Positions 1 through 64,000 of a stretch of 64,000 nt of DNA are shown here, piece by piece (position 1 is the first letter of the stretch; each line of letters opens with the position of its first letter). Below the pieces are notes generated by a model. The model ran no database searches and was not told the origin of the DNA. It was given only the letters and a program-made list of their open reading frames with translations. Source of the stretch: Cellvibrio sp. KY-YJ-3 (GTDB lineage: Bacteria; Pseudomonadota; Gammaproteobacteria; Pseudomonadales; Cellvibrionaceae); NCBI RefSeq assembly GCF_008806955.1, contig NZ_CP031727.1, forward strand, positions 1,488,001 to 1,552,000, in the 5' to 3' direction. Both the position numbers and the translations under genes were made by a program.

Positions 1-1
1 C

Positions 2-379
2 GGTATTGGCGATGTGTTGCTGACTTGGGAAAACGAAGCGTTTTTGGCAATCAACGAATTGGGTGAAGACGAAGTAGAAATTGTGGTGCCGAGCATTTCC
101 ATTTTGGCTGAACCATCGGTGGCGGTGGTCGATAAAAATGCAGCCGCCAAAGGCAATGCCGAGGTTGCCAAAGCTTACTTGGAATACCTTTACACCAAAG
201 AAGGCCAAAACCTGGCGGCCAAACATTATTACCGCCCACGCGACCCGCAAGTTGCCGAAGTTTATGCGAATACATTTCCAAAACTGGATTTAGTCACCAT
301 CGACGATTTTGGCGGTTGGGTAAAAGCACAGCCATTTCATTTTGGCGATGGCGGAATTTTCGATCAGATTTATCAATAA
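2..379 (+). CDS. Sulfate ABC transporter substrate-binding protein, C-terminal part
   Basis: This is the last 125 residues of a periplasmic sulfate/thiosulfate-binding protein (Sbp/CysP family). The gene begins before the window, and the frame is open from base 2. The remaining part has the family's C-terminal lobe: an LLTWENEA stretch, EIVVPSISILAEP, a helix with YLEYLYTKEGQ, and a final HFGDGGIFDQIYQ. Binding proteins of this type deliver sulfate to the CysT/CysW permease. The three other importer genes follow directly, which supports the call. Whether it is Sbp or CysP cannot be decided from the tail alone. Confidence 0.9.
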   Translation, partial: GIGDVLLTWENEAFLAINELGEDEVEIVVPSISILAEPSVAVVDKNAAAKGNAEVAKAYLEYLYTKEGQNLAAKHYYRPRDPQVAEVYANTFPKLDLVTIDDFGGWVKAQPFHFGDGGIFDQIYQ

Positions 380-383
380 AACC

Positions 384-432
384 AATCCCCTCCAGCCCTC
401 CCTTTTGAAAAAGGGAAGGCTGGGGAGGGATT
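384..432. repeat. GC-rich imperfect inverted repeat between binding protein and cysT
   Basis: A pyrimidine-rich arm beginning AATCCCCTCCAGCC and a purine-rich arm ending GGCTGGGGAGGGATT fold into a long imperfect hairpin around a TTGAAAAA loop. It lies just after the stop of the binding-protein gene. It resembles the dispersed CCCTCCC/GGGAGGG intergenic palindromes common in gammaproteobacteria. It may also act as an mRNA 3' stabiliser that keeps binding-protein mRNA in excess over permease mRNA. The structure is seen; its dispersal and role are inferred. Confidence 0.6.
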
Positions 433-476
433 AAATAATCTGTTTCCTGACCACAGGTACAAAAAGAGATTTATCG

Positions 477-1358
477 ATGAGTGAAACTTCCGCGTCAATA
501 CTGGCAACGACGCCAGTCGTTTTCCCCAAAAACCCCTGGGTTAAAAAAAGTGTATTACCCGGTTTTGGTTTATCCCTTGGCCTTGCTGCACTTTATGCCA
601 GTTTAATTGTATTTATCCCACTCGCGGGTCTCGTGATCAAATCATTGGAACTCAGCTGGCCTGAACTCTGGGCGGTGGTGAGCAATGCACGCGCGCTAGC
701 CAGTTATAAACTCACTTTTGGTGCAGCGTTTGTGGCTGCCAGTTTGAATTTATTGTTCGGTTTTATCGTCGCCTGGGTATTGGTGCGTTACCAATTTTTT
801 GGCAAACGCGTGGTGGATGCTTTGGTGGATTTACCCTTTGCATTACCCACCGCTGTCGCCGGTATTGCACTCACCGCGCTTTACACCACCAAAGGTTGGG
901 TAGGGCAGTGGTTTTGGTTGGCGGATATCAAAATCGCCTACACCTGGATTGGTGTCACCGTGGCATTAACCTTTATTGGTTTGCCGTTTGTGGTGCGCAC
1001 TGTGCAGCCAGTACTCGCTGATTTGGAAGCGGAAATTGAAGAGGCAGCGGCGAGTTTAGGGGCATCGCGCTGGCAAACCTTTAAGCGCATTTTATTGCCC
1101 GCACTCTTGCCTTCACTGTTAACCGGTTTTGCTTTGGCGTTTGCGCGTGCCATTGGTGAATACGGTTCAGTGGTTTTTATTAGCGGCAATATGCCCTACA
1201 AAACGGAAATCACCCCACTACTGATTATGACCAAGCTGGAAGAATTTGATTACGCCGGTGCGGCCGCACTCGGTACCGTCATGTTGATTTTCTCCTTCGT
1301 GTTGTTACTGCTCATTAACCTGCTCCAACATTGGAGCCATAAGCGCACAGGAGGTTAA
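477..1358 (+). CDS. cysT: Sulfate ABC transporter permease CysT
   Basis: Inner-membrane permease (293 aa) of the sulfate/thiosulfate importer, which pairs with CysW to form the channel. After a short polar N-terminus there are about six hydrophobic segments. The EAA loop (EEAAASLGASRWQTFKRILLP, around residues 188-208) that docks on the ATPase CysA is intact. A conserved stretch VDLPFALPTAVAGIAL is also typical of the CysT branch. The length is normal for the family. The stop is two bases from the cysW start, so the two are translated as a pair. Confidence 0.95.
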   Translation: MSETSASILATTPVVFPKNPWVKKSVLPGFGLSLGLAALYASLIVFIPLAGLVIKSLELSWPELWAVVSNARALASYKLTFGAAFVAASLNLLFGFIVAWVLVRYQFFGKRVVDALVDLPFALPTAVAGIALTALYTTKGWVGQWFWLADIKIAYTWIGVTVALTFIGLPFVVRTVQPVLADLEAEIEEAAASLGASRWQTFKRILLPALLPSLLTGFALAFARAIGEYGSVVFISGNMPYKTEITPLLIMTKLEEFDYAGAAALGTVMLIFSFVLLLLINLLQHWSHKRTGG

Positions 1359-1360
1359 TC

Positions 1361-2257
1361 ATGGCCGGTGCTGTTTCATCGTTCGGCGCGCAAAAAATTG
1401 CGGCGCGCAATTCTGCTACTAGCGAAGCGCCTTGGGTGCGGGTGGTATTAATTGCTGTTGCGCTTACGTTTTTAACGCTGTTTTTATTTTTACCTTTATT
1501 TGTCGTTTTTAGCGAAGCCTTTGCTAAAGGTGCAGGCGTTTATTGGGCGTCCATCACTGAACCTGCTGCAGCCCATGCCATTAAACTCACGTTGATCGCC
1601 GCGGCAATTGCGGTGCCCTGTAATTTAATTTTTGGTTTGGCCGCCGCCTGGGCAATCGCTAAATTTGAGTTTCGCGGCAAACAATTTGTGATCACGCTAA
1701 TCGATTTGCCTTTTGCGGTATCGCCGGTAATTGCGGGTTTGATTTACATGTTGTTATTTGGTCGGCAGGGATTTTTTGGCGAGTGGCTGGGCGAAAACGA
1801 TTATCAAATTATGTTTGCCATTCCCGGCATAGTGCTTGCGACGGTGTTTGTGACGTTTCCGTTTATCGCACGGGAATTAATTCCGTTGATGCAAGAGCAG
1901 GGCAAAGAGCAAGAGGAAGCGGCAATTACCCTGGGTGCCAGCGGTTGGAAAATGTTTTGGCGCGTGACCTTGCCCTCGGTGAAGTGGGCGCTGTTGTACG
2001 GCATGATTTTGTGTAATGCACGCGCCATGGGTGAGTTTGGTGCGGTGAGTGTGGTCTCGGGAAAAATTCGCGAGCAAACCAACACTCTGCCACTGCACAT
2101 TGAAATTCTGTACAACGAATACCAGTTTGCAGCCGCATTTGCAGTTGCCTCGCTACTCGCGTTATTGGCATTGGTCACGCTGGTATTAAAAAGTTTGTTG
2201 GAGTGGAAAGCAGCGCGTGAACATGAATTGGCGGTGCGCGCGGCGAATGCGCAGTAG
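1361..2257 (+). CDS. cysW: Sulfate ABC transporter permease CysW
   Basis: Second membrane subunit (298 aa) of the sulfate importer. It has about six membrane segments, the motif [21 protein letters not shown], and the EAA loop [21 protein letters not shown] (around residues 185-206). The latter contacts CysA. A strong ribosome-binding site (AGGAGG at about 1350-1355) overlaps the end of cysT and fixes the ATG. The C-terminus is charged, as in other CysW proteins. The gap to cysA (184 bases) is unusually long for this operon and holds a palindromic repeat. Confidence 0.95.
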
Positions 2258-2295
2258 GCGCTCACTCGTGCAGAAAACCAGTCGCAGGTGCGAAC

Positions 2296-2386
2296 CCCGA
2301 TAAGCCATGTCAGACACGCTGTGAATACGTCCCTGTACGCTCAGCGTCGGCATCCTGCCTCCGATGGTCTGCCATAGCTTATCGCG
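2296..2386. repeat. 91-base imperfect palindrome between cysW and cysA
   Basis: The arms at 2296-2315 and 2367-2386 match at 17 of 20 positions as inverted repeats (CCCGATAAGCCATGTCAGAC against the complement of GTCTGCCATAGCTTATCGCG). The loop contains GTGAATACGTCCCTGTACGCTC followed by a small TCGG...CCGA stem. From memory, GTGAATACGTCC...GCATCC-type elements are dispersed in intergenic regions of Cellvibrio-like and marine gammaproteobacteria. Its position inside an operon suggests an inserted short mobile or REP-like element. Copy number elsewhere cannot be seen here. Confidence 0.7.
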
Positions 2387-2441
2387 CTTCACACAGAGAG
2401 ATTTTTCCAGAATTCCCGAAAAATATTTATCGAGAAAACCT

Positions 2442-3500
2442 ATGAGTATCGAAGTTAAAAACCTGCATAAAACCTTTGGCAATTTTACTGCCCTGAATAA
2501 CGTCTCACTGGATTTTCCCTCCGGCGAATTGGTTGCACTGCTTGGCCCCTCCGGCTGCGGAAAAACCACCCTGCTGCGCATTATCGCCGGGTTGGAAAAC
2601 CCCGATGCAGGCAGTGTGCATTTTCATGGGGAAGACGCTACTAATGTGCATGTGCGCGAACGCAATGTCGGTTTTGTGTTTCAACACTACGCACTGTTCC
2701 GGCACATGACTGTCTTCGATAACGTCGCTTTTGGTTTAACCGTGCGCCCCAAAGAAACCCGACCTTCAAAAGAATTTATCAAAAAACGTGTGCATGAATT
2801 ACTGGAGCTGGTGCAATTGGATTGGTTGGCGGATCGCTACCCACATCAATTATCCGGCGGGCAGCGGCAGCGCATCGCCTTGGCGCGCGCTCTGGCGGTT
2901 GAACCCAAAGTATTATTACTCGACGAACCCTTCGGTGCACTCGATGCCAAAGTGCGCAAGGATTTACGCCGCTGGTTGCGGCGCTTGCACGACGAACTGC
3001 ACATCACGTCAATCTTCGTAACCCACGATCAGGAAGAGGCGATGGAAGTGGCCGATAAAATCGTGGTGTTAAACAAAGGCAATATCGAACAAATCGGTTC
3101 ACCGGATGATATTTACAACAACCCCGCCAGTCCATTTGTGTACGATTTTATCGGCCAGGTAAATTTATTTCACAGCCGTGTCGATGATGGCTGGGCGCAT
3201 ATTGGCGATTACAAATTGCCCGCACCTGAATACCATCAGGTGAAAGGTCAATCCGCCGTTGCCTATGTGCGCCCGCACGATATTGAATTGAGTGAGAGTA
3301 ATAGTGAAGGCGCAATTCCCGCGCGCGTTGCGCACGTGAGCACGGCAGGGTCGGTATTGCGTATTGAGTTATTGCATCAATTAAATAATGACGTGCTGCA
3401 TGTGGAGTTGCCGCGCGCGCAAGAGCGCAGTTTGAATTTAACGGTGGGTGCTGCACTCTATGCAAAACCTACGGCATCAAAAATATTTTTGCAGCCTTGA
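2442..3500 (+). CDS. cysA: Sulfate/thiosulfate import ATP-binding protein CysA
   Basis: ATPase (352 aa) that powers the CysTW importer at the cytoplasmic face. Visible motifs are Walker [10 protein letters not shown] (near residue 33), signature LSGGQRQR, Walker [17 protein letters not shown] and the H-loop [15 protein letters not shown]-terminal TOBE-like regulatory region carries [10 protein letters not shown] chose the ATG at 2442 ([13 protein letters not shown]), because the family starts there. An upstream in-frame start at 2364 would translate the intergenic palindrome. No cysB or other regulator lies in view. Confidence 0.95.
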
Positions 3501-3550
3501 TATTTTTGGGTCTGATTTTTTTGATCTTTTTCGATATTTTTTTTAATCAA

Positions 3551-4165
3551 TTACAATTTACTGAATGCGAGTGCGATACCGGCAATAATTAATAAACCAC
3601 CGGAAATCCAATTGAACCAGCGTTGGTGCTTCGGTGTTCCCAGCCAGTGCATAATACTGCGCCCGCCCAAGGCGTAGATGCTCATCCAAATAAAATCCAT
3701 CAACACAAAAATAGTGGTGAGCAGTGCAAACTGCGGCGGCAAACTGTGGTTGATGTCGATAAATTGCGGAAAAAGTGCGCCGAAATAAATGAGCCCTTTA
3801 GGGTTGGTGACCGCAACGATAAATGCCCGGCTAAATAATTGTTGGCTGCGAATGGTGTGAGCGGCGAGGCTGGTATCCAGCGGCGCGGCACGCATCAGTT
3901 CAATACCTAAATACACTAAATAGGCCGCACCAATCCATTTAATACCATGGAAAATCCACTCGGCTTGTTCAGCGACAAAACCTAATCCCAGCGCTGACAA
4001 CACCACCAATACCAAATTGCCCAGGGTGGCGCCTGCCATGGTGTAGAGGGATTTGGTAAAACCATAACGACCTGCATCGATCATGCAGGCGAGCATGACC
4101 GGGCCGGGGCTGGCGGAAACAATCAGGGTGATGCTGGTGAATAACCAGAGTTGTTCGAGTGACAT
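3551..4165 (-). CDS. LysE/RhtB family amino-acid exporter
   Basis: Inner-membrane exporter (204 aa) of the LysE/RhtB superfamily, whose members expel amino acids such as lysine, threonine or homoserine lactone. It shows the hallmark ASPGPVMLACM near residues 18-29 and about six hydrophobic segments. The motif NPKGLIYFGALFPQF in the middle is characteristic of the family. It is transcribed convergently with cysA and is apparently a single gene. The substrate cannot be read from the sequence, so no symbol is given. Confidence 0.88.
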   Translation of the reverse strand: MSLEQLWLFTSITLIVSASPGPVMLACMIDAGRYGFTKSLYTMAGATLGNLVLVVLSALGLGFVAEQAEWIFHGIKWIGAAYLVYLGIELMRAAPLDTSLAAHTIRSQQLFSRAFIVAVTNPKGLIYFGALFPQFIDINHSLPPQFALLTTIFVLMDFIWMSIYALGGRSIMHWLGTPKHQRWFNWISGGLLIIAGIALAFSKL

Positions 4166-4266
4166 AGCGGTTCCTTGGGCGAGGCGCGCAGTCTAGCAGA
4201 GCTGCGCGCAGCGTCGCTAAAGTCTTCTATACTCAAACGAAACTACAGACGGGTAATAGGTGATTT

Positions 4267-4611
4267 ATGTCCAGCAACAGTATTTCAAATGCAATCCAGA
4301 CACTTGAGGAGTTGCTCAATGGCTTGGATCAAGCTTATTGGGAAGCCAATAGTTTGGATCGCAAAGATTTTTTTTATGATTTGATTAGTGCTTTGCATGC
4401 CGAGTTATCGGAGTTGAATAAATTGAGTGTGCAGGATCATCACCTGGAGTATGAGTCGGTCACTGAAGAATTTCGCGCCGCGCGGCCTAAACTCAGTCGC
4501 CTGCGTAAATTGGTGGATGACTTTGCCCTGCGTTCAACCACAGCCGTGCGCCTTGAAAATTTGATTAATCAAACACTGGTATTGATGGGACGCAATAGCG
4601 GGCTGCTGTAA
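4267..4611 (+). CDS. Small helical protein of unknown function (114 aa)
   Basis: I do not recognise this 114-residue protein. It has no signal peptide or membrane segment. It is rich in Leu, Glu and Arg, with a likely all-helical fold: TLEELLNGLDQAYW, then a helix containing ELSELNKLSV, then SRLRKLVDDFALRS. A good ribosome-binding site (AGGTG, five bases before the ATG) supports translation. It stands alone, divergent from the LysE-type gene. It might be a small cytoplasmic adaptor, but that would be a guess. Confidence 0.65.
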   Translation: MSSNSISNAIQTLEELLNGLDQAYWEANSLDRKDFFYDLISALHAELSELNKLSVQDHHLEYESVTEEFRAARPKLSRLRKLVDDFALRSTTAVRLENLINQTLVLMGRNSGLL

Positions 4612-4935
4612 ACGGCTGCAGCCGTGGTTTGAAGTTATAGCCATTTCGTATGAGTCAGTTTTGGTTATTGCAAAATAATTTAAACATTATCAGACAAAAA
4701 CTGGCAATGAACAAAAAGCGAACAATACTTGAATAACCGGAAGCAAATAGTTCCTGTGAGCGCAAGGTTTTTTGGTTGCCTCATTGATGTAGGAATGGGT
4801 AGTGCTTTTGGGCGGGTTTTAAAGGCCCGGTTTGGATTCCCCTTTATTTGTTATCTAGTATGGTCTTGGCCGGCATCTTATGGTGTCGGCTTTTTTTTAT
4901 GTGTTATTTTTGCCTTTTACTTGTGGAATCTGTTC
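4612..4935 (+). other. Intergenic/leader region with an intrinsic terminator
   Basis: This stretch of 324 bases has no convincing gene. A TTG-initiated extension of the next gene (from 4729) would encode an unlikely peptide. The region contains a stem-loop (GCCGGCA at 4869-4875 with TGTCGGC at 4884-4890, one G-T pair) followed directly by eight Ts at 4891-4898. This is a good intrinsic terminator. It may end the 4267 transcript, end a small RNA, or attenuate the 4936 gene. Confidence 0.5.
4869..4898 (+). terminator. Rho-independent terminator upstream of the SnoaL-like gene
   Basis: A seven-pair stem (GCCGGCA/TGTCGGC, one wobble) with an eight-base loop is followed by TTTTTTTT. It lies only 37 bases before the ATG at 4936, so that gene either has a start point inside those 37 bases or depends on read-through. 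Confidence 0.7.
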
Positions 4936-5397
4936 ATGGAAAAACGATTATTGATGGCAGCGCTGGTTGCCTGGCTGTGGGGAAATCAGGCCGCCGCCCA
5001 AGACTGTTTGAAGACTGAGGCACTAGTGGCCCTGGATGCGCGCTATGAAACGGCACTGCAACGTGGCGATGCGGATTTTTTGCAGACCCTGTTAGCTGCC
5101 GAATTTTATTGGGTACATAACCTTGCCAGCCTCAAAGAAGATAAGGCGGCATTAATCGCGCGGGTGAAGCAGCCGACCGAGCAGGCCAAGCAGCGCCGTT
5201 CCCATGACATCACCGCCCAGCGCCTTGGTAATACTGTCGTGCTGCAGGGCTTAAGCAGTGTGGATAAATGGAATGACGACGGCAAAACCCACCGCACCTC
5301 GCGCTATCAATTTATGCGCACCTATGTAGCAGTGGAGGATGAATGCAAGTTGTTGGCGGTACAAACAATGAAAGTGTGGTCGAGTGACAGCCAGTAA
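4936..5397 (+). CDS. Exported SnoaL/DUF4440-like protein
   Basis: A 153-residue protein with an N-terminal signal peptide (MEKRLLMAALVAWLWGNQAAAQ, cleavage probably after AAA-Q). The mature part resembles nuclear-transport-factor-2-like DUF4440 domains: a helix LVALDARYETALQRGDADFLQTLLAAEFYWVH, then SRYQFMRTYV and a final beta strand. Such domains bind small ligands or act as cone-shaped hydrolase/isomerase scaffolds, and no catalytic role can be assigned. The ATG at 4936 was chosen because it begins the signal peptide. An inverted-repeat terminator follows. Confidence 0.75.
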   Translation: MEKRLLMAALVAWLWGNQAAAQDCLKTEALVALDARYETALQRGDADFLQTLLAAEFYWVHNLASLKEDKAALIARVKQPTEQAKQRRSHDITAQRLGNTVVLQGLSSVDKWNDDGKTHRTSRYQFMRTYVAVEDECKLLAVQTMKVWSSDSQ

Positions 5398-5425
5398 GTC
5401 TGCTCGCAGCGACTATCAGCAAATT

Positions 5426-5452
5426 AATAAGGCGCCACCGGGGCGCCTTATT
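5426..5452. terminator. Bidirectional terminator between SnoaL-like gene and pectate lyase
   Basis: A perfect 11-base stem (AATAAGGCGCC at 5426-5436, GGCGCCTTATT at 5442-5452) with a five-base loop is flanked by A and T runs. It can serve both convergent genes. Confidence 0.85.
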
Positions 5453-5480
5453 ATTTCCACTGATTTCCGTCAGTAACAAG

Positions 5481-6680
5481 CTATTGCGCGCGTGGGTATT
5501 TCTTTGCCCACTTCGCATAATGTTTCAGGATTTTGTTGGGCGATGTGGCATACCAGGCATAACCTTCACGGCGCTCTTTGGATACTTTACCTACCTCGTA
5601 GTGGATTGCGCCATCGCGGTCGCCAAAAATGGGCTTGTTGCTGCCCAACTCGTAAAACCGCGACCACATGGGTGGGGCATTAGGGTCGTCTTTCAGGTCT
5701 GCATCGCCGCGTACCCATACCTTGCCGGTAATTTTGGTAGCGTCATACCAGTCCGCTGCCGCATGAACCGATTCAATAACTTCCGCACTGGGGTTTTCCA
5801 ATCCCATAAAGAACTCCACCATCCATACACTTTCCGCGCTGGTGAGCGAGGCCATTTCATAGGCGCGCGCTTTGGCGGGCATCAGTGTGAGTGGATCGTG
5901 TTGTGCACCCCACACGGTGGCTTTGCCGTTGACTAATACCTGGGTATTCAGCGCGCACTGGATGGCTTTATCCAGACTTTGTTGTGCCAGCTGGCGCTGC
6001 GCCGGGGAGACAAAGGCGTAATCGCCTTCACCCTTGGCAATATCGCGCAACAGGAACATCAGGTTCACCATCAGCGAATCGTTATAGGTGATGTAGTTGT
6101 GGTAATCGCCCACCAGCGGATAGTTTTGTGGCCAGCCGCCATTGGGGTACTGGGCGTCAAGGATCAGCTGCAGGCCGCGCGCAAATGCATCCTGATAGGC
6201 CTTGTCACCGGTAGCGCTATAGGCTTTGGCCAGCAGCGTCATTTGAGTGCTGGTGGCGCCATTATCAAAGGTGGGGATGTAGCCTTTTTCGCTGCCAAAG
6301 GCCATGCCTGGTTGGCGTGCTTTAGTCATGTCGGTGCGTTTGGACCAGCCCCCTGAGGGCGTTTGCAGCGAGAGTATGGCGGCCATTGTCGCCTTGCCCT
6401 CGGCACTTTTAAACCAGGGTGCGGGCTGGTTGGGTTCAAAGCCAAATTCTTTGGTGTAAGCAGGTTGCAGAGGCTTTTTTAAACCGAGGCGTTTTATCTC
6501 GGTGCGGATAAAATCATTGTCCAGTTTGCGCAGCTCGTCGGAGCGCGCCATGTAGGTTTGCCACTGCGCATCTACTGCGGCTTGGGCTGGTGCAGCGCTG
6601 TTTGCCGGTGCGGCGGCGAGCGCGAGGGGTAGCTGGCAAAGGGCGACCAATGCCAGAGCGAGTTTTAGCGATAAATGCAT
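5481..6680 (-). CDS. Pectate lyase, polysaccharide lyase family 10
   Basis: Secreted enzyme (399 aa) that cleaves polygalacturonate by beta-elimination. A signal peptide (MHLSLKLALALVALCQLPLALAA) is followed by a short linker and a single PL10 (alpha/alpha)3-barrel module. Recognisable blocks are QTPSGGWSKRTDM, the acidic patch TFDNGATSTQM, PNGGWPQNYPL, TYNDSLMVNLM, LTSAESVWMVEF and MWSRFYELGSNKPIFGDRDG, whose Arg is the likely catalytic base by family analogy. Unlike modular Cellvibrio Pel10A there is no carbohydrate-binding module. It appears monocistronic. Confidence 0.92.
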   Translation of the reverse strand: MHLSLKLALALVALCQLPLALAAAPANSAAPAQAAVDAQWQTYMARSDELRKLDNDFIRTEIKRLGLKKPLQPAYTKEFGFEPNQPAPWFKSAEGKATMAAILSLQTPSGGWSKRTDMTKARQPGMAFGSEKGYIPTFDNGATSTQMTLLAKAYSATGDKAYQDAFARGLQLILDAQYPNGGWPQNYPLVGDYHNYITYNDSLMVNLMFLLRDIAKGEGDYAFVSPAQRQLAQQSLDKAIQCALNTQVLVNGKATVWGAQHDPLTLMPAKARAYEMASLTSAESVWMVEFFMGLENPSAEVIESVHAAADWYDATKITGKVWVRGDADLKDDPNAPPMWSRFYELGSNKPIFGDRDGAIHYEVGKVSKERREGYAWYATSPNKILKHYAKWAKKYPRAQ

Positions 6681-6848
6681 ATTAAATACCTTAGTTGATA
6701 ATCCCCATGCGTCTGTGCGCGATGAGTGGGTGATTCGTTAACTGCTTTTTTGTAATCGTTGCAGTTACCAAGGTATTGACCGAAACCATGCCGAATGGTG
6801 GGGGATACTGGTCGCCCTATGCTGGCGGCCATGTTGTGAAAACCTAGT

Positions 6849-7691
6849 TTAGAGGAAGATGTTGTCATCGCCAGGGAATAAACCTGACTTTACATCGGCC
6901 ACGTATTTTTGCATGGCGCCGGGAATATCCTGGGCTTCCAGCAAAAAGTTTTTGGAAAATTTGGGCGGCTGCTCGGTGAGGCCGAGAATATCGTTAATCA
7001 CCAATACTTGCGCATCGGTATCGCGCCCGGCGCCTATGCCGACCACCGGGATGGCGATCTCGCGGGTAATGCGCGCGGCCAGAGCGGCGGGTACACACTC
7101 TAACACCAGCAAATCGGCGCCGGCTTCGGCGAGTAATTTAGCGTCGGCGAGAATTTTTTCAGCGCTTGCCGCATCCCGCCCTTGTACCCGGAAACCGCCA
7201 AATTTATTGACGGATTGCGGGGTTAACCCCAGGTGCGCGCACACCGGCACGCCGCGTTCGGCGAGCATGCGCACGGTATCGGCCAGCCAGGCGCCGCCCT
7301 CGAGTTTTACCATCTGCGCGCCCGCTTGCATGATGCGCATACAGTTGCGCATGGCATCGTCCGGCGTGGCGTAGGTCATAAACGGCAGGTCGCCAATAAT
7401 GAGCGACTTTTTGTTGCCGCGCGCCACCGCTTCAACGTGATAAATCATCTGCTCCATAGTGACTGGAATGGTGCTGTCGTACCCCAGCACCGTCATGCCC
7501 AGGGAGTCGCCCACCAAGACTACTTCCACGCCGCAGCGCTGAGCCATCGCGGCCATATGCGCGTCGTAAAGTGAGATCACCACAAACTTTTCACCGCTGG
7601 CTTTGAGTTTGTACAAGGAGTTGGTGGTGATGTTTTTTACCAGTGCGGTATTGGCCGTGGAGGTGCCGCTATTGATCGTTGCGTAGGGCAT
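6849..7691 (-). CDS. panB: 3-methyl-2-oxobutanoate hydroxymethyltransferase
   Basis: Cytoplasmic TIM-barrel enzyme (280 aa) that transfers a hydroxymethyl group from methylene-tetrahydrofolate to alpha-ketoisovalerate, giving ketopantoate for pantothenate and CoA. Conserved blocks are VVLVGDSLGMTVLGYDST (metal-binding Asp), GDLPFMTY, MVKLEGG, HLGLTPQS and ECVPAALA with the catalytic Glu. The ATG at 7691 is preceded by GGGGAG, which fixes this start rather than an upstream frame extension. panC is not adjacent, although it follows panB in Pseudomonas. Confidence 0.96.
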   Translation of the reverse strand: MPYATINSGTSTANTALVKNITTNSLYKLKASGEKFVVISLYDAHMAAMAQRCGVEVVLVGDSLGMTVLGYDSTIPVTMEQMIYHVEAVARGNKKSLIIGDLPFMTYATPDDAMRNCMRIMQAGAQMVKLEGGAWLADTVRMLAERGVPVCAHLGLTPQSVNKFGGFRVQGRDAASAEKILADAKLLAEAGADLLVLECVPAALAARITREIAIPVVGIGAGRDTDAQVLVINDILGLTEQPPKFSKNFLLEAQDIPGAMQKYVADVKSGLFPGDDNIFL

Positions 7692-7728
7692 AGTCTGCTC
7701 CCCAAATAAAGTGTGAGCCGCGGCTAAA

Positions 7729-8412
7729 TTACAGTGCGGGCACCGGATTGTAATAGTGGCGACCACTTTTAATGGTCAGGATATATTGCACCAGCTGTTT
7801 AAAGTGATCGCGATTTTGCGCCAGGTTTAAATCCTTGGCGTTCACAATCAGCAGTGGTGCGCCGTCGTAAAAATGAAAAAATTCGGTGTAGGCATCACTG
7901 AGTGCTTTTAAATAATCGGCGCTGATATGTTGCTCGGCGCTGATACCGCGCTGGCGAATGCGCTCCAGCAATACATCGAGTGGTGCCTGCAAATAAATCA
8001 CCAGATCCGGGCGCGGGGCATTAATAACCAGCTTGTCGTAGACCTGGCGATAGATATTTAATTCGTCGTCATCGAGTGTGGTGCGCGCAAACAACTGGTC
8101 TTTCTCAATTAAAAAATCAGCCACGCGCACCGGCTCAAAAATATCGTCCTGACGCAGCGCCTGCAGCTGATTGGCGCGCTGGAATAAAAAGAATAATTGG
8201 GTGGGCAGGGCGGTGGATTTGGGGTCGCGATAAAAACGCTCCAGAAACGGATTCTCTTCCGGTTGTTCGAGGAGGGTGTCGTAATTAAAGAGTTGCGCAA
8301 TATTGCGTGCCAGTGTGGTTTTACCCACCCCAATGCAACCCTCTACCGCGATATAGCGCGGCAGTTGGGTGTTGGTTAAATCCAGACCGAGTTCTTCAAA
8401 TACAGCGTCCAC
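7729..8412 (-). CDS. Deoxynucleoside kinase family protein
   Basis: A 227-residue P-loop kinase of the deoxynucleoside/deoxyguanosine kinase family, which phosphorylates salvaged deoxynucleosides. The P-loop is EGCIGVGKTTLA. A DFLIEKDQLFA block follows, then the LID region LLERIRQRGISAEQHIS, and a C-terminal FHFYDGAPLLIVNA strand. A GTG at 8412 preceded by AAGGAG (five-base gap) is the best start; a TTG at 8430 lacks a comparable site. The same gene sits between folK and panB in Pseudomonas. Its physiological substrate is not known from sequence. Confidence 0.88.
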   Translation of the reverse strand: MDAVFEELGLDLTNTQLPRYIAVEGCIGVGKTTLARNIAQLFNYDTLLEQPEENPFLERFYRDPKSTALPTQLFFLFQRANQLQALRQDDIFEPVRVADFLIEKDQLFARTTLDDDELNIYRQVYDKLVINAPRPDLVIYLQAPLDVLLERIRQRGISAEQHISADYLKALSDAYTEFFHFYDGAPLLIVNAKDLNLAQNRDHFKQLVQYILTIKSGRHYYNPVPAL

Positions 8413-8430
8413 GATAACTCCTTGCAGCAA

Positions 8431-8922
8431 TCAACACTCAGATGGGGATGGCAATTTAGTCAGGCCATCAGGGGCACACTGGTGTAACCAGTTGCTCAAT
8501 TGGCTGCCATCCGGCAGGTGTAATTCAGGGGTGATATCTGCCAGCGGGTAGAGCACAAAACTGCGCTGGGTAAGGTAGGGGTGAGGCACCGTCAAGCGCT
8601 CATGGGCGATAACTAGATCGCCATAGAGCAGCAGATCCAAATCCAGGGTGCGCGGCCCCCAGTGCTCAATGCGCACCCGCTGGTGCGCCTGCTCAATGGC
8701 TTGCAGCGCGTCCAGTAGGGCGAGTGGCGCCAATTGGGTATCCAGCAGCGCAACGGCATTAATAAAGTCGGGTTGCGCGGGGCCGACCGGCTTGCTGCTG
8801 TAGATCGCAGAGCGTTCAAGCAGCTGTGTGTCCGGCAGTGCCGATAGCTCATCAAAGGCGCGTGTTACCTGCGCCAGTGGATCCTCCAGATTGCTGCCCA
8901 GACCAATATAGGCCAGCGTCAT
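8431..8922 (-). CDS. folK: 2-amino-4-hydroxy-6-hydroxymethyldihydropteridine pyrophosphokinase
   Basis: HPPK (163 aa) transfers pyrophosphate from ATP to hydroxymethyldihydropterin, which feeds folate synthesis. It has the classic opening AYIGLGSNLEDP, the central YSSKPVGPAQPDFINAV substrate block, and the RTLDLDLLLYGD signature with the metal-binding Asp pair. The PHPYLTQRSFVLYPLADI block follows. It starts three bases after the pcnB stop and is followed by the kinase and panB. This forms a folate/pantothenate cluster on the minus strand. PanB uses a folate cofactor, so the grouping is metabolically coherent. Confidence 0.96.
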   Translation of the reverse strand: MTLAYIGLGSNLEDPLAQVTRAFDELSALPDTQLLERSAIYSSKPVGPAQPDFINAVALLDTQLAPLALLDALQAIEQAHQRVRIEHWGPRTLDLDLLLYGDLVIAHERLTVPHPYLTQRSFVLYPLADITPELHLPDGSQLSNWLHQCAPDGLTKLPSPSEC

Positions 8923-8925
8923 GGT

Positions 8926-10305
8926 TTATTCGTTCCCGCCGGGGGCGGCGGCCGGTTTGCGTGGGCGGCGACGGCGCGGTTTGCTCGCACTTTTTGGGCT
9001 TTGTTTGGCCAGGTTTTTCACCATCTCTTCGCGTTCTTCGTCGTTGGCGGTTTGGTAATTGGTCCACCATACCCCCAAGCCATCCAGCGCTTCACCAGCG
9101 GCTTCGCGCATTAACAAGAAGTCGTAAGCCGCGCGAAAGCGGGGATGATCCAGTGTGCGCAGGGCGCGCATTCCCAGACGGCTGGGCAGGCGCTGTTGCA
9201 AATCCCAAATTTCACGCATCGGAATCAGAAAGCGTTTGGGGATAGCGGTGCGGGTCAATTGCAGGTTCACCGTATTTTGTGCCGCTTGTGACCATGCCTG
9301 GGTATGCGGCATCTGACTGCTCAATACCTTGAACTGTTGTTGCAGTGCGGGCCAGAGTAACGCGGCATAAATAAACGCGGGAGTGACGGTTTTGCCGCTG
9401 CGGACACGTTTGTCAGTATTAATCATGCACTGTTCAATCAGGTTAGCGCCAACTTCATCGCCAGCCTTGAGTGCCTTGTCGGTACCTGGGAGCAGGTGGA
9501 CCAGCAAATCATAATCGCGCATCAGTGCAAAAGTGGCTGTGGCCGAGCCATTGAGGAATAGTTTGAGTACCTCCTCAAACAGGCGTGCATCGGACACATT
9601 GAGTAATAAGCCGCCCAGTTCGCGGATGGGTTTGGCGGTATTGGGCTCCAACGTAAAACCGAGTTTGGCGGCAAAACGCAGCGCGCGCAGTATGCGCACC
9701 GGGTCTTCTTTGTAGCGGGTGGCCGGGTCACCAATCATGCGCAGGGTGCGGGTTTTGAGGTCGCTCATTCCATCGCAGTAATCGATAACCGAGAAATCTT
9801 TCAAGGTGTAATAGAGGGCGTTGACCGTAAAGTCGCGGCGCATTGCATCGGTTTCAAGTGTACCGTACACATTATCGCGCAGCAGCATGCCATCTTCGCT
9901 GCGGGCGGCATGTTGGGAGCTGTCGTCGTGATGGCCGCGAAAGGTAGTTACCTCGATGACTTCGCGCCCCATACGCACATGCACAATCTGGAAGCGGCGA
10001 CCAACAATGCGCGCGCTGCGGAAAATACGTTTGACTTCATCGGGGGTGGCGTTAGTGGCCACGTCAAAATCTTTCGGGTGACCGCCCAGCAACAAGTCGC
10101 GTACACCGCCGCCCACCAGATAGGCAGCAAAACCGGCATCTTCCAATTGTTTGATAATTTTGATGGCGGCAGAACTAATGTTCTTGCGCGAGATCGTATG
10201 TTGGTTGCGGGGAATTATTGCGGCGCCATCGCTGTTGCGCGAAATGGATGCCTTGGCGGAATCCTTGGTGCCGGAGGTGAAGAGGTTTAGCAAGCGTTTG
10301 AGCAT
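8926..10305 (-). CDS. pcnB: Poly(A) polymerase I
   Basis: RNA 3' polyadenylating enzyme (459 aa) that marks RNAs for decay. The nucleotidyltransferase core shows YLVGGGVRDLLLGGHPKDFDVAT with the catalytic Asp pair, then RRFQIVHV and MRRDFTVNALYY. GDPATRYKEDPVRILRALRFAAKLGF is the class II signature that separates it from CCA-adding enzymes together with its bacterial PAP C-terminal region. The tail is strongly basic (PKSASKPRRRRPRKP), suited to RNA binding. It follows the CrcZ-like RNA gene exactly as in Pseudomonas. Confidence 0.95.
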   Translation of the reverse strand: MLKRLLNLFTSGTKDSAKASISRNSDGAAIIPRNQHTISRKNISSAAIKIIKQLEDAGFAAYLVGGGVRDLLLGGHPKDFDVATNATPDEVKRIFRSARIVGRRFQIVHVRMGREVIEVTTFRGHHDDSSQHAARSEDGMLLRDNVYGTLETDAMRRDFTVNALYYTLKDFSVIDYCDGMSDLKTRTLRMIGDPATRYKEDPVRILRALRFAAKLGFTLEPNTAKPIRELGGLLLNVSDARLFEEVLKLFLNGSATATFALMRDYDLLVHLLPGTDKALKAGDEVGANLIEQCMINTDKRVRSGKTVTPAFIYAALLWPALQQQFKVLSSQMPHTQAWSQAAQNTVNLQLTRTAIPKRFLIPMREIWDLQQRLPSRLGMRALRTLDHPRFRAAYDFLLMREAAGEALDGLGVWWTNYQTANDEEREEMVKNLAKQSPKSASKPRRRRPRKPAAAPGGNE

Positions 10306-10434
10306 GGTGTCTCGCTGGGGGGTTAGGCAGTCAGTTGCACAAGAGTCGCGAGTTTAGCAGATGAGTGAGGTTTTTTACGACCTTGACCGCTACTGCCAAG
10401 GTGATTCTGTTATCGCCAAAAGCCAAAATGGACA

Positions 10435-10473
10435 ACCCAAAAAGCAAAACGGGAAAGCTTTCGCTTTCCCGTT
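10435..10473 (-). terminator. Intrinsic terminator of the CrcZ-like RNA
   Basis: On the minus strand a perfect 11-base stem (AACGGGAAAGC / GCTTTCCCGTT) closes a GAAA tetraloop and is followed by TTTTGCTTTTT-type sequence. It ends transcription 130 bases before pcnB. The position fits the 3' end of a roughly 400-nt RNA started at the sigma-54 promoter. Confidence 0.88.
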
Positions 10474-10836
10474 GGAGGGAGCACCGAGGTGCTAATGGCA
10501 TTCAATGGGGTGCTTCCGTGCCCATATCCAATCTCGCGTGCTATCCCATCCAGTGCCTGGTTTGTATCCGCTTTATTTTAGTGTCTTATTGCTCTTGTTT
10601 TCTAGCGTGGCCAATCTACGTCTAAGTTATTGTTTTCGTTATTATTATGTTATTTCTGTTGTTATTGTTTGTTGTTGTTATGTTCTTTTTTCCATTTCTT
10701 ATTGTTTCTTGTTGTTATTTGTAATGTTCAGTTTTTTATTATCTATTGTTCTTATTTTGCGTTTCTTTCTGTTTTTTATTATTTGTTGTTGTTATTAGAT
10801 TTTCACATTTAATTCTTATTGTTTGTTTTTGTTATG
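10439..10836 (-). ncRNA. crcZ: CrcZ-like Hfq/Crc-titrating small RNA
   Basis: In Pseudomonas, CrcZ is an RNA of about 400 nt made under CbrAB/RpoN control. It sequesters Hfq-Crc and so lifts catabolite repression. Here the minus-strand transcript predicted between a sigma-54 promoter and an intrinsic terminator is about 398 nt. Its first 200 nt are nearly free of structure and contain more than ten AAnAAnAA motifs, for example AATAACAACAACAA near 10798 and AACAACAACAAACAATAAC near 10680. The second half is more mixed and can form AGCACC/GGTGCT before the terminator. The locus cbrB-crcZ-pcnB is the Pseudomonas order. No long protein frame is plausible in it. Homology is inferred from architecture and synteny, not alignment. 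Confidence 0.85.
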
Positions 10837-10846
10837 GCGCTCTAAA

Positions 10847-10862
10847 AGCAGTTGTTGTGCCA
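10847..10862 (-). promoter_or_regulatory. Sigma-54 promoter of the CrcZ-like RNA
   Basis: The minus strand reads TGGCACAACAACTGCT. This matches the RpoN consensus TGGCACrnnnnTTGCw at all but one fixed base, with GG and GC exactly ten bases apart. With C at -12 (10848) the start point falls near 10836, just before the A-rich region. Sigma-54 promoters need an activator with a GAFTGA loop, and CbrB, encoded just upstream, has one. Confidence 0.88.
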
Positions 10863-10881
10863 GAATTGAAAAGTTCAATGT

Positions 10882-10894
10882 AATCATATGGTTA
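10882..10894 (+). promoter_or_regulatory. Possible IHF site between activator sites and sigma-54 promoter
   Basis: AATCATATGGTTA matches the IHF core WATCAAnnnnTTR at all but one position. It lies between the upstream half-sites (10937-11021) and the -24 box, where DNA bending would bring the activator to the polymerase. The motif is short and degenerate, so chance occurrence is quite possible. Confidence 0.4.
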
Positions 10895-10936
10895 ACTTTT
10901 TCGTGGTGCGCCATATGTCTTTTGGTTATTTCGGAC

Positions 10937-11021
10937 GGTTACATAATCGGTGTGCGATTGTTACCGGATATGGGGTGGGTAACAGTATTTTTGCGGTAAC
11001 ACCCACGTGACTGGGGGTAAC
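10937..11021. promoter_or_regulatory. Putative CbrB upstream activating sequences
   Basis: Five half-sites cluster here: GGTTAC (10937-10942), TGTTAC (10959-10964), GTAACA (10979-10984), GTAACA (10996-11001) and GTAAC (11017-11021). The second and third form TGTTAC-N14-GTAACA, which from memory is the published type of CbrB recognition site in Pseudomonas putida. They sit roughly 100-185 bases upstream of the predicted start, a usual distance for enhancer-binding proteins. Direct binding is inferred. Confidence 0.75.
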
Positions 11022-11081
11022 GAATTGGCGTCTTATTCAACTTTATTGGCGTCAAAATCAAAAAATTGTGTCACTAAAATG

Positions 11082-11119
11082 AAAAATCCCCGCGAGCGGT
11101 TTGGCTGGCGGGGATTTTT
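11082..11119 (-). terminator. Terminator of cbrB
   Basis: The arms AAAAATCCCCGC (11082-11093) and GCGGGGATTTTT (11108-11119) are perfect complements of 12 bases around a 14-base loop. They lie 13 bases after the cbrB stop on the minus strand. This separates cbrB transcription from the small-RNA promoter. Confidence 0.88.
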
Positions 11120-11131
11120 TGTCTCTGGCGG

Positions 11132-12541
11132 TTATTTGCCGCTGCTGGCGCTCGCGCCGGCTTTGGTGCGGGGAATGCCAAGGCGCTGGCGGCGCTCCCA
11201 CAGGCACTTGCGGCTCACACCCAGTTTGCGTGCCAGCTCGGTTTCGCTCATGGTGTCCTGATGTTCCAGTACAAAGCGCTGGAAGTAGTCCTCCAGGGAT
11301 AAGTCTTCAGTAGCACTGCTGCCGTTACTGCGGCTAGCCAAACGTGCTGGCTCAAAAATGGAGCTGCCCGTGTTGTCATTCAGGTCTTGGGCGTCCATGT
11401 CGATGGAAAGCAGGTGATCGCCTATCTCAGTACTGTCTTCGCAGAGAATCACGGCGCGCTGCATGGCATTTTCCAGCTCGCGCACGTTGCCCGGCCAGTT
11501 GTAGCTCATGATGGCGTCCATTGCGTCAGACGATAATTTCAGTTGTGGCTTGCCAAACTGCGCACAGTAACGCTGCAGCAGGGATTCGGCGATGCTGATA
11601 ATGTCGCGGCCGCGCTCACGCAGTGGCGGTAATTCCAGTTGCATCACGTTGATCCGGAAGTAGAGGTCTTCGCGGAATTTGCCTTCGCGCGCCAGTTTGC
11701 GCAAGTCGCGGTGTGTTGCTGCTACTAAGCGCACATCTACCTTGCGCGATTCCACCGAGCCCAGTGGGCGCACTTCTCCCTCTTGCAGTACGCGTAACAG
11801 GCGCGCCTGGGCTTCTAATGGTAGTTCGCCAATCTCATCAAGGAACAGGGTGCCGCCATCCGCTGCTGCAACCAGGCCTTCACGGTTGGTCGCAGCACCG
11901 GTAAAGGCGCCTTTTTCATAACCAAAGAGTTCGGATTCAATCAGGGTGTCGGGAATGGCGGCGCAGTTGACTGAGATCATCAGATGATTGTTGCGGTTGC
12001 TCTCTTCGTGCAGCGCGCGGGCAACAAGCTCTTTGCCTGTGCCGGTTTCGCCATGGATCAATACAGTGGCGTTGGTGGGGGCGATTTTATGGATGCGGTT
12101 GTACAGGTCCTGCATCACATCGCTGGTGCCAATCATGCCGGCAATGGTAGTACTTGCAGTTTGGGTGCTGTTGGCGGCCTTATTTGCCGCTTTGGCTTTG
12201 CCGATTACGCGTTTAACGGCATTAACCATCTCGTCGTGGTCGAAGGGTTTGGCGATATAGTCCACTGCGCCCATGCGCATGGAGTCTACTGCTGAGCGCA
12301 AGCTGGCATAGCTGGTCATGATGAGTACGGGAGTATCACCTGCCAATTTGATCAGGTCGGTGCCCGGTGCACCTGGCAAGCGCAGGTCGCTGACTATTAG
12401 ATCGAAATCCTTGAGTTGGAATTTGGACGTGGCCTCTTTGACTGACGGCGCTTCGCTGACCTCGTACTGGTTGCGCTCAAGCAGTTTGCGCAGCGCGGTA
12501 CGGATGATGGTTTCGTCTTCAACAATCAGAATCTTACTCAT
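11132..12541 (-). CDS. cbrB: Two-component response regulator CbrB, sigma-54 activator
   Basis: NtrC-family activator (469 aa). The receiver domain (1-120) has the acceptor Asp in IVSDLRLPG (residue 52). The AAA+ domain follows, with GETGTGKE (Walker A), the sigma-54 contact loop GAFTGA, GGTLFLDEIGELP (Walker B) and PGNVRELENAM. The C-terminal Fis-type helix-turn-helix is SETELARKLGVSRKCLWERRQRLG. In Pseudomonas CbrB senses carbon/nitrogen balance through CbrA and activates crcZ. The adjacent sigma-54 promoter and half-sites make that the likely role here. In Cellvibrio this would bear on polysaccharide use. Confidence 0.95.
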   Translation of the reverse strand: MSKILIVEDETIIRTALRKLLERNQYEVSEAPSVKEATSKFQLKDFDLIVSDLRLPGAPGTDLIKLAGDTPVLIMTSYASLRSAVDSMRMGAVDYIAKPFDHDEMVNAVKRVIGKAKAANKAANSTQTASTTIAGMIGTSDVMQDLYNRIHKIAPTNATVLIHGETGTGKELVARALHEESNRNNHLMISVNCAAIPDTLIESELFGYEKGAFTGAATNREGLVAAADGGTLFLDEIGELPLEAQARLLRVLQEGEVRPLGSVESRKVDVRLVAATHRDLRKLAREGKFREDLYFRINVMQLELPPLRERGRDIISIAESLLQRYCAQFGKPQLKLSSDAMDAIMSYNWPGNVRELENAMQRAVILCEDSTEIGDHLLSIDMDAQDLNDNTGSSIFEPARLASRSNGSSATEDLSLEDYFQRFVLEHQDTMSETELARKLGVSRKCLWERRQRLGIPRTKAGASASSGK

Positions 12542-12626
12542 AGCTATCCGGGTCTTGCGTTAAGTGTTACTGGTCAATAGCTTGCAAAATAGTCTTGCAA
12601 GTCGCTGGTTTTGTTCACTTTCCAGG

Positions 12627-15596
12627 TCAGGCATCCATGAATGAATCCAGATGGCGCGGCAGTGTAATCTCAAAACGGGCGCCGCGATTGTGAACGGTAT
12701 CGGCGGGGCTGATGATGTCCATATGGCCGCTATGGTCTTCAATAATGCTGTAGACCATGGCCAATCCAAGCCCTGTACCTTCACCGGGTTCTTTGGTGGT
12801 GAAGAAGGGTTCGAGAATGCGCTCAATCAGTTCGGGCGGAATACCATGCCCCTCATCGGTAACAAAAACTGTTACCGAATCCTCATCTTCGTTACTTTCA
12901 AGCATAACACGCCCTTGCTCCGGGCTGGCATCCCGTGCGTTAGATAAAAGGTTTATAAAAACCTGAATCATCCGCTGTGCATCGCCGGCAATAATGGCGG
13001 TTTTGGGGATGTCATTGCAAAACAGTACCTGGTTTTTATCCTTTTGCAGCGAGAGCAGGTGGATGGCTTCATTGGCGCAGTCGCGCAGGGAGACGGCTTC
13101 AAATTCGGTCTTGCTGGCGTGACCGGCGTGGGAGAAGCTCACCAGCGATTGCACAATACGGCCGACGCGGTCGGTCTGGCTAAGGATCTGCTCCGCGGTT
13201 TCCAACACTTCCGCAGGGTCGGTGGAATCGTACTTCAAATTTTGCGCGAGGCAGGCGATACCAGTGATTGGGTTGCCAATTTCATGGGCGACACCCGCCG
13301 CGAGACGACCAACCGACGCGAGCCGCTCCGAATGCACTAGCTCTTGCTCCAATAATTGGGTCTCGGTCACATCTTCCAGCAGCATTACCTGGTCGTACAC
13401 GCCCGCCGTAATGGTGCCTTCAATATTGGCTTTGTGCAGGCTGATCCAGTGTGGGCGATTGTCCAGCTCTATCTCGCGGCGATAGAAATGCGGCTCGTTG
13501 CTTTGGCTGAAGTCGATTAATAGGCTGCACCAGGGTTCGGGAATATCCTCCAGATAGGAACCCGTAACATCGCCGCTGGGGATGCCCGTCAATTCCGCCA
13601 TGGCGCGGTTCCACATCAGCACTTCCATGTCGCGCCCGAGCGAGCAGACCGCCATCGGCAATTCTTCCAGGGTTTTGCGGTGATAGAGACGCAAGGTATT
13701 GAGTTCCGCTGCCATACCGGTGAGGTGTTCGCGGTATTCAGAGAGGCGGCTTTCAATCAGGTTGATGTCCACGGTGTTGTGGGTTTCGGCCACTACATGG
13801 GGGATGTACTTGTCCATAATCTCGCTGGCGACGTGAATCCCCATCAGGCTCGACAGGTTGCCCTCGATCTGGTCGCGCAGGCGACGCAGGGCGTAGGGGC
13901 GGCGTTCGTCGATACCCAAACTCAGTTCTTTGAGGGCGATATCCACCTCGCGACTGGCGGTAACTTTGCCTAACGGTTTGGCAAGACGATGTTTGAATTC
14001 GGCGGCGGAGTGTACATCCAGCGCCTGGCGCACCGGGTGGCTCAGTTCATCAGCAGCACAGACATCGGCGCTGTATTGTTCGTCTTCCGTCTGGGTGGTT
14101 GCCAGGGATATCAATACAAAACAGAGCGTATTCAAACTGATCGAAATCAGGGTGACTTGGCTCCAGTATTCAATCCCTACCGGAATCGTCCAGTCATTAA
14201 AAGGAAGCGGGACAAACTCCAAGCCGGTCAACATGGGTAACAGCAGGCCTATAGCCCACACGCTGGTGCCGACAGCCAAACCGGCGATCACCCCGCGTCG
14301 GTTCCCCTTGCTCCAAAATACAATCGCAAAGGTGGCGGGCAGGAATTGCAAGGTTTCGATAAACGCAGTCATGGCTAAATGGGCGAGGCTGAAGCGGTTA
14401 TCCAGAATCCAGTACAGCAGGTAAGCCCCGAGGAATATCGTGGCGATCAAAATCCGCCGCAGCCAGATGAGCTGGCTGTAGAGGTCGGTACGGGTGCGTA
14501 ATTTCAGGCTTGGCAGCAACCAGTGGTTCATCACCATGGTTGAGAGCGCCAGAGAAATCACCACCATCGCCCCGGTTGCCGCCGACAAGCCACCAATAAA
14601 GGCGAGCAAGGTCAGCCCCGGCGAGTTGAACAAAATAGGAATACCCAGGGTGTAGTACTGCGGCGGTAATGGTACCGAGAGTTCAGTGCCTGCCCAGAGA
14701 ATCGGGAAGATGGGTAGTGCCATCAGCAGCAGGAATAAGGAGAAGGCCCAGGTCACGGTATGCGAATTGCGCATCAGCGGGTTTTCTGCCAATCCCAAAT
14801 GGAAGATATGGGGCATGGTAACGGCGGTGGCAACAAAGACCAGCAGCAAGGTGTGGGCCGAGTCGGTATGGATGGGGCTGTGCAGCAGTGCGAGATTTTC
14901 CGGGTGATCCAACAGCCATTGATCCAATCCTTCCAATCCGTCAAATACACCAAATACGGCCACCAGGCCGATGGCGCAGAGGGCACACACTTTGATCAGT
15001 GACTCAAAGGCCATGGCGGTAATCAGGCCGCGGTGTTGGTCGCGATTGGCGCCGAAAGAAATGGTAAAAAAGGCCAAAATGGCGCAGTAGCACAGCGCCA
15101 TTAAATCCTTGAAGGTTAGACCCGTGCCCTGCAGCGGCAGCGCGGGGTTACCGCTTACAGTGAGGATATGCATGGTGTCGGCAATCGCCTGAATTTGCAG
15201 TGCCATCAGCGGCAAAATACCGCACAGCATACAAAGGGTGGTTAGTGCCCCAACGCTGTGGCTGTGGTAGCGAAATACCAGCAGGTCGGCCAGCGAATGC
15301 ACTTGATGGCGGCGGGCCAGTTCTGCCAAGGGCGCCAGCGCCACGGGGGCAAACAAAAATAATGCACCGGTGCCGATGTAATAAGCCAATGCACCGTAAC
15401 CGTATTGAAAGGCGAGATCGATTACCCCGTAAAACGCCCAGGCGCTGGCAAAAATACCCAGCGACAAAATATAAGTGATGGGGTGGGAGGTGACTGCTTC
15501 GGGAATCCAACCGCGCTCGGTGATATAGGCAATGCCAAATAGCAACAATAGATAGCAGAGACCGATTAGCGCCACTTGGCTGAGATCAAATGTCAT
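12627..15596 (-). CDS. cbrA: Transporter-fused sensor histidine kinase CbrA
   Basis: Membrane sensor kinase of 989 residues, near the usual CbrA length. The N-terminal half (about 1-500) is a sodium/solute-symporter (SSSF) domain with some 13 hydrophobic segments. A cytoplasmic linker and a PAS region (LEELPMAVCSLGRDMEVLMWNRAMAELTG begins it) follow. The kinase core has the phospho-acceptor in GVAHEIGNP (about residue 771), the N-box INLLSNARDA, and the G-boxes VTDEGHGIP and GEGTGLGLAM. It signals to CbrB. The gap to cbrB is 85 bases. The transported or sensed ligand is unknown. Confidence 0.95.
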   Translation of the reverse strand: MTFDLSQVALIGLCYLLLLFGIAYITERGWIPEAVTSHPITYILSLGIFASAWAFYGVIDLAFQYGYGALAYYIGTGALFLFAPVALAPLAELARRHQVHSLADLLVFRYHSHSVGALTTLCMLCGILPLMALQIQAIADTMHILTVSGNPALPLQGTGLTFKDLMALCYCAILAFFTISFGANRDQHRGLITAMAFESLIKVCALCAIGLVAVFGVFDGLEGLDQWLLDHPENLALLHSPIHTDSAHTLLLVFVATAVTMPHIFHLGLAENPLMRNSHTVTWAFSLFLLLMALPIFPILWAGTELSVPLPPQYYTLGIPILFNSPGLTLLAFIGGLSAATGAMVVISLALSTMVMNHWLLPSLKLRTRTDLYSQLIWLRRILIATIFLGAYLLYWILDNRFSLAHLAMTAFIETLQFLPATFAIVFWSKGNRRGVIAGLAVGTSVWAIGLLLPMLTGLEFVPLPFNDWTIPVGIEYWSQVTLISISLNTLCFVLISLATTQTEDEQYSADVCAADELSHPVRQALDVHSAAEFKHRLAKPLGKVTASREVDIALKELSLGIDERRPYALRRLRDQIEGNLSSLMGIHVASEIMDKYIPHVVAETHNTVDINLIESRLSEYREHLTGMAAELNTLRLYHRKTLEELPMAVCSLGRDMEVLMWNRAMAELTGIPSGDVTGSYLEDIPEPWCSLLIDFSQSNEPHFYRREIELDNRPHWISLHKANIEGTITAGVYDQVMLLEDVTETQLLEQELVHSERLASVGRLAAGVAHEIGNPITGIACLAQNLKYDSTDPAEVLETAEQILSQTDRVGRIVQSLVSFSHAGHASKTEFEAVSLRDCANEAIHLLSLQKDKNQVLFCNDIPKTAIIAGDAQRMIQVFINLLSNARDASPEQGRVMLESNEDEDSVTVFVTDEGHGIPPELIERILEPFFTTKEPGEGTGLGLAMVYSIIEDHSGHMDIISPADTVHNRGARFEITLPRHLDSFMDA

Positions 15597-15652
15597 TGGG
15601 TGATGTTCTTATAGGTAGTTGGTTTCAATTCGGTTAGATCGCGCTTCCGGTG

Positions 15653-15835
15653 TTAATCAAAGTCGTGATAGTTCTTGCGTCGGGTCTGCATAATAAAAGC
15701 CACCACTATTACCCCAACCCACACAATATAGGGCCGATACCAGGCGCCTTGGGGGTCGAGAATCCAATTGAACAAGCTGGGTGAAAATATGTAGGCCACC
15801 AGCAGGAGCAAGATAACCAGGCGTTGATTGTTCAT
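15653..15835 (-). CDS. cbrX: CbrX-like small membrane protein upstream of cbrA
   Basis: A 60-residue protein with two hydrophobic helices (LVILLLLVAYIFSPSLFNWI and WVGVIVVAFIM) separated by a polar loop LDPQGAWYRPY, and a charged tail TRRKNYHDFD. Pseudomonas carries a small membrane ORF, cbrX, in the same place between gluQ and cbrA. There it is co-transcribed with, and can be coupled to, cbrA. Size, topology and position agree here, so I use the symbol cautiously. The gap to cbrA is 56 bases. A role in tuning CbrA is inference. Confidence 0.72.
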   Translation of the reverse strand: MNNQRLVILLLLVAYIFSPSLFNWILDPQGAWYRPYIVWVGVIVVAFIMQTRRKNYHDFD

Positions 15836-15923
15836 AAGTCTGTTTCCTGTTAGCGCTGACCTGCGAGCGGGTGCATAGTGATGGCTTGTAGCGCTGTGGT
15901 TGGCCGGTGGTCAATTGGTGTTG

Positions 15924-16874
15924 TTATTCTTCTTGGTACAGATGGCCAAGGCCGGTAATCACATGGCGTCGCCAATGGGTTTGTGCCCAGCTGAGTAGTT
16001 CGCTGGTAGAGGCGCGCGCCAAATCAACAGGGGGATTCTGCCCTAAAAAGCCTAGCCCATGCCACAGATTCCTGCTCGCTTGTGCTGAGTCGATAGCCTT
16101 GGCGTGATTTTGTTTGCTTAGCTTCTGACCATTAGATTGTAGCGCGAGTGGCACATGGCCAAAGGCGGGCGTTGGTGCATCGAGCAAGTTGAACAGAAAT
16201 AGCTGGCGTGCGGTCACCTCCAGTAGATCGCTGCCGCGAATAATATGGGTGATTTGTTGGTGGATATCGTCCACCACTACCGCCAGTTGATAGGCATAAA
16301 AGCCATCGCGCCGCTTGAGGATTTGATCGCCCGCCTGGGTGCGCAGGTTTTGGGTTTGCTGCCCTTGGATCAAATCCTCAAAAGTCACCCACTCAGTCTG
16401 TGGGCGATGGGGAATGTCGTAGAGTTTCAGGCGAATGGCGTAGGGCTTGGCAATATCCACTTGCCGGTGGCGACAGCGGCCATCGTAAATACCGCCCATC
16501 GCTGCTAATTCCTGACGCGAGCAACCGCAGGGGTAGGCCAGATTTTGGGCGATCAACCACTCTAGGGTCTCCTGATAAGACTGATGGCGCGCGCTTTGGT
16601 AGAGCACTTGTTCATCCCACTGCAAACCGTGGTCTTCGAGTGTCTGCAAAATCAGGCTGGCAGCGCCGGGTTGTTCGCGCGGCGGGTCCAAATCCTCCAT
16701 GCGTACCAACCATTGGCCATGATTGGCTTTGGCATCGAGATAACTGGCAAGCGCGCTGACCAGTGAGCCGAAATGCAGTGGGCCGCTGGGAGATGGGGCA
16801 AAACGTCCGCGATAGCGGGTGTTATCAAGCTTGGATGGCGTAACGCTGGGATCTATAGAGGGAGTGGCAGACAT
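15924..16874 (-). CDS. gluQ: Glutamyl-queuosine tRNA(Asp) synthetase
   Basis: A truncated paralogue of glutamyl-tRNA synthetase (316 aa) that attaches glutamate to queuosine in the tRNA-Asp anticodon. It has the nucleotide motif RGRFAPSPSGPLHFGSLVSA, the RMEDLDPPREQPGA stretch, a zinc-binding Cys cluster (YPCGCSR...GRCRH) and a KLSK-like QKLSKQNHAKA. The anticodon-binding domain is absent, as expected. The ATG at 16874 starts only a few bases after the dksA terminator. An upstream in-frame extension would overlap dksA. Confidence 0.93.
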   Translation of the reverse strand: MSATPSIDPSVTPSKLDNTRYRGRFAPSPSGPLHFGSLVSALASYLDAKANHGQWLVRMEDLDPPREQPGAASLILQTLEDHGLQWDEQVLYQSARHQSYQETLEWLIAQNLAYPCGCSRQELAAMGGIYDGRCRHRQVDIAKPYAIRLKLYDIPHRPQTEWVTFEDLIQGQQTQNLRTQAGDQILKRRDGFYAYQLAVVVDDIHQQITHIIRGSDLLEVTARQLFLFNLLDAPTPAFGHVPLALQSNGQKLSKQNHAKAIDSAQASRNLWHGLGFLGQNPPVDLARASTSELLSWAQTHWRRHVITGLGHLYQEE

Positions 16875-16901
16875 AATAAAAGAGGCGGGTGGCCCCGCCT
16901 C
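16875..16901 (-). terminator. dksA terminator abutting gluQ
   Basis: On the minus strand an eight-base stem (GAGGCGGG with CCCGCCTC) and a four-base loop are followed by TTTTATT. The gluQ ATG begins immediately after. In enteric bacteria gluQ is also expressed by read-through of a terminator after dksA, so this looks like a conserved coupling. Confidence 0.82.
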
Positions 16902-16914
16902 CGGCAAATCGGCC

Positions 16915-17358
16915 TTAGCCGCCGATTTGTTTTTCTTTGATTTCGGCGAGGGTTTTGCAATCCACGCACAGGGTAGCGGTTGGGCGCGCTTCAAGGCGAC
17001 GAATGCCAATCTCTACGCCACAGGCATCGCAGTAGCCATAATCGTTGTTCTCGATCAGCTCCAGGGTGCTGTCAATCTTTTTAATTAATTTGCGTTCGCG
17101 GTCGCGGGTGCGCAGTTCGAGGCTGAATTCCTCTTCCTGGCTGGCGCGGTCGGCGGGATCGGGGAAGTTAGCCGCTTCGTCTTTCATGTGGCTAACGGTG
17201 CGATCTACTTCTTCCATCAATTCTGAGCGCCAGTTGAGCAGCAATTGTCTGAAGTGCAGCTTCTGGTTGTCGTTCATATACTCTTCACCTTTTTTCTCCA
17301 CATAGGGAGTGAAAGGGCGGAGTGCGAAGGTTTCAGTAGAGGGAGATTTTTTCGCCAT
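16915..17358 (-). CDS. dksA: RNA polymerase-binding transcription factor DksA
   Basis: Global regulator (147 aa) that enters the RNA polymerase secondary channel and, with ppGpp, represses rRNA and tunes amino-acid promoters. The coiled coil has VDRTVSHMKDEAANFPDPADRASQEE, including the tip residues DPADRA. The four-cysteine zinc finger (CDAC...CVDC) is intact, so this is the classical zinc form. I place the start at MAKKSPS (17358), with GAGG eight bases upstream. The ATG at 17379 would add seven residues. gluQ follows. Confidence 0.96.
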   Translation of the reverse strand: MAKKSPSTETFALRPFTPYVEKKGEEYMNDNQKLHFRQLLLNWRSELMEEVDRTVSHMKDEAANFPDPADRASQEEEFSLELRTRDRERKLIKKIDSTLELIENNDYGYCDACGVEIGIRRLEARPTATLCVDCKTLAEIKEKQIGG

Positions 17359-17616
17359 ATGTAGCGCCTCGTAAGACATCCTGGATCATCGATCATCTGC
17401 ACCAGGGGGTGGGCAGAATTAGAAGGGGGAGCAAGCTATCAGATAACAAATGCGAGTGCTAGCGTTTTTTCGCAGCTTTTGGCGCCGTTAGCTGTGTTGG
17501 CTTGAATCCTGTCCCGGGTTTTGTCCTAAACAAAAACTATAGCCGCAAAATGGTGCATTTGTGGTTCAATTTGCCACTTTTTTGTCACCTTATCGTTACA
17601 CATCTGGCGTTAATTT

Positions 17617-18345
17617 ATGGATCAGCAATCCGTTATACCTGTGTTTTACCCCGCGCAATTACTCAAGCGCTATAAACGGTTTCTCGCTGATGTGCGTCTG
17701 CCCGATGGCAGCGAAATCACTATTCACTGCCCCAATACCGGCTCGATGAAAAACTGTGTGCTGCCCGACAGCCCCTGCTGGTATTCAGTATCCGCCAGTA
17801 AAACCCGTAAATACCCGCAGACCCTGGAAGTAGTCAGCACGCCCGGCGGGCATCTGGCCGGTATCAATACCGCGCGCACCAATGAACTGGTGGGGGATGC
17901 GTTGGCGGTGGGGGTGATCCGCGAGTTGCAGGGTTACACGGCGATAAAACGCGAGGTGGTCTACGGCGATGAAAAATCGCGCATCGACTTTTTATTGTCA
18001 GGTCACCCGCAGGATGCGCGCCTCTGCTATCTGGAGGTAAAAAACGTCACTTTGATGGAAACGGAAGGGCAGGGTTATTTTCCCGATGCCGTGAGTGAGC
18101 GCGGCAGCAAACATTTGCGCGAATTGATGTTAATGGTGGCGCAGGGGCATAGAGCCGTATTGCTATTTTGTGTGCAGCATACGGGTATTCAACAGGTGAG
18201 CCCGGCGGATCATATCGACCCGGTTTATGGTGCGACTTTGCGCGCGGCGATAGCGGCCGGTGTGGAGGTAATCGCCTATGCGGCACAGATTAAGCCTGCA
18301 CAGGGGCTCATAGTGTTGGATCAGTCGCTGCCGGTGCTGTATTAG
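17617..18345 (+). CDS. sfsA: Sugar fermentation stimulation protein SfsA homologue
   Basis: A 242-residue SfsA family protein, a DNA-binding/nuclease-fold protein whose precise role is unsettled. Typical blocks are [72 protein letters not shown] and [16 protein letters not shown]. The K-N-V-T and D-F motifs resemble a PD-(D/E)XK nuclease core. It diverges from dksA, often its neighbour in gammaproteobacteria. Its 3' end overlaps the convergent EamA gene by 38 bases. Confidence 0.93.
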
Positions 18346-19249
18346 CTTTTTTACCGCCAAAATTGATCACCGCTACTGCGCCTAAAATCAGAATAGTGGC
18401 GCTGAGCTCCGGCCAGCCGGGTTCTTCGCCCAGCAAATAAATGCTGGAGACCACCCCGATCAAGGGCGTCATCAGTGACGAGAGCGATGACACGCTCACC
18501 GGCACTAGCGTCACCAGGCGCACCCAGGCCCAGTAACAAAACATAAACGCGAAAAATACGTTGTACACCACGCCCCAGAGCGCGAGTGTGGAGGGCATGT
18601 GTTGTGGGGGGCCGTCTACCAGTGCGGCGGCGACCATAATGGGCAGGCTGGCGAGCAGCAGTAACCAGCCGGTGAGTACCACCGTGTTGAGCGGGATCTG
18701 CCAGAGTTTCATCAGCACAGTGCCAGCACCCCAGGACCAGGCGGCGGCAATCATCAGTAGCGCACCTACCAGCAATTGCAGGTTAAACGGGCCACTAAAC
18801 CAGGCGATCAAGGATTCGCTCATCAGCGCGGCTATGCCACCAATCCCCAGTAACAGCGCACAACCAATTCGCAGGGTGAATTTGTCCTGCAGCACCCACA
18901 CCGACAGCAGCACCGTCCAGATGGGCATGGTGTAACCCAGCAGTGCGGAGCGCCCGGCGGGCAGCAAGCTCAGGCCGTAGGTTGCCATTACATTCCAGCC
19001 GACGATATTGAGCAGGCACACCCACAGCAGTTTTTTGACATAACCCTTGGGCAGTGCCAGCGACAAACCTGACGCCCGCGCCAGCCCGAGAATGCCCAGC
19101 CCCCCAAAAAACAGGCAAAAGGCGCGAAAAGTCAGCGGTGGAATTTCGCTGATGATGAATTTCATGATGGGCCAGTTAATGCCCCAGCCAATGGCCAGAC
19201 CAATTAACAATAAAATGCCTTCAATAGAAAGGCGCTGAGAGTGGGGCAT
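18308..19249 (-). CDS. EamA/DMT family transporter
   Basis: A 313-residue inner-membrane protein of the drug/metabolite transporter superfamily. It has about ten hydrophobic helices arranged as two EamA repeats: [18 protein letters not shown] opens the first and [20 protein letters not shown] the second. Conserved family features such as [26 protein letters not shown] and [24 protein letters not shown] are present. Substrates of this family range from amino acids to nucleosides and cannot be read here. The tail overlaps sfsA, so the two genes may interfere transcriptionally. Confidence 0.87.
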
Positions 19250-19288
19250 GGGTATCGCTTATCGGTCGTGAGGGCTGAATAGAGTGAA

Positions 19289-19840
19289 TTAAGGTGCCGT
19301 GGCTGGTGGGAATTGGCCAAGCAGTTGCGCCATGGTCGCCCCCAATTTTTGCTCGGCGCTGAGAGAGAACTGAATCAGTGGAATGCCTTCCGCGCTGCCG
19401 CGCCAAATCAAAGTGTTGTCGCTGGCGCGGGTAACGTCGATCAGCATCACGCCTTCCTGTTTGCCTCTATTGAGCAGTTGCGATGTGCCCAAGCCAACAC
19501 TGCCATTGCGCCCAATCGGCATGCCAATACCTATACCAATACTGCTATTGCCACCTTTGCTTTGGCGCGCAAATACTTGCATATCCAGAAGTAAATCGGG
19601 CTTGTCGTGCGTGCGCGCAAAACCTTGCGCGGCTAATTGATTGTCTGCCAAACGCTCAAGTAACGCTGGATCGGTTCCGCCAATGTCAACCGTTACGGCG
19701 CGCCAGCTATAGGTTTTCAGATTGTTAAAATCGGTTCCCGATTTGTAATCATTCGCGTAATGGACATTGGCGCAGCCGCTGAATAGGAGCCCAGCGACAA
19801 TAGCGAACAGGGCGTAAAAGCGAGCGTGAAGTTGGCGCAT
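19289..19840 (-). CDS. DUF4136 lipoprotein
   Basis: A 183-residue predicted lipoprotein. The signal sequence MRQLHARFYALFAIVAGLLFSGC ends at a lipobox (LFSGC). The mature part has the DUF4136 pattern: DYKSGTDFNNLKTYSWR near the N-terminus, a middle DPALLERLADNQLAAQGFAR, and the late strand MLIDVTRASDNTLIWRGSAEG. A Gly/Ser/Ile-rich segment (GGNSSIGIGIGMPIGRNGSVGLG) is typical of these proteins. The function is unknown. The ATG at 19840 was chosen as it begins the signal peptide. Confidence 0.85.
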   Translation of the reverse strand: MRQLHARFYALFAIVAGLLFSGCANVHYANDYKSGTDFNNLKTYSWRAVTVDIGGTDPALLERLADNQLAAQGFARTHDKPDLLLDMQVFARQSKGGNSSIGIGIGMPIGRNGSVGLGTSQLLNRGKQEGVMLIDVTRASDNTLIWRGSAEGIPLIQFSLSAEQKLGATMAQLLGQFPPATAP

Positions 19841-20012
19841 GTGGAGTCCCTTTGATGGCGGAATGTAGGGCATCAGTATACTCCGCTGTTTTTGTAATAA
19901 ATGTGTGAATTTGCAAAAAAGCGCTGCCTCACGCAGACTTGGCCGGTTAATTGCGTCGATTTTTTTGTTGTCGCAGGTTTTGTTATTTCAGCTTCAGGCC
20001 AAAGGAGTTTTT

Positions 20013-20837
20013 GTGGATTTCGTTCTTGTAATAAAAGCGATTGTGATGGGTATTGTCGAGGGAGTTACCGAACTATTGCCTATATCCAGTACCGGCCATT
20101 TAATTCTTGCCGCGGATATGATGAATTTTCTGGAGAACGAGAAGCGCACCGTTTTTGAAATTTTTATCCAAATGGGCGCCATGCTTGCAATTGTGTGGGA
20201 GTATCGGCGCAAAATTTTTGGCAGTTTGGGCGGTGTGGTTCGCCCGGGTATTGAGCGTAATCTTTACGTCAACGTGGCGCTGGCATTTTTTCCGGCAGCG
20301 CTGATCGGCTTTTTGCTCAGCGATTTCATCATGACCTATTTGTTCAGCCCTTATGTGGTAGCAAGTGGATTTATTGTGGGTGGTTTGGCGATTATCTGGG
20401 TAGAAAAGTTTGCTTACGCGCCGCGCATTCAAGAGATGGATGACCTGAGTTACAGGGATGCGCTGAAAGTGGGTTTGTGCCAATGTTTGGCGTTAATTCC
20501 CGGCACTTCGCGCTCGGGTGCCACAATTATCGGTGGTATGTATTTCGGTTTATCGCGCAAGGCCTCCACCGAATTTTCCTTTTTTCTCGCGATTCCCATG
20601 ATATCGGCAGCATCGCTTTACAGCTTATGGGGCGCACGTGAACAATTGGAGTGGAGTGATGCAGGTATTCTGGCTGTCGGGTTTATCACCGCGTTTATTG
20701 CTACCTTTGTGGTGATGCGCGCATTGTTAATTTTTATTAGCAAGCACACCTATATCGCTTTTGCCTGGTACCGCATTGCCTTTGGTATTCTGATATTGAT
20801 TACGGCATATACCGGGGCGATAAGTTGGAGCCATTGA
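20013..20837 (+). CDS. uppP: Undecaprenyl-diphosphatase
   Basis: Membrane enzyme (274 aa) that dephosphorylates undecaprenyl pyrophosphate to recycle the lipid carrier for peptidoglycan and other polymers; it also gives bacitracin tolerance. Signatures are IVEGVTELLPISSTGHLIL and the second catalytic block IPGTSRSGATIIGGM. It has about seven hydrophobic segments. The GTG at 20013 is preceded by AAAGGAG with a five-base gap and gives the normal family length. An upstream GTG at 19905 would add 36 unrelated residues. Confidence 0.95.
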   Translation: MDFVLVIKAIVMGIVEGVTELLPISSTGHLILAADMMNFLENEKRTVFEIFIQMGAMLAIVWEYRRKIFGSLGGVVRPGIERNLYVNVALAFFPAALIGFLLSDFIMTYLFSPYVVASGFIVGGLAIIWVEKFAYAPRIQEMDDLSYRDALKVGLCQCLALIPGTSRSGATIIGGMYFGLSRKASTEFSFFLAIPMISAASLYSLWGAREQLEWSDAGILAVGFITAFIATFVVMRALLIFISKHTYIAFAWYRIAFGILILITAYTGAISWSH

Positions 20838-20932
20838 TTTATCTGCCGATAATTTGCTGAATACGTATGTAAGCCCTGCTGTGGAACCGCCGGGCTTGTT
20901 ACTATCTGGGTATTCCTTGATCGGGTCTGCCC

Positions 20933-21868
20933 ATGAAAATAATGTTAAACCTCCTTATTTCGCTGCTCTTTTTGAATGGATGCGCAACGCCCTCATTGCA
21001 TTCCAACGCCACTGCTGCACAGTCGCGTATTGATTACCTCAATGCGTTTTCCTCGCGCTATGTCATACCGCGCAATGTAGAAGTCTGGTTGCCGCGCCAG
21101 TATTTTTTAACTCCCAATACTGCTTTGCCCGTGCTCTATATGCACGATGGCCAAAATTTATTTAGCCCGCACAGCGCCAATTTTGGCGTAGCGTGGGAGG
21201 TGGATGATATTGCCCAGCGGTTAATGGATGAAGGCAGGATAAAACCGGCAATTATTGTGGGTATCTGGAGTACGCCACAGCGGCGGATGGAATATTTTCC
21301 CGAACGTGCGGCGAGTTATTTTTCGGCGCAGGATGAAACCGTCATTGAAAAACTCAAACTGCATTTAGGTGAAGGAAAAAATAGCGAGTATCGGGCTGAT
21401 GACTATTTGAAATTTATCGTACAAGAATTAAAACCCTATATCGATACTCACTACCGCAGCTTGCCTGAACGCGAAAATACACTCATTGCAGGTAGTTCTA
21501 TGGGTGGTTTAATTTCACTGTATGCGCTCAGTGAATACCCGCAGGTATTTGGTAGCGCGGCAGGTGTGTCTACCCATTGGCCACTATTCTTTAATAATGA
21601 GCAGATGGGGCCTGCTGAAAAGCTGCGTGATTATCTGCGCGATTATTTTCCTGTGGCGGGGCAGCATCGTATTTATTTTGATTTTGGTACCGCGACGCTG
21701 GATCAGTATTACGAAGTGCATCAGCTTCAGGTTGATAACATTATGCGCGCCAAAGGTTATGTGCAGGGGCGCGATTGGGTAACCAAAAAATTCCCCGGTG
21801 CTGAACACAATGAGCAAGCTTGGCAAGCACGCGTGGATACCATTCTGCAATTTTTGTTAAAACCCTAA
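20933..21868 (+). CDS. Esterase D-like alpha/beta-hydrolase, putative lipoprotein
   Basis: A 311-residue predicted lipoprotein (MKIMLNLLISLLFLNGC lipobox) with a putative esterase (PF00756-type) domain. It shows VEVWLPRQYF, LPVLYMHDGQNLF, the nucleophile elbow AGSSMGGLISLYAL and a late EHNEQAW that may carry the catalytic His. The family includes siderophore esterases, carbohydrate acetyl/feruloyl esterases and S-formylglutathione hydrolases. In a polysaccharide degrader a hemicellulose-side-chain esterase is plausible, but unproven. It converges with the sulfatase gene. Confidence 0.85.
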   Translation: MKIMLNLLISLLFLNGCATPSLHSNATAAQSRIDYLNAFSSRYVIPRNVEVWLPRQYFLTPNTALPVLYMHDGQNLFSPHSANFGVAWEVDDIAQRLMDEGRIKPAIIVGIWSTPQRRMEYFPERAASYFSAQDETVIEKLKLHLGEGKNSEYRADDYLKFIVQELKPYIDTHYRSLPERENTLIAGSSMGGLISLYALSEYPQVFGSAAGVSTHWPLFFNNEQMGPAEKLRDYLRDYFPVAGQHRIYFDFGTATLDQYYEVHQLQVDNIMRAKGYVQGRDWVTKKFPGAEHNEQAWQARVDTILQFLLKP

Positions 21869-21878
21869 ACGCGATTCT

Positions 21879-23729
21879 TTAGTGTTTACCGGAAAGCAAC
21901 CCGCGCGATTCGGTATCCCTGAAAAAGCGCCGCTCTTCATCTTGCAGCTGATGCAGTTTTTCTTTATCCAGAGTGCGATTGGTGTTGTTGATATCGGTCC
22001 ATGCATATTGTTTGCCCGTGCTGCGATCCAACACGGTGCCGTCAACCCAGTAGGCATTATTGTAGTAAGACGACATCACCAGGCTGCGGTTTTCGGGCAG
22101 GGAAAATAAATTTGTTCCGGTGCTATAGGCTTCGCGGGCGGTATCGCAGCCGAGCACTTCTTGCATCAGCGTAGGTACAACATCCTGATGGCTGGACACC
22201 CTGGTTTCATGCCGGGCAAGTTTTTGTCCGGGAGCGTGTACCAGCAACGGTGTATGGGTTTGCCAGCGGGTAAAGTTGCTGCCATGGCCCCAGAACCCAG
22301 CTTTGTTTTCATTAAATTCTTCCGCGTGATCGCCGGTAATAATTACCCAGCTATTTTCCAATGCGCCGCTTTTTTCAAGGTGATTGAGAATTTCCCCGAG
22401 TAGATGATCTACATAGAAAAGGCTGTTGTAGTAATCATTTTTGTAGGGCGTGTTGTCTGCCTGTTTATTAAATGCATAACCTCCTTTTACGCTAGGCAAT
22501 GGCGTAAAGCGGGCAAACTTTTTGGGGTATTTATAGGGCGAGTGAGACGAGGTTAAAAATACAAAATCAAACCGCGGCTGCGTGCTTGTTTGTTGGCGCT
22601 CCTGTTGTTGCAAAAATTTTGTTACCACTGCTGCATCTGTTTTGGCTTGATAAAAATCCGATTCCGGCACGCGCGGGAAAATCAAACTGCGCATGGCAAA
22701 ACGATCCAGATTGGAGTTGGTGAAAATTCGTTGTTCAAAACCCTGTGCGGCCAGCCTTTCAGTAAATTCACTGGGGTTAGCTGCAGGGGTTGCTTTAAAT
22801 GCCGGGTAATAGCTGGCGTGCAGCCCATAAAAAAGACTAAACAGCCCAGGTATGGTGGCGGAACCACCGGAAATATGCTGATCAAAGTGCGTGGCTTTTT
22901 TACTAAAGCGCGCAACATTAGGCATGATTTCCGGTTGCAGTGCTGCGGCTTGCCAGCTCTCTACTACCAGCATGATAATGGATGGCGGCGAGGCTACTAT
23001 TTCACACTGCAATGGCTCCAATGGATAACGCACTACACTTTTTTCCTGAATGGCGCTGCGGTTCATTGTGCCTTGTGTAGCGGGTAACAAACCGGGCAGG
23101 AGCTGTGTTAAGGCTTCAGCATGTTTGCTGCTGGTAATCGGGCGGTACACCGGCAGATAGGGGTTGATATAACTCACTTCCTGGCGATGATATTTATCAG
23201 CCCAGATGTTGAGTGATGAATTGCCTGCAAACAACACTATGATTGTGCAGCTAAGTAACGCTACAGGCCGCAAGCTTAATTTGTGGTGTTCGGATTTTTT
23301 ATATACCCAGCGGCTTAGCAACCAACAGCCGGTCGCAATCAGTGCTGCCAGCGCGGCGGCCGATACCACAATAATATTGGGTAAGCCCAGGCCTTCAAAA
23401 TCCATAAGAAACATTTCAATCATTATCCAATCTACATGAAACAGATAAAGGTTGAAGGTGGCGGCATCAACGCACAAATAAATTAACCACAGTGCCAGCA
23501 GCAGCGCATAGAGTGGGCGAGTCCAGCGCGTGCTGGCGAGCGGTGATAATACCAATGCAATAATGATAATGAGCAGCCCGTAATAGCCGAGACTGCTGTA
23601 TAGATAGAGTTGTCCATGCAAGGTGTCGGGTGCGGGTATCATCCACCAATAACAGGCGATGGGTATTAGCGATAGGAGCAGCACTAGCAGTGTGAGGTAA
23701 GTGTGCGCAATGAAATACCTTTTTTTCAT
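21879..23729 (-). CDS. YejM/PbgA-like membrane sulfatase-fold protein
   Basis: About 616 residues. Five N-terminal membrane helices (residues 1-190, DUF3413-like) are followed by a periplasmic alkaline-phosphatase/sulfatase-fold domain: SIIMLVVESWQAAALQPEIMPN, GGSATIPGLFSLFYG, VFLTSSHSPYKYP and WVIITGDHAEEF. YejM/PbgA controls LPS synthesis by sensing LPS and signalling through LapB; related proteins are phosphoethanolamine transferases. I favour the ATG at 23729; a GTG at 23753 is possible. No LPS genes are adjacent, so the role here is unconfirmed. Confidence 0.85.
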   Translation of the reverse strand: MKKRYFIAHTYLTLLVLLLSLIPIACYWWMIPAPDTLHGQLYLYSSLGYYGLLIIIIALVLSPLASTRWTRPLYALLLALWLIYLCVDAATFNLYLFHVDWIMIEMFLMDFEGLGLPNIIVVSAAALAALIATGCWLLSRWVYKKSEHHKLSLRPVALLSCTIIVLFAGNSSLNIWADKYHRQEVSYINPYLPVYRPITSSKHAEALTQLLPGLLPATQGTMNRSAIQEKSVVRYPLEPLQCEIVASPPSIIMLVVESWQAAALQPEIMPNVARFSKKATHFDQHISGGSATIPGLFSLFYGLHASYYPAFKATPAANPSEFTERLAAQGFEQRIFTNSNLDRFAMRSLIFPRVPESDFYQAKTDAAVVTKFLQQQERQQTSTQPRFDFVFLTSSHSPYKYPKKFARFTPLPSVKGGYAFNKQADNTPYKNDYYNSLFYVDHLLGEILNHLEKSGALENSWVIITGDHAEEFNENKAGFWGHGSNFTRWQTHTPLLVHAPGQKLARHETRVSSHQDVVPTLMQEVLGCDTAREAYSTGTNLFSLPENRSLVMSSYYNNAYWVDGTVLDRSTGKQYAWTDINNTNRTLDKEKLHQLQDEERRFFRDTESRGLLSGKH

Positions 23730-24005
23730 TTCTATAAGATCCCGATCTAACACTGGTTACAAAAAAGTCACACAAAAAACAGTTGCATAAAAAATAACTA
23801 CACAAAAAACAGGCAAACGAATGCCCGGCCAGAGCTCGTAGGCTGGCGCATATCTGCGAGTTGTATTTGTTGTTATTAGGCGTGGGTTGTAATCAGCAAT
23901 TGCTGCTCAACCATGAGAGGGTGCGCGCATCAAAAAAAATAACAGGCGCACGGAAAATTTATGTCAAGCTTAAATAAACAATATTGGGCGTTGTGCCGAT
24001 ATGAA

Positions 24006-24392
24006 TTAATTGCTCTGTGGGTCAATCAATCGCACCACATTGGTGTTGGCTTCCCGGCTTTTGCCTGCGTGATGCAGTGCTTGTAAGTAGCTATCCCAAA
24101 GCTGCTGTTTGTTTACACCCAATTGATGTAAATATTCCCAAGTATAGATACCAGTGGCATGGCCATCATCAAATGTGAGCTTGAGTGCATAATTACCGGC
24201 GCGCTCAAGGTTCACTATGGCAACGGCTTTTTTACCGTATTGCAGAACCGCCTGCCCGGGCCCATGACCTTTTACTTCAGCGCTGGGTGAATGAACACGC
24301 AAAAATTCTGCCTCCAGTAAAAATTGTTCTGCACCATAATGCAGTTCTAATTGCTGGGAGTTTTTATGAAAGCGAATTTTGTCGGGAGTCAT
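24006..24392 (-). CDS. DUF971 protein downstream of hslU
   Basis: A 128-residue DUF971 (GBBH-like N-terminal) protein. The pattern includes IRFHKNSQQLELHYG near the start, then LRVHSPSAEVKGHG, and LKLTFDDGHATGIYTWEYLHQLG. The last is the family's most conserved block. In Pseudomonas the same gene follows hslVU. The fold binds metal or Fe-S in related proteins, but here only the family can be stated. It is separated from hslU by a terminator, so it is probably read from its own promoter. Confidence 0.88.
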   Translation of the reverse strand: MTPDKIRFHKNSQQLELHYGAEQFLLEAEFLRVHSPSAEVKGHGPGQAVLQYGKKAVAIVNLERAGNYALKLTFDDGHATGIYTWEYLHQLGVNKQQLWDSYLQALHHAGKSREANTNVVRLIDPQSN

Positions 24393-24485
24393 TGATTGGG
24401 GTATCTGTGATAGGCGGTATTACCACGCCATTTGTTACAAAATTCTTACTGATTCTTCTCTCTTGCGCAACTTACACTTGTCATA

Positions 24486-24539
24486 AAAACATCATGCCGC
24501 AATAACAGTCGCCATCTCAGGCTGACGATTATTGCGGCA
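24486..24539 (-). terminator. Terminator downstream of hslU
   Basis: The arms TGCCGCAATAA (24495-24505) and TTATTGCGGCA (24529-24539) are perfect complements of 11 bases, followed on the minus strand by a run containing TTTTT. This ends the hslVU transcript. Confidence 0.8.
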
Positions 24540-24552
24540 CTTAAAACAGTTT

Positions 24553-25875
24553 TTACAAAATAAAGCGGCTGAGGTCTTCGTTTTTGGCCAGTTCACCCAA
24601 GTGACTTTCCACAAACGCTGCATCTATTGTCACGCTGTTATTGCCATCACCGGCAGTGAAGGAAACGTCTTCCAGTAAGCGTTCGAGAATGGTGTGCAAG
24701 CGGCGCGCGCCAATATTTTCAGTGCGCTCATTCACTTCAAAAGCGGTTTCAGCAATGCGGCGAATACCGTCTTTGGTGAAGGTCACACTCACCCCTTCGG
24801 TTTTTAACAGCGCTTCCTGCTGCTCGGTGAGCGACGCGGTTGGCTCGGTGAGAATGCGTTCAAAATCATCGGGGGTAAGCGCTTGTAATTCCACGCGGAT
24901 GGGCAAGCGCCCCTGTAATTCCGGAATTAAATCCGAGGGCTTGCTCAGGTGAAAGGCGCCCGAGGTAATAAACAAAATGTGATCGGTTTTAATCGCGCCG
25001 TGTTTGGTGGTTACCGTGCAGCCTTCAATCAGCGGCAGTAAATCGCGCTGTACGCCTTCGCGCGATACATCGGCCCCACTCACGTTGCCGCGCCGTGCAA
25101 CCTTGTCAATTTCGTCGATAAATACAATGCCGTTTTGCTCGGCCGCTTCAATCGCCTGGGTTTTGATGTCTTCATCGTTGACCAGTTTTGCTGCTTCTTC
25201 ATCCTGCAATTGTTTGAAGGCTTTTTTTACCGTGAGTTTGGCTTTTTTGGTTTTGTCGCGCCCAAGGGAAGAGAACATGCTCTGCAATTGGTTGGTCATA
25301 TCCTCCATGCCCGGTGGCGCCATAATTTCTACGCCTACACTGGCGGCGGCCACATCAATTTCAATTTCTTTATCGTCCAGTTCGCCTTCGCGCAATTTTT
25401 TGCGGAAAATCTGCCGTGTACTCGACTCGTGTTTGCTCTCCTCTGCCGAGAGGTCGCGCGCGGGTGGCAGTAGCACATCCAGAATGCGCTCTTCGGCAGC
25501 TTCGGCAGCGCGGTGTTGCATGGCTTTCATAGCCTGTTCGCGGCGCATTTTAATGGCGACATCCACCAGGTCGCGAATAATGGATTCTACATCGCGGCCG
25601 ACATAACCGACTTCGGTAAATTTGGTCGCTTCCACTTTGATAAACGGCGCATTGGCGAGTTTGGCCAGGCGGCGCGCAATTTCCGTTTTGCCGACGCCGG
25701 TTGGCCCAATCATCAAAATATTTTTTGGGGTAATTTCATTGCGCATCTCGGCAGGCACTTGCATGCGGCGCCAGCGGTTGCGCAGCGCAATCGCCACCGC
25801 GCGTTTGGCGTTGGCTTGGCCGACAATGTGTTTATCTAATTCGTGCACGATTTCGCGCGGAGTCATGGAGGACAT
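24553..25875 (-). CDS. hslU: ATP-dependent protease ATPase subunit HslU
   Basis: AAA+ unfoldase (440 aa) of the HslUV (ClpYQ) protease, which unfolds and feeds substrates to HslV. It has [21 protein letters not shown], Walker [18 protein letters not shown], the pore motif [10 protein letters not shown], an inserted I-domain (about 110-240) and Walker [12 protein letters not shown]. Sensor-2 [10 protein letters not shown] and the C-terminus ...DLSRFIL, which docks into HslV, are also present. The gap to hslV is 39 bases, so the two are one unit. Confidence 0.97.
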
Positions 25876-25914
25876 AAAAAACTCTTAAAAGAATGAATTA
25901 AGCTCTTGAATAAA

Positions 25915-26439
25915 TTAATAGTCGAGCACTTCGATGGTGTGAGTCTGATTGGTAAAGACACAGATATCGCCGGCGATTTTCAAGCCTTTTTCCACAATGC
26001 TGCGTGCATCCAATTGGGTGTTTTCGAGCAGCGCACGCGCGGCGGCTTGCGCGTAATTGCCGCCCGAGCCAATCGCAATTAAATCGTCTTCGGGTTGGAT
26101 TACATCGCCATTGCCGGTAATTATCAGTGAGGCGTCTTTGTCGGCCACGGCGAGAAGTGCTTCCAGCCGGCGCAGGCTGCGATCGGTGCGCCAATCTTTG
26201 GCGAGTTCAACCGCTGCGCGGGTGAGTTGGCCATTGTGTGCTTCGAGTTTGGCCTCAAAACGTTCAAACAGGGTGAATGCGTCAGCGGTGCCACCGGCAA
26301 AACCGGCCAGTACCTGATTTTTGTAGAGGCGGCGCACTTTGCGCGCATTGCCTTTCATGACGGTATTGCCGAGCGACACCTGGCCGTCGCCGCCGATAAC
26401 CACTTGCCCATCGCGGCGCACAGAGAGAATTGTAGTCAC
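25915..26439 (-). CDS. hslV: ATP-dependent protease peptidase subunit HslV
   Basis: Proteasome-like threonine protease (174 aa) that forms the double hexamer capped by HslU. The precursor begins [24 protein letters not shown]; removal of Met exposes Thr as the nucleophile. Other core blocks are [34 protein letters not shown]-type [24 protein letters not shown] and AARAL. The length is standard. It is preceded by the SPOR-domain gene, as in Pseudomonas. HslUV is often heat-shock controlled; I did not confirm a sigma-32 promoter. Confidence 0.97.
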
Positions 26440-26549
26440 AGGACTTCCTATAAATGGGTTGGATAAGTTACGTGCTAGAAGTCAAAAAGTGGGGGCGGTG
26501 GCGCCTTTTTCAAGGCGCTCCGGTGGCGACGGGAATCAAAGAGGAAGGT

Positions 26550-27098
26550 TTACTTGGTTTTGGCGCGTTTCAATACCAGCGCATTGTATTGGTTGTTCAC
26601 CAGTTGGCTGCGCGCGGTGCTCAGTTCGGCCTGGGTATTAAAGGGGCCAACCACGACGCGATGCCAAATCTCGCCTTTGCGGATTTCCACTTTTTCGATG
26701 CGTGCATCGAGGTTGATGAGAATCAATTGAGCCCGTAGTTTGTCGGCATCTTCCCCTTTGGGGAAAGAGCCTACTTGCAGTATGTATTCCTCTTTGCCCT
26801 GTTCCTGCGCCGGTTTTTCCTCGGCCATGGTTTCGCTGGCGGGCACTATGGTCTCGCTCTCCTGCAGCAACTTGTAGAAGTCAAAGCGCGGTTTGGGCGT
26901 TTTGTTCTCCTCCACTTTGGCTTTGGGCGGCTCTTTGGTTTCAGGGGTATTGGCGGGGTTTTTAATAAAGTAGAGGCTGGCCGCAAAGGCGCCAAAAACG
27001 ACACCTGCCACAAAAAACAGCCAGCCAGGTGTCTGGCCAGTGCTAGTTGAATGGCGGCGTGCCGGGGCGCGGCTCTTTTTGGCGAAATCTCTACTCAT
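26550..27098 (-). CDS. SPOR-domain membrane protein
   Basis: A 182-residue single-pass inner-membrane protein. A basic cytoplasmic tail (MSRDFAKKSRAPARRHS) precedes one helix (GWLFFVAGVVFGAFAASLYF). A charged periplasmic linker follows, and a C-terminal SPOR domain (EYILQVGSFPKGEDADKLRAQLIL...) binds denuded septal peptidoglycan. This layout is like FtsN, though much shorter. The same gene sits before hslV in Pseudomonas. I chose MSRDF as start since the upstream in-frame extension is not family-like. A cell-division role is likely. Confidence 0.85.
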   Translation of the reverse strand: MSRDFAKKSRAPARRHSTSTGQTPGWLFFVAGVVFGAFAASLYFIKNPANTPETKEPPKAKVEENKTPKPRFDFYKLLQESETIVPASETMAEEKPAQEQGKEEYILQVGSFPKGEDADKLRAQLILINLDARIEKVEIRKGEIWHRVVVGPFNTQAELSTARSQLVNNQYNALVLKRAKTK

Positions 27099-27172
27099 GG
27101 GATCTGGGTGTCGGTGCTGGATCGAGGGCGCGATTGTAAAGGGATTGCGCGGGTGAGTCACTAAAGACGCGT

Positions 27173-29401
27173 TTAGCCCATCTCTTGCGGGTCCACATCA
27201 ATCGACCAGCGCACTTTGCTCGCCAGTGGTTGTGTTTCAAGTTGCTGTGCTAATTGGCTAAGCAGTAACTGCAATGGGCGGCGCTGGGCGGCGCTGAACT
27301 GCAGTTGGTAGCGAAAGCGATCGCCGCGTTTTTCCATCATTGCCGGCAGTGGCCCGAGATAGTTCAACTGCGGGCTGGGCGGCTGGATTGCCTCGGCCAG
27401 TTGGCGCGCCTGCTGTAAAAAATCCAGCGCCAGCTGAGCCTGTTTGCATTCGGCGCGCAGCAGTGCGAGCTGGCGATAGGGTGGCAGCTGGGTGATCTGG
27501 CGCTCCTGCAAAATCAGCTCGGCGAGGGCGTGATAACCCTGCTGAACCAGGGTTTGCACCAGCGGGTGATCGGTATGGTGGCTCTGCAATATCACCCGGC
27601 CCGGTTTTTCAGCGCGCCCAGCGCGCCCGGAGACTTGTAATAACAGCTGGCCCATTCGCTCGGGGCCACGGAAGTCGGTGCTGAACAGGCCTGCATCGGC
27701 GTCGATAATCACCACCAGGGTCACATCTTCAAAGTGATGGCCTTTGGCGAGCATCTGGGTGCCGACCAGAATGCAGGGTTCGCCACCGTGAACATCGGCC
27801 AGTAGCTTTTGCATGCTGTTTTTATTGCGGGTGGAGTCGCGGTCGACCCGAATCACTTTGTAAGTGGGAAATAATTCCTGCAGTACCAATTCGCTGCGCT
27901 CGGTACCTTGGCCCAGCGGTTGGATTTTGCTGCTGTTACAGTTCGGGCAGCGCTTGGGGATGGCGCGCTGATGATCGCAGTGGTGGCAGTGCAAGTGGCG
28001 CGGTGTTTGATGCACGGTCAGGCGCGCGTCGCAGTGGTTGCAGTTGGCCAACCAGCCGCAGTCGTGGCACTCCAGCGCCGGCGCGTAGCCGCGCCGATTG
28101 AGGAATACCAGCGCCTGATTGCCTTTGTTTAGGGTGTCGCCAATGGCATCGATACTGGCCTGGGCAAACCCCTCGTGCAGGATTTCGCCGCGAATATCGA
28201 GCAGTTGAATATCCGGTGGTTTGGCGTTGCCCGCCCGGGCCTGCAGGCGCAAATGGTGGTAGCGCCCCTGCCGGGCGTTGTGCAGGGTCTCCAGCGCTGG
28301 GGTGGCCGAGCCGAGAATCAGCGGAATGCCGAGACGCTGGGCGCGCAGGGCGGCGAGATCGCGTGCGGAATAGCGAAAGCCGTCCTGCTGTTTAAAGGAG
28401 CCATCATGCTCTTCATCGATAATGATGATGCCCGGTTCTTTAAGTGGCGTGAACAGCGCCGAGCGGGTGCCGATGATAATACGCGCAATACCGGCGCGCG
28501 CTTGCAGCCAGGCGTCCAGCCGCTCGCGGTCATTGAGACCTGAGTGCAGGGCGACAATTGGCAGGTTAAAACGGCGCTGGAAACGCTGCAGTGTCTGTGG
28601 GGTCAGGCCGATTTCTGGCACCAATACTAACGCTTGTTTACCTTTCTTGAGCGTTTCTGCGATTGCTTGCAGGTATATTTCGGTTTTGCCGCTGCCGGTG
28701 GCGCCGTCGAGCAAATAGGTTTTAAAACTGCTGTATGCGATTTGAGCAAACGCGCTGTGCTGTTCGTCGCTCAGTTGCAGTGGCGGCTCGCGCAGTAATT
28801 GTGCGGGTTGTGCTGTGCGGCTGGGCGTCACTTCGACAAGGGCGACCAGTCCCTTGTCGATCAGGGTTTTAGCGATTGTGCGGGGAATATCCAGCTGTTC
28901 GAGATCGCCGCGGCTGAGTTGGTGGCGGGTTTGCAGGGCCGCCAGTAGCGCCGCTTGTTTGGGCGAGCGCTTGAGTGCCCCCTCGGGCAGGCCTTTGCCC
29001 TCGGTGGTGAGCTGAAAAATCTGTTCGCCGCGCAGCTGCGCTGCTTCACCCTGACGCAGCAATACGGGCAGGGCGGTTTGCAGGGCTTCGCCGGGGGCGC
29101 ACTGGTAGTAATCGGCCGCCCACAGGCAGAGTTCGAGTAACTCGCTCTCCAGTACGGGTTGGTTGTCGATAAGCGCCAATGCGGGGCGCAGTTTGTGGCT
29201 GGGTTGATCGCTGGTGCTTTTGCTGCGGAGCAGTATGCCAATCAGCTCCTGACGACCAAATGGCACGCGAATCAATATGCCCGGTTCCAGTTGCGCTAAC
29301 TGCTCTGGACTCAGGTTGGTGGGCGGCAAATAGTCGAAGCTTCGGCGCAGGGGAACTGGCAGGGCTATTTCGAGTAGGATTGATGGCGGCGTGAGGGTCA
29401 T
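27173..29401 (-). CDS. priA: Primosomal protein N' (replication restart helicase)
   Basis: PriA (742 aa) binds stalled forks and loads DnaB through PriB/DnaT. The N-terminal DNA-binding region (1-200) is followed by helicase motifs: LLDGATGSGKTEIYLQ (Walker A), IIIIDEEHDGSFKQQ (DEEH box) and LILGSATPALE. The zinc-binding insertion has eight cysteines (CHDCGWLANCNHC...HCHHC...CPNC). Motifs VGTQMLAKGHHF and QVSGRAGRAEKPG follow. The argS gene that sits next to priA in Pseudomonas is absent; the SPOR gene follows directly. Confidence 0.97.
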   Translation of the reverse strand: MTLTPPSILLEIALPVPLRRSFDYLPPTNLSPEQLAQLEPGILIRVPFGRQELIGILLRSKSTSDQPSHKLRPALALIDNQPVLESELLELCLWAADYYQCAPGEALQTALPVLLRQGEAAQLRGEQIFQLTTEGKGLPEGALKRSPKQAALLAALQTRHQLSRGDLEQLDIPRTIAKTLIDKGLVALVEVTPSRTAQPAQLLREPPLQLSDEQHSAFAQIAYSSFKTYLLDGATGSGKTEIYLQAIAETLKKGKQALVLVPEIGLTPQTLQRFQRRFNLPIVALHSGLNDRERLDAWLQARAGIARIIIGTRSALFTPLKEPGIIIIDEEHDGSFKQQDGFRYSARDLAALRAQRLGIPLILGSATPALETLHNARQGRYHHLRLQARAGNAKPPDIQLLDIRGEILHEGFAQASIDAIGDTLNKGNQALVFLNRRGYAPALECHDCGWLANCNHCDARLTVHQTPRHLHCHHCDHQRAIPKRCPNCNSSKIQPLGQGTERSELVLQELFPTYKVIRVDRDSTRNKNSMQKLLADVHGGEPCILVGTQMLAKGHHFEDVTLVVIIDADAGLFSTDFRGPERMGQLLLQVSGRAGRAEKPGRVILQSHHTDHPLVQTLVQQGYHALAELILQERQITQLPPYRQLALLRAECKQAQLALDFLQQARQLAEAIQPPSPQLNYLGPLPAMMEKRGDRFRYQLQFSAAQRRPLQLLLSQLAQQLETQPLASKVRWSIDVDPQEMG

Positions 29402-29685
29402 TGCAGTGACTGGGTTAATCGAACAGGTGCCAAGAATAGCCTATAACCGCCATGATTTTGCGTCTTATCGATCTTGTGTGTTGGCCTGATTGGTTTTTTG
29501 TGGCGTATATAAAGCTGCGCAGGAAAACACCTGCTATAGATACATATCAATGTTTATTGTGCGCAACAGCAGTTAAATGGCACCTTGGGTAGCGCGCGAT
29601 AAACAACTTAAGAATCATTACAACTAGTTATTACAACAAGCAAAAACTGTGTTTAGTCAATTAATAACCCCAAGAGGTGAAGTGT

Positions 29686-29973
29686 ATGAAACGTAGAGAC
29701 TTTATGAAATTGTCTGGAATTGGCGCTGGTTTGGCGCTGATTCCTGTCACCAATGTGGCTGTGGCCCAGGCGCCAGTGCAGGTTAGCCCGACCGATCCAC
29801 AGGCAAGTGCGCTGGGTTATGTTGAGCAGAGCCCGCAGGCTGCTAGCAATTGTGCCAACTGTGCGCAAGCCAAGGGTGATTTAAGTGCTGAATGGGTTGG
29901 CTGTAATATTTTCCCCGGCAAAGAAGTGAAAGCAGCGGGCTGGTGCAAGGTGTGGTCACCTCGTCCGCAATAA
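29686..29973 (+). CDS. High-potential iron-sulfur protein (HiPIP)
   Basis: A 95-residue periplasmic electron carrier. A twin-arginine signal (MKRRDFMKLSGIGAGLALIPVTNVAVAQA) indicates export of the folded holoprotein. The four cluster ligands are in NCANC, WVGC and GWCKVW, a spacing that fits a HiPIP [4Fe-4S] cluster. HiPIPs shuttle electrons between the bc1 complex and oxidases or reaction centres. The ATG at 29686 has an AGAGGTG site upstream. No redox partner gene is near, so the pathway is unclear. Confidence 0.9.
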   Translation: MKRRDFMKLSGIGAGLALIPVTNVAVAQAPVQVSPTDPQASALGYVEQSPQAASNCANCAQAKGDLSAEWVGCNIFPGKEVKAAGWCKVWSPRPQ

Positions 29974-30013
29974 CCACGATATTTGCGACTCTATTGAGTG
30001 TTTTTTGTGCGAG

Positions 30014-30085
30014 ACGGCTGTTTTCAGTTGCGCACTACCGGTTTTCTGGTAGTATCGCCGCTCCTTGAAAACAGCCGTTTTTTTT
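30014..30085 (+). terminator. Long-stem terminator after HiPIP, enclosing the rpmE promoter
   Basis: The arms ACGGCTGTTTTCA (30014-30026) and TGAAAACAGCCGT (30066-30078) pair perfectly over 13 bases. The T run continues to 30085. The 39-base loop holds a smaller hairpin (ACTACC/GGTAGT) and the likely rpmE promoter. Confidence 0.8.
30028..30055 (+). promoter_or_regulatory. Predicted rpmE promoter
   Basis: TTGCGC (30028-30033) and TAGTAT (30050-30055) are 16 bases apart, which would start transcription near 30062. It lies inside the loop of the preceding terminator. The match is moderate. Confidence 0.55.
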
Positions 30086-30148
30086 AACCTATGTGCGGTG
30101 CCCGGCAAGCAGATCGGGTGGCGGCACAGCTCACAAAAGGCATTCATC

Positions 30149-30373
30149 ATGAAAGCAGATATTCATCCAAATTACGTTGACGTTGCTGTAACTTGCAGCT
30201 GCGGCAATAGCTTTACTACTCGCTCAACCCTGGGCAAAGCACTCCACGTAGACGTGTGTGGCTCTTGCCACCCTTTCTACACTGGTAAGCAAAAAATTGT
30301 TGATACCGGTGGCCGTATCGATCGCTTCACCAAGCGTTTCGGCAGTCGTATCGCTGGTGCCAAGAAAGACTAA
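30149..30373 (+). CDS. rpmE: 50S ribosomal protein L31 (bL31, zinc form)
   Basis: A 74-residue large-subunit protein that bridges the central protuberance and the 30S head. It starts [26 protein letters not shown] and has [28 protein letters not shown]. Four cysteines (CSC and CGSC) mark the zinc-binding C+ type, replaced by a zinc-free paralogue under zinc starvation in many bacteria. The ATG at 30149 is the family start. A perfect terminator begins 37 bases after the stop. Confidence 0.96.
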
Positions 30374-30409
30374 TTTCTTGATTCAGCGCCTGCTGGCATT
30401 GCTAGTAAA

Positions 30410-30442
30410 AACGCCGGGAATGAAAATTCCCGGCGTTTTTTT
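30410..30442 (+). terminator. rpmE terminator
   Basis: A perfect 12-base stem AACGCCGGGAAT/ATTCCCGGCGTT with a GAAA tetraloop is followed by TTTTTTT. The ATG of the next gene (30420) lies inside its 5' arm. Confidence 0.92.
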
Positions 30443-31211
30443 ATGCCTGCTATTCTCGCTCGGCAGTCTAGCTGATTGCGGTCACCCCACAGGTGCCTTG
30501 CTGAAAGTGAAGAGGGTATCCGACGGTGACACCCTCAAACTGGAGGATGGCCGCTCGGTGAGGGTATTAGGCATCAACGCGCCGGAAATCGCCCGTGGAC
30601 AAAAGCCCGCCCAGCCTCTCGGGCGCGAGGCGCACAGCGCTGCACAAGCATTTATCCAGCGAGCCGGAGGTAGGGTTAGGCTCGGATTCGAGCGCGCGCG
30701 CGTGGACCATTATGGTCGTTTGCTTGCCCATGTTTACGATTCGCAAGGGCGCAGTCTGGCTGCTGACCTTTTGCAGCGCGGCATGGTGTTGCAGATAGCG
30801 GTTCCACCTAATGCGGCTCAGTCGCAATGTCTGCTCGCCTTTGAGCAGCGCGCGCAGGCGCAAGCTCTTGGTGTGTGGCGTAATCGTTATTGGAATGCGT
30901 ATCCGGTCAAGTCGCTTTCAGCTCGCGATAGCGGTTTTCGTCATTTGCGCGGGCGTGTGGCTCGTGTTGATGTTAATTCATCGGTCTGGATAGAGTTCGA
31001 AGGTAATTTAGTGGCACGTATCGCCAAGCGCGATTGGGCGCAATTTGGTTATCGCAAACAGGATTGGCTGGCTCTAAAGGGGCAGTGGCTTGATGTGCGT
31101 GGCTGGGTTAGGGTGCGCGAGGTGCGCCAAACTGGAAAAGCGCGCTCTTTCAAACCGCTTATCGTGCAATTGCGCTCACCTGCTGCCATGCAGGTGAGCG
31201 CATCGCGCTAA
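30420..31211 (+). CDS. Thermonuclease (SNase-like) family protein
   Basis: A 263-residue nuclease-fold protein with a probable signal peptide (IPGVFLCLLFSLGSLADC). The SNase core has VKRVSDGDTLKLEDGRSVRVLGINAPE, which supplies the calcium-binding Asp and the first active-site Arg. RVDHYGRLLAHVY gives the second Arg region and the block ADLLQRGMVLQ follows. A C-terminal extension (about 165-263) of OB-like strands is unassigned. The likely ATG (30420) is within the rpmE terminator; a TTG at 30378 in frame is an alternative. Secreted nuclease activity is inferred from the family. Confidence 0.8.
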   Translation: MKIPGVFLCLLFSLGSLADCGHPTGALLKVKRVSDGDTLKLEDGRSVRVLGINAPEIARGQKPAQPLGREAHSAAQAFIQRAGGRVRLGFERARVDHYGRLLAHVYDSQGRSLAADLLQRGMVLQIAVPPNAAQSQCLLAFEQRAQAQALGVWRNRYWNAYPVKSLSARDSGFRHLRGRVARVDVNSSVWIEFEGNLVARIAKRDWAQFGYRKQDWLALKGQWLDVRGWVRVREVRQTGKARSFKPLIVQLRSPAAMQVSASR

Positions 31212-33626
31212 TTAAAAGAGTTCTTCCGGAAGGGTGACTTGTTCGCTTACTTCATTACCGGCTGCCGATGTGCGCGCCGTATCTTCACCAAGGAACACCT
31301 CGAAGATGGCGTCCGGGTCGCCTGGCATTGCAGGTTTTCCGGTGTCCGGGTTGATTCTTACCGTCACGATTCCTTCTGGTTGGCGGGGTAGTTTGTCTGG
31401 TATCCCTTCAAGTGCTGTGCGCATAAAGTCGATCCATATTGGTAGCGCAGCAGAACTGCCAAATTCACGCTTGCCCAATAAAGTGTTTTGATCAAAGCCC
31501 ACCCAGACTGTAGTGGCGATATTCGGGTTATAGCCGGAGAACCAGGTGTCCCTTGGGCCGTTTGTGGTGCCGGTTTTACCTGCCAGATCCCTGCGTCCCA
31601 ATTGTTTGGCAAGCCTTGCTGTGCCCTTGTCGACGACATCGCGCAGAATGGAGTCCATCAGGTATGCCACGCGGGCATCTATGATGCGTGGTGCGCGCTC
31701 ACTGCTGTCCATGCTTGGCATTGCCGGTAGCTCGGAGCCGTCATCGGCATAACTCACCTGTGTTTGTTCACATTCTTTGCATACCCGTTTTGGCTTGGCT
31801 TCGTAAACCACCCTACCTTTATCGTCTTCAATGCGTGTCACTAAATAGGGGTCAATTTTAAATCCGCCGTTGGCAAATGTGGCATAGGCTGTTGCCATTT
31901 GCATCGGCGTCAAGGCGTGTGTGCCCAATGCCAGTGTCAGGTCGCGCGGGAACTCTTTGGGGTTAAACCCAAAGCGAGCAAGGCTGTCGAGAGCGGTCTG
32001 CATGCCAATGCTGCGCAGCAAGCGAATCGATACGAGATTGCGAGAGCGATATAGCGCCTGACGCAAGCGCATAGGGCCAACAAACTTGCCATCGTCATTT
32101 TCCGGGCGCCAGGCTACGCCAGTGCTGGTATTTTCAATCACTATCGGGGCGTCATTAATTATCGATGCCGGGGTAAAGCCATTTTCCAGTGCTGCGGTGT
32201 AAAGCAGTGGTTTGAAGCTTGATCCCGGCTGACGCATCCCTTGGGTGGCGCGATTATAATGGCTCTGATTAAAATCAAAGCCGCCAACCAGGGAACGAAT
32301 AGCGCCGTCCATGGGGTCGAGCGACACCAGCGCAGCCTGAATCGCAGGTACTTGGCTGAATTGCCATTGATCATCATCATTTTTGGTAATGCGTACCACA
32401 TCTCCGGTTTTGAGGAAGTCAGTCGCTTTGGTATAGGCTGGACCACGGCTATCTTCGGTGATGTAAGGTCGGATATTGGCGAGCCCCTGCTCCCAATCAA
32501 TATCAACCATTTCGCCATTGCTTATCAGTACGCGTATCGCTTTTTCATTCACTTGTAATACGGCTGCGGGCTCTTGGCCGCCCAAACTGGGAATGGTTTG
32601 TAGTTCATCCTGCCAATCGGCCAAATCTGTTTCTGTCGATGGTTTAAGGCGGCGCTCTGGCCCGCGGTAGCCGTGGCGCTGATCGTAACCCAGCAAGCCT
32701 TTGAGTACGGCCGCCTGCGCAGTGGCCTGCATGGCGCTATCTACGCTGGTATATACCCTGTAACCCTCGCTGTAGGCTTTATCGCCGAAGCGATCCAGCA
32801 CTTCCTGACGGGCCATCTCCGATATATAGGGTGCTTGTACATCCAGTGTGGTGCCATGGTAACTGGCGGTATTGGGTTCGTTGATTGCCGCTTCATAGGT
32901 CTGCTGGTCGATATGTCCCAATTCATACATGCGTCCGATAATCCAGTCGCGGCGAATCATGGCTCGTTTTAGGTTAGCCAGAGGGTTGTAGGCTGACGGC
33001 GCCTTCAATACCCCTACAATCATGGCGTATTGGGCGACACTTAGCTGGTGGACGTCCTTGCCGTAATAGATCTGCGCAGCCGACTGCAAGCCGTAAGCGC
33101 GGTTGCCGAAGAACATTTTATTGTTGAACAGCTCAAGGATTTCCTCCTTGGTAAATTTCCTTTCAATTTCAAGGGATAAGAGGATTTCGTTAAACTTGCG
33201 TGAGAAGACTTGTTTGCGAGTGAGAAAGAAATCACGCGCCAACTGTTGAGTAATTGTGCTTCCGCCAGATTGGATGGCGCCTGATTTCAGAATTTGTGAA
33301 GCGGCGCGCAACATGCCTTTTAGAGAAACTCCATGATGCTCGAAGAACTCTGCATCTTCTGCGGAGAGGAGTGCTTTTATATAAAGAGGAGGGATCTGAT
33401 CGTAGGTCAGTGGAGTGCGGCGTTGCTCACCAAACTCACCAATAAGCTTGCCGTCACTTGAATAAACACGCAATGGCGTCTGTAATTTGATTTCGCGCAG
33501 GGTCTCTACTGAGGGTAGCTTGGGGCTCAGATAGAGATAGAGTCCGGTAAGTGTCACCAAGGTAACGCTGGTACCGGCCAGTAACAGCCAAAAAATAATG
33601 CCAAAGAGGGATTTTTTACTGAACAT
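31212..33626 (-). CDS. mrcA: Penicillin-binding protein 1A
   Basis: Bifunctional class A PBP (804 aa). An N-terminal anchor (LFGIIFWLLLAGTSVTLVTLTGLYLYL) precedes the glycosyltransferase domain, with LLSAEDAEFFEHHGVSLKGM and GGSTITQQLARDFFL. An outer-membrane-PBP1A-type (ODB) insertion follows. The transpeptidase has GSSFKPLLY (SxxK), SRN in RSRNLVSIRLL and KTGTTNGPRDTWF (KTG). I chose MFSKKSL, since the upstream ATG at 33677 overlaps a TATAAT box. It is divergent from pilM, as ponA is in Pseudomonas. Confidence 0.95.
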   Translation of the reverse strand: MFSKKSLFGIIFWLLLAGTSVTLVTLTGLYLYLSPKLPSVETLREIKLQTPLRVYSSDGKLIGEFGEQRRTPLTYDQIPPLYIKALLSAEDAEFFEHHGVSLKGMLRAASQILKSGAIQSGGSTITQQLARDFFLTRKQVFSRKFNEILLSLEIERKFTKEEILELFNNKMFFGNRAYGLQSAAQIYYGKDVHQLSVAQYAMIVGVLKAPSAYNPLANLKRAMIRRDWIIGRMYELGHIDQQTYEAAINEPNTASYHGTTLDVQAPYISEMARQEVLDRFGDKAYSEGYRVYTSVDSAMQATAQAAVLKGLLGYDQRHGYRGPERRLKPSTETDLADWQDELQTIPSLGGQEPAAVLQVNEKAIRVLISNGEMVDIDWEQGLANIRPYITEDSRGPAYTKATDFLKTGDVVRITKNDDDQWQFSQVPAIQAALVSLDPMDGAIRSLVGGFDFNQSHYNRATQGMRQPGSSFKPLLYTAALENGFTPASIINDAPIVIENTSTGVAWRPENDDGKFVGPMRLRQALYRSRNLVSIRLLRSIGMQTALDSLARFGFNPKEFPRDLTLALGTHALTPMQMATAYATFANGGFKIDPYLVTRIEDDKGRVVYEAKPKRVCKECEQTQVSYADDGSELPAMPSMDSSERAPRIIDARVAYLMDSILRDVVDKGTARLAKQLGRRDLAGKTGTTNGPRDTWFSGYNPNIATTVWVGFDQNTLLGKREFGSSAALPIWIDFMRTALEGIPDKLPRQPEGIVTVRINPDTGKPAMPGDPDAIFEVFLGEDTARTSAAGNEVSEQVTLPEELF

Positions 33627-33716
33627 TTTTTCTATGTGAATTAATGAGTTAGCGAAGTCGCTGTGGGTGGCGGGCATTATACGGGCTTTTTGCCTGTTTA
33701 CATATTCATCGGTTTG

Positions 33717-33744
33717 TTGCAGGCTTAAGTTAAAGTGCTATAAC
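33717..33744 (+). promoter_or_regulatory. Predicted pilM operon promoter
   Basis: TTGCAG (33717-33722) and TATAAC (33739-33744) are 16 bases apart and lie 36 bases before the pilM ATG. The divergent mrcA gene has a TATAAT box at 33676-33681 on the minus strand. Confidence 0.5.
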
Positions 33745-33759
33745 ATAAACAACGTCTAA

Positions 33760-34847
<1,088 letters not shown>

Positions 34848-34848
<1 letters not shown>

Positions 34849-35435
34849 TGGCAAAGATTAATTTATTACCATGGCGTCAGGCCTATCGCGAAGAAAAGAA
34901 GCGTGAATTCATTGGTATCGTAGTTGCTGTAGTAGTGGTTGGCTTATTGGGAGCCTATTTCTGGGTGTCCAGTGTTCAGTCCGCAATAGAAAATCAAAAC
35001 GCACGCAATCAATTATTGAATAAAGAAATTGCCAAACTGGATGCACAGGTCAAAGAAATCAGTGAAATCAAAAAAGTGCGCGATGATCTTTTGGCTCGCA
35101 TAAAAGTGATTACTGATCTAGAAGGTACGCGTCCGGTTATCGTTCGTTATTTTGATGAGATGGCGCGAGCAATCCCCGACGGCGTGTGGTTGACCAAAAT
35201 TGAACGTAAAGGCAAGTTGGTAACTATAGAGGGGGTGGCTGAATCTTATAATCGTATCGCCAGTTTTTTGCGGAATCTTGAGGCATCCGATTGGTACGCA
35301 TCCCATAATTTGATATCGGTCGATGCGGCTCCTAGCGAAGGTGATGATGCAAGTATATTTAAGATGACAGTGGAGACCTCCGCGCCAGTCGATCCCCTGG
35401 CTGAAGCTGCTCAAACCGCAGGAGGTGCCCAGTAA
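34848..35435 (+). CDS. pilN: Type IV pilus assembly protein PilN
   Basis: Inner-membrane alignment subunit (195 aa). The cytoplasmic N-terminus INLLPWRQAYREEKK is the conserved PilM-binding motif. One membrane helix (GIVVAVVVVGLLGAYFWV) leads to a periplasmic coiled coil, then a ferredoxin-like domain (VRYFDEMARAIPDGVWLTKIERKGKLVTIEG). It dimerises with PilO and helps connect the motor to the secretin. It overlaps both neighbours by one base. The length is typical. Confidence 0.96.
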
Positions 35436-36052
35436 TGTCATTTCAGGAAACACTTGATCAGCTCAAAGAGTTTGATGTCAATAACATAGATTTTGATAAG
35501 GCGGGTGTATGGCCTTGGCCAGCCAAGGTTTTCGTTTGTATTTTGCTGCTGTGCATAATATTTGCGGGAACTTATTACTTAAAAATCAGTGATCTTAATA
35601 TGCAGTTGCAATCTGTCATTGCACAGGAAACAACACTCAGGTCCACATTTGAGAAGCGTAGCTTTGAGGCCGCAAACCTTGATGCTTATAAAGCTCAAAT
35701 GGAAGAGATGAAGGTTACGTTTGATTCGCTCTTGTCCCGGCTGCCAGCAAAAACAGAAGTGCCCGGATTGCTCGAGGATGTAGGGACTCGTGCAGGTGAG
35801 AGCGGTCTGACTAATGTCAATATTAACTTCCAGCCTGATGTTGTTGCTGAATATTACATCGAAGTGCCTATTGATATTACGGTCGATGGTGGTTACCACG
35901 ACATGGGCGGTTTTGTTAGCGGTGTTGCAGGTATGCCAAGGATAGTAACTTTACATGACTTCTCTATAAGCTCATCTAAAGAGAATAAAACCTTGAACAT
36001 GAAAATCGTAGCTAAAACTTATCGCTATAAATCCCAGGAGGCTGCCAAATGA
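35435..36052 (+). CDS. pilO: Type IV pilus assembly protein PilO
   Basis: Inner-membrane alignment subunit (205 aa) that pairs with PilN. A cytoplasmic segment (LKEFDVNNIDFDKAGVWPWPAK) leads into one helix (VFVCILLLCIIFAGTYYL), a coiled coil with LRSTFEKRSFEAANLDAYKAQMEEMK, and a ferredoxin-like fold ending in LHDFSISSSKENKTLNMKIVAKTYRY. The overlap with pilP is four bases (ATGA), indicating translational coupling. With PilN and PilP it forms the periplasmic link to PilQ. Confidence 0.96.
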   Translation: MSFQETLDQLKEFDVNNIDFDKAGVWPWPAKVFVCILLLCIIFAGTYYLKISDLNMQLQSVIAQETTLRSTFEKRSFEAANLDAYKAQMEEMKVTFDSLLSRLPAKTEVPGLLEDVGTRAGESGLTNVNINFQPDVVAEYYIEVPIDITVDGGYHDMGGFVSGVAGMPRIVTLHDFSISSSKENKTLNMKIVAKTYRYKSQEAAK

Positions 36053-36573
36053 AAAAGCCTCTGTGTGTCCTTCCCTTACTGGGTGCTTTTTTGCTGGTCG
36101 GCTGTGGTCAGTCATCTCATCAGGATTTAATTGACTTTATGGAGGAGGCCAAACGGCGTCCAAAAGGGCAAATTGAACCATTGCCAACTTTTAGCCCCTA
36201 TCAGCCATTTGCATATAGTGCTATGACACTTCGTAGCCCATTTGAAAAACCGATTCCTGTTGATGAGACAGCGGCTAAAGGTGGGCGTACAGTGGTGCCT
36301 GATTTAACCAGGGAAAAAGAATTTCTTGAGCGTTTCAACGTTACTGCACTCAAGATGGTAGGTACTGTAGAAAAAGCAGGTAAATTGTGGGCATTAATTG
36401 ATAACGGTGAGCGTGACGTTGTACCCGTAACCATCGGTAATTATCTCGGATTGAATCACGGCAAAATTATTACAACTAGTCCATCGCAGATTGAAATTAT
36501 GGAAATCGTTGGTGATGGATCAAATGGTTGGGTTGAACGTCCCAGAATTATTAAATTAGAAGAGAAGGAATAA
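36049..36573 (+). CDS. pilP: Type IV pilus assembly lipoprotein PilP
   Basis: Inner-membrane lipoprotein (174 aa). The lipobox LLVGC ends the signal peptide (MKKPLCVLPLLGAFLLVGC). The disordered part contains EAKRRPKGQIEPLPTFSPYQPFAY, which contacts PilNO. The beta-sandwich C-terminal domain (MVGTVEKAGKLWALIDNGERDVVPVTIGNYLG) binds the PilQ N0 domain. The stop is 36 bases before the pilQ ATG, so the set is one operon. Confidence 0.95.
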   Translation: MKKPLCVLPLLGAFLLVGCGQSSHQDLIDFMEEAKRRPKGQIEPLPTFSPYQPFAYSAMTLRSPFEKPIPVDETAAKGGRTVVPDLTREKEFLERFNVTALKMVGTVEKAGKLWALIDNGERDVVPVTIGNYLGLNHGKIITTSPSQIEIMEIVGDGSNGWVERPRIIKLEEKE

Positions 36574-36609
36574 GCGGACATGTGTGCTCTATTCACTCCG
36601 GGGTTGAAT

Positions 36610-38755
36610 ATGCGTAAGTTTATATTGGTCTTGGTTGGTTTTGTTGCTACGCCATTTTCTATGGCTAACACCTTAACTGACATAGATTTTTTTTCAGTTA
36701 CCAGGCGAGCGTTTTGAAGTGCGCATGGCATTTGATTCTCCGCCTCAAATGCCACAGGGCTACACTATTGAAAAGCCTGCACGTATTGTACTCGATTTTC
36801 CTGATGCCATTAGTGCATTAAAGGAGCGCCGTTATCCCTTGGCGGTCGATAATGGCCAAAGTGCTATGGTGCTGACCAGCGATGGGCGTACGCGCTTGAT
36901 TTTAAATCTCAATGCGCTGGCTCCCTATACCACTCGCACAGATGGCAATAGTTTTATCGTCGAAGTTGGCGCTGCAAAGGCTGCTGACGCACAAAAATCT
37001 ATTCGTCCATCTGTTGAGATAGCGCAGAAAAGTGGGTTCAAAGAGGCAGATCCCGTAGCTAACCAAAACCGGATTACCAATGTTGATTTCCGTCGTGGTA
37101 CTGCAGGCGAAGGGCGAATAATTATTTCACTCTCTAACCCTAAAGTGGCTGCTGATATGGTTGGAACTGGAGCGGGAGTGCGTTTGACATTCAAGGATGC
37201 ATGGCTTCCTCCAGAGCTGCGACGTCGTCTGGATGTGGTGGATTTTGCTACTCCAGTGTCTTTGGTGAGTGCTGGCCAAGAAGGCGAGAGCGCTGTTTTA
37301 AATATTGCGGCAGGCGGAGACTTCGATTATTTGGCTTATCAGACGGATAACGAATATGTAGTTAGCATTAAACCGTTAACCGAGCAAGAAAAGCTTGAGA
37401 AGAAGAAAGATTTTGAATACACGGGCGAAAAATTATCTTTGGATTTTCAAGATATTGAAGTTCGTGCTGTATTGCAGATTATTGCTGACTTTACTGATTT
37501 GAACCTGGTTGCCAGCGATACCGTGCAAGGGCGAATTACTTTGCGCTTACAAAATGTACCTTGGGATCAAGCCTTGGAGATGGTTCTTAAAAACAAAGGT
37601 CTTGATAAACGTCAGGTTGGTAATGTGCTAATGGTTGCACCTGCCGCAGAAATTGCAGAGCGTGAGCGTCAGGAAATTACTACCAAGAAGCAACTGGAAG
37701 AGCTTGCACCACTCCGCACGGAATACATTCGTGTGCGCTATGCCAATGCGAAGGAGATGTTTGAACTATTTCGCGGGGAAGGCGGTGGCGGTGGTTCTGG
37801 TGGCGGTAGTGGTGGTAGCCGGGCAACGGGCAGCGTACTTTCAGAGCGTGGCCAAGGTGTTGTTGATGAGCGAACCAACTCAATTATCATTACTGACACC
37901 GCAGAGCGTATTGAAGCATTTAAGCGTTTGGTGGATCAAATTGATATTCCAATTCGCCAGGTAATGATTGAGGCAAGAATTGTTATCGCTAACACTGATT
38001 TTCAGCGCGAACTTGGCGTTCGCTGGGGCGGCATTGGATACAATGAAAAACCTGGCAGCAGAATTATTGACTTTGCCGGATCAAGAGAGGGACTAGATGA
38101 TACTGATGGCACCAGCCCACGTGACTGGTTCGTTTCTGATCCTGCTGATGGCAATTCATTCGATTTAAATGAAGCCGATGTTGTCGATCTTGCAGTTGCT
38201 AATCCCTATGCCTCTGCTGCAATTGGTGTACTGACTGATAACACCTATCTTGATTTAGAGTTGAGTGCTTTGGAAAATTCGGGCTACGCAGAAATTGTGT
38301 CGCAGCCAAAAGTTATCACCAGTGATAAACAATTAGCGATTATTAAGTCAGGTAAGGAAATTGGATACCAAGAAACTGCCCCTAGTGGTGGTACTACAAC
38401 TGGGTTCCGTGAAGCAGTATTGAAGTTAGAAGTTACACCGCAGATTACACCTGACAATCGCATAATTATGGATTTGATTGTGTGGAAAGATTCTATAGGA
38501 GCGAATACTCCATCTGGTGTGCCTACGGTTGATATCACTCGCTTAGAGACTAAAGTTTTGGTTAACAATGGTCAAACAGTTGTACTCGGCGGTGTATTCT
38601 CCTTAGAGGGAACCAAAGGTGAGAATAAGGTTCCGGTGCTAGGTGATATACCCTACTTGGGGCGCCTATTTAAGAAGACCACTGATAATCAATTCAAAAC
38701 TGAACTGTTGATTTTTGTTACCCCCAAACTGATGTCGGATACTCTGTCAAACTGA
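36610..38755 (+). CDS. pilQ: Type IV pilus secretin PilQ, with an apparent +1 frameshift near the N-terminus
   Basis: Outer-membrane secretin through which the pilus exits. From the ATG at 36610 the frame encodes a signal peptide ([19 protein letters not shown]) then LTDIDFF, and after a T8 run (36687-36694) ends at a TGA. The next frame carries on with [17 protein letters not shown] and stays open to 38755. With seven Ts the product would be 714 aa, the family size. Downstream are AMIN domains, an N1-type repeat region with a Gly-rich loop ([12 protein letters not shown]), and the secretin core [17 protein letters not shown]. Read literally, the main frame would begin at a GTG (36719) with no signal peptide. 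A sequencing error, phase variation or slippage are all possible. Confidence 0.88.
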
Positions 38756-39270
38756 TGCAAAAAACTAATGTGTTTCTGATCGGCCCCATGGGGGCCGGTA
38801 AATCTACAATCGGCCGCCTCTTGGCGGCCGAACTCAATTTAAGTTTCCGCGATAGTGATCGCGTCATTGAAGAACGCACTGGTGCCGATATTCCATGGAT
38901 ATTTGATATGGAAGGCGAGGAAGGTTTTCGTGAGCGAGAAACAGCGGTGCTACAAGAGCTTGCCGGTGAGCAGGATGCGGTGATTGCAACTGGTGGCGGA
39001 ATTGTATTGCGCGATCAAAATCGTTTATTAATGAAGCAATCTGGCTTCGTTTGTTATTTGACGGCCTCTATCGATCAGTTGGTTGAGCGTACAGCGCGTG
39101 ATAAAAAGCGCCCTCTGTTACAGGTTGAAAATCCTCGCCAAAAAATTATCGACCTGCTGGCATTGCGTGACCCCATGTACCGTGATGCCGCCGATTTTGT
39201 GGTGAATACAGATCGGCGCTCACCGAAAACAGTCGCTCAAGAAATCGCATCACTCGTACAAGGGGCCTAG
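38755..39270 (+). CDS. aroK: Shikimate kinase
   Basis: Phosphorylates shikimate in the chorismate pathway (171 aa). Walker A is [15 protein letters not shown]. The shikimate-binding Asp/Arg appear in [17 protein letters not shown] and [12 protein letters not shown], the GGG motif in [11 protein letters not shown], and the LID in ARDKKRPLL. The ATG overlaps the pilQ stop (TGATG), so translation is coupled to the pilus operon. aroB follows after a terminator. This pilQ-aroK-aroB order is common in gammaproteobacteria. Confidence 0.96.
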
Positions 39271-39284
39271 AGCCCCTTTTCTTT
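39260..39284 (+). terminator. Terminator overlapping the aroK stop
   Basis: AAGGGGC and GCCCCTT form a seven-base stem with loop CTAGA that includes the aroK stop codon; a TTTTCTTTT tract follows. It is short but GC-rich and may only partly stop transcription before aroB. Confidence 0.65.
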
Positions 39285-39340
39285 TGATGCCATCTTCAGG
39301 ATTGTTTGGTTTTACTTTTCGTTCCCTTTTTATCCCGAAC

Positions 39341-39361
39341 AGCACTTTATGATAAAGTGCT
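39341..39361. repeat. Perfect 21-base palindrome in the aroB leader
   Basis: AGCACTTTAT and ATAAAGTGCT flank a single G, 33 bases before the aroB ATG. It contains a TATGAT that could be a -10 box. It may be an operator or an mRNA hairpin; I recognise no specific regulator. Confidence 0.45.
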
Positions 39362-39394
39362 GGTTTATTTATTTTGCTGTGCAGGGCAAGTGTT

Positions 39395-40480
39395 ATGCAG
39401 GTTTTAACCGTTAATTTGGATGATCGCAGTTACCCGATTTATATTGGCGAAGCGTTATTGTCGCAATCTGAATTGCTCGCTAAACATATTCGTGGGCGTC
39501 AGGTTTGTGTGGTGACTAATGATCGGGTCGCGCCCCTTTATCTGGATAACCTCTGTGCAGCGCTTGCAACTTATCAGATTAGTCAGGTGATATTGCCTGA
39601 TGGTGAGAGCCATAAAACATTAGAGGTATGGGCTGGTATTTTTGATACTTTATTGGAAGAGCGACACAATCGTACTACTACACTGATTGCATTGGGGGGT
39701 GGTGTGGTTGGTGATATGACTGGTTTTGCTGCGGCCTGTTACCAGCGCGGTGTGGATTTTATTCAGATACCAACAACCCTATTGTCTATGGTCGATTCAT
39801 CGGTTGGTGGTAAAACCGGCGTGAACCATCCGTTGGGCAAAAATATGATCGGCGCTTTTTACCAGCCGCAATGTGTGCTTGCCGATATCTCGCTGCTGTC
39901 CACTTTGCCGGCGCGCGAACTCTCGGCGGGTATCGCCGAAATTATCAAATACGGTTTAATTTCTGATTATGATTTTTTTGTGTGGCTGGAAAATAATATC
40001 GATGCGTTGATGCGCGGTGATGTGTCGGCCTTGAGTTATGCAGTACAGCGCTCGTGCGAAAATAAAGCGGCTGTTGTTGCCCAGGATGAGCGCGAAGGTG
40101 GATTGCGCGCAATTCTGAATTTGGGGCATACCTTTGGCCATGCCATTGAAACTGCTCAGGGTTATGGCAATTGGTTACACGGTGAGGCTGTCGCTGCTGG
40201 TATGGCGATGGCGGCAGATCTCTCCTGGCGACGTGGTGCAATTAGTGCGGCTGAGCTAACGCGGATTATCGATTTATTAACTCGCGCCAATCTTCCTACC
40301 AAAGCGCCGGCAGACATGAGCCCTGAACAGTTTATGGAATTGATGGGGGTGGATAAAAAAGTGTTGGATGGTCGCCTGCGTTTGGTATTACTTGAGTCAA
40401 TGGGTAAAGCCATCACTACCAGTGATATAGATCTGGCGATGTTGCTGCAGACTTTCGAAGCCTGCAGAGCAGATTCGTAA
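39395..40480 (+). CDS. aroB: 3-dehydroquinate synthase
   Basis: NAD- and metal-dependent enzyme (361 aa) that cyclises DAHP to 3-dehydroquinate, the second step of the shikimate pathway. Visible blocks are [35 protein letters not shown] (NAD binding), [22 protein letters not shown] and the metal-binding [15 protein letters not shown]-like NLGHTFGHA and GEAVAAGM. I chose the ATG at 39395 (MQVLTVNL) as the family start. The next gene, a DamX-like protein, starts 20 bases after the stop. Confidence 0.96.
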
Positions 40481-40500
40481 TTGGTGCAGAGAGAGAATTG

Positions 40501-42213
40501 ATGATGACTGGAGACTCACCTTTGCGCGCCCAACCCGATAGTCGCATTCTTGATCGGCCGGCCGGTCAGCAAGGCTACTTGTTTGATTTGCCCGATACGT
40601 CGAGTGATGAGCAGTTATTGGCTGATTATCGTCAACGTTATGGTTTGTCTGAAGATCCCTTTGCACAGGATTATTCTTTTCCTCTATTCACCGGAGCGGG
40701 TCGGCGCCAATTACTTGATCAGTTGTTGCACCTCTGCCAATTTAGCAACAGTGTATTGGTGGTATCTGGTGAAGCGGGCTTGGGTAAAACCCGCACTGCA
40801 CACGCGTTCATGGATTCCTTGTCAGATCAGGATCAGATCTGTTTTCTGAGTCTGCAATCAGCGCAGAATCTTGAGCAGGTATTGACCGTTATTGCTCAGA
40901 CATTTGGCATTAATGCTGGTCCATTACCTTCGGTGGAAAACTTGTTGTCGGCGATTGAGGCATTTATTGCCGAAGAGGCTATGGTTGAGGAGGAAGGTTT
41001 GGCGGTAGTGGTGGTTGATAACGCCCAGCTGCTCGATGACCAGACCCTCGCCGTACTTACGGCGCTGCTTAACAATTTCCCCCAGCAAAATCGCTTGCAC
41101 CTCGCCTTATTTGCCGAACCATCATTAATGAGTCGTCTGGAGCGAGCCAGCCCGGAAACTTTACTCATAAATGATTTTCACCTGCAACCATTCAGCCTTG
41201 CAGAATCGGTCGACTATCTAAATTTCCGAATGGAGATGGCGGATTATCTTGGGCCAGAAATATTTAGTGAGTCAATGGTGGACCCTTGGTGGCGCCAGGC
41301 GCAGGGGCACTTGGGGATTCTGCACGAGTGTGCGCAGGAGCGTCTGCTGGAATCAGTTACGCCAAAATTGGCATTTGATAAACGCTCTTTACCAGTTGCC
41401 CATATTATTGCGATTGCATTGTTGATTGCCGTGGTGGGGGTGGCTTTCCTTTACATGGGGGATGAGGATAAACCAGTCGCTCCTGTGGTGGTTGCGCCCG
41501 CATTGGCTCCAAGTACCAGTCAGGCTGTGAGCAGTAGTGCACTTGAGTTGACGTCAACGAACACCCCGGTACAGCCTTTGCTGCAGAGTCTGCCTCAGCC
41601 ACAACAACCCAATCAAATGGCTGCTCAACAGGCTCAAGCCCAGAATGCCCAAGTACAACCGACAGGTTCGGAAACCCAGGCTAGCAATGAATTTGCGCGC
41701 GAAGAGGTTGTACCTTTGGCGCAATTACCAACCACCTCGGTGAAAAAGCCAGAGGTCACGTCCAGCGCTCCCACGGCAACCGTACCCCAACAACCTGTTG
41801 TTGAGGCAGCGCCAACTGTTGTGGCGCCCGCACCGGTTAAGCCGGAACCCCAGCCTGTTGCAGTCGAGCCTGTATCCAAACCGGTGGAGAAAAAACCCTT
41901 GGCAACCACTGCAAGCCAACAAGAGCGAAATATTCTGGCGTGGGGTGCTTTCGAGTACACAGTGCAGCTTTTGGGTGTGAGCAACCGTAAAGCAGCGCTG
42001 GATTATATGGCTGCCCAGCCCAATAAAACCGAGTTGTTGATGTTTAAAAGCAAACGTCAGGGCAATGATTGGTTTGTCGTGATTACTGGTCGTTTTGCCA
42101 GTTCCGCTGAGGCACGTCAGGCGATTGGTCGTTTGCCAGCGGCACAGCGTGATGCAGGCCCCTGGCCACGGGATGTAAAAACTATTCAGGCAGAAATCAA
42201 AGCTGCGCTGTGA
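40501..42213 (+). CDS. DamX-like AAA/SPOR-domain protein
   Basis: A 570-residue protein. The N-terminal ExeA-like AAA domain has Walker A SGEAGLGKT (about residues 89-97), Walker B VVVVDNAQLL and a sensor-like FHLQPFSLAESVDYL. One membrane helix (IIAIALLIAVVGVAFLYM, about 302-320) leads to a Pro/Gln/Val-rich periplasmic linker and a C-terminal SPOR domain (YTVQLLGVSNRKAALDYMAAQ...). DamX binds septal peptidoglycan. It follows aroB as in enterics and Pseudomonas. Full ATPase domains are typical of this aroB-linked form. Confidence 0.88.
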   Translation: MMTGDSPLRAQPDSRILDRPAGQQGYLFDLPDTSSDEQLLADYRQRYGLSEDPFAQDYSFPLFTGAGRRQLLDQLLHLCQFSNSVLVVSGEAGLGKTRTAHAFMDSLSDQDQICFLSLQSAQNLEQVLTVIAQTFGINAGPLPSVENLLSAIEAFIAEEAMVEEEGLAVVVVDNAQLLDDQTLAVLTALLNNFPQQNRLHLALFAEPSLMSRLERASPETLLINDFHLQPFSLAESVDYLNFRMEMADYLGPEIFSESMVDPWWRQAQGHLGILHECAQERLLESVTPKLAFDKRSLPVAHIIAIALLIAVVGVAFLYMGDEDKPVAPVVVAPALAPSTSQAVSSSALELTSTNTPVQPLLQSLPQPQQPNQMAAQQAQAQNAQVQPTGSETQASNEFAREEVVPLAQLPTTSVKKPEVTSSAPTATVPQQPVVEAAPTVVAPAPVKPEPQPVAVEPVSKPVEKKPLATTASQQERNILAWGAFEYTVQLLGVSNRKAALDYMAAQPNKTELLMFKSKRQGNDWFVVITGRFASSAEARQAIGRLPAAQRDAGPWPRDVKTIQAEIKAAL

Positions 42214-42234
42214 TAATTATTGTGGCGACAGCAT

Positions 42235-42264
42235 AAAAAACGCGGCCCGTGAGCCGCGTTTTTT
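42235..42264. terminator. Bidirectional terminator between damX-like gene and gcvH
   Basis: AAAAAACGCGGC (42235-42246) and GCCGCGTTTTTT (42253-42264) form a perfect 12-base stem with a six-base loop. It serves both convergent genes. Confidence 0.92.
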
Positions 42265-42285
42265 ATCGTTTGTATGTGCTCGCGA

Positions 42286-42678
42286 TTAATCTTCGCTTTC
42301 GATCAGTTCGCGGTATTCCGCTGCATCCATGGCTTCGTCCAGCTCTGCCAAATCATCAGGTTTTACGCGGAAAAACCAGCCGTCATCATAGGGTGAGCTA
42401 TTGACGGTTTCGGGAGCATCTTGCAGCGCTTCGTTCACCGCAACAACTTCACCGGATACCAGTGAATAGATATCAGAAGCTGCTTTTACCGATTCCACTA
42501 CGCCCGCTTCTTCACCGATGGCTACGCGCGAACCCACTTCCGGTGTTTCCACATAAACAACATCGCCCAATGCGTCCTGAGCGTGATCGGTAATCCCGAT
42601 GGTCACAGTGCCGTCTTCTTCAACACGCGCCCATTCGTGGCTGCTAAGGTATTTCAGTTCTTTGCGAATATCGCTCAT
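42286..42678 (-). CDS. gcvH: Glycine cleavage system H protein
   Basis: Lipoyl carrier (130 aa) that shuttles the aminomethyl group between the P, T and L proteins. The lipoylated lysine is in [14 protein letters not shown] (residue 65). Other family blocks are [26 protein letters not shown] and [27 protein letters not shown]. It lies 86 bases downstream of gcvT. The P-protein gene is not in the window, so gcvP must be elsewhere, as in several Pseudomonas species with split loci. Confidence 0.97.
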
Positions 42679-42764
42679 GATTGTTTTCCTGTGAAAATTT
42701 TTAACGTTGTACGATCTTAGTGTCGATGCTGCTTCATTTCAAATCAGCAGCGTAAATAACGGTA

Positions 42765-43853
42765 TTAGATGAGCGCTTTGCCGTGGCGCACAAAATTCGG
42801 GGCAACTACCTCAACGGTAACTTGCTTGCCGCGCATCTCTACCTGACAGTGACTGCCGATGCTGCGGGGTACACGCGCCAGAGCAATAGAATAGCCCAAG
42901 CTGGGTGAAAATGTGCCGCTGGTGATTACGCCTTTTTCCTCGCAGCCCTCTATGCTGACCACTTGCTCGGCGCGCAATACACCGCGTTCGCGCAGTACCA
43001 ATCCCACCAGTTTGTGGCTGTTACCTGCTGCTTTTTGGGCCTCCAATATCGGGCGGCCAATAAAGTTGCGCTCCAGTGGTTGCCAGGCGATGGTCCAGCC
43101 CATATTGGCGGCTAAGGGTGATACGGTTTCATCCATTTCGTGACCATAGAGATTCATCCCTGCTTCAAGGCGCAAGGTGTCGCGTGCGCCTAAACCGCAG
43201 GGAGCAATACCTGCATCCGCCAATGCCTGCCAAAAAGCGGGAGCCTGTTCATTGGGTAGCATAATTTCCAGACCGTCTTCACCGGTATAACCTGTACGGC
43301 CAATAAACCAGCCGCCAGCAGGTAATCCCTGGAATACTTTCAGATCGGCAATAATCGCGGCACGCTCGGCAGTGACTACTGATGACGCAATACGAATGGC
43401 GTCGGGGCCTTGCACGGCAATCATCGCCAGTTCCGGGCGTTCGGTAAGAGTGACGGTAAAATCGGCGGCGATGTTGTTCATCCAGGCCAAATCTTTTTCA
43501 CGCGTGCTGCAGTTCACTACCACACGATACCAATCGCCCAGGTTGTAAACGATCAGGTCATCAATGACACCACCCTCGTGGTTGAGCATGCCGCTGTACA
43601 GCGCTTTACCCAGGTTGCCGTCGAGTTTGGCGACATCATTGGCGAGCAAATATTGCAGATAGGCTTTAGCTTGGCTGCCGGTGACATCGACTACCGTCAT
43701 GTGTGACACATCAAACATGCCCGCGGTTTGACGTACCTTGTGGTGCTCTTCAATTTGCGAGCCGTAGTGCAGTGGCATGTCCCAGCCGCCGAAATCCACC
43801 AGTTTTCCGCCCATGGCTTGATGGGTGGCGTAGAGAGCGGTTTTATTGCCCAT
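42765..43853 (-). CDS. gcvT: Glycine cleavage system aminomethyltransferase (T protein)
   Basis: Tetrahydrofolate-dependent enzyme (362 aa) that releases ammonia from the H-protein-bound intermediate and forms 5,10-methylene-THF. Characteristic parts are [24 protein letters not shown], the [13 protein letters not shown] block, [15 protein letters not shown] (folate site) and [21 protein letters not shown]. The substrate-binding Asp lies in the central domain. It begins the gcvTH pair. A predicted promoter lies just upstream; I found no glycine riboswitch. Confidence 0.96.
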
Positions 43854-43894
43854 GGGTTTTACCTGCAGAGGAGGGGGGGTTAAGAAAGGCGCGC

Positions 43895-43924
43895 ATTTTA
43901 GGCGCCCGCTGTCACGCTGTCCAA
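43895..43924 (-). promoter_or_regulatory. Predicted gcvT promoter
   Basis: On the minus strand TTGGAC and TAAAAT are 18 bases apart, just beyond the terminator of the PEBP gene and 42 bases before the gcvT ATG. Confidence 0.5.
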
Positions 43925-43927
43925 CGA

Positions 43928-43963
43928 CTTAATGCCGGCGCTGGTTAAAGCGCCGGCATTAAG
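43928..43963 (-). terminator. Terminator after the PEBP gene
   Basis: CTTAATGCCGGCGCT and AGCGCCGGCATTAAG are perfect 15-base complements around a six-base loop. No long T run follows on the minus strand, so it might also protect an mRNA end. Confidence 0.75.
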
Positions 43964-43980
43964 CTGAAATAAACGCGGAA

Positions 43981-44544
43981 TTAACGGCCGTAGTAGGCGG
44001 TGAAGCTGGTTTGGTCGATGCGGTTGGCGTTGATCATATAACCGATAAGTGCGGCAGTTGCGCCTTCGGGGATCTCCAGTTTTTCGGCACTGAGCGCATG
44101 CAACGTAAAAATGTAGCGATGGGGTTTATCGCCCACCGGTGGGCAGGCGCCACCGAAACCAGTGCTGCCAAAATCGGTGCGACCCTGAGCGCTGCCTGCT
44201 GGAAGGTTTTTGCCATCCGCTGTACCGGCACCAGCGGCGATTTTATTGGCGCTGGCCGGAATGTTATAGACCACCCAATGCCACCAGCCTGAACCGGTTG
44301 GTGCGTCGGGGTCATAAACGGTGAGTGCATAGCTTTTGGTGCCTTGCGGTGCATTGGTCCATAACAGTTCGGGCGAAATATTGTTGCCGGTACAGCCAAA
44401 ACCATTAAATACCTGATCGGTGGTGAGTGTTGTGCCGGGTTTGATGCTGGGGCTGGAGAGTGCAAAATCTGCAGCCATAGCGACGTTAATAAATAGACTG
44501 CCCACTAATCCCACTGCGGCGCTGAATAAACTTCTGTTGATCAT
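43981..44544 (-). CDS. Periplasmic YbhB/YbcL family PEBP-like protein
   Basis: A 187-residue protein with a signal peptide (LFSAAVGLVGSLFINVAMAA). The PEBP fold shows FNGFGCTGNNISPELLW, SYALTVYDPDAPTGSGWWHWVVYNIP (anion-binding pocket) and ACPPVGDKPHRYIFTLHALSAEKLEIPEG. The YbhB/YbcL branch is related to Raf kinase inhibitor protein, but its bacterial role is poorly understood. It appears monocistronic, between the FHA/protease unit and gcvT. Confidence 0.9.
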   Translation of the reverse strand: MINRSLFSAAVGLVGSLFINVAMAADFALSSPSIKPGTTLTTDQVFNGFGCTGNNISPELLWTNAPQGTKSYALTVYDPDAPTGSGWWHWVVYNIPASANKIAAGAGTADGKNLPAGSAQGRTDFGSTGFGGACPPVGDKPHRYIFTLHALSAEKLEIPEGATAALIGYMINANRIDQTSFTAYYGR

Positions 44545-44564
44545 CGGTGATCTCCTGTAAACAA

Positions 44565-45614
44565 TTATGGTTGGCTTGGCGTGTTGGTTATAGCGGCACT
44601 GCTGCTATTACCGGATGCAGCACTGCTGCTTTGAGTGGCGCCTTCCTCTTTTTTCGGGCCATCTTCATCACTGCTGTCTTTGCGATTGCTATCCACTGTG
44701 GCTTTGAGTGAGTCAATGTCGGTCATAAATTCCGCCAAACTCACATCGCGACTGATACGCAAGGCGGGCGGATAAAGTTGACTCAGGTAAAGCGCATCGC
44801 CCAAGTGATTGCTGGCCTGATATTGCTTGGTCATGGAGATGCCCGAGCCAGCCAGCGCCAGCGCCAGCAAATAAAGTTTCAGACGTCCGGGGCGTTTGTT
44901 GCCCGCGGTACGCATGTGGAAGTAGAGGGTTATCGCGCAGATAAAAATCAGCGGGTGCACTGTGAAATGTGCCAAGGTCTCCCAACTAAAGGCATAGGCG
45001 AGCATGCTGCTCAGGTAGTCCCACAGTTCCAGCCCTGCAAGCCCCAAACTCACAATAAACAAGTGGCGACCAAAGCGCGCTTGACCGTTGAGAAGTTTGC
45101 TAAAGATGGCCCAGATGCCGCTCCAGCCCAGCGCAAAACCGATCACGCTGACCAGTTCGAGCAGGTATTTGCTGAGTGTGCCCTGATTCAAATCGCTCAG
45201 CCAGGTGGTCAGCAGGCCGGTTGCCACGAGCAATACCAAACCGGCAAGCGCTGGTAACAAACCTTCCCAGCGGTGATTGGTAAAGTCGGTTTGCTCGGCC
45301 GCGACCTGATAATCCGGCGTGCGAATGCGCAGACGAGTATGGCCCAAGCGGTACACCGCATCCCCATCTACTACAAAAAAGCGTTCGCGATGATTGGCGC
45401 GGGTGATGCCGTTAAAACTGTCCAGATCATTGATGATCAGTTCATCTAATTGATTGAGTTCAATCTGGGCGTGATGCGCTGCGGTGTGCGGGTCATCGAG
45501 AATAATATCGTTGTCATAGGCGCGGCCTATGCGAATGGGTAATTGGGTCAATTTGTGGCGATGAAGTACCTCGCCATCCGCGGTCAGCTGCTCAACAAAC
45601 AAAAGGCGGTTCAT
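44565..45614 (-). CDS. FHA-domain membrane protein
   Basis: A 349-residue protein. The N-terminal FHA domain (about 20-105) carries IRIGRAYDNDIILDDPHTAAHHAQIEL and DLDSFNGI, the phosphothreonine-binding Arg, Ser/His and Asn pattern. Five or so hydrophobic helices follow (about 118-260), then a charged Ser/Ala-rich tail. The start overlaps the protease stop (ATGA), so the two are coupled. A phospho-dependent partner is implied but no kinase or phosphatase gene is near. The architecture with a coupled protease is unusual. Confidence 0.82.
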   Translation of the reverse strand: MNRLLFVEQLTADGEVLHRHKLTQLPIRIGRAYDNDIILDDPHTAAHHAQIELNQLDELIINDLDSFNGITRANHRERFFVVDGDAVYRLGHTRLRIRTPDYQVAAEQTDFTNHRWEGLLPALAGLVLLVATGLLTTWLSDLNQGTLSKYLLELVSVIGFALGWSGIWAIFSKLLNGQARFGRHLFIVSLGLAGLELWDYLSSMLAYAFSWETLAHFTVHPLIFICAITLYFHMRTAGNKRPGRLKLYLLALALAGSGISMTKQYQASNHLGDALYLSQLYPPALRISRDVSLAEFMTDIDSLKATVDSNRKDSSDEDGPKKEEGATQSSSAASGNSSSAAITNTPSQP

Positions 45615-47032
45615 TGCGACACCTCCGTTTTGTCAGTCGGTGTAATCGTGGTGGTGGCGTCCGGTTCTGAGCGGCGGCGATCAATGCCCTGAATAAATTG
45701 TTCGATTAAACGCGTGCCATTGGCATAGGACACGCCTTGGATATTGATCAGGCTTTGCAGGCTCATTTGGCTATCGTCAGTACTGGCGGTAATCAGGGTA
45801 AAGTCATAGAGGTCTTTGAATTTGTGATAGGCCTCGGTGCACACCAAGGCGCGCAGCGAAATAGCATTGTGGGTCACAAAACTCTCGGTGCAGGCGGCGG
45901 GTGTAATGGTGTCACTTTTGGCGGTGCTGTAAACCTGATCGGCGAACATTTGGCTGGCCAATTGGGAAAATTGCAGGCTGTTGAGTTTGCGATTACGCGC
46001 ATATTGGTGACGCATGGTCACATGACCGGTCTGCAAATCACCGGAGACAAAAATGGCCGATTCCATGGAGCAGTTGATACTTGCAACGGTATAGGCTTTT
46101 TTGGCTGAGCTGTCGGAGTTGCCCCAGCAGCGCACTTGATCGGATTCGCGCACCGGTACCGAATAGGGGCCGAGTTGTTTGATGCTGAAAGGTTTGTCGA
46201 GCAGGGTGTCTACCATTGCTGACTGATGCTGTAATAACTGCTCACCAATAATGGGTTTGAAATCGGTGGGCGCTGTCATCTCACTGGTGACGCGCGCCAG
46301 TAATTGCTGCACGTAGATTGCGGGCACCAAAAAACTCACCAATTCACCATCGCGGCGATGAGCGACGTTTACTCCCGCTACCTGACCGTCGGCGGTCACA
46401 TTGGGGCCGCCACTCATGCCCGGGTTAACCGGGCCGGTAAACATCAGCTGATCGGAAAACCCGCGCGCGCTGATGCCGTTGTAAGTACCTTCAGAAATGG
46501 TAAAACCCAAGTCCAGCGGGTTGCCGAGGGAGTAAAGTTTTTCACCCTGGCTCAAGCGCTCAAGCGGCGGCTGTTGGCTGCTGCCTGCTGCGTGGGGAAC
46601 GTTAAAAAAGCCAGTACCGTTACGGGCAATGCGCACTATCGCCAAATCATGCAGTACATCCACCGCCAGCAGTTCAATGGCACCACTTTTTCCCTGGGTG
46701 TCTTTGTATTCCCCAAAGTAGGTATCTGGTTCCAGCGCGATTTGCGAGATGACATGAAAGTTGGTTACCACCAAATTAGAGGTGCCAATCAAAAAGCCCG
46801 ATCCCACTGAAGATTGGCTATTACCGTTCTTCAGTAAAACGCGCAGTTGCAACAGATCCTGCTGCCCCGCGGCATACAGTTGCTGCGCAGTTGATGAAGG
46901 TTGTGCCGGAGTGGAAGCTGTTGTGGCAGGGGCTGCGGCACTGGTGGGCGGGTTGAGCTGCGCCAACACGGGAATACTAAGGCAGCTCGCCAAGGAGAGC
47001 GCGCAGGCCAGCAGGCGGTGCGAAGTAGTCAT
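45611..47032 (-). CDS. Exported trypsin-like serine protease (HtrA-like fold)
   Basis: A 473-residue protein with a signal peptide (LLACALSLASCLSIPVLAQ) and a chymotrypsin-fold domain: VGSGFLIG, the catalytic His in LVVTNFHVISQ, Asp in VLHDLAIVRI and Ser in NPGMSGGPNVTADGQVAGVN. No PDZ domain is evident; the C-terminal half (about 240-473) is a separate unassigned domain with four or so cysteines. The ATG at 47032 is preceded by AAGGAC. It is translationally coupled to the FHA membrane protein, so it may act with it in the envelope. Confidence 0.83.
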   Translation of the reverse strand: MTTSHRLLACALSLASCLSIPVLAQLNPPTSAAAPATTASTPAQPSSTAQQLYAAGQQDLLQLRVLLKNGNSQSSVGSGFLIGTSNLVVTNFHVISQIALEPDTYFGEYKDTQGKSGAIELLAVDVLHDLAIVRIARNGTGFFNVPHAAGSSQQPPLERLSQGEKLYSLGNPLDLGFTISEGTYNGISARGFSDQLMFTGPVNPGMSGGPNVTADGQVAGVNVAHRRDGELVSFLVPAIYVQQLLARVTSEMTAPTDFKPIIGEQLLQHQSAMVDTLLDKPFSIKQLGPYSVPVRESDQVRCWGNSDSSAKKAYTVASINCSMESAIFVSGDLQTGHVTMRHQYARNRKLNSLQFSQLASQMFADQVYSTAKSDTITPAACTESFVTHNAISLRALVCTEAYHKFKDLYDFTLITASTDDSQMSLQSLINIQGVSYANGTRLIEQFIQGIDRRRSEPDATTTITPTDKTEVSQ

Positions 47033-47211
47033 GAATGTCCTTAGGTTATCGGCTGGTGATAATGCACTCATGGAGGGCATTAGGTGAAAATGAAGCTATG
47101 ACGAATAGTAGCGACAATCTATCACCCCCGGTAGGTGTATAGCGCAGGATTTATCCCTGCTTTACGTATGCGCAGTGATTTACGTAACCCCGCGCTGCAG
47201 GGTTCATCGGT

Positions 47212-47919
47212 TTAGTGATCGGGCGTGCGCGCCAGCGCCCAGACATCCACCCGCGCCGCGCCCGCTTTGATCAGCAGCTCGCTTAAACAGCGCGCCGTTG
47301 CCGTGGTGGTTACCACGTCATCGATCAGCGCCACATGTGCACCTTTTAACAGCGGTCGATATTTGGGGGTGATCTCAAAGGCGCGACGTAAATTGCCCTG
47401 CCGCTCGCGTCGGCTAAGACCTTTTTGCGAGTGGCCATGCTGTTGGCGCTGTAATGCATTTACCAGTGGCAGCTTTAATCCTTGGGCGATGGGGTAGGCC
47501 AGTAGTTCACTTTGATTAAATCCGCGCTGCCAGCGCTTGCGCCAATGCATGGGCACCGGCACCACAAAATCCGGTCGTGTTACTTGCTGGCAGTGGTGCA
47601 GTAAGAGCTGAGCGAGTTGTTTGCCGCTGCTTAGCTGGCGCCGGTATTTGAATTGATGGATCAAAAAGTCGAGTGGATGGCTGTATTCGTAAGGAATACA
47701 GCATTGGCTAAACGCCGGTGGTTGGCGCACGCAGTGACCGCACAAGGGCGCATCGCTAGCCAGTGGAATACTGCACTGTGCGCAGCACCAGCGGTGTTGA
47801 TCCAAACGTGGTAGTGACCGCTCACATTCGCTGCAGATACTGTCTTTATTGGTTTGGCCGCAGAGCAGGCACGGCTGGGGCAATAATCGTTGGAAGCCAT
47901 TTTTAAGCAAGTGCCACAT
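47212..47919 (-). CDS. comF: ComF family amidophosphoribosyltransferase-like protein
   Basis: A 235-residue ComF/GntX homologue needed for DNA uptake in competent bacteria. The N-terminus has paired zinc-ligand cysteines (CLLCGQTNKDSICSEC, CCAQC, CGHC). The C-terminus has a phosphoribosyltransferase fold with FVVPVPMHWRKRWQRGFNQSELLA and the PRPP loop VALIDDVVTTTATARCLSELL. It lies next to and divergent from bioB, an arrangement also seen in Pseudomonas. The type IV pilus genes of this window would supply the uptake machine, but competence is not shown. Confidence 0.93.
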   Translation of the reverse strand: MWHLLKNGFQRLLPQPCLLCGQTNKDSICSECERSLPRLDQHRWCCAQCSIPLASDAPLCGHCVRQPPAFSQCCIPYEYSHPLDFLIHQFKYRRQLSSGKQLAQLLLHHCQQVTRPDFVVPVPMHWRKRWQRGFNQSELLAYPIAQGLKLPLVNALQRQQHGHSQKGLSRRERQGNLRRAFEITPKYRPLLKGAHVALIDDVVTTTATARCLSELLIKAGAARVDVWALARTPDH

Positions 47920-47998
47920 ACAGGGTCCTTGTATTGTGTGTGAGTCGAGCGCCCGAGCGGCTCATTGTCGATAGTGGTTTTGCCTTTGTCAAAAATGA

Positions 47999-48032
47999 TT
48001 AGTAAACCAAAAAAGTTTTTTTGGTTGACAGC
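47999..48032. promoter_or_regulatory. Putative BirA operator at bioB
   Basis: TTAGTAAACC and GGTTGACAGC are separated by 14 bases (A6-G-T7), making a near-perfect palindrome of the AAACC-N14-GGTT type used by BirA. The right half overlaps the -35 box TTGACA (48025-48030). Binding of biotinyl-AMP-BirA would block transcription. Confidence 0.72.
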
Positions 48033-48052
48033 TTTTACCTCTCCGCTAAGAT
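48025..48052 (+). promoter_or_regulatory. Predicted bioB promoter
   Basis: TTGACA (48025-48030, consensus) and TAAGAT (48047-48052) are 16 bases apart. It lies 36 bases before the bioB ATG and overlaps the BirA-like site. Confidence 0.75.
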
Positions 48053-48088
48053 GCGTTATCTGTTTCCTGAACCTATGGACGCCCTCTT

Positions 48089-49147
48089 ATGAACGCCAGC
48101 TTTGCCCCCACCATTCGCCACGACTGGACACGCGCCGAAATTCTCGCCCTGTTTGAACTGCCCTTTAGCGACCTGATGTTTCAGGCGCAAAGTGTACATC
48201 GCGCCTACTTCAACCCCAATGAGGTGCAAGTCAGTACGCTCTGTTCGATCAAAACCGGCGCCTGCCCCGAAGATTGCGCCTACTGCCCGCAATCAGCCCG
48301 TTACGACACCGGCCTTGAGCGCGAAAAATTGATGGCAGTGGAAAAGGTAATCGAAGAAGCCAAGGCCGCCAAAGCCTCAGGTGCGACCCGCTTTTGTATG
48401 GGTGCGGCGTGGCGTTCACCCAAGAACAAAGACATGCCCTACGTGACTACCATGGTGAAAGGCGTTAAAGAACTGGGTCTGGAAACTTGTATGACCCTGG
48501 GTATGCTCGATCAGGATCAGGCGCAGGAACTGGCCGATGCTGGTCTGGACTACTACAACCACAACCTTGATACCTCGCCTGAATACTACGGCGAAATTAT
48601 CACCACCCGCACCTATCAAGACCGCTTGGAAACACTCGCCAATGTGCGTAAGGCGGGCATGAAAGTCTGCTGTGGCGGTATTGTCGGTATGGGCGAAGAG
48701 GAAAGTGATCGTGCAGGTTTGTTGCAACAGCTGGCGAATATGGCCGATCACCCAGAATCCGTGCCAATTAATATGTTGGTGAAAGTGGGTGGCACCCCGC
48801 TGGAAAACGAAGCCGATCTCGATCCGCTCGATTTCATTCGCACCATCGCCGTCGCGCGTATTCTTATGCCGCAATCCCACGTGCGTTTATCTGCCGGTCG
48901 CGAACAAATGAACGAGCAGACGCAGGCTATGGCATTCCTTGCGGGCGCCAACTCGATTTTCTACGGCGAAAAATTACTGACTACACCCAACCCCGAAGCC
49001 AACAAAGACATGCAGCTGTTTAAAAAGCTCGGCATCAAACCCGAAGCTTACGAAGTGCATGAAGATGAAAGCGAACAGGAAGCGGCGATAGTCAATAAAC
49101 TGCAAGAAACCGCACTGGATTCGATGTTTTATAACGCCGCAAAATAG
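48089..49147 (+). CDS. bioB: Biotin synthase
   Basis: Radical-SAM enzyme (352 aa) that inserts sulfur into dethiobiotin. The [4Fe-4S] site is in [18 protein letters not shown] (CxxxCxxC), and the [2Fe-2S] ligands are further on (conserved Arg/Cys stretch in LSAGREQM). It heads the bioB-bioF-bioHC-bioD operon, behind a BirA-like operator. bioA is not in the window. The next gene starts 64 bases after the stop. Confidence 0.97.
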
Positions 49148-49211
49148 TTCGCATTTTGTCTTCTCTCAATGGCGGCTTGCTGCGCTAAGCCGCCCTACAT
49201 GTACTGCATTC

Positions 49212-50405
49212 ATGTCTTCTCATCTCGATCAAACTCTCGCTCCTGCCCTTGCTGAACGCCGTGCGGCGCATTTGTATCGCACGCGCAAATTATTGCAGTC
49301 ACCGCAAACGCCACAAGTGGTTGTTGATGGCAAAAGTTACCTCGCGTTTTGCAGTAACGATTATTTAGGGCTGGCCAATCACCCGGAGGTGATTTCTGCA
49401 CTGCAAAAATCGGCAGCAAAATTCGGCGTGGGCAGCGGCGCATCGCATTTGGTGGCGGGGCATTCGAGCGAACATCACGCATTGGAAGAAGAGCTGGCCG
49501 CATTTACCGGGCGCGAACGCGCACTGTTATTTTCCACCGGCTACATGGCCAATATGGGCGCCATTACCGCGCTGGTCGGGCAGGGCGATGCAGTCTTTGA
49601 GGATCGGTTAAATCACGCCAGTTTATTGGATGCGGGTTTATTAAGCGGCGCGCGCTTCCAGCGATTTTTGCACAATGATCTGCAGAATTTGCAAAATCGT
49701 CTGGATAAAACCGACGCGCAGCGAAAATTAATTGTGGTTGATGGCGTATTCAGTATGGACGGCGATTGTGCGCCACTGCCGGAACTCGCTGTAGTCGCAA
49801 AAAAAAATAATGCTTGGTTGATGGTGGATGATGCCCACGGTTTTGGCTGCTTGGGAAAAACTGGTGCGGGCAGCTGTGAACATTTTGGTTTAACACAAAA
49901 TGATGTGCCGATTTTAATGGGTACACTCGGCAAAGCGGCGGGCAGTTTTGGCGCTTTTATCGCAGGCAGCGAAACGCTAGTTGAAAGCCTGATCCAATTT
50001 GCGCGCCCCTATATTTACACCACGGCTATGCCGCCAGCAGTTGCTGCCGCCACGCGTGCGAGTTTGCGTTTAATTCAAACCGAGCACTGGCGCCGTGAGC
50101 ATCTTAATAAATTAATTGCGCATTTTCGTGCGGGCGCGCAAGCACTGAATTTGCAATTAATGGATTCCTTCTCGCCCATTCAGCCAATTGTTATCGGTGA
50201 TGAAGCAAATGCGTTATTGATATCGCAAAAACTCGCGGAGCGCGGCATTTTAATTATTGCGATTCGCCCGCCGACAGTGGCTGTTGGTAGCTCGCGCTTG
50301 CGTATTACTTTTTCGGCGGAGCACAGTATTGCGCAGGTGGATCAACTATTAACAGCGCTGGCAGAAATCATGCGGGGAATTGGGGGCGAGGCGGCGCATG
50401 AGTAA
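49212..50405 (+). CDS. bioF: 8-amino-7-oxononanoate synthase
   Basis: PLP enzyme (397 aa) that condenses pimeloyl-ACP with alanine. Features are [62 protein letters not shown] (substrate/PLP pocket) and the Schiff-base lysine in [15 protein letters not shown]. The length is standard. The stop (TAA) overlaps the bioHC ATG by eight bases, which suggests tight coupling and matched amounts of enzyme. Confidence 0.97.
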
Positions 50406-51948
50406 CCTGGTATTAATTCACGGCTGGGGCTGCGACAGCCGCACCTGGCAGCCGCTAATGCCCGCACTGCAAAATATCGCCACTGTTACCTTGATTGATT
50501 TGCCCGGTTTCGGCGCAAGTCCGGTATTGCCGGAATTTTCGTTGGATGCAGTGCTCGATAAAATTGCTGCACAACTACCACAAAATTCAGTTGTTATGGG
50601 TTGGTCGTTGGGCGGAATGCTAGCGGTGCAATTGGCGGTGCGTTACCCGCAAAAAATAAGCGGCGTTATTTCGCTCGCGGCCAATCTTAAATTTGTCGCG
50701 ACGGCCGATTACCGATCAGCGATGCCGCCTGCGATAAATAACAATTTCAATAACAGCTTTGCGCAAGATCCGCAGGCAAGTTTAAAAGTATTTGGTGGTT
50801 TGTTAGCGCAGGGCGATGAGCACGAACGCGCATTACTCAAACAATTGCGCCGCACTGAAACCGGCGAAATAAATCCGAATTGGCTAGAAGCGCTGGAGCT
50901 ATTAGCGCAGCTGGATAATCGCGCTGCATTTGCGCAATTAACCGTGCCGGGGTTGCATCTGCTCGCCGAAAACGATGCGTTAGTTCCAGTGTCTGCCGCA
51001 AAAACGATGGTGGAATTGAATTCGCAGCAGCAGATTGTGGTGCTAGAAAATACCGCCCACGCACTGCATTGGAGTCGCCCTCAAGCGGTGATTGGTGCGG
51101 TGACTGATTTTTTATTGCCGCAATTTTCGCAAGTAAAAACATCGACGCTGTTAGATAAAAAAAAGATCGCCCACTCTTTCGGCCGCGCCGCTGCAACTTA
51201 TGATTCAGTCGCGCAATTACAGCGCGATGTGGGCGCTGAACTTTTTCTACAGTTGCCAGAGAATTTGCCTGCTAATGCCCGCATTCTGGATGTGGGTTCC
51301 GGTACCGGTTTTTTTACCGCCCTGCTCGCCCAGTGCTACCCACAGGCGCAAGTGATTGGTTTGGATCTGGCGGAGGGCATGTTGCACTTTGCGCGCAATA
51401 CTCTGCCCGATGCAATTCACTGGCTGTGTGGCGATGCGGAAAATTTGCCACTGGCCAATAACAGTGTTGATGTCATTTTTTCCAGCCTGGCGATCCAGTG
51501 GTGCAATAATCTGTCGCAGTTAATGGCGGAATTGCAGCGGGTATTAAAGCCGGGTGGTCGCGTCCATATCGCTACACTTGGCCCCGCTACGCTGCATGAA
51601 TTAAAAGCAGCTTGGCAAACAGTGGATAATTATGTGCACGTTAATCGCTTTCAGCCGGTTGGTGAATTAACCGCAGCGCTAGCGCAGGGCGGCTTGCAAT
51701 TGGAACAGTTGCAGGCACAAGAGCGGGTACTTTATTTTGCGCGTGTGGCAGATTTAACTCGTGAGCTAAAAGCGCTCGGCGCGCACAATATTAATAGCGG
51801 TAAACCAGAAGGGCTTACCAGTCGTGCACGGTTATTAGCCTTTAAAAATGCTTACGAACAGTTTCGTACTTCGCAGGGTTTGCCCGCCAGTTACGATGTT
51901 ATTTATTTATCCGCTATCCAATCGAGCGCAGGCAAATCCCATGGCTAA
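50398..51948 (+). CDS. bioHC: BioH-BioC fusion: pimeloyl-ACP methyl ester esterase and malonyl-ACP O-methyltransferase
   Basis: A single 516-residue frame joins two biotin enzymes. Residues 1-240 are an alpha/beta-hydrolase like BioH, with GWSLGGM (Ser70), ENDALVPV (Asp193) and NTAHALHW (His221) as a complete triad. After a short polar linker (about 241-256), residues 257-516 are a SAM methyltransferase like BioC, with [25 protein letters not shown] and [11 protein letters not shown]. BioC methylates malonyl-ACP to start pimelate synthesis, and BioH removes the ester at the end. The frame is uninterrupted and overlaps bioF and bioD. Confidence 0.92.
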
Positions 51949-52636
51949 AAAAGTATTTTTTATCGCCGGTACTGATACCAATGTGGGTAAAACATTGGTC
52001 GCGGCTGGTTTATTAGTTGCGGCAAAAAATCTCGGGCTGACCACTGCCGCGTTAAAACCGGTTGCGGCGGGCTGTGAAAAAACTGACAGTGGTTTGCGCA
52101 ATGCGGATGCACTTTTACTGCAATCCGTTATCACCGAGACCATGGTCTACGAACAAATTAATCCGATTGCATTGGAAGCCGCTATAGCGCCCCATATTGC
52201 TGCGCAACAGGAAAAGCGTGTGCTCTCGGCGGATCGTTTGGCGGGCTTTTGTCGTGGTAGTTTAAATCAGGCTAATGTCACGCTTATTGAGGGTGCAGGC
52301 GGCTGGCGTGTACCCTTAAATCCAAGCGAAACCATGGCTGACCTTGCGCGCATTTTGCGTCTGCCGGTTATTCTGGTGGTGGGTGTGCGTTTGGGCTGTA
52401 TCAATCACGCGTTGCTCACCGTGGAGGCGATTCGCAACGACGGTTTAACCCTCGCCGGTTGGGTCGCCAATTGTGTGGATGCAGATATGCCGGTACTGCA
52501 GGAAAATATCCAAAGTTTGGCCGCGCGTATTCCCGCCCCCTGTTTGGGAGTTGTACCCTGGTTGGATGCGGCACAGCCCGAGGCAGTGGCGGTGGCATTG
52601 CACACTGAATCTGTCGCGCATTTATTTAGCAATTAA
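51941..52636 (+). CDS. bioD: Dethiobiotin synthetase
   Basis: ATP-dependent enzyme (231 aa) that closes the ureido ring of dethiobiotin using CO2. The P-loop is FFIAGTDTNVGKTLVAAGLL. Further blocks are ALKPVAAGC (diaminopelargonate site), LIEGAGGWRVPLN (magnesium/ATP) and VVGVRLGCINHALLTVEAI. The ATG at 51941 lies eight bases inside the end of bioHC. It is the last recognised biotin gene here; a 25-base gap leads to the DUF2459 lipoprotein gene. Confidence 0.96.
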   Translation: MAKKVFFIAGTDTNVGKTLVAAGLLVAAKNLGLTTAALKPVAAGCEKTDSGLRNADALLLQSVITETMVYEQINPIALEAAIAPHIAAQQEKRVLSADRLAGFCRGSLNQANVTLIEGAGGWRVPLNPSETMADLARILRLPVILVVGVRLGCINHALLTVEAIRNDGLTLAGWVANCVDADMPVLQENIQSLAARIPAPCLGVVPWLDAAQPEAVAVALHTESVAHLFSN

Positions 52637-52661
52637 TTGTCGCTCAAACGCTAACTGGATA

Positions 52662-53357
52662 ATGATGAGCCACTCAGTGCGAATGTTGTTTTGTTTATTG
52701 TTGCTGCCGGTTTTATCGGCCTGCAGCAGTATGCCCAACAAACAAAAAATTCCTATCGCCAATACTGAGCACACACTCTATTTTATTTATCGCGAATGGC
52801 ACACCAGCATTATGCTGGATGCCGCCACCGTTTCCCGTTACAGCCAACATTTGCAGGCGGAGGCCGCCGGCCAGCAGTTTGTGCGCATCGGCTGGGGCGA
52901 TGGCGATTATTTCACCGGCAAAAGCAAATCCTTCGGTGCGGCGACCAAGGCGCTGCTGGCTTCGGATTATTCCGCGCTGCAGGTGCTGACCTATGCGCAA
53001 TCGCCCTTTGGGCAAATTCCACCTGATACCCGCGTAGCTATTGCCATTAGTGATAAAGGGATTCGCCGGTTGATTCGCTACCTCGATAAGTCCTTTGCGC
53101 TGGATGCCTCCGGCAACATAATTTCCTTGCCTTCCTATGCAACAGATACCGGCCATTTTTATCAGTCCAGCGGCGATTACGGCCTGTTTAGCAATTGCAA
53201 TACCTGGAGTAGTCGCGCACTACAAGCGGCAAAATTGCCGGTGCGCAGCGGTTTGCAGCTCACCGCACAAAGTGTGTTTGAGCAGGCTCGTTTTATCTCC
53301 AACTATCAGCAATCACTCGGTTTGATTGAGCAGGGCTCTTTGGCAACAGCAGAATAA
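52662..53357 (+). CDS. DUF2459 lipoprotein
   Basis: A 231-residue predicted lipoprotein (VRMLFCLLLLPVLSAC lipobox). The family pattern shows YREWHTSIMLDA, FVRIGWGDGDYFTG, and a late DYGLFSNCNTWSSRALQAAKLPV. The conserved His and Cys-Asn in these motifs hint at a cysteine-type enzyme fold, but no activity is established for DUF2459. It begins 26 bases after bioD and could be co-transcribed with the biotin operon, perhaps only by proximity. Confidence 0.82.
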   Translation: MMSHSVRMLFCLLLLPVLSACSSMPNKQKIPIANTEHTLYFIYREWHTSIMLDAATVSRYSQHLQAEAAGQQFVRIGWGDGDYFTGKSKSFGAATKALLASDYSALQVLTYAQSPFGQIPPDTRVAIAISDKGIRRLIRYLDKSFALDASGNIISLPSYATDTGHFYQSSGDYGLFSNCNTWSSRALQAAKLPVRSGLQLTAQSVFEQARFISNYQQSLGLIEQGSLATAE

Positions 53358-53527
53358 TTGACGGTTATATTGTTTCGTTTTTTACATCCAACTCATCTTA
53401 AAAATGCCAATTCAGGCGGCAATTCTGGCTGTTTTTTATTCGTTCTTGGCGTAGACTTACCTTCAATAGTGGGGAAGATGCGTCCAAGGCGGCTTCCTTG
53501 TCATCCATTATTTAAGAGGGTAAGCGG

Positions 53528-53785
53528 ATGGACGTAGGTTCTGTAGTCAACCAAGGGTTGATTGGCATGCAAAAAAGCCAGTCATCCATGTTGCAGTCGG
53601 CGCAGCAGATTGCGCAGGCGGGTACTACCCAGCGTGCGGATGCCCCCGCCGCTAACTCCCAGTCGCAAGACCTCGCGTCGTCACTGGTGAATCTCAAAGT
53701 TCAAAGTCAGGTATTTGATAGCTCGGCCAAAGTGGTTAAGGCGGCTGATGAAATGATTGGCACATTGCTGGATGTGAGGGCCTAG
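53528..53785 (+). CDS. Small protein with flagellar-rod-like C-terminus
   Basis: An 85-residue protein without a signal peptide. The C-terminal half, NLKVQSQVFDSSAKVVKAADEMIGTLLDVRA, resembles the C-terminal helix of flagellar rod/hook proteins (FlgC/FlgG-type ...NAKVIKTADEMLGTLL). The N-terminal half is Gln/Ser/Ala-rich and lacks the rod N-terminal helix. No flagellar genes are nearby. Similar orphan proteins are annotated as putative motility proteins. It may be co-transcribed with the following SprA-like gene (44 bases between). Confidence 0.65.
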   Translation: MDVGSVVNQGLIGMQKSQSSMLQSAQQIAQAGTTQRADAPAANSQSQDLASSLVNLKVQSQVFDSSAKVVKAADEMIGTLLDVRA

Positions 53786-53829
53786 TGCTAAAGGCTTGTG
53801 CCGGAAAGATGCTGAGTGAGGTGATCTGA

Positions 53830-54765
53830 GTGATCAGTAGTATTCCTTCTAGCTTCGCCAATACCATAGCGCCCTTTGCGCCGGTGGGGCGCGCACCTGT
53901 TAGTCAGGAAAGTACAGATCTTAAATCGTCCAGTTTCCGCCCTGCAGAGCAGCTGGCAGAGTCGGGGCGTACTCTCAATCGTCGCTTTCCCGATGAGCGC
54001 CCTAACGATGATGTCGAGCGCGACCGCGTTGAACGCGGTGCTCAGGAAGCACAATCAAGAAACGCCAGCAGCGATGAACAGTTAAAAGCTGAGCGTGAAC
54101 AGATTCAGGAATTGGCCGCGCGTGACCGCGAAGTTCGCGCTCATGAGCAGGCTCATGCATCGGTGGCCGGTCAATATGCTCGCGGTACCAGTTATACCTA
54201 TCAGCGCGGCCCCGATGGCGTAAGTTATGCCATCGGCGGTGAAGTGCAAATTGATACCAGTCCTATTCCCGGCGATCCTGAAGCGACACTGCGCAAAGCA
54301 CAGCAAATTCGCCGTGCTGCCAATGCGCCGGCTGAGCCTTCCTCACAGGACGCACGCGTCGCCGCACAAGCTGCACAAATGGAGCAGCAGGCTCGTGTCG
54401 AATTGCGCCAGCAGCAGGCGATTGAATCCGAGCAGCAAACTGCGGAAGCGCGGGGTGATACCCAAGCAGCTGCGTCGGTCGATGAATCCAGTCAAACGGA
54501 TACCCTGCAGACTGAGGCTCAGCGCGCCGAAGCAGAAAAAGAAGCCGAGGCCAGAAAAGAGCGTTTGGCCGAAGAAGAGCAGCGCCTACAGGCTGACCAG
54601 CAGCGCTTTGAGGCTGAACAGCGTCAGTTGGATCAGCGCCAGGCGCGCGCGGAGTTGTTTAACGAAACTGCCCGGCGCAATATCGATATCAACCGCCGCC
54701 TGTTAGAAATTGGTGTGTTTGAGGCTGGTCCTACCGTGGGAAGTTTGTTAAATAAAACTGTGTAA
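53830..54765 (+). CDS. SprA-related putative metalloprotease
   Basis: A 311-residue protein of the SprA-related (PF12118-like) group. The likely zinc motif is REVRAHEQAHASVAGQYARG, followed by YTYQRGPDGVSYAIGGEVQIDTSPIPGDPEATLRKAQQI, the family's signature block. The long C-terminal region (about 190-290) is a highly charged coiled coil rich in Glu, Gln and Arg. There is no obvious signal peptide. The GTG start has a GAGG upstream. The protease function is named from the family only and is untested. Confidence 0.72.
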   Translation: MISSIPSSFANTIAPFAPVGRAPVSQESTDLKSSSFRPAEQLAESGRTLNRRFPDERPNDDVERDRVERGAQEAQSRNASSDEQLKAEREQIQELAARDREVRAHEQAHASVAGQYARGTSYTYQRGPDGVSYAIGGEVQIDTSPIPGDPEATLRKAQQIRRAANAPAEPSSQDARVAAQAAQMEQQARVELRQQQAIESEQQTAEARGDTQAAASVDESSQTDTLQTEAQRAEAEKEAEARKERLAEEEQRLQADQQRFEAEQRQLDQRQARAELFNETARRNIDINRRLLEIGVFEAGPTVGSLLNKTV

Positions 54766-54846
54766 CGCGTCTTTGTTAGCTTTTTAAACAGATTGCACAA
54801 CAAAGCGGCGCATGCGGGTTTTATTTACATTTAGCTATAATATCTC

Positions 54847-54875
54847 TTGACCGCACATGGGGGTCTCCCTATAAT
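54847..54875 (+). promoter_or_regulatory. Promoter of the initiator-tRNA/rimP-nusA transcript
   Basis: TTGACC (54847-54852) and TATAAT (54870-54875) are 17 bases apart, an almost consensus sigma-70 promoter, 42 bases before the tRNA. Confidence 0.85.
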
Positions 54876-54916
54876 TCGCGGCCTCACTTGAGCAGTTAGC
54901 AATTGTGAGTTTCAGT

Positions 54917-54993
<77 letters not shown>

Positions 54994-55003
54994 AAATTCT
55001 TTG

Positions 55004-55136
55004 CTTCTTGTTAGATTGTTTGACAAGAAACAGGTTGAGATAAGGGACTCCCGTTTCTCGCCAATAACAAGAAGTATTGAATTTGCTTTGTTATAAAGCA
55101 GATTCAAGTCGAGAAGCCCCTTTATGGGGCTTTTTT
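55004..55136 (+). promoter_or_regulatory. Structured leader with a terminator before rimP
   Basis: After the tRNA the RNA can form CTTCTTGTTA/TAACAAGAAG (55004-55013 with 55065-55074, perfect). The 5' arm can pair instead with ACAAGAA at 55023-55029. A second hairpin follows (55077-55107). An intrinsic terminator comes next, AAGCCCC-TTTAT-GGGGCTT plus T6 (55114-55136). This could attenuate the nusA operon, which is NusA-regulated in E. coli. The regulatory role is inferred. Confidence 0.6.
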
Positions 55137-55287
55137 GTATTTATTGTTTTTGTGTTTGTCGTCTCTGGGCTAAGCCCCATCACGCAGGCCTGGGTGATGA
55201 ATGAAGTAATCGTTCGAATGGGCCTTGTGCCCATTTTTGTTTTTTGGGCTGCTACTTTTGCAGGCCTGGTTTATTGCGGATTAAAGC

Positions 55288-55785
55288 ATGGCATCCAAGC
55301 AAGAATTGTTAGAGCAAATGATTATCCCGGTTACTACGGCGTTGGGCTGTGAACTGTGGGGATTGGAGTATTTGACGCAGGGGCGTTACACCACTGTGCG
55401 CATCTTTATTGATGGCCCTAACGGTGTATCGCTGGAAGATTGCGAGCGTGTGAGTCGCCAGATTAGCAGTGTGTTTGATGTTGAAGATCCCATTGATGGC
55501 GAGTACACCCTGGAGGTTTCATCGCCGGGAATGGATCGCCCACTCTATAAAGAGTCGCAGTATGTACGTTATGTGGGTGAAACCATCAGTGTGCGTATGC
55601 GTATTGCCCGCGATGGGCGTCGCCGCTTTAAAGGTGTTGTGACCAAAGTGGAAAATGGTGATGTGTTTTTATTGGTCGACAATAAAGAGGTGCAATTGTC
55701 TATCGATACCATCGACAAGGCGAATGTTGAGCCGCGCTACGACGATCTAATGCGCCAGCATAATTTGCTCGACGATAAAGAGTAA
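55288..55785 (+). CDS. rimP: Ribosome maturation factor RimP
   Basis: A 165-residue factor that assists 30S assembly, helping uS12 incorporate. The N-terminal KH-like domain has LGCELWGLEYLTQGRYTTVRIFIDGPNGVSLEDCERVSRQIS, with YTLEVSSPGMDRPLY after it. The C-terminal SH3-like domain (about 85-165) ends YDDLMRQHNLLDDKE. The ATG at 55288 is the family start. It is the first protein gene of the rimP-nusA-infB-rbfA-truB-rpsO-pnp run. Confidence 0.95.
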   Translation: MASKQELLEQMIIPVTTALGCELWGLEYLTQGRYTTVRIFIDGPNGVSLEDCERVSRQISSVFDVEDPIDGEYTLEVSSPGMDRPLYKESQYVRYVGETISVRMRIARDGRRRFKGVVTKVENGDVFLLVDNKEVQLSIDTIDKANVEPRYDDLMRQHNLLDDKE

Positions 55786-55896
55786 TTGTAATAAATCGCT
55801 GCAAGAATCATTTTGCGGCGAATTGAGATGGAAAACGTCATTTATCTGGTGGGTGTGCGCACTTCACTGGCTTGAGGAGTTAACAGAGGCAAACCA

Positions 55897-57378
55897 ATGA
55901 ACAAAGAAATTTTGCTGGTCGCTGATGCGGTATCAAATGAGAAGGGTGTTGATAAGGAATTAATTTTCCAGGCGATTGAAATTGCACTCGCTACTGCCAC
56001 CAAAAAACGCTTTGATGAAGACTCAACTATCGAAGTTGCTATTAATCGCACTACCGGTGATTACGACACTTATCGTATTTGGGAAGTTGTTGCTGATGAT
56101 GCAATGGCAGAACTGGGTACCCAGTTGTATCTGGATGAAGCGCGCGATAAAGATGCCGGCCTTAAAGTGGGCGATATCTATCGCGAAAAAATTGAAAATG
56201 CGGAATTTGGTCGCATTGCAGCGCAAACTGCCAAACAAGTTATTGTGCAAAAAGTTCGCGAAGCCGAGCGCGCGCAAATGGTTGATGAATATCGCGACCG
56301 TATGGGTGAGTTGATTAGCGGTACTGTGAAAAAAGTTACGCGCGACAGCATTATTGTCGATTTGGGTAATAACGCCGAAGGTATTTTGCCGCGCGATCAA
56401 TTGATTGGTCGTGAAATTTTCCGCATGGGCGATCGTATCCGCGCCTTGTTGCTGGAAGTTCGCACTGAAGCGCGTGGGCCACAATTGTTGTTGAGCCGCT
56501 CCAATCCGCAAATGTTGGTGGAGCTGTTTAAAATCGAAGTGCCTGAGATTGCTGAAGAAGTGATTGAAATTAAAGGCGCGGCACGCGACCCCGGTTTGCG
56601 CGCAAAAATTGCGGTAAAAACCAACGATGGTCGTATTGATCCCGTGGGTGCTTGTGTCGGTATGCGCGGTTCGCGCGTACAAGCAGTATCTAACGAGTTG
56701 GGTGGCGAGCGTGTTGATATTGTGTTGTGGGACGATAACCCGGCGCAATTTGTTATCAACGCTATGTCACCTGCCGAAATTGAATCCATTGTGGTTGATG
56801 AAGATGCTGGCTCAATGGATCTCGCTGTCAATGAAGATAACCTCGCAATGGCAATTGGTCGCGGTGGTCAAAACGTGCGTCTTGCCTGCGAATTGACCGG
56901 CTGGAATATCAATGTCATGAGCGTTGCTGAATGGCAGTCCAAGCAAGAAGCGGAATCGGGCAGTTACATCAGCATGTTTATGAATGCGTTGGATGTGGAT
57001 GAAGATATCGCTGGTGTATTGGTCGAAGAAGGTTTTACTACGCTCGAAGAAGTTGCCTATGTGCCGCTGGAAGAAATGCTCGCCATTGACGGTTTTGATG
57101 AAACTATCGCCGAAGAATTGCGTGCGCGCGCCAAAGATGCCTTGCTGACACAAGCCTTGGCATCGGAAGAGCGTATCGAAGGTGTTGCACCGGCAGAAGA
57201 TCTGTTGGGTATGGAAGGTATGGATGAGGCGCTGGCAATTAGTTTGGCTAGTCGCGGCATAGTCACTATGGAAGATTTGGCTGAGCAATCCATTGATGAT
57301 TTATTGGATATAGAAGGTGTTGATGCGACTCGTGCCGCCGCACTGATTATGAAAGCGCGCGAGCCCTGGTTTGCCTAA
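55897..57378 (+). CDS. nusA: Transcription termination/antitermination protein NusA
   Basis: A 493-residue protein that modulates pausing, termination and antitermination. The N-terminal RNA-polymerase-binding region (1-130) is followed by an S1 domain ([25 protein letters not shown]) and two KH domains ([52 protein letters not shown]). Two C-terminal acidic HhH repeats ([33 protein letters not shown]) finish it. The normal two-AR-repeat architecture is present. infB begins 60 bases later. Confidence 0.97.
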
Positions 57379-57438
57379 GAGTGAGCCACTCCTGTGAGCA
57401 AAACCCTGTAGGCAACGAACAATCCCTGAGGAAAAACA

Positions 57439-60216
57439 ATGGCAGAAGTAACCGTTAACGAACTCGCCAAATCGATAGGTGCACCGGTAGAGCGTTTGCT
57501 CAAGCAAATGCAAGAAGCGGGTTTGCATCACAAGAATGCGGACGCAAAAGTTTCGGACGATGAGAAGCAGCGTTTGCTGACTTTTTTGAAGACCAGTCAT
57601 GGCGAGGCCGCCAGTGAGCCAACCAAAATCACTTTGCAGCGCAAAATCACCACTACCATTAAAACCGGTACGGGTAATGCAAAGAAAACCGTGAATGTTG
57701 AAGTGCGTAAAAAGCGCACTTACATCAAGCGCGAGGATGAAGTGGCTGAATCGGCAACGTTTGATACCCCTGAAGCTGAGCAAGAGCCGGCAGTAGTTGA
57801 AGCTATTCCTGAGCCGGTAGTGGTTCAGGCAGAAGTTGTGCCCGAGCCTGAGCCAGTAGTGGTGCCCGAACCTGAGCCAGCGGCTGTCGCTGAAGTGGCT
57901 GATGCCTCTGTTGCAGTGGAGGCACCTTCCCATCGCATTTCATTTACCGATGGTATCGAAGAAAAACGCCGCGCTGCTATTGAGCGTCGCCAGGCGGAAG
58001 AAGCTGCACGCCAAGCTGAACTGAAAGCAAAAGAAGATGCAAAACGCGCCGCCGAAGAAGCCAAGCGCAATCCGGTTCGCACCGAGAAGCCTGCGGAGAA
58101 ATCAGCGGGTCAAGCACCTGCTAAAACCGCTCGTCCCGATGCGCGCGGCCCAGCCAAAGGCAAGCCAGCGGTTGCGATTATTGCGCCACCGGCCGACAAA
58201 GAAGATACCAAACACGGTCACGGCCATGGTCACAAAAAGAGTCATCACAAAGCGGATGATATCGATGATGATTCAGAGCGCAGTAAACGTGGTGCTGGCA
58301 AGGCTGTTAAAAAGGGCGCGCCGTCCAAAAAGAACCCCAAATTGGAATTGCTTGATTTTGTTGCTGATGATGGTGAAGACAGTGATGTATTAGCCCGTCG
58401 CAGTCATTTGCGCGCCAGCCATAAAAAGCACAACAAACACGCCTTTAAAAAGCCGACCACTAAAATTGTGCACGAAGTGAATGTGCCGGAAACGATTGCG
58501 GTATCAGAACTGGCACAGCGCCTCACGGTTAAAGTGGGTGAAGTGATCAAGCGCCTGATGAAGATGGGCGTGATGGCCTCGATGAACGAATCGATCGATC
58601 AGGACACTGCGGTGTTGCTGGTTGAAGAGATGGGGCATCAGGCGGTTCTGGTCAGCGAAAACGACATCGAACACGCACTGGAAAAATCCCTCGAAACCGA
58701 AGGTGATCTGGTACAGCGCGCGCCGGTAGTTACCGTAATGGGTCACGTTGACCATGGTAAAACCTCGCTGCTCGACTACATCCGCGAAGCCAAAGTGGCA
58801 GCGGGCGAAGCCGGTGGCATCACCCAGCATATCGGTGCTTACCGTGTATCGACTTCACGCGGCGAAATCACCTTCCTCGACACTCCCGGTCACGCCGCGT
58901 TTACCGCAATGCGCGCCCGTGGTGCCAAGGCAACTGACGTGGTGATTCTGGTAGTGGCTGCGGACGACGGTGTTATGCCGCAGACTGAAGAAGCGATTCT
59001 TCACGCCCGCGCTGCCGGTGTGCCTATCGTTGTTGCCATCAACAAGTGTGATAAGCCTTCTGCTGATCCGGACCGTGTAACTAATGAATTGGTAGTGAAG
59101 GGTGTTATCCCTGAAAACTACGGTGGCGATACCCAGTTTATCCAAGTGTCGGCGCACACAGGCCAGGGTATTGATGAGCTGCTTGAAGCTATCTCGTTGC
59201 AAGCCGAAGTGCTGGAATTGCATGCGGTACCAAGTGCAGCGGCCAAAGGTGTGGTGATTGAAGCGCGTGTCGATAAAGGTCGCGGTACTGTTGCCACCAT
59301 CCTTGTGCAACAAGGTACTTTGAAGCAGGGCGATTTGATCCTTGCTGGTCAAAGTTATGGTCGTGTGCGTGCGATGAGTAACGAACGCGGCCAGCAAGTG
59401 ACTGAAGCCGGTCCGTCTACCCCGGTTGAAATTCTGGGTCTGGATACCGCACCAAGCGCTGGCGATGATTTTGTGGTGCTGACTGACGAGCGTAAAGCCC
59501 GTGAAGTTGCCCAATTCCGTGCCGAGAAAGAGCGTAAAGAGAAGCTTGCACGCTTCCAGGCATCCAAGTTGGAGAACATGTTCTCCAATATGGAAGCGGG
59601 TCAGAAGAAAAATCTGACTGTTGTGGTTAAAGCGGATGTGCGCGGTTCACTCGAAGCGATCATGGCGTCACTCAACGACATTGGTAACGATGAAGTACAA
59701 GTGAACATTATCTCTTCCGGTATCGGCGGCATTACCGAAAATGATGTGAACCTGGCGATTACCTCCGGTGCCATCATTGTTGGCTTTAACGTGCGCGCCG
59801 ACAGCACTACCCGTCGCATGGCGGAGTCTGAAGGTGTTGATATTCGCTACTACAGCATCATTTACCAATTGCTGGACGAAGTGAAAGCAGCGCTGAGCGG
59901 TATGCTTGATCCAGAGCGTGTTGAGACCATTGTTGGTATCGCCAATGTACGTGAAGTGTTCAATTCGCCGAAATTCGGCCAGGTTGCTGGTTGCATGGTG
60001 ATTGAGGGTACCGTATCGCGTAACAAGCCGATCCGTGTACTGCGCGACAACGTGGTGATCTTCACCGGCGAACTCGAATCCTTGCGTCGTTTCAAAGACG
60101 ATGTTGCCGAAGTGCGCAATGGTTTTGAGTGTGGTATCGGCGTGAAGAACTACGACGTAAAAGTCGGCGATCAGATCGAAGTCTACGAAGTGAAAGAGGT
60201 GGCGCGCCAGCTCTAA
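57439..60216 (+). CDS. infB: Translation initiation factor IF-2
   Basis: GTPase (925 aa) that places fMet-tRNA on the 30S P site and drives subunit joining; it acts on the tRNA encoded upstream. An IF2_N domain ([22 protein letters not shown]) is followed by a long charged, Pro/Glu/Val-rich linker with a His-rich stretch ([13 protein letters not shown]). A second IF2_N-like element leads to the G domain: GHVDHGKTS (G1), DTPGH (G3) and NKCD (G4). Domains II-IV follow, ending [10 protein letters not shown]. Inner GTG/ATG starts for short isoforms are not analysed. Confidence 0.97.
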
Positions 60217-60234
60217 GCCCGGCGCAAGGCCCGC

Positions 60235-60270
60235 GCCCCACTCCTGTCATGGGAGTGGGGCTTTGTTATT
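60235..60270 (+). terminator. Terminator-like hairpin between infB and rbfA
   Basis: GCCCCACTCC and GGAGTGGGGC form a perfect 10-base stem with a seven-base loop, followed by a T-rich stretch (CTTTGTTATTTTT). It lies inside a conserved operon, so it is probably a partial terminator or processing signal. Confidence 0.65.
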
Positions 60271-60289
60271 TTTAAGAGGTTAATGGCGC

Positions 60290-60712
60290 ATGCCAAGAGA
60301 ATTTACCCGTTCAGACCGAGTTTCCGATGCCATCCAGCGCATACTGGCCCAGGTAATTCGCAGCGAAATTCGCGACCCGCGTATCGGGATGGTGAATATC
60401 AATGAAGTCACCGTCACCCGCGATATGGCTTACGCCAAGGTCTATGTAACCTTTGTCGGTGTTGATGACGAAAAAGACAGCATCACAGCAGCCTCGATTC
60501 TGAATAAGGCGAGCGGTTTTTTGCGCACCTTTATCGCCAGGGAATTGAGCATGCGCACCGTGCCCAAGTTGCAATTTATTTACGACAAAACCTCCGTTAA
60601 AGGCCAGGCGCTGTCCACCTTAATCGAGCGGGCATTAAAAGAAGACAGTCTGCACCAGCACGATGAAGAGCCTGCCAGCGATGCAGCGCCCGACGATACT
60701 AAGGGCGAGTAA
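60290..60712 (+). CDS. rbfA: Ribosome-binding factor A
   Basis: A 140-residue KH-fold protein that matures the 5' end of 16S rRNA and helps cold adaptation. It starts MPREFTRSDRVSDAIQRILAQVIRSEIRDPRIGMVNINEVTVTRDMAYAKVYVTFVG, the family core. The late LRTFIARELSMRTVPKLQFIYD block is also present. The C-terminal tail is acidic (EEPASDAAPDDTKGE). It lies between infB and truB (six-base gap to truB), as usual. Confidence 0.97.
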   Translation: MPREFTRSDRVSDAIQRILAQVIRSEIRDPRIGMVNINEVTVTRDMAYAKVYVTFVGVDDEKDSITAASILNKASGFLRTFIARELSMRTVPKLQFIYDKTSVKGQALSTLIERALKEDSLHQHDEEPASDAAPDDTKGE

Positions 60713-60718
60713 TTATTC

Positions 60719-61708
60719 ATGGCACGTAGAAAAGGCCGTCCAGTCGATGGCGTATTGTTGTTGCACAAACCGGCAGGCATGACTTCCAACCATGCCTTGC
60801 AGCGCGCCAAGCGTTTGTTTTTCGTAGAGAAAGCCGGTCATACCGGTGCGCTTGACCCGCTTGCTACCGGTGTTTTGCCTCTGTGTTTTGGTGAGGCGAC
60901 CAAGTTTTCGCAATTTTTGCTCGATGCTGATAAAGGCTATCGCACCTGTATTCGCCTGGGCGCGACTACCGATACCTGCGATGCCGACGGTGAAATCCTC
61001 GAACAAAAATCCACAGCAGGGATTACACGTCCGCAAGTTGAGGCGGCGCTCAAACCGCTGATTGGCGATATCTTGCAAGTCCCACCCATGTATTCCGCAT
61101 TGAAGCTCAATGGCCAGCCGCTTTATAAGATGGCGCGTCAGGGGGTTGAAGTCGAGCGTGCCCCGCGTCCGGTCACGATTCACAGCATTGATATTCTTGC
61201 TTTTCGCGCGGGTGAAGAGGCCGAAGTTGAGCTGGATATCCGCTGTACCAAGGGCACCTATATTCGCTCCATTGCGGTGGATCTCGGTGAAGCTTTGGGC
61301 TGCGGTGGCCATGTCAAAACCCTGCATCGCTCGGCCGCAGGTCTATTTAATGAAGATCAGTGTGTAACATTGGAAGAATTGCAGGCTCGCTTCGATGAAG
61401 AGCAGGCAGCAAGTGGTGATGAAGCTGCTTATGCCGCGCTTGATAGCTACTTGCTCAGCGCCGATGCACCCGTCGCCAGCTTGCCCGCCGTAGACTTACC
61501 CGCCAATAGCGCCCATTACTTCCGTATGGGCAACCCGGTCATGGTGTCCAAGGTCTATCGATTTGGCGAGCAAGGTGCTATTGTGCGCGTCTTTTGTGCA
61601 GAAACCGAACAATCGCCGCGCGCGTTTCTCGGTTTAGGCAGTATCACCGATGAAGGTGGTGTAGCCCCTAAACGAATTTTGGCCAACCGCTCATCCAACG
61701 AAACCTAG
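60719..61708 (+). CDS. truB: tRNA pseudouridine-55 synthase
   Basis: Converts U55 in the T-loop of tRNAs to pseudouridine (329 aa). The catalytic Asp is in HTGALDPLATGVLPLCFGEATKF. It begins RKGRPVDGVLLLHKPAGMTSNHALQ and includes RCTKGTYIRSIAVDLGEALGCGGHVKTLHRSAAG. A C-terminal PUA-like region (about 240-329) with MGNPVM and VRVFCAETE follows. Overlap with rbfA is avoided by six bases. rpsO follows after 177 bases of leader. Confidence 0.97.
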   Translation: MARRKGRPVDGVLLLHKPAGMTSNHALQRAKRLFFVEKAGHTGALDPLATGVLPLCFGEATKFSQFLLDADKGYRTCIRLGATTDTCDADGEILEQKSTAGITRPQVEAALKPLIGDILQVPPMYSALKLNGQPLYKMARQGVEVERAPRPVTIHSIDILAFRAGEEAEVELDIRCTKGTYIRSIAVDLGEALGCGGHVKTLHRSAAGLFNEDQCVTLEELQARFDEEQAASGDEAAYAALDSYLLSADAPVASLPAVDLPANSAHYFRMGNPVMVSKVYRFGEQGAIVRVFCAETEQSPRAFLGLGSITDEGGVAPKRILANRSSNET

Positions 61709-61885
61709 GTTGGAAACGGATTGAGCGGGGTAAAAGAATTTATCGAGACGGCAATTTGCCAATCGATAAAAAGCCGCGACTGACATCCATCGCTTTATAA
61801 GCGCCGGATAATCACCGCAACAACCCACCTGTAAATATGCACGGGCGGGCTGTAATTAAATTGCATATTAATTGAGGAAAACATC

Positions 61886-62155
61886 ATGGCACTGAGTGCT
61901 TCTGAAAAAGCTGCAATCGTTAAAGAGTACCAACAAGCAGAAGGCGATACTGGTTCGCCCGAAGTTCAAGTAGCTTTGTTGACTATCAACATCAACAAAC
62001 TGCAAGGTCACTTCGCTAGCCATAAGGCTGACCACCATTCACGTCGCGGCCTGATCCGCATGGTAAACGCCCGTCGTAAATTGTTGGACTACCTGAAAGG
62101 TAAGGACTCTTCTCGTTACGTTGCTCTGATTCAAAAATTAGGTCTGCGCCGTTAA
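61886..62155 (+). CDS. rpsO: 30S ribosomal protein S15 (uS15)
   Basis: Primary 16S rRNA-binding protein (89 aa) that anchors the central domain and the B4 bridge. The family core is [26 protein letters not shown] and [39 protein letters not shown]. In E. coli S15 represses its own mRNA through a leader pseudoknot; the 170-base upstream leader here may serve similarly but I did not model it. A clear terminator follows the stop. Confidence 0.98.
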
Positions 62156-62163
62156 GTTTGTCC

Positions 62164-62192
62164 AGTGCCCGCTTTGCGGGCACTTTTATTTT
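62164..62192 (+). terminator. rpsO terminator
   Basis: AGTGCCCGC and GCGGGCACT form a nine-base stem with a TTT loop, followed by TTTATTTTG. It separates rpsO from pnp, as in E. coli where both terminator and read-through are used. Confidence 0.88.
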
Positions 62193-62371
62193 GTAGTTTT
62201 AGTTTCTGAAAATAGAAAGTGATTAGGGAATTGCGCTGGTGAGAGTAAAAATTAGCGCCCGGGCAGGATGCACATGATTAATGATTTTTTATTGAGCTGA
62301 ATGAAAAGAACAAACTTAAGACGCGTAACAATTAACGCAAATGATTTTTAGTGAAAACAAAGGATAAAAGA

Positions 62372-64000
62372 GTGAATCCGATTATTAAAAAGTTCCAATA
62401 CGGCAACCAAACCGTAACCCTCGAAACTGGCCGTATTGCGCGTCAAGCAACCGGTGCAGTGATGGCAACTATGGGTGAAGTATCTGTACTTTGCACCGTT
62501 GTTGGTGCAAAACAAGCATCACCAGGCCAGGATTTCTTCCCACTGTCTGTGCATTACCAGGAAAAAAGCTACGCCGCTGGCCGTATCCCCGGCGGTTATT
62601 TGAAGCGTGAAGGCCGTCCTTCTGAAAAAGAAACCCTGACTTCGCGTTTGATCGATCGTCCCATTCGTCCATTGTTCCCCGAAGGTTTCCTCAACGAAGT
62701 GCAAGTAGTTTGCACCGTGGTATCAACTGACAAGCAATACGATCCCGATATCGTGGCGATGATTGGTACCTCAGCCGCATTGGCTATCTCCGGTATTCCA
62801 TTCAACGGCCCAATCGGTGGCGCGCGTGTTGGTTACACCCAGGAAGAGGGTTACATCCTCAACCCAAGCTTCAAGCAACTCGAAACTTCCGAGTTGGACA
62901 TGGTGGTTGCCGGTACTAAAGATGCCGTGTTGATGGTGGAATCTGAAGCAAAAGAATTGCCAGAAGATATTATGCTCGGCGCCGTTCTTTACGCTCACCA
63001 GGAAATGCAAGCTGTAGTACAAGCTTGTGTGGAATTGGCGCGCGATGCGGGCAAACCGCGTTGGGAGTGGCAGCCAGTTGCCGTTAAAGCGGGTTTGACT
63101 GACGCGTTGCTCAAAGGTTTTGGCGACTCAATCGGTATGGCTTACCGCATTACCGATAAAGCAAAACGTTACGACCGTCTGGGCGAGCTGCGCAATCAAG
63201 CGGTTGCTGAATTGGCGACAGAATCGACTGGTTTTACTGCCGATGAAGTGAAAGCCGAATTCGGCATGGTTGAATACCGTTTAGTGCGTTCACGCATTGT
63301 AGCGGGCGAGCCACGTATCGATGGTCGCGACAACAAAACCGTTCGCCCCATTCAAGTTGAAGTTGGCGTGTTGGGCAAAGCGCACGGTTCTGCATTGTTC
63401 ACTCGTGGTGAGACGCAAGCGCTCGTAGTAGCGACCTTGGGTAACGCGCGTGATGCACAAATTATCGACTTCCTCGAAGGCTCCAAAAAAGACGCATTCA
63501 TGCTGCACTACAACTTCCCGCCGTTCTCGGTAGGTGAATGTGGTCGTATGGGCGCTACTGGTCGTCGTGAAATCGGTCACGGCCGTTTGGCGCGTCGCGG
63601 TGTCACTTCGGTACTGCCAAAAGAATCTGATTTCCCTTACACCCTGCGTGTAGTGAGTGAAATTACTGAATCTAACGGTTCAAGCTCAATGGCTTCTGTA
63701 TGTGGTGCGAGCCTGGCGTTGATGGATGCCGGTGTTCCACTCAAAGCACCAGTAGCCGGTATTGCCATGGGCCTCGTAAAAGAAGCTAACGGCTTTGCGG
63801 TATTGACCGACATCCTCGGCGACGAAGATCATTTGGGCGATATGGACTTTAAAGTGGCCGGTACCACCAGCGGTGTAACTGCACTGCAAATGGATATCAA
63901 AATCGAAGGTATCACCGAAGAGATTATGGAGATCGCCCTGGAGCAAGCTCTGGCCGCGCGTTTACACATTCTCGGTGAAATGAACAAAGTGCTGCCAAGT
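62372..64000 (+). CDS. pnp: Polyribonucleotide nucleotidyltransferase, N-terminal part
   Basis: Phosphorolytic 3' exonuclease (543 codons visible, about three quarters; runs off the end in frame). The GTG at 62372 follows an AAAGGA-containing site and begins [19 protein letters not shown]. The first RNase-PH domain has [15 protein letters not shown]. An alpha-helical linker follows (about 220-305), then the second RNase-PH domain, with [28 protein letters not shown] and GHGRLARRG. Phosphate-site residues [18 protein letters not shown] are present. It is the mRNA decay partner of PcnB, encoded earlier in the window. Confidence 0.95.

Follow-up and report, generated by a model that had tools for sequence, protein, structure and literature searches.

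The 64,000-nt stretch of Cellvibrio sp. KY-YJ-3 DNA analysed here (the window) holds, between cbrB and pcnB, what is very probably (roughly 0.88) the Cellvibrio counterpart of crcZ, a gene for a 398-nt RNA that would be driven by CbrB and sigma-54 and would titrate Hfq/Crc. The features that speak for this reading can be traced in the DNA itself, namely the position of the gene, its promoter, the CbrB-type sites, a motif array above chance, a terminator, the cognate proteins and the recurrence of the arrangement across the order.

The decoy RNA predicted here, of the CrcZ type and about 398 nt long (10439..10836, minus strand), was delimited from a sigma-54 promoter, a terminator and the extent of the cbrB–pcnB gap. 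It is preceded by cbrB (11132..12541, minus strand), which encodes a response regulator with a sigma-54 interaction domain (65–68% to Pseudomonas CbrB), and followed by pcnB (8926..10305, minus strand), encoding a poly(A) polymerase also recognized by TIGR01942. The three genes share a common direction with the RNA lying in the gap between the other two, as in the CrcZ type, and the strand, coordinates and flanking genes given by an earlier, sequence-only reading of this DNA were correct. The RNA ends at an intrinsic terminator located by terminator scan and folding (10448..10473, minus strand), with an 11-bp stem, a GAAA loop and a T-rich tail (AACGGGAAAGC-GAAA-GCTTTCCCGTT and then TTGCTTTTT, 10473–10448). 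The terminal 62 nt fold with −25.9 kcal/mol (z −4.5), bearing out the strong terminator that had been claimed, and the stem is largely kept across an alignment of seven sequences. A predicted size of about 400 nt with an intrinsic terminator at the end is likewise characteristic of the CrcZ type. Directly past the cbrB stop, a hairpin (ATCCCCGC / GCGGGGAT) followed by a T-run (11082..11115, minus strand) probably ends the cbrB transcript and separates cbrB from the RNA gene; this hairpin is absent from the output of the terminator scan, in which the loop limit was 8 nt. The common direction of all the genes, and the fact that the stretch fills the gap between them, would also suit a part of an mRNA, either the pcnB 5′ leader or a product derived from the 3′ UTR of cbrB. 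However, the hairpin and T-run behind cbrB, the RNA's own sigma-54 promoter with CbrB-type sites and a terminator that ends ahead of pcnB make this explanation very improbable. A 97-aa open reading frame on the opposite strand (10505–10798, plus), antisense to the array, was discarded as a gene, being the complement of the A-rich array.

The sigma-54 (−24/−12) promoter, TGGCACAACAACTGCT, was located by motif match at 10847..10862 (minus strand), and like sites with like spacing are seen in many families. Read from 10862 to 10847 it fits TGGCAYN5YTGCW exactly, its GC being placed 12–13 nt ahead of 10836. In Azotobacter, crcZ is described as starting 13 bp past a predicted sigma-54 promoter, and a sigma-70 promoter may also serve (accessible passages of PMC6292655); in the window, the scan listed nothing resembling a sigma-70 site immediately before 10836. 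The first AAnAAnAA motif is found 29 nt from the first base of the sigma-54 site, as in the Pseudomonas loci. Throughout the genome 25 sites of the form TGGCAYN5CTGCW could be counted, and a single one, that of the cbrB–pcnB locus, has an array behind it. Three subsites of the CbrB type lie farther upstream on the minus strand, F1 (TGTTAC, 10979..10984, −122 from the TGG of the promoter), R1 (GTAACA, 10959..10964, −102) and an R2-like GTAACC with one mismatch to GTAACA (10937..10942, −80). At a P. putida locus (L069) the elements TGTTAC, GTAACA and GTAACG are placed at −124, −104 and −82, and by their letters and spacing the subsites of the window correspond to F1, R1 and R2 of P. putida, the last of which is written GTAACg for crcZ in the passages describing the three CbrB subsites (PMC6296734). 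An additional TGTTAC (10996..11001, minus strand, −139) is also present at −139/−140 in the relatives L007, L011, L018, L032, L036 and L055 among the loci printed. A sigma-54 promoter with upstream CbrB subsites, identified here as sequence matches, is a further hallmark of the CrcZ type. Both elements were missing from the sequence-only reading, and they constitute the strongest evidence for an RNA gene at this place.

The 5′ half of the RNA is occupied by the array (10627..10833, minus strand), defined by motif count and folding. It comprises 13 non-overlapping AAnAAnAA motifs (24 when overlaps are allowed), all of them at nt 4–210 of the 398-nt RNA, in agreement with the more than ten that had been reported for its first half. 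Folding of two pieces that overlap within the array (147 and 141 nt) gave 0 kcal/mol, and they are predicted to be unstructured. It is also the densest motif spot of the 64-kb window: its 24 overlapping motifs in 220 nt compare with a maximum of 3 in the stretches sampled on the plus strand, and on the minus strand it is overlapped by each of the eight densest stretches listed. Adenine makes up 64% (141/220) of the first 220 nt, a composition that by itself yields some AAnAAnAA, as it would in a neutral A-rich intergenic spacer whose motif count reflected nothing else; moreover, perfect 6/6 ARN footprints in the array of the window do not exceed the shuffles (1 vs 0.6). Such a spacer is nevertheless hardly credible. 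Dinucleotide shuffles of these 220 nt contained on average 5.8 non-overlapping and 10.4 overlapping motifs and reached the observed 13 in none of 1000 cases, the stricter motif AAYAAYAA occurs 9 times as opposed to 1.6 in shuffles, and eight non-overlapping 18-nt footprints of the array have ARN in 5/6 triplets or more (3.3 in shuffles, observed number reached in 0/500). The adenines of the motifs are furthermore better conserved than the other adenines of the array among 17 Cellvibrio-type sequences (0.887 vs 0.747, p 8e-5, the positions not being independent), and the array is phased with the sigma-54 promoter in many families, with no instance antisense or in shuffles. Several A-rich AAnAAnAA motifs above chance, as in CrcZ, are thus present in the RNA.

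The 3′ half is of a different nature. The terminal 142 nt, terminator included, are predicted to be structured (z −3.9), and a GCGG...ACTAGGCAC-like stretch at 10572–10553 (minus strand) recurs in the alignment of Cellvibrio, Gilvimarinus and Marinimicrobium. Both features would suit an Hfq decoy that also, or even mainly, acts as a base-pairing small RNA through this half. Yet the 3′ half differs among genera everywhere but in that stretch and in the terminator, and what recurs from family to family is the motif array phased with the promoter, so that we regard a base-pairing role as unlikely.

The proteins with which a CrcZ-type RNA would work are all encoded in the genome (4,489,528 bp, one contig), namely CbrA, CbrB, sigma-54, Hfq and Crc. 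The sensor kinase gene cbrA (12627..15596, minus strand) specifies a protein with about 49% to the four Pseudomonas CbrA printed over nearly the whole length; its Pfam matches comprise kinase and PAS domains, with no transporter domain among them. A CbrA-like match was obtained for 80/80 loci of named genera. Hfq is present as a single copy that is near-identical to P. aeruginosa Hfq across residues 1–73, which places it in the Hfq family. The crc gene that the sequence-only reading had proposed to look for elsewhere in the genome was found, its product having P. aeruginosa Crc (4jg3) as best PDB match with an E value of 2.7e-75. Compared with the genome's own XthA at seven positions, which we take to be the nuclease residues of exonuclease III, Crc differs at six and keeps the histidine: E, D, D and N of XthA are replaced by D, N, S and D, and the His of the SDH motif is retained. 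The protein is thus closest to P. aeruginosa Crc and has lost exonuclease III catalytic residues, as expected of Crc. Among 30 loci the residue comparison covered the 15 that passed the ORF filter, the Crc of the window genome among them; all 15 carry substitutions at five positions and preserve the His, and 4/15 retain the sixth position.

The body of its sequence places the RNA outside RF01675 as that family is modelled. The Rfam CrcZ model (RF01675) gave no match at the locus with E up to 10, nor in the window at the gathering score (95 bits), and a search of the Cellvibrio genome gave 0, as did 14 control genomes in the same search. In a positive control at the gathering score, 5/5 Pseudomonas loci and 0/10 other loci matched. 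The covariance-model check suggested by the sequence-only reading therefore failed, and its claim of a CrcZ homologue stands as regards synteny, the CbrB/sigma-54-type promoter, motif logic, the terminator and a genome that encodes Hfq and Crc, but not as regards the Rfam model. Elsewhere in the window a ribosomal S15 leader (RF00114, 61821–61942, plus) scored above its gathering score.

Its locus, promoter and control sites, together with its motif logic, size and terminator, nonetheless mark the gene as the counterpart of crcZ. Like CrcZ of Pseudomonas, the Cellvibrio RNA is located between cbrB and pcnB, measures about 400 nt, has a terminator at its end, is preceded by CbrB subsites and a sigma-54 promoter with nearly equal spacing, and begins its motifs about 29–30 nt past the start of the −24 element. 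In contrast, its body is missed by the Rfam model, and its motifs are packed in one continuous A-rich 5′ half. A simple reading of this pattern is that the RNA body, mostly a string of short motifs, diverges fast, the control region and the motif phasing being kept. The array is also larger. With motifs counted over 420 nt from about the RNA start, the Pseudomonas loci (n=42) have a median of 6 (range 6–7), and for 18-nt footprints in which 5/6 triplets or more are ARN their median is 4. The window has 13 motifs and eight such footprints. Nine Cellvibrio loci (L001–L009) have 12–13 motifs and a median of 8 footprints, so that Cellvibrio carries about twice as many motifs per array as Pseudomonas; the other 7 Cellvibrio loci have 6–15 motifs, and elsewhere the counts are 14–15 in Gilvimarinus, 12–18 in Aestuariicella and 7–14 in Microbulbifer. 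Counted in this way, the larger array supports the idea that each RNA molecule would offer more Hfq sites; it speaks for the number of sites and not for the tighter or more cooperative Hfq binding that the sequence-only reading suggested. The expanded array announced by the sequence-only reading was therefore confirmed, but not the figure of about five motifs that it gave for Pseudomonas CrcZ, in which six A-rich stretches are described (accessible passages of PMC4063720).

Other RNAs invite comparison. The genes for CrcY and CrcX are located elsewhere than between cbrB and pcnB. In Pseudomonas and Azotobacter these RNAs are described as CbrB-controlled Crc/Hfq decoys (passages of PMC6296734 and PMC4063720), and in the Cellvibrio genome no second array was seen behind the other TGGCAYN5CTGCW sites, the one promoter form scanned. 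The sRNA99 of Acinetobacter baumannii resembles the present RNA in being Hfq-associated and in having three potential A-rich AAN motifs, and its authors liken it to CrcZ (PMC12802169). The passages dealing with sRNA99 give neither a genomic position nor a link to cbrB–pcnB (PMC12802169).

The sequence-only reading had treated the RNA as a matter of Cellvibrio. It is indeed present there, but this view proved too narrow. The region past cbrB was surveyed in 152 genomes (the window's own included, 34 from its family) of the GTDB order, which we take to be Pseudomonadales, and in a second set of 80 loci from named genera; in the NCBI taxonomy, Cellvibrio and Microbulbifer belong to the order Cellvibrionales. 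The strict module required a sigma-54 site matching with no more than one mismatch and, 26–33 nt from the first base of that site, the start of an AAnAAnAA; a locus was considered testable when pcnB came next and the gap was at least 100 nt (26/152 loci of the order survey and 5/80 of the named genera are untestable). In the order survey the module was found in sense orientation in 88/126 testable loci, with 0 antisense and 0/2520 in shuffles; 28/36 families tested have at least one pass, and 8/36 have none. The 38/126 failures have their first motif too far away or lack a good sigma-54 site. Among the named genera, 69/75 testable loci contain the module in sense and 0 in antisense, and the 6 misses (1 Marinimicrobium, 5 Microbulbifer) have both site and array, with the first motif 41–46 nt off. 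The genera in which it was found include Cellvibrio, Gilvimarinus, Marinimicrobium, Microbulbifer, Teredinibacter and others. The CbrB subsites F1 and R2 (at most 1 mismatch) occur jointly at the expected offsets in 78/121 loci against 0/363 shifted controls. This pair is seen in 17/36 families and all three subsites in 12/36, which indicates that uniformity is lower in the control region than in the promoter. A CbrB-like match (E <=1e-110) was also obtained in 18 genomes that belong to the class but lie outside the order; the approximately 0.7–1.5 kb read downstream showed no pcnB and no more than 2 motifs (19 loci, one of them in-order).

Several loci of the survey depart from the common arrangement. 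In L169 (family f38) two tandem CrcZ-like units can be seen by eye between cbrB and pcnB, at about 150–350 and 610–860 of the gap. Each comprises several motifs, ends in a structure like a hairpin and has a sigma-54-like site, that of the first unit being imperfect. In L226 and L231 (family f42) cbrB and pcnB are 55 bp apart and the array is absent; a Crc-like protein is found at 64% identity. L255 and L256 (family f26), where pcnB comes after a more distant cbrB-like gene (47–48%), show a weak sigma-54-like site and a cluster of A-rich motifs and could relate to the CrcZ-like RNAs of Acinetobacter.

Arrays are also found where Crc is missing. In family f43 the best Crc match has 26–28% identity in 5/5 sampled genomes, and these matches have the exonuclease III motifs LQE, GDFN and SDH intact in 5/5. 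The corresponding loci (L234, L242, L244, L246 and L248) nevertheless contain 3–5 sense motifs downstream of CbrB-type sites, the shuffles having a mean of 0.4–1.2 and reaching the observed number in 0–3 of 500; no sigma-54 site was recognized at these 5 arrays. In family f28, 4/5 genomes have only a 25–28% Crc match (judged by identity alone, the residues unread), and the three of these Crc-poor genomes in which pcnB comes next (L174, L175 and L179) have 7–9 motifs, a number reached in 0/500 shuffles. The retention of arrays in f43 and f28 without Crc points to Hfq as the basic ligand, and Hfq is also the RNA-binding partner in the accessible part of the published work (PMC4063720). One may then ask whether the array titrates Hfq alone, with no need of Crc as a partner, an explanation for which both observations speak. 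As the window genome and its close relatives keep a Crc with a degenerate nuclease site, suggesting that Crc still matters there, we consider it rather doubtful. For the order as a whole we lean, if only slightly, towards an ancestral Hfq-sponging RNA driven by CbrB and sigma-54, the motif number of which (about 2 to 18) would have been tuned by lineage, and for which Crc would be optional and lost in some lineages.

Returning to the Cellvibrio RNA as a CrcZ counterpart, we infer the following course for its transcription, the binding of CbrB and of Hfq/Crc, the titration and the regulated genes. On poor carbon sources CbrA would activate CbrB, and phospho-CbrB, bound to the TGTTAC/GTAACA sites, would stimulate the sigma-54 RNA polymerase to produce the 398-nt non-coding RNA. 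Its unstructured 5′ half would display about a dozen AAnAAnAA motifs as ARN-type ligands for the distal face of Hfq, several Hfq hexamers, probably together with Crc, could sit on one RNA molecule, and the titration of Hfq would free catabolic mRNAs from Hfq/Crc repression. These mRNAs may include those of the polysaccharide-use genes proposed by the sequence-only reading. A crude search for such mRNAs gave 157 occurrences of AACAAYAA-N1-12-ATG on both strands of the genome against 79 for the reversed control, with about 3 plausible gene starts among 30 places inspected, and brought out no convincing target. Within the window a motif lies near 1/52 gene starts from crude gene calls (57439, IF-2-like by eye). 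A pectic acid lyase (PF09492) is encoded near the locus (5481–6680, minus), in keeping with a polysaccharide degrader.

The wide distribution of the module is the most interesting part of these results. A 2018 study describes CbrAB as exclusive to Pseudomonadaceae (in the passages accessible, PMC6296734), and a 2022 review presents the conserved cbrA-cbrB-crcZ synteny as unique to that family (likewise in part, PMC8871633). The open-licence literature yielded no paper on CrcZ with Cellvibrio, Marinobacter, Oceanospirillales or Microbulbifer and none on CbrB with Cellvibrio; for CbrB with Marinobacter a single metatranscriptome paper was listed. No report of CrcZ outside Pseudomonas appears among the matches listed in that literature, where the Acinetobacter papers, in the passages matched, have CrcZ in their reference lists only, save for the sRNA99 comparison. 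Against the published restriction to Pseudomonadaceae, the module is seen here in 28/36 families. Carbon control of the CrcZ type would then be general to the GTDB order, polysaccharide degraders included, and the naturally differing motif numbers, in lineages with or without Crc, would provide a series from which the number of sites needed by a sponge RNA, and the contribution of Crc, may be judged.
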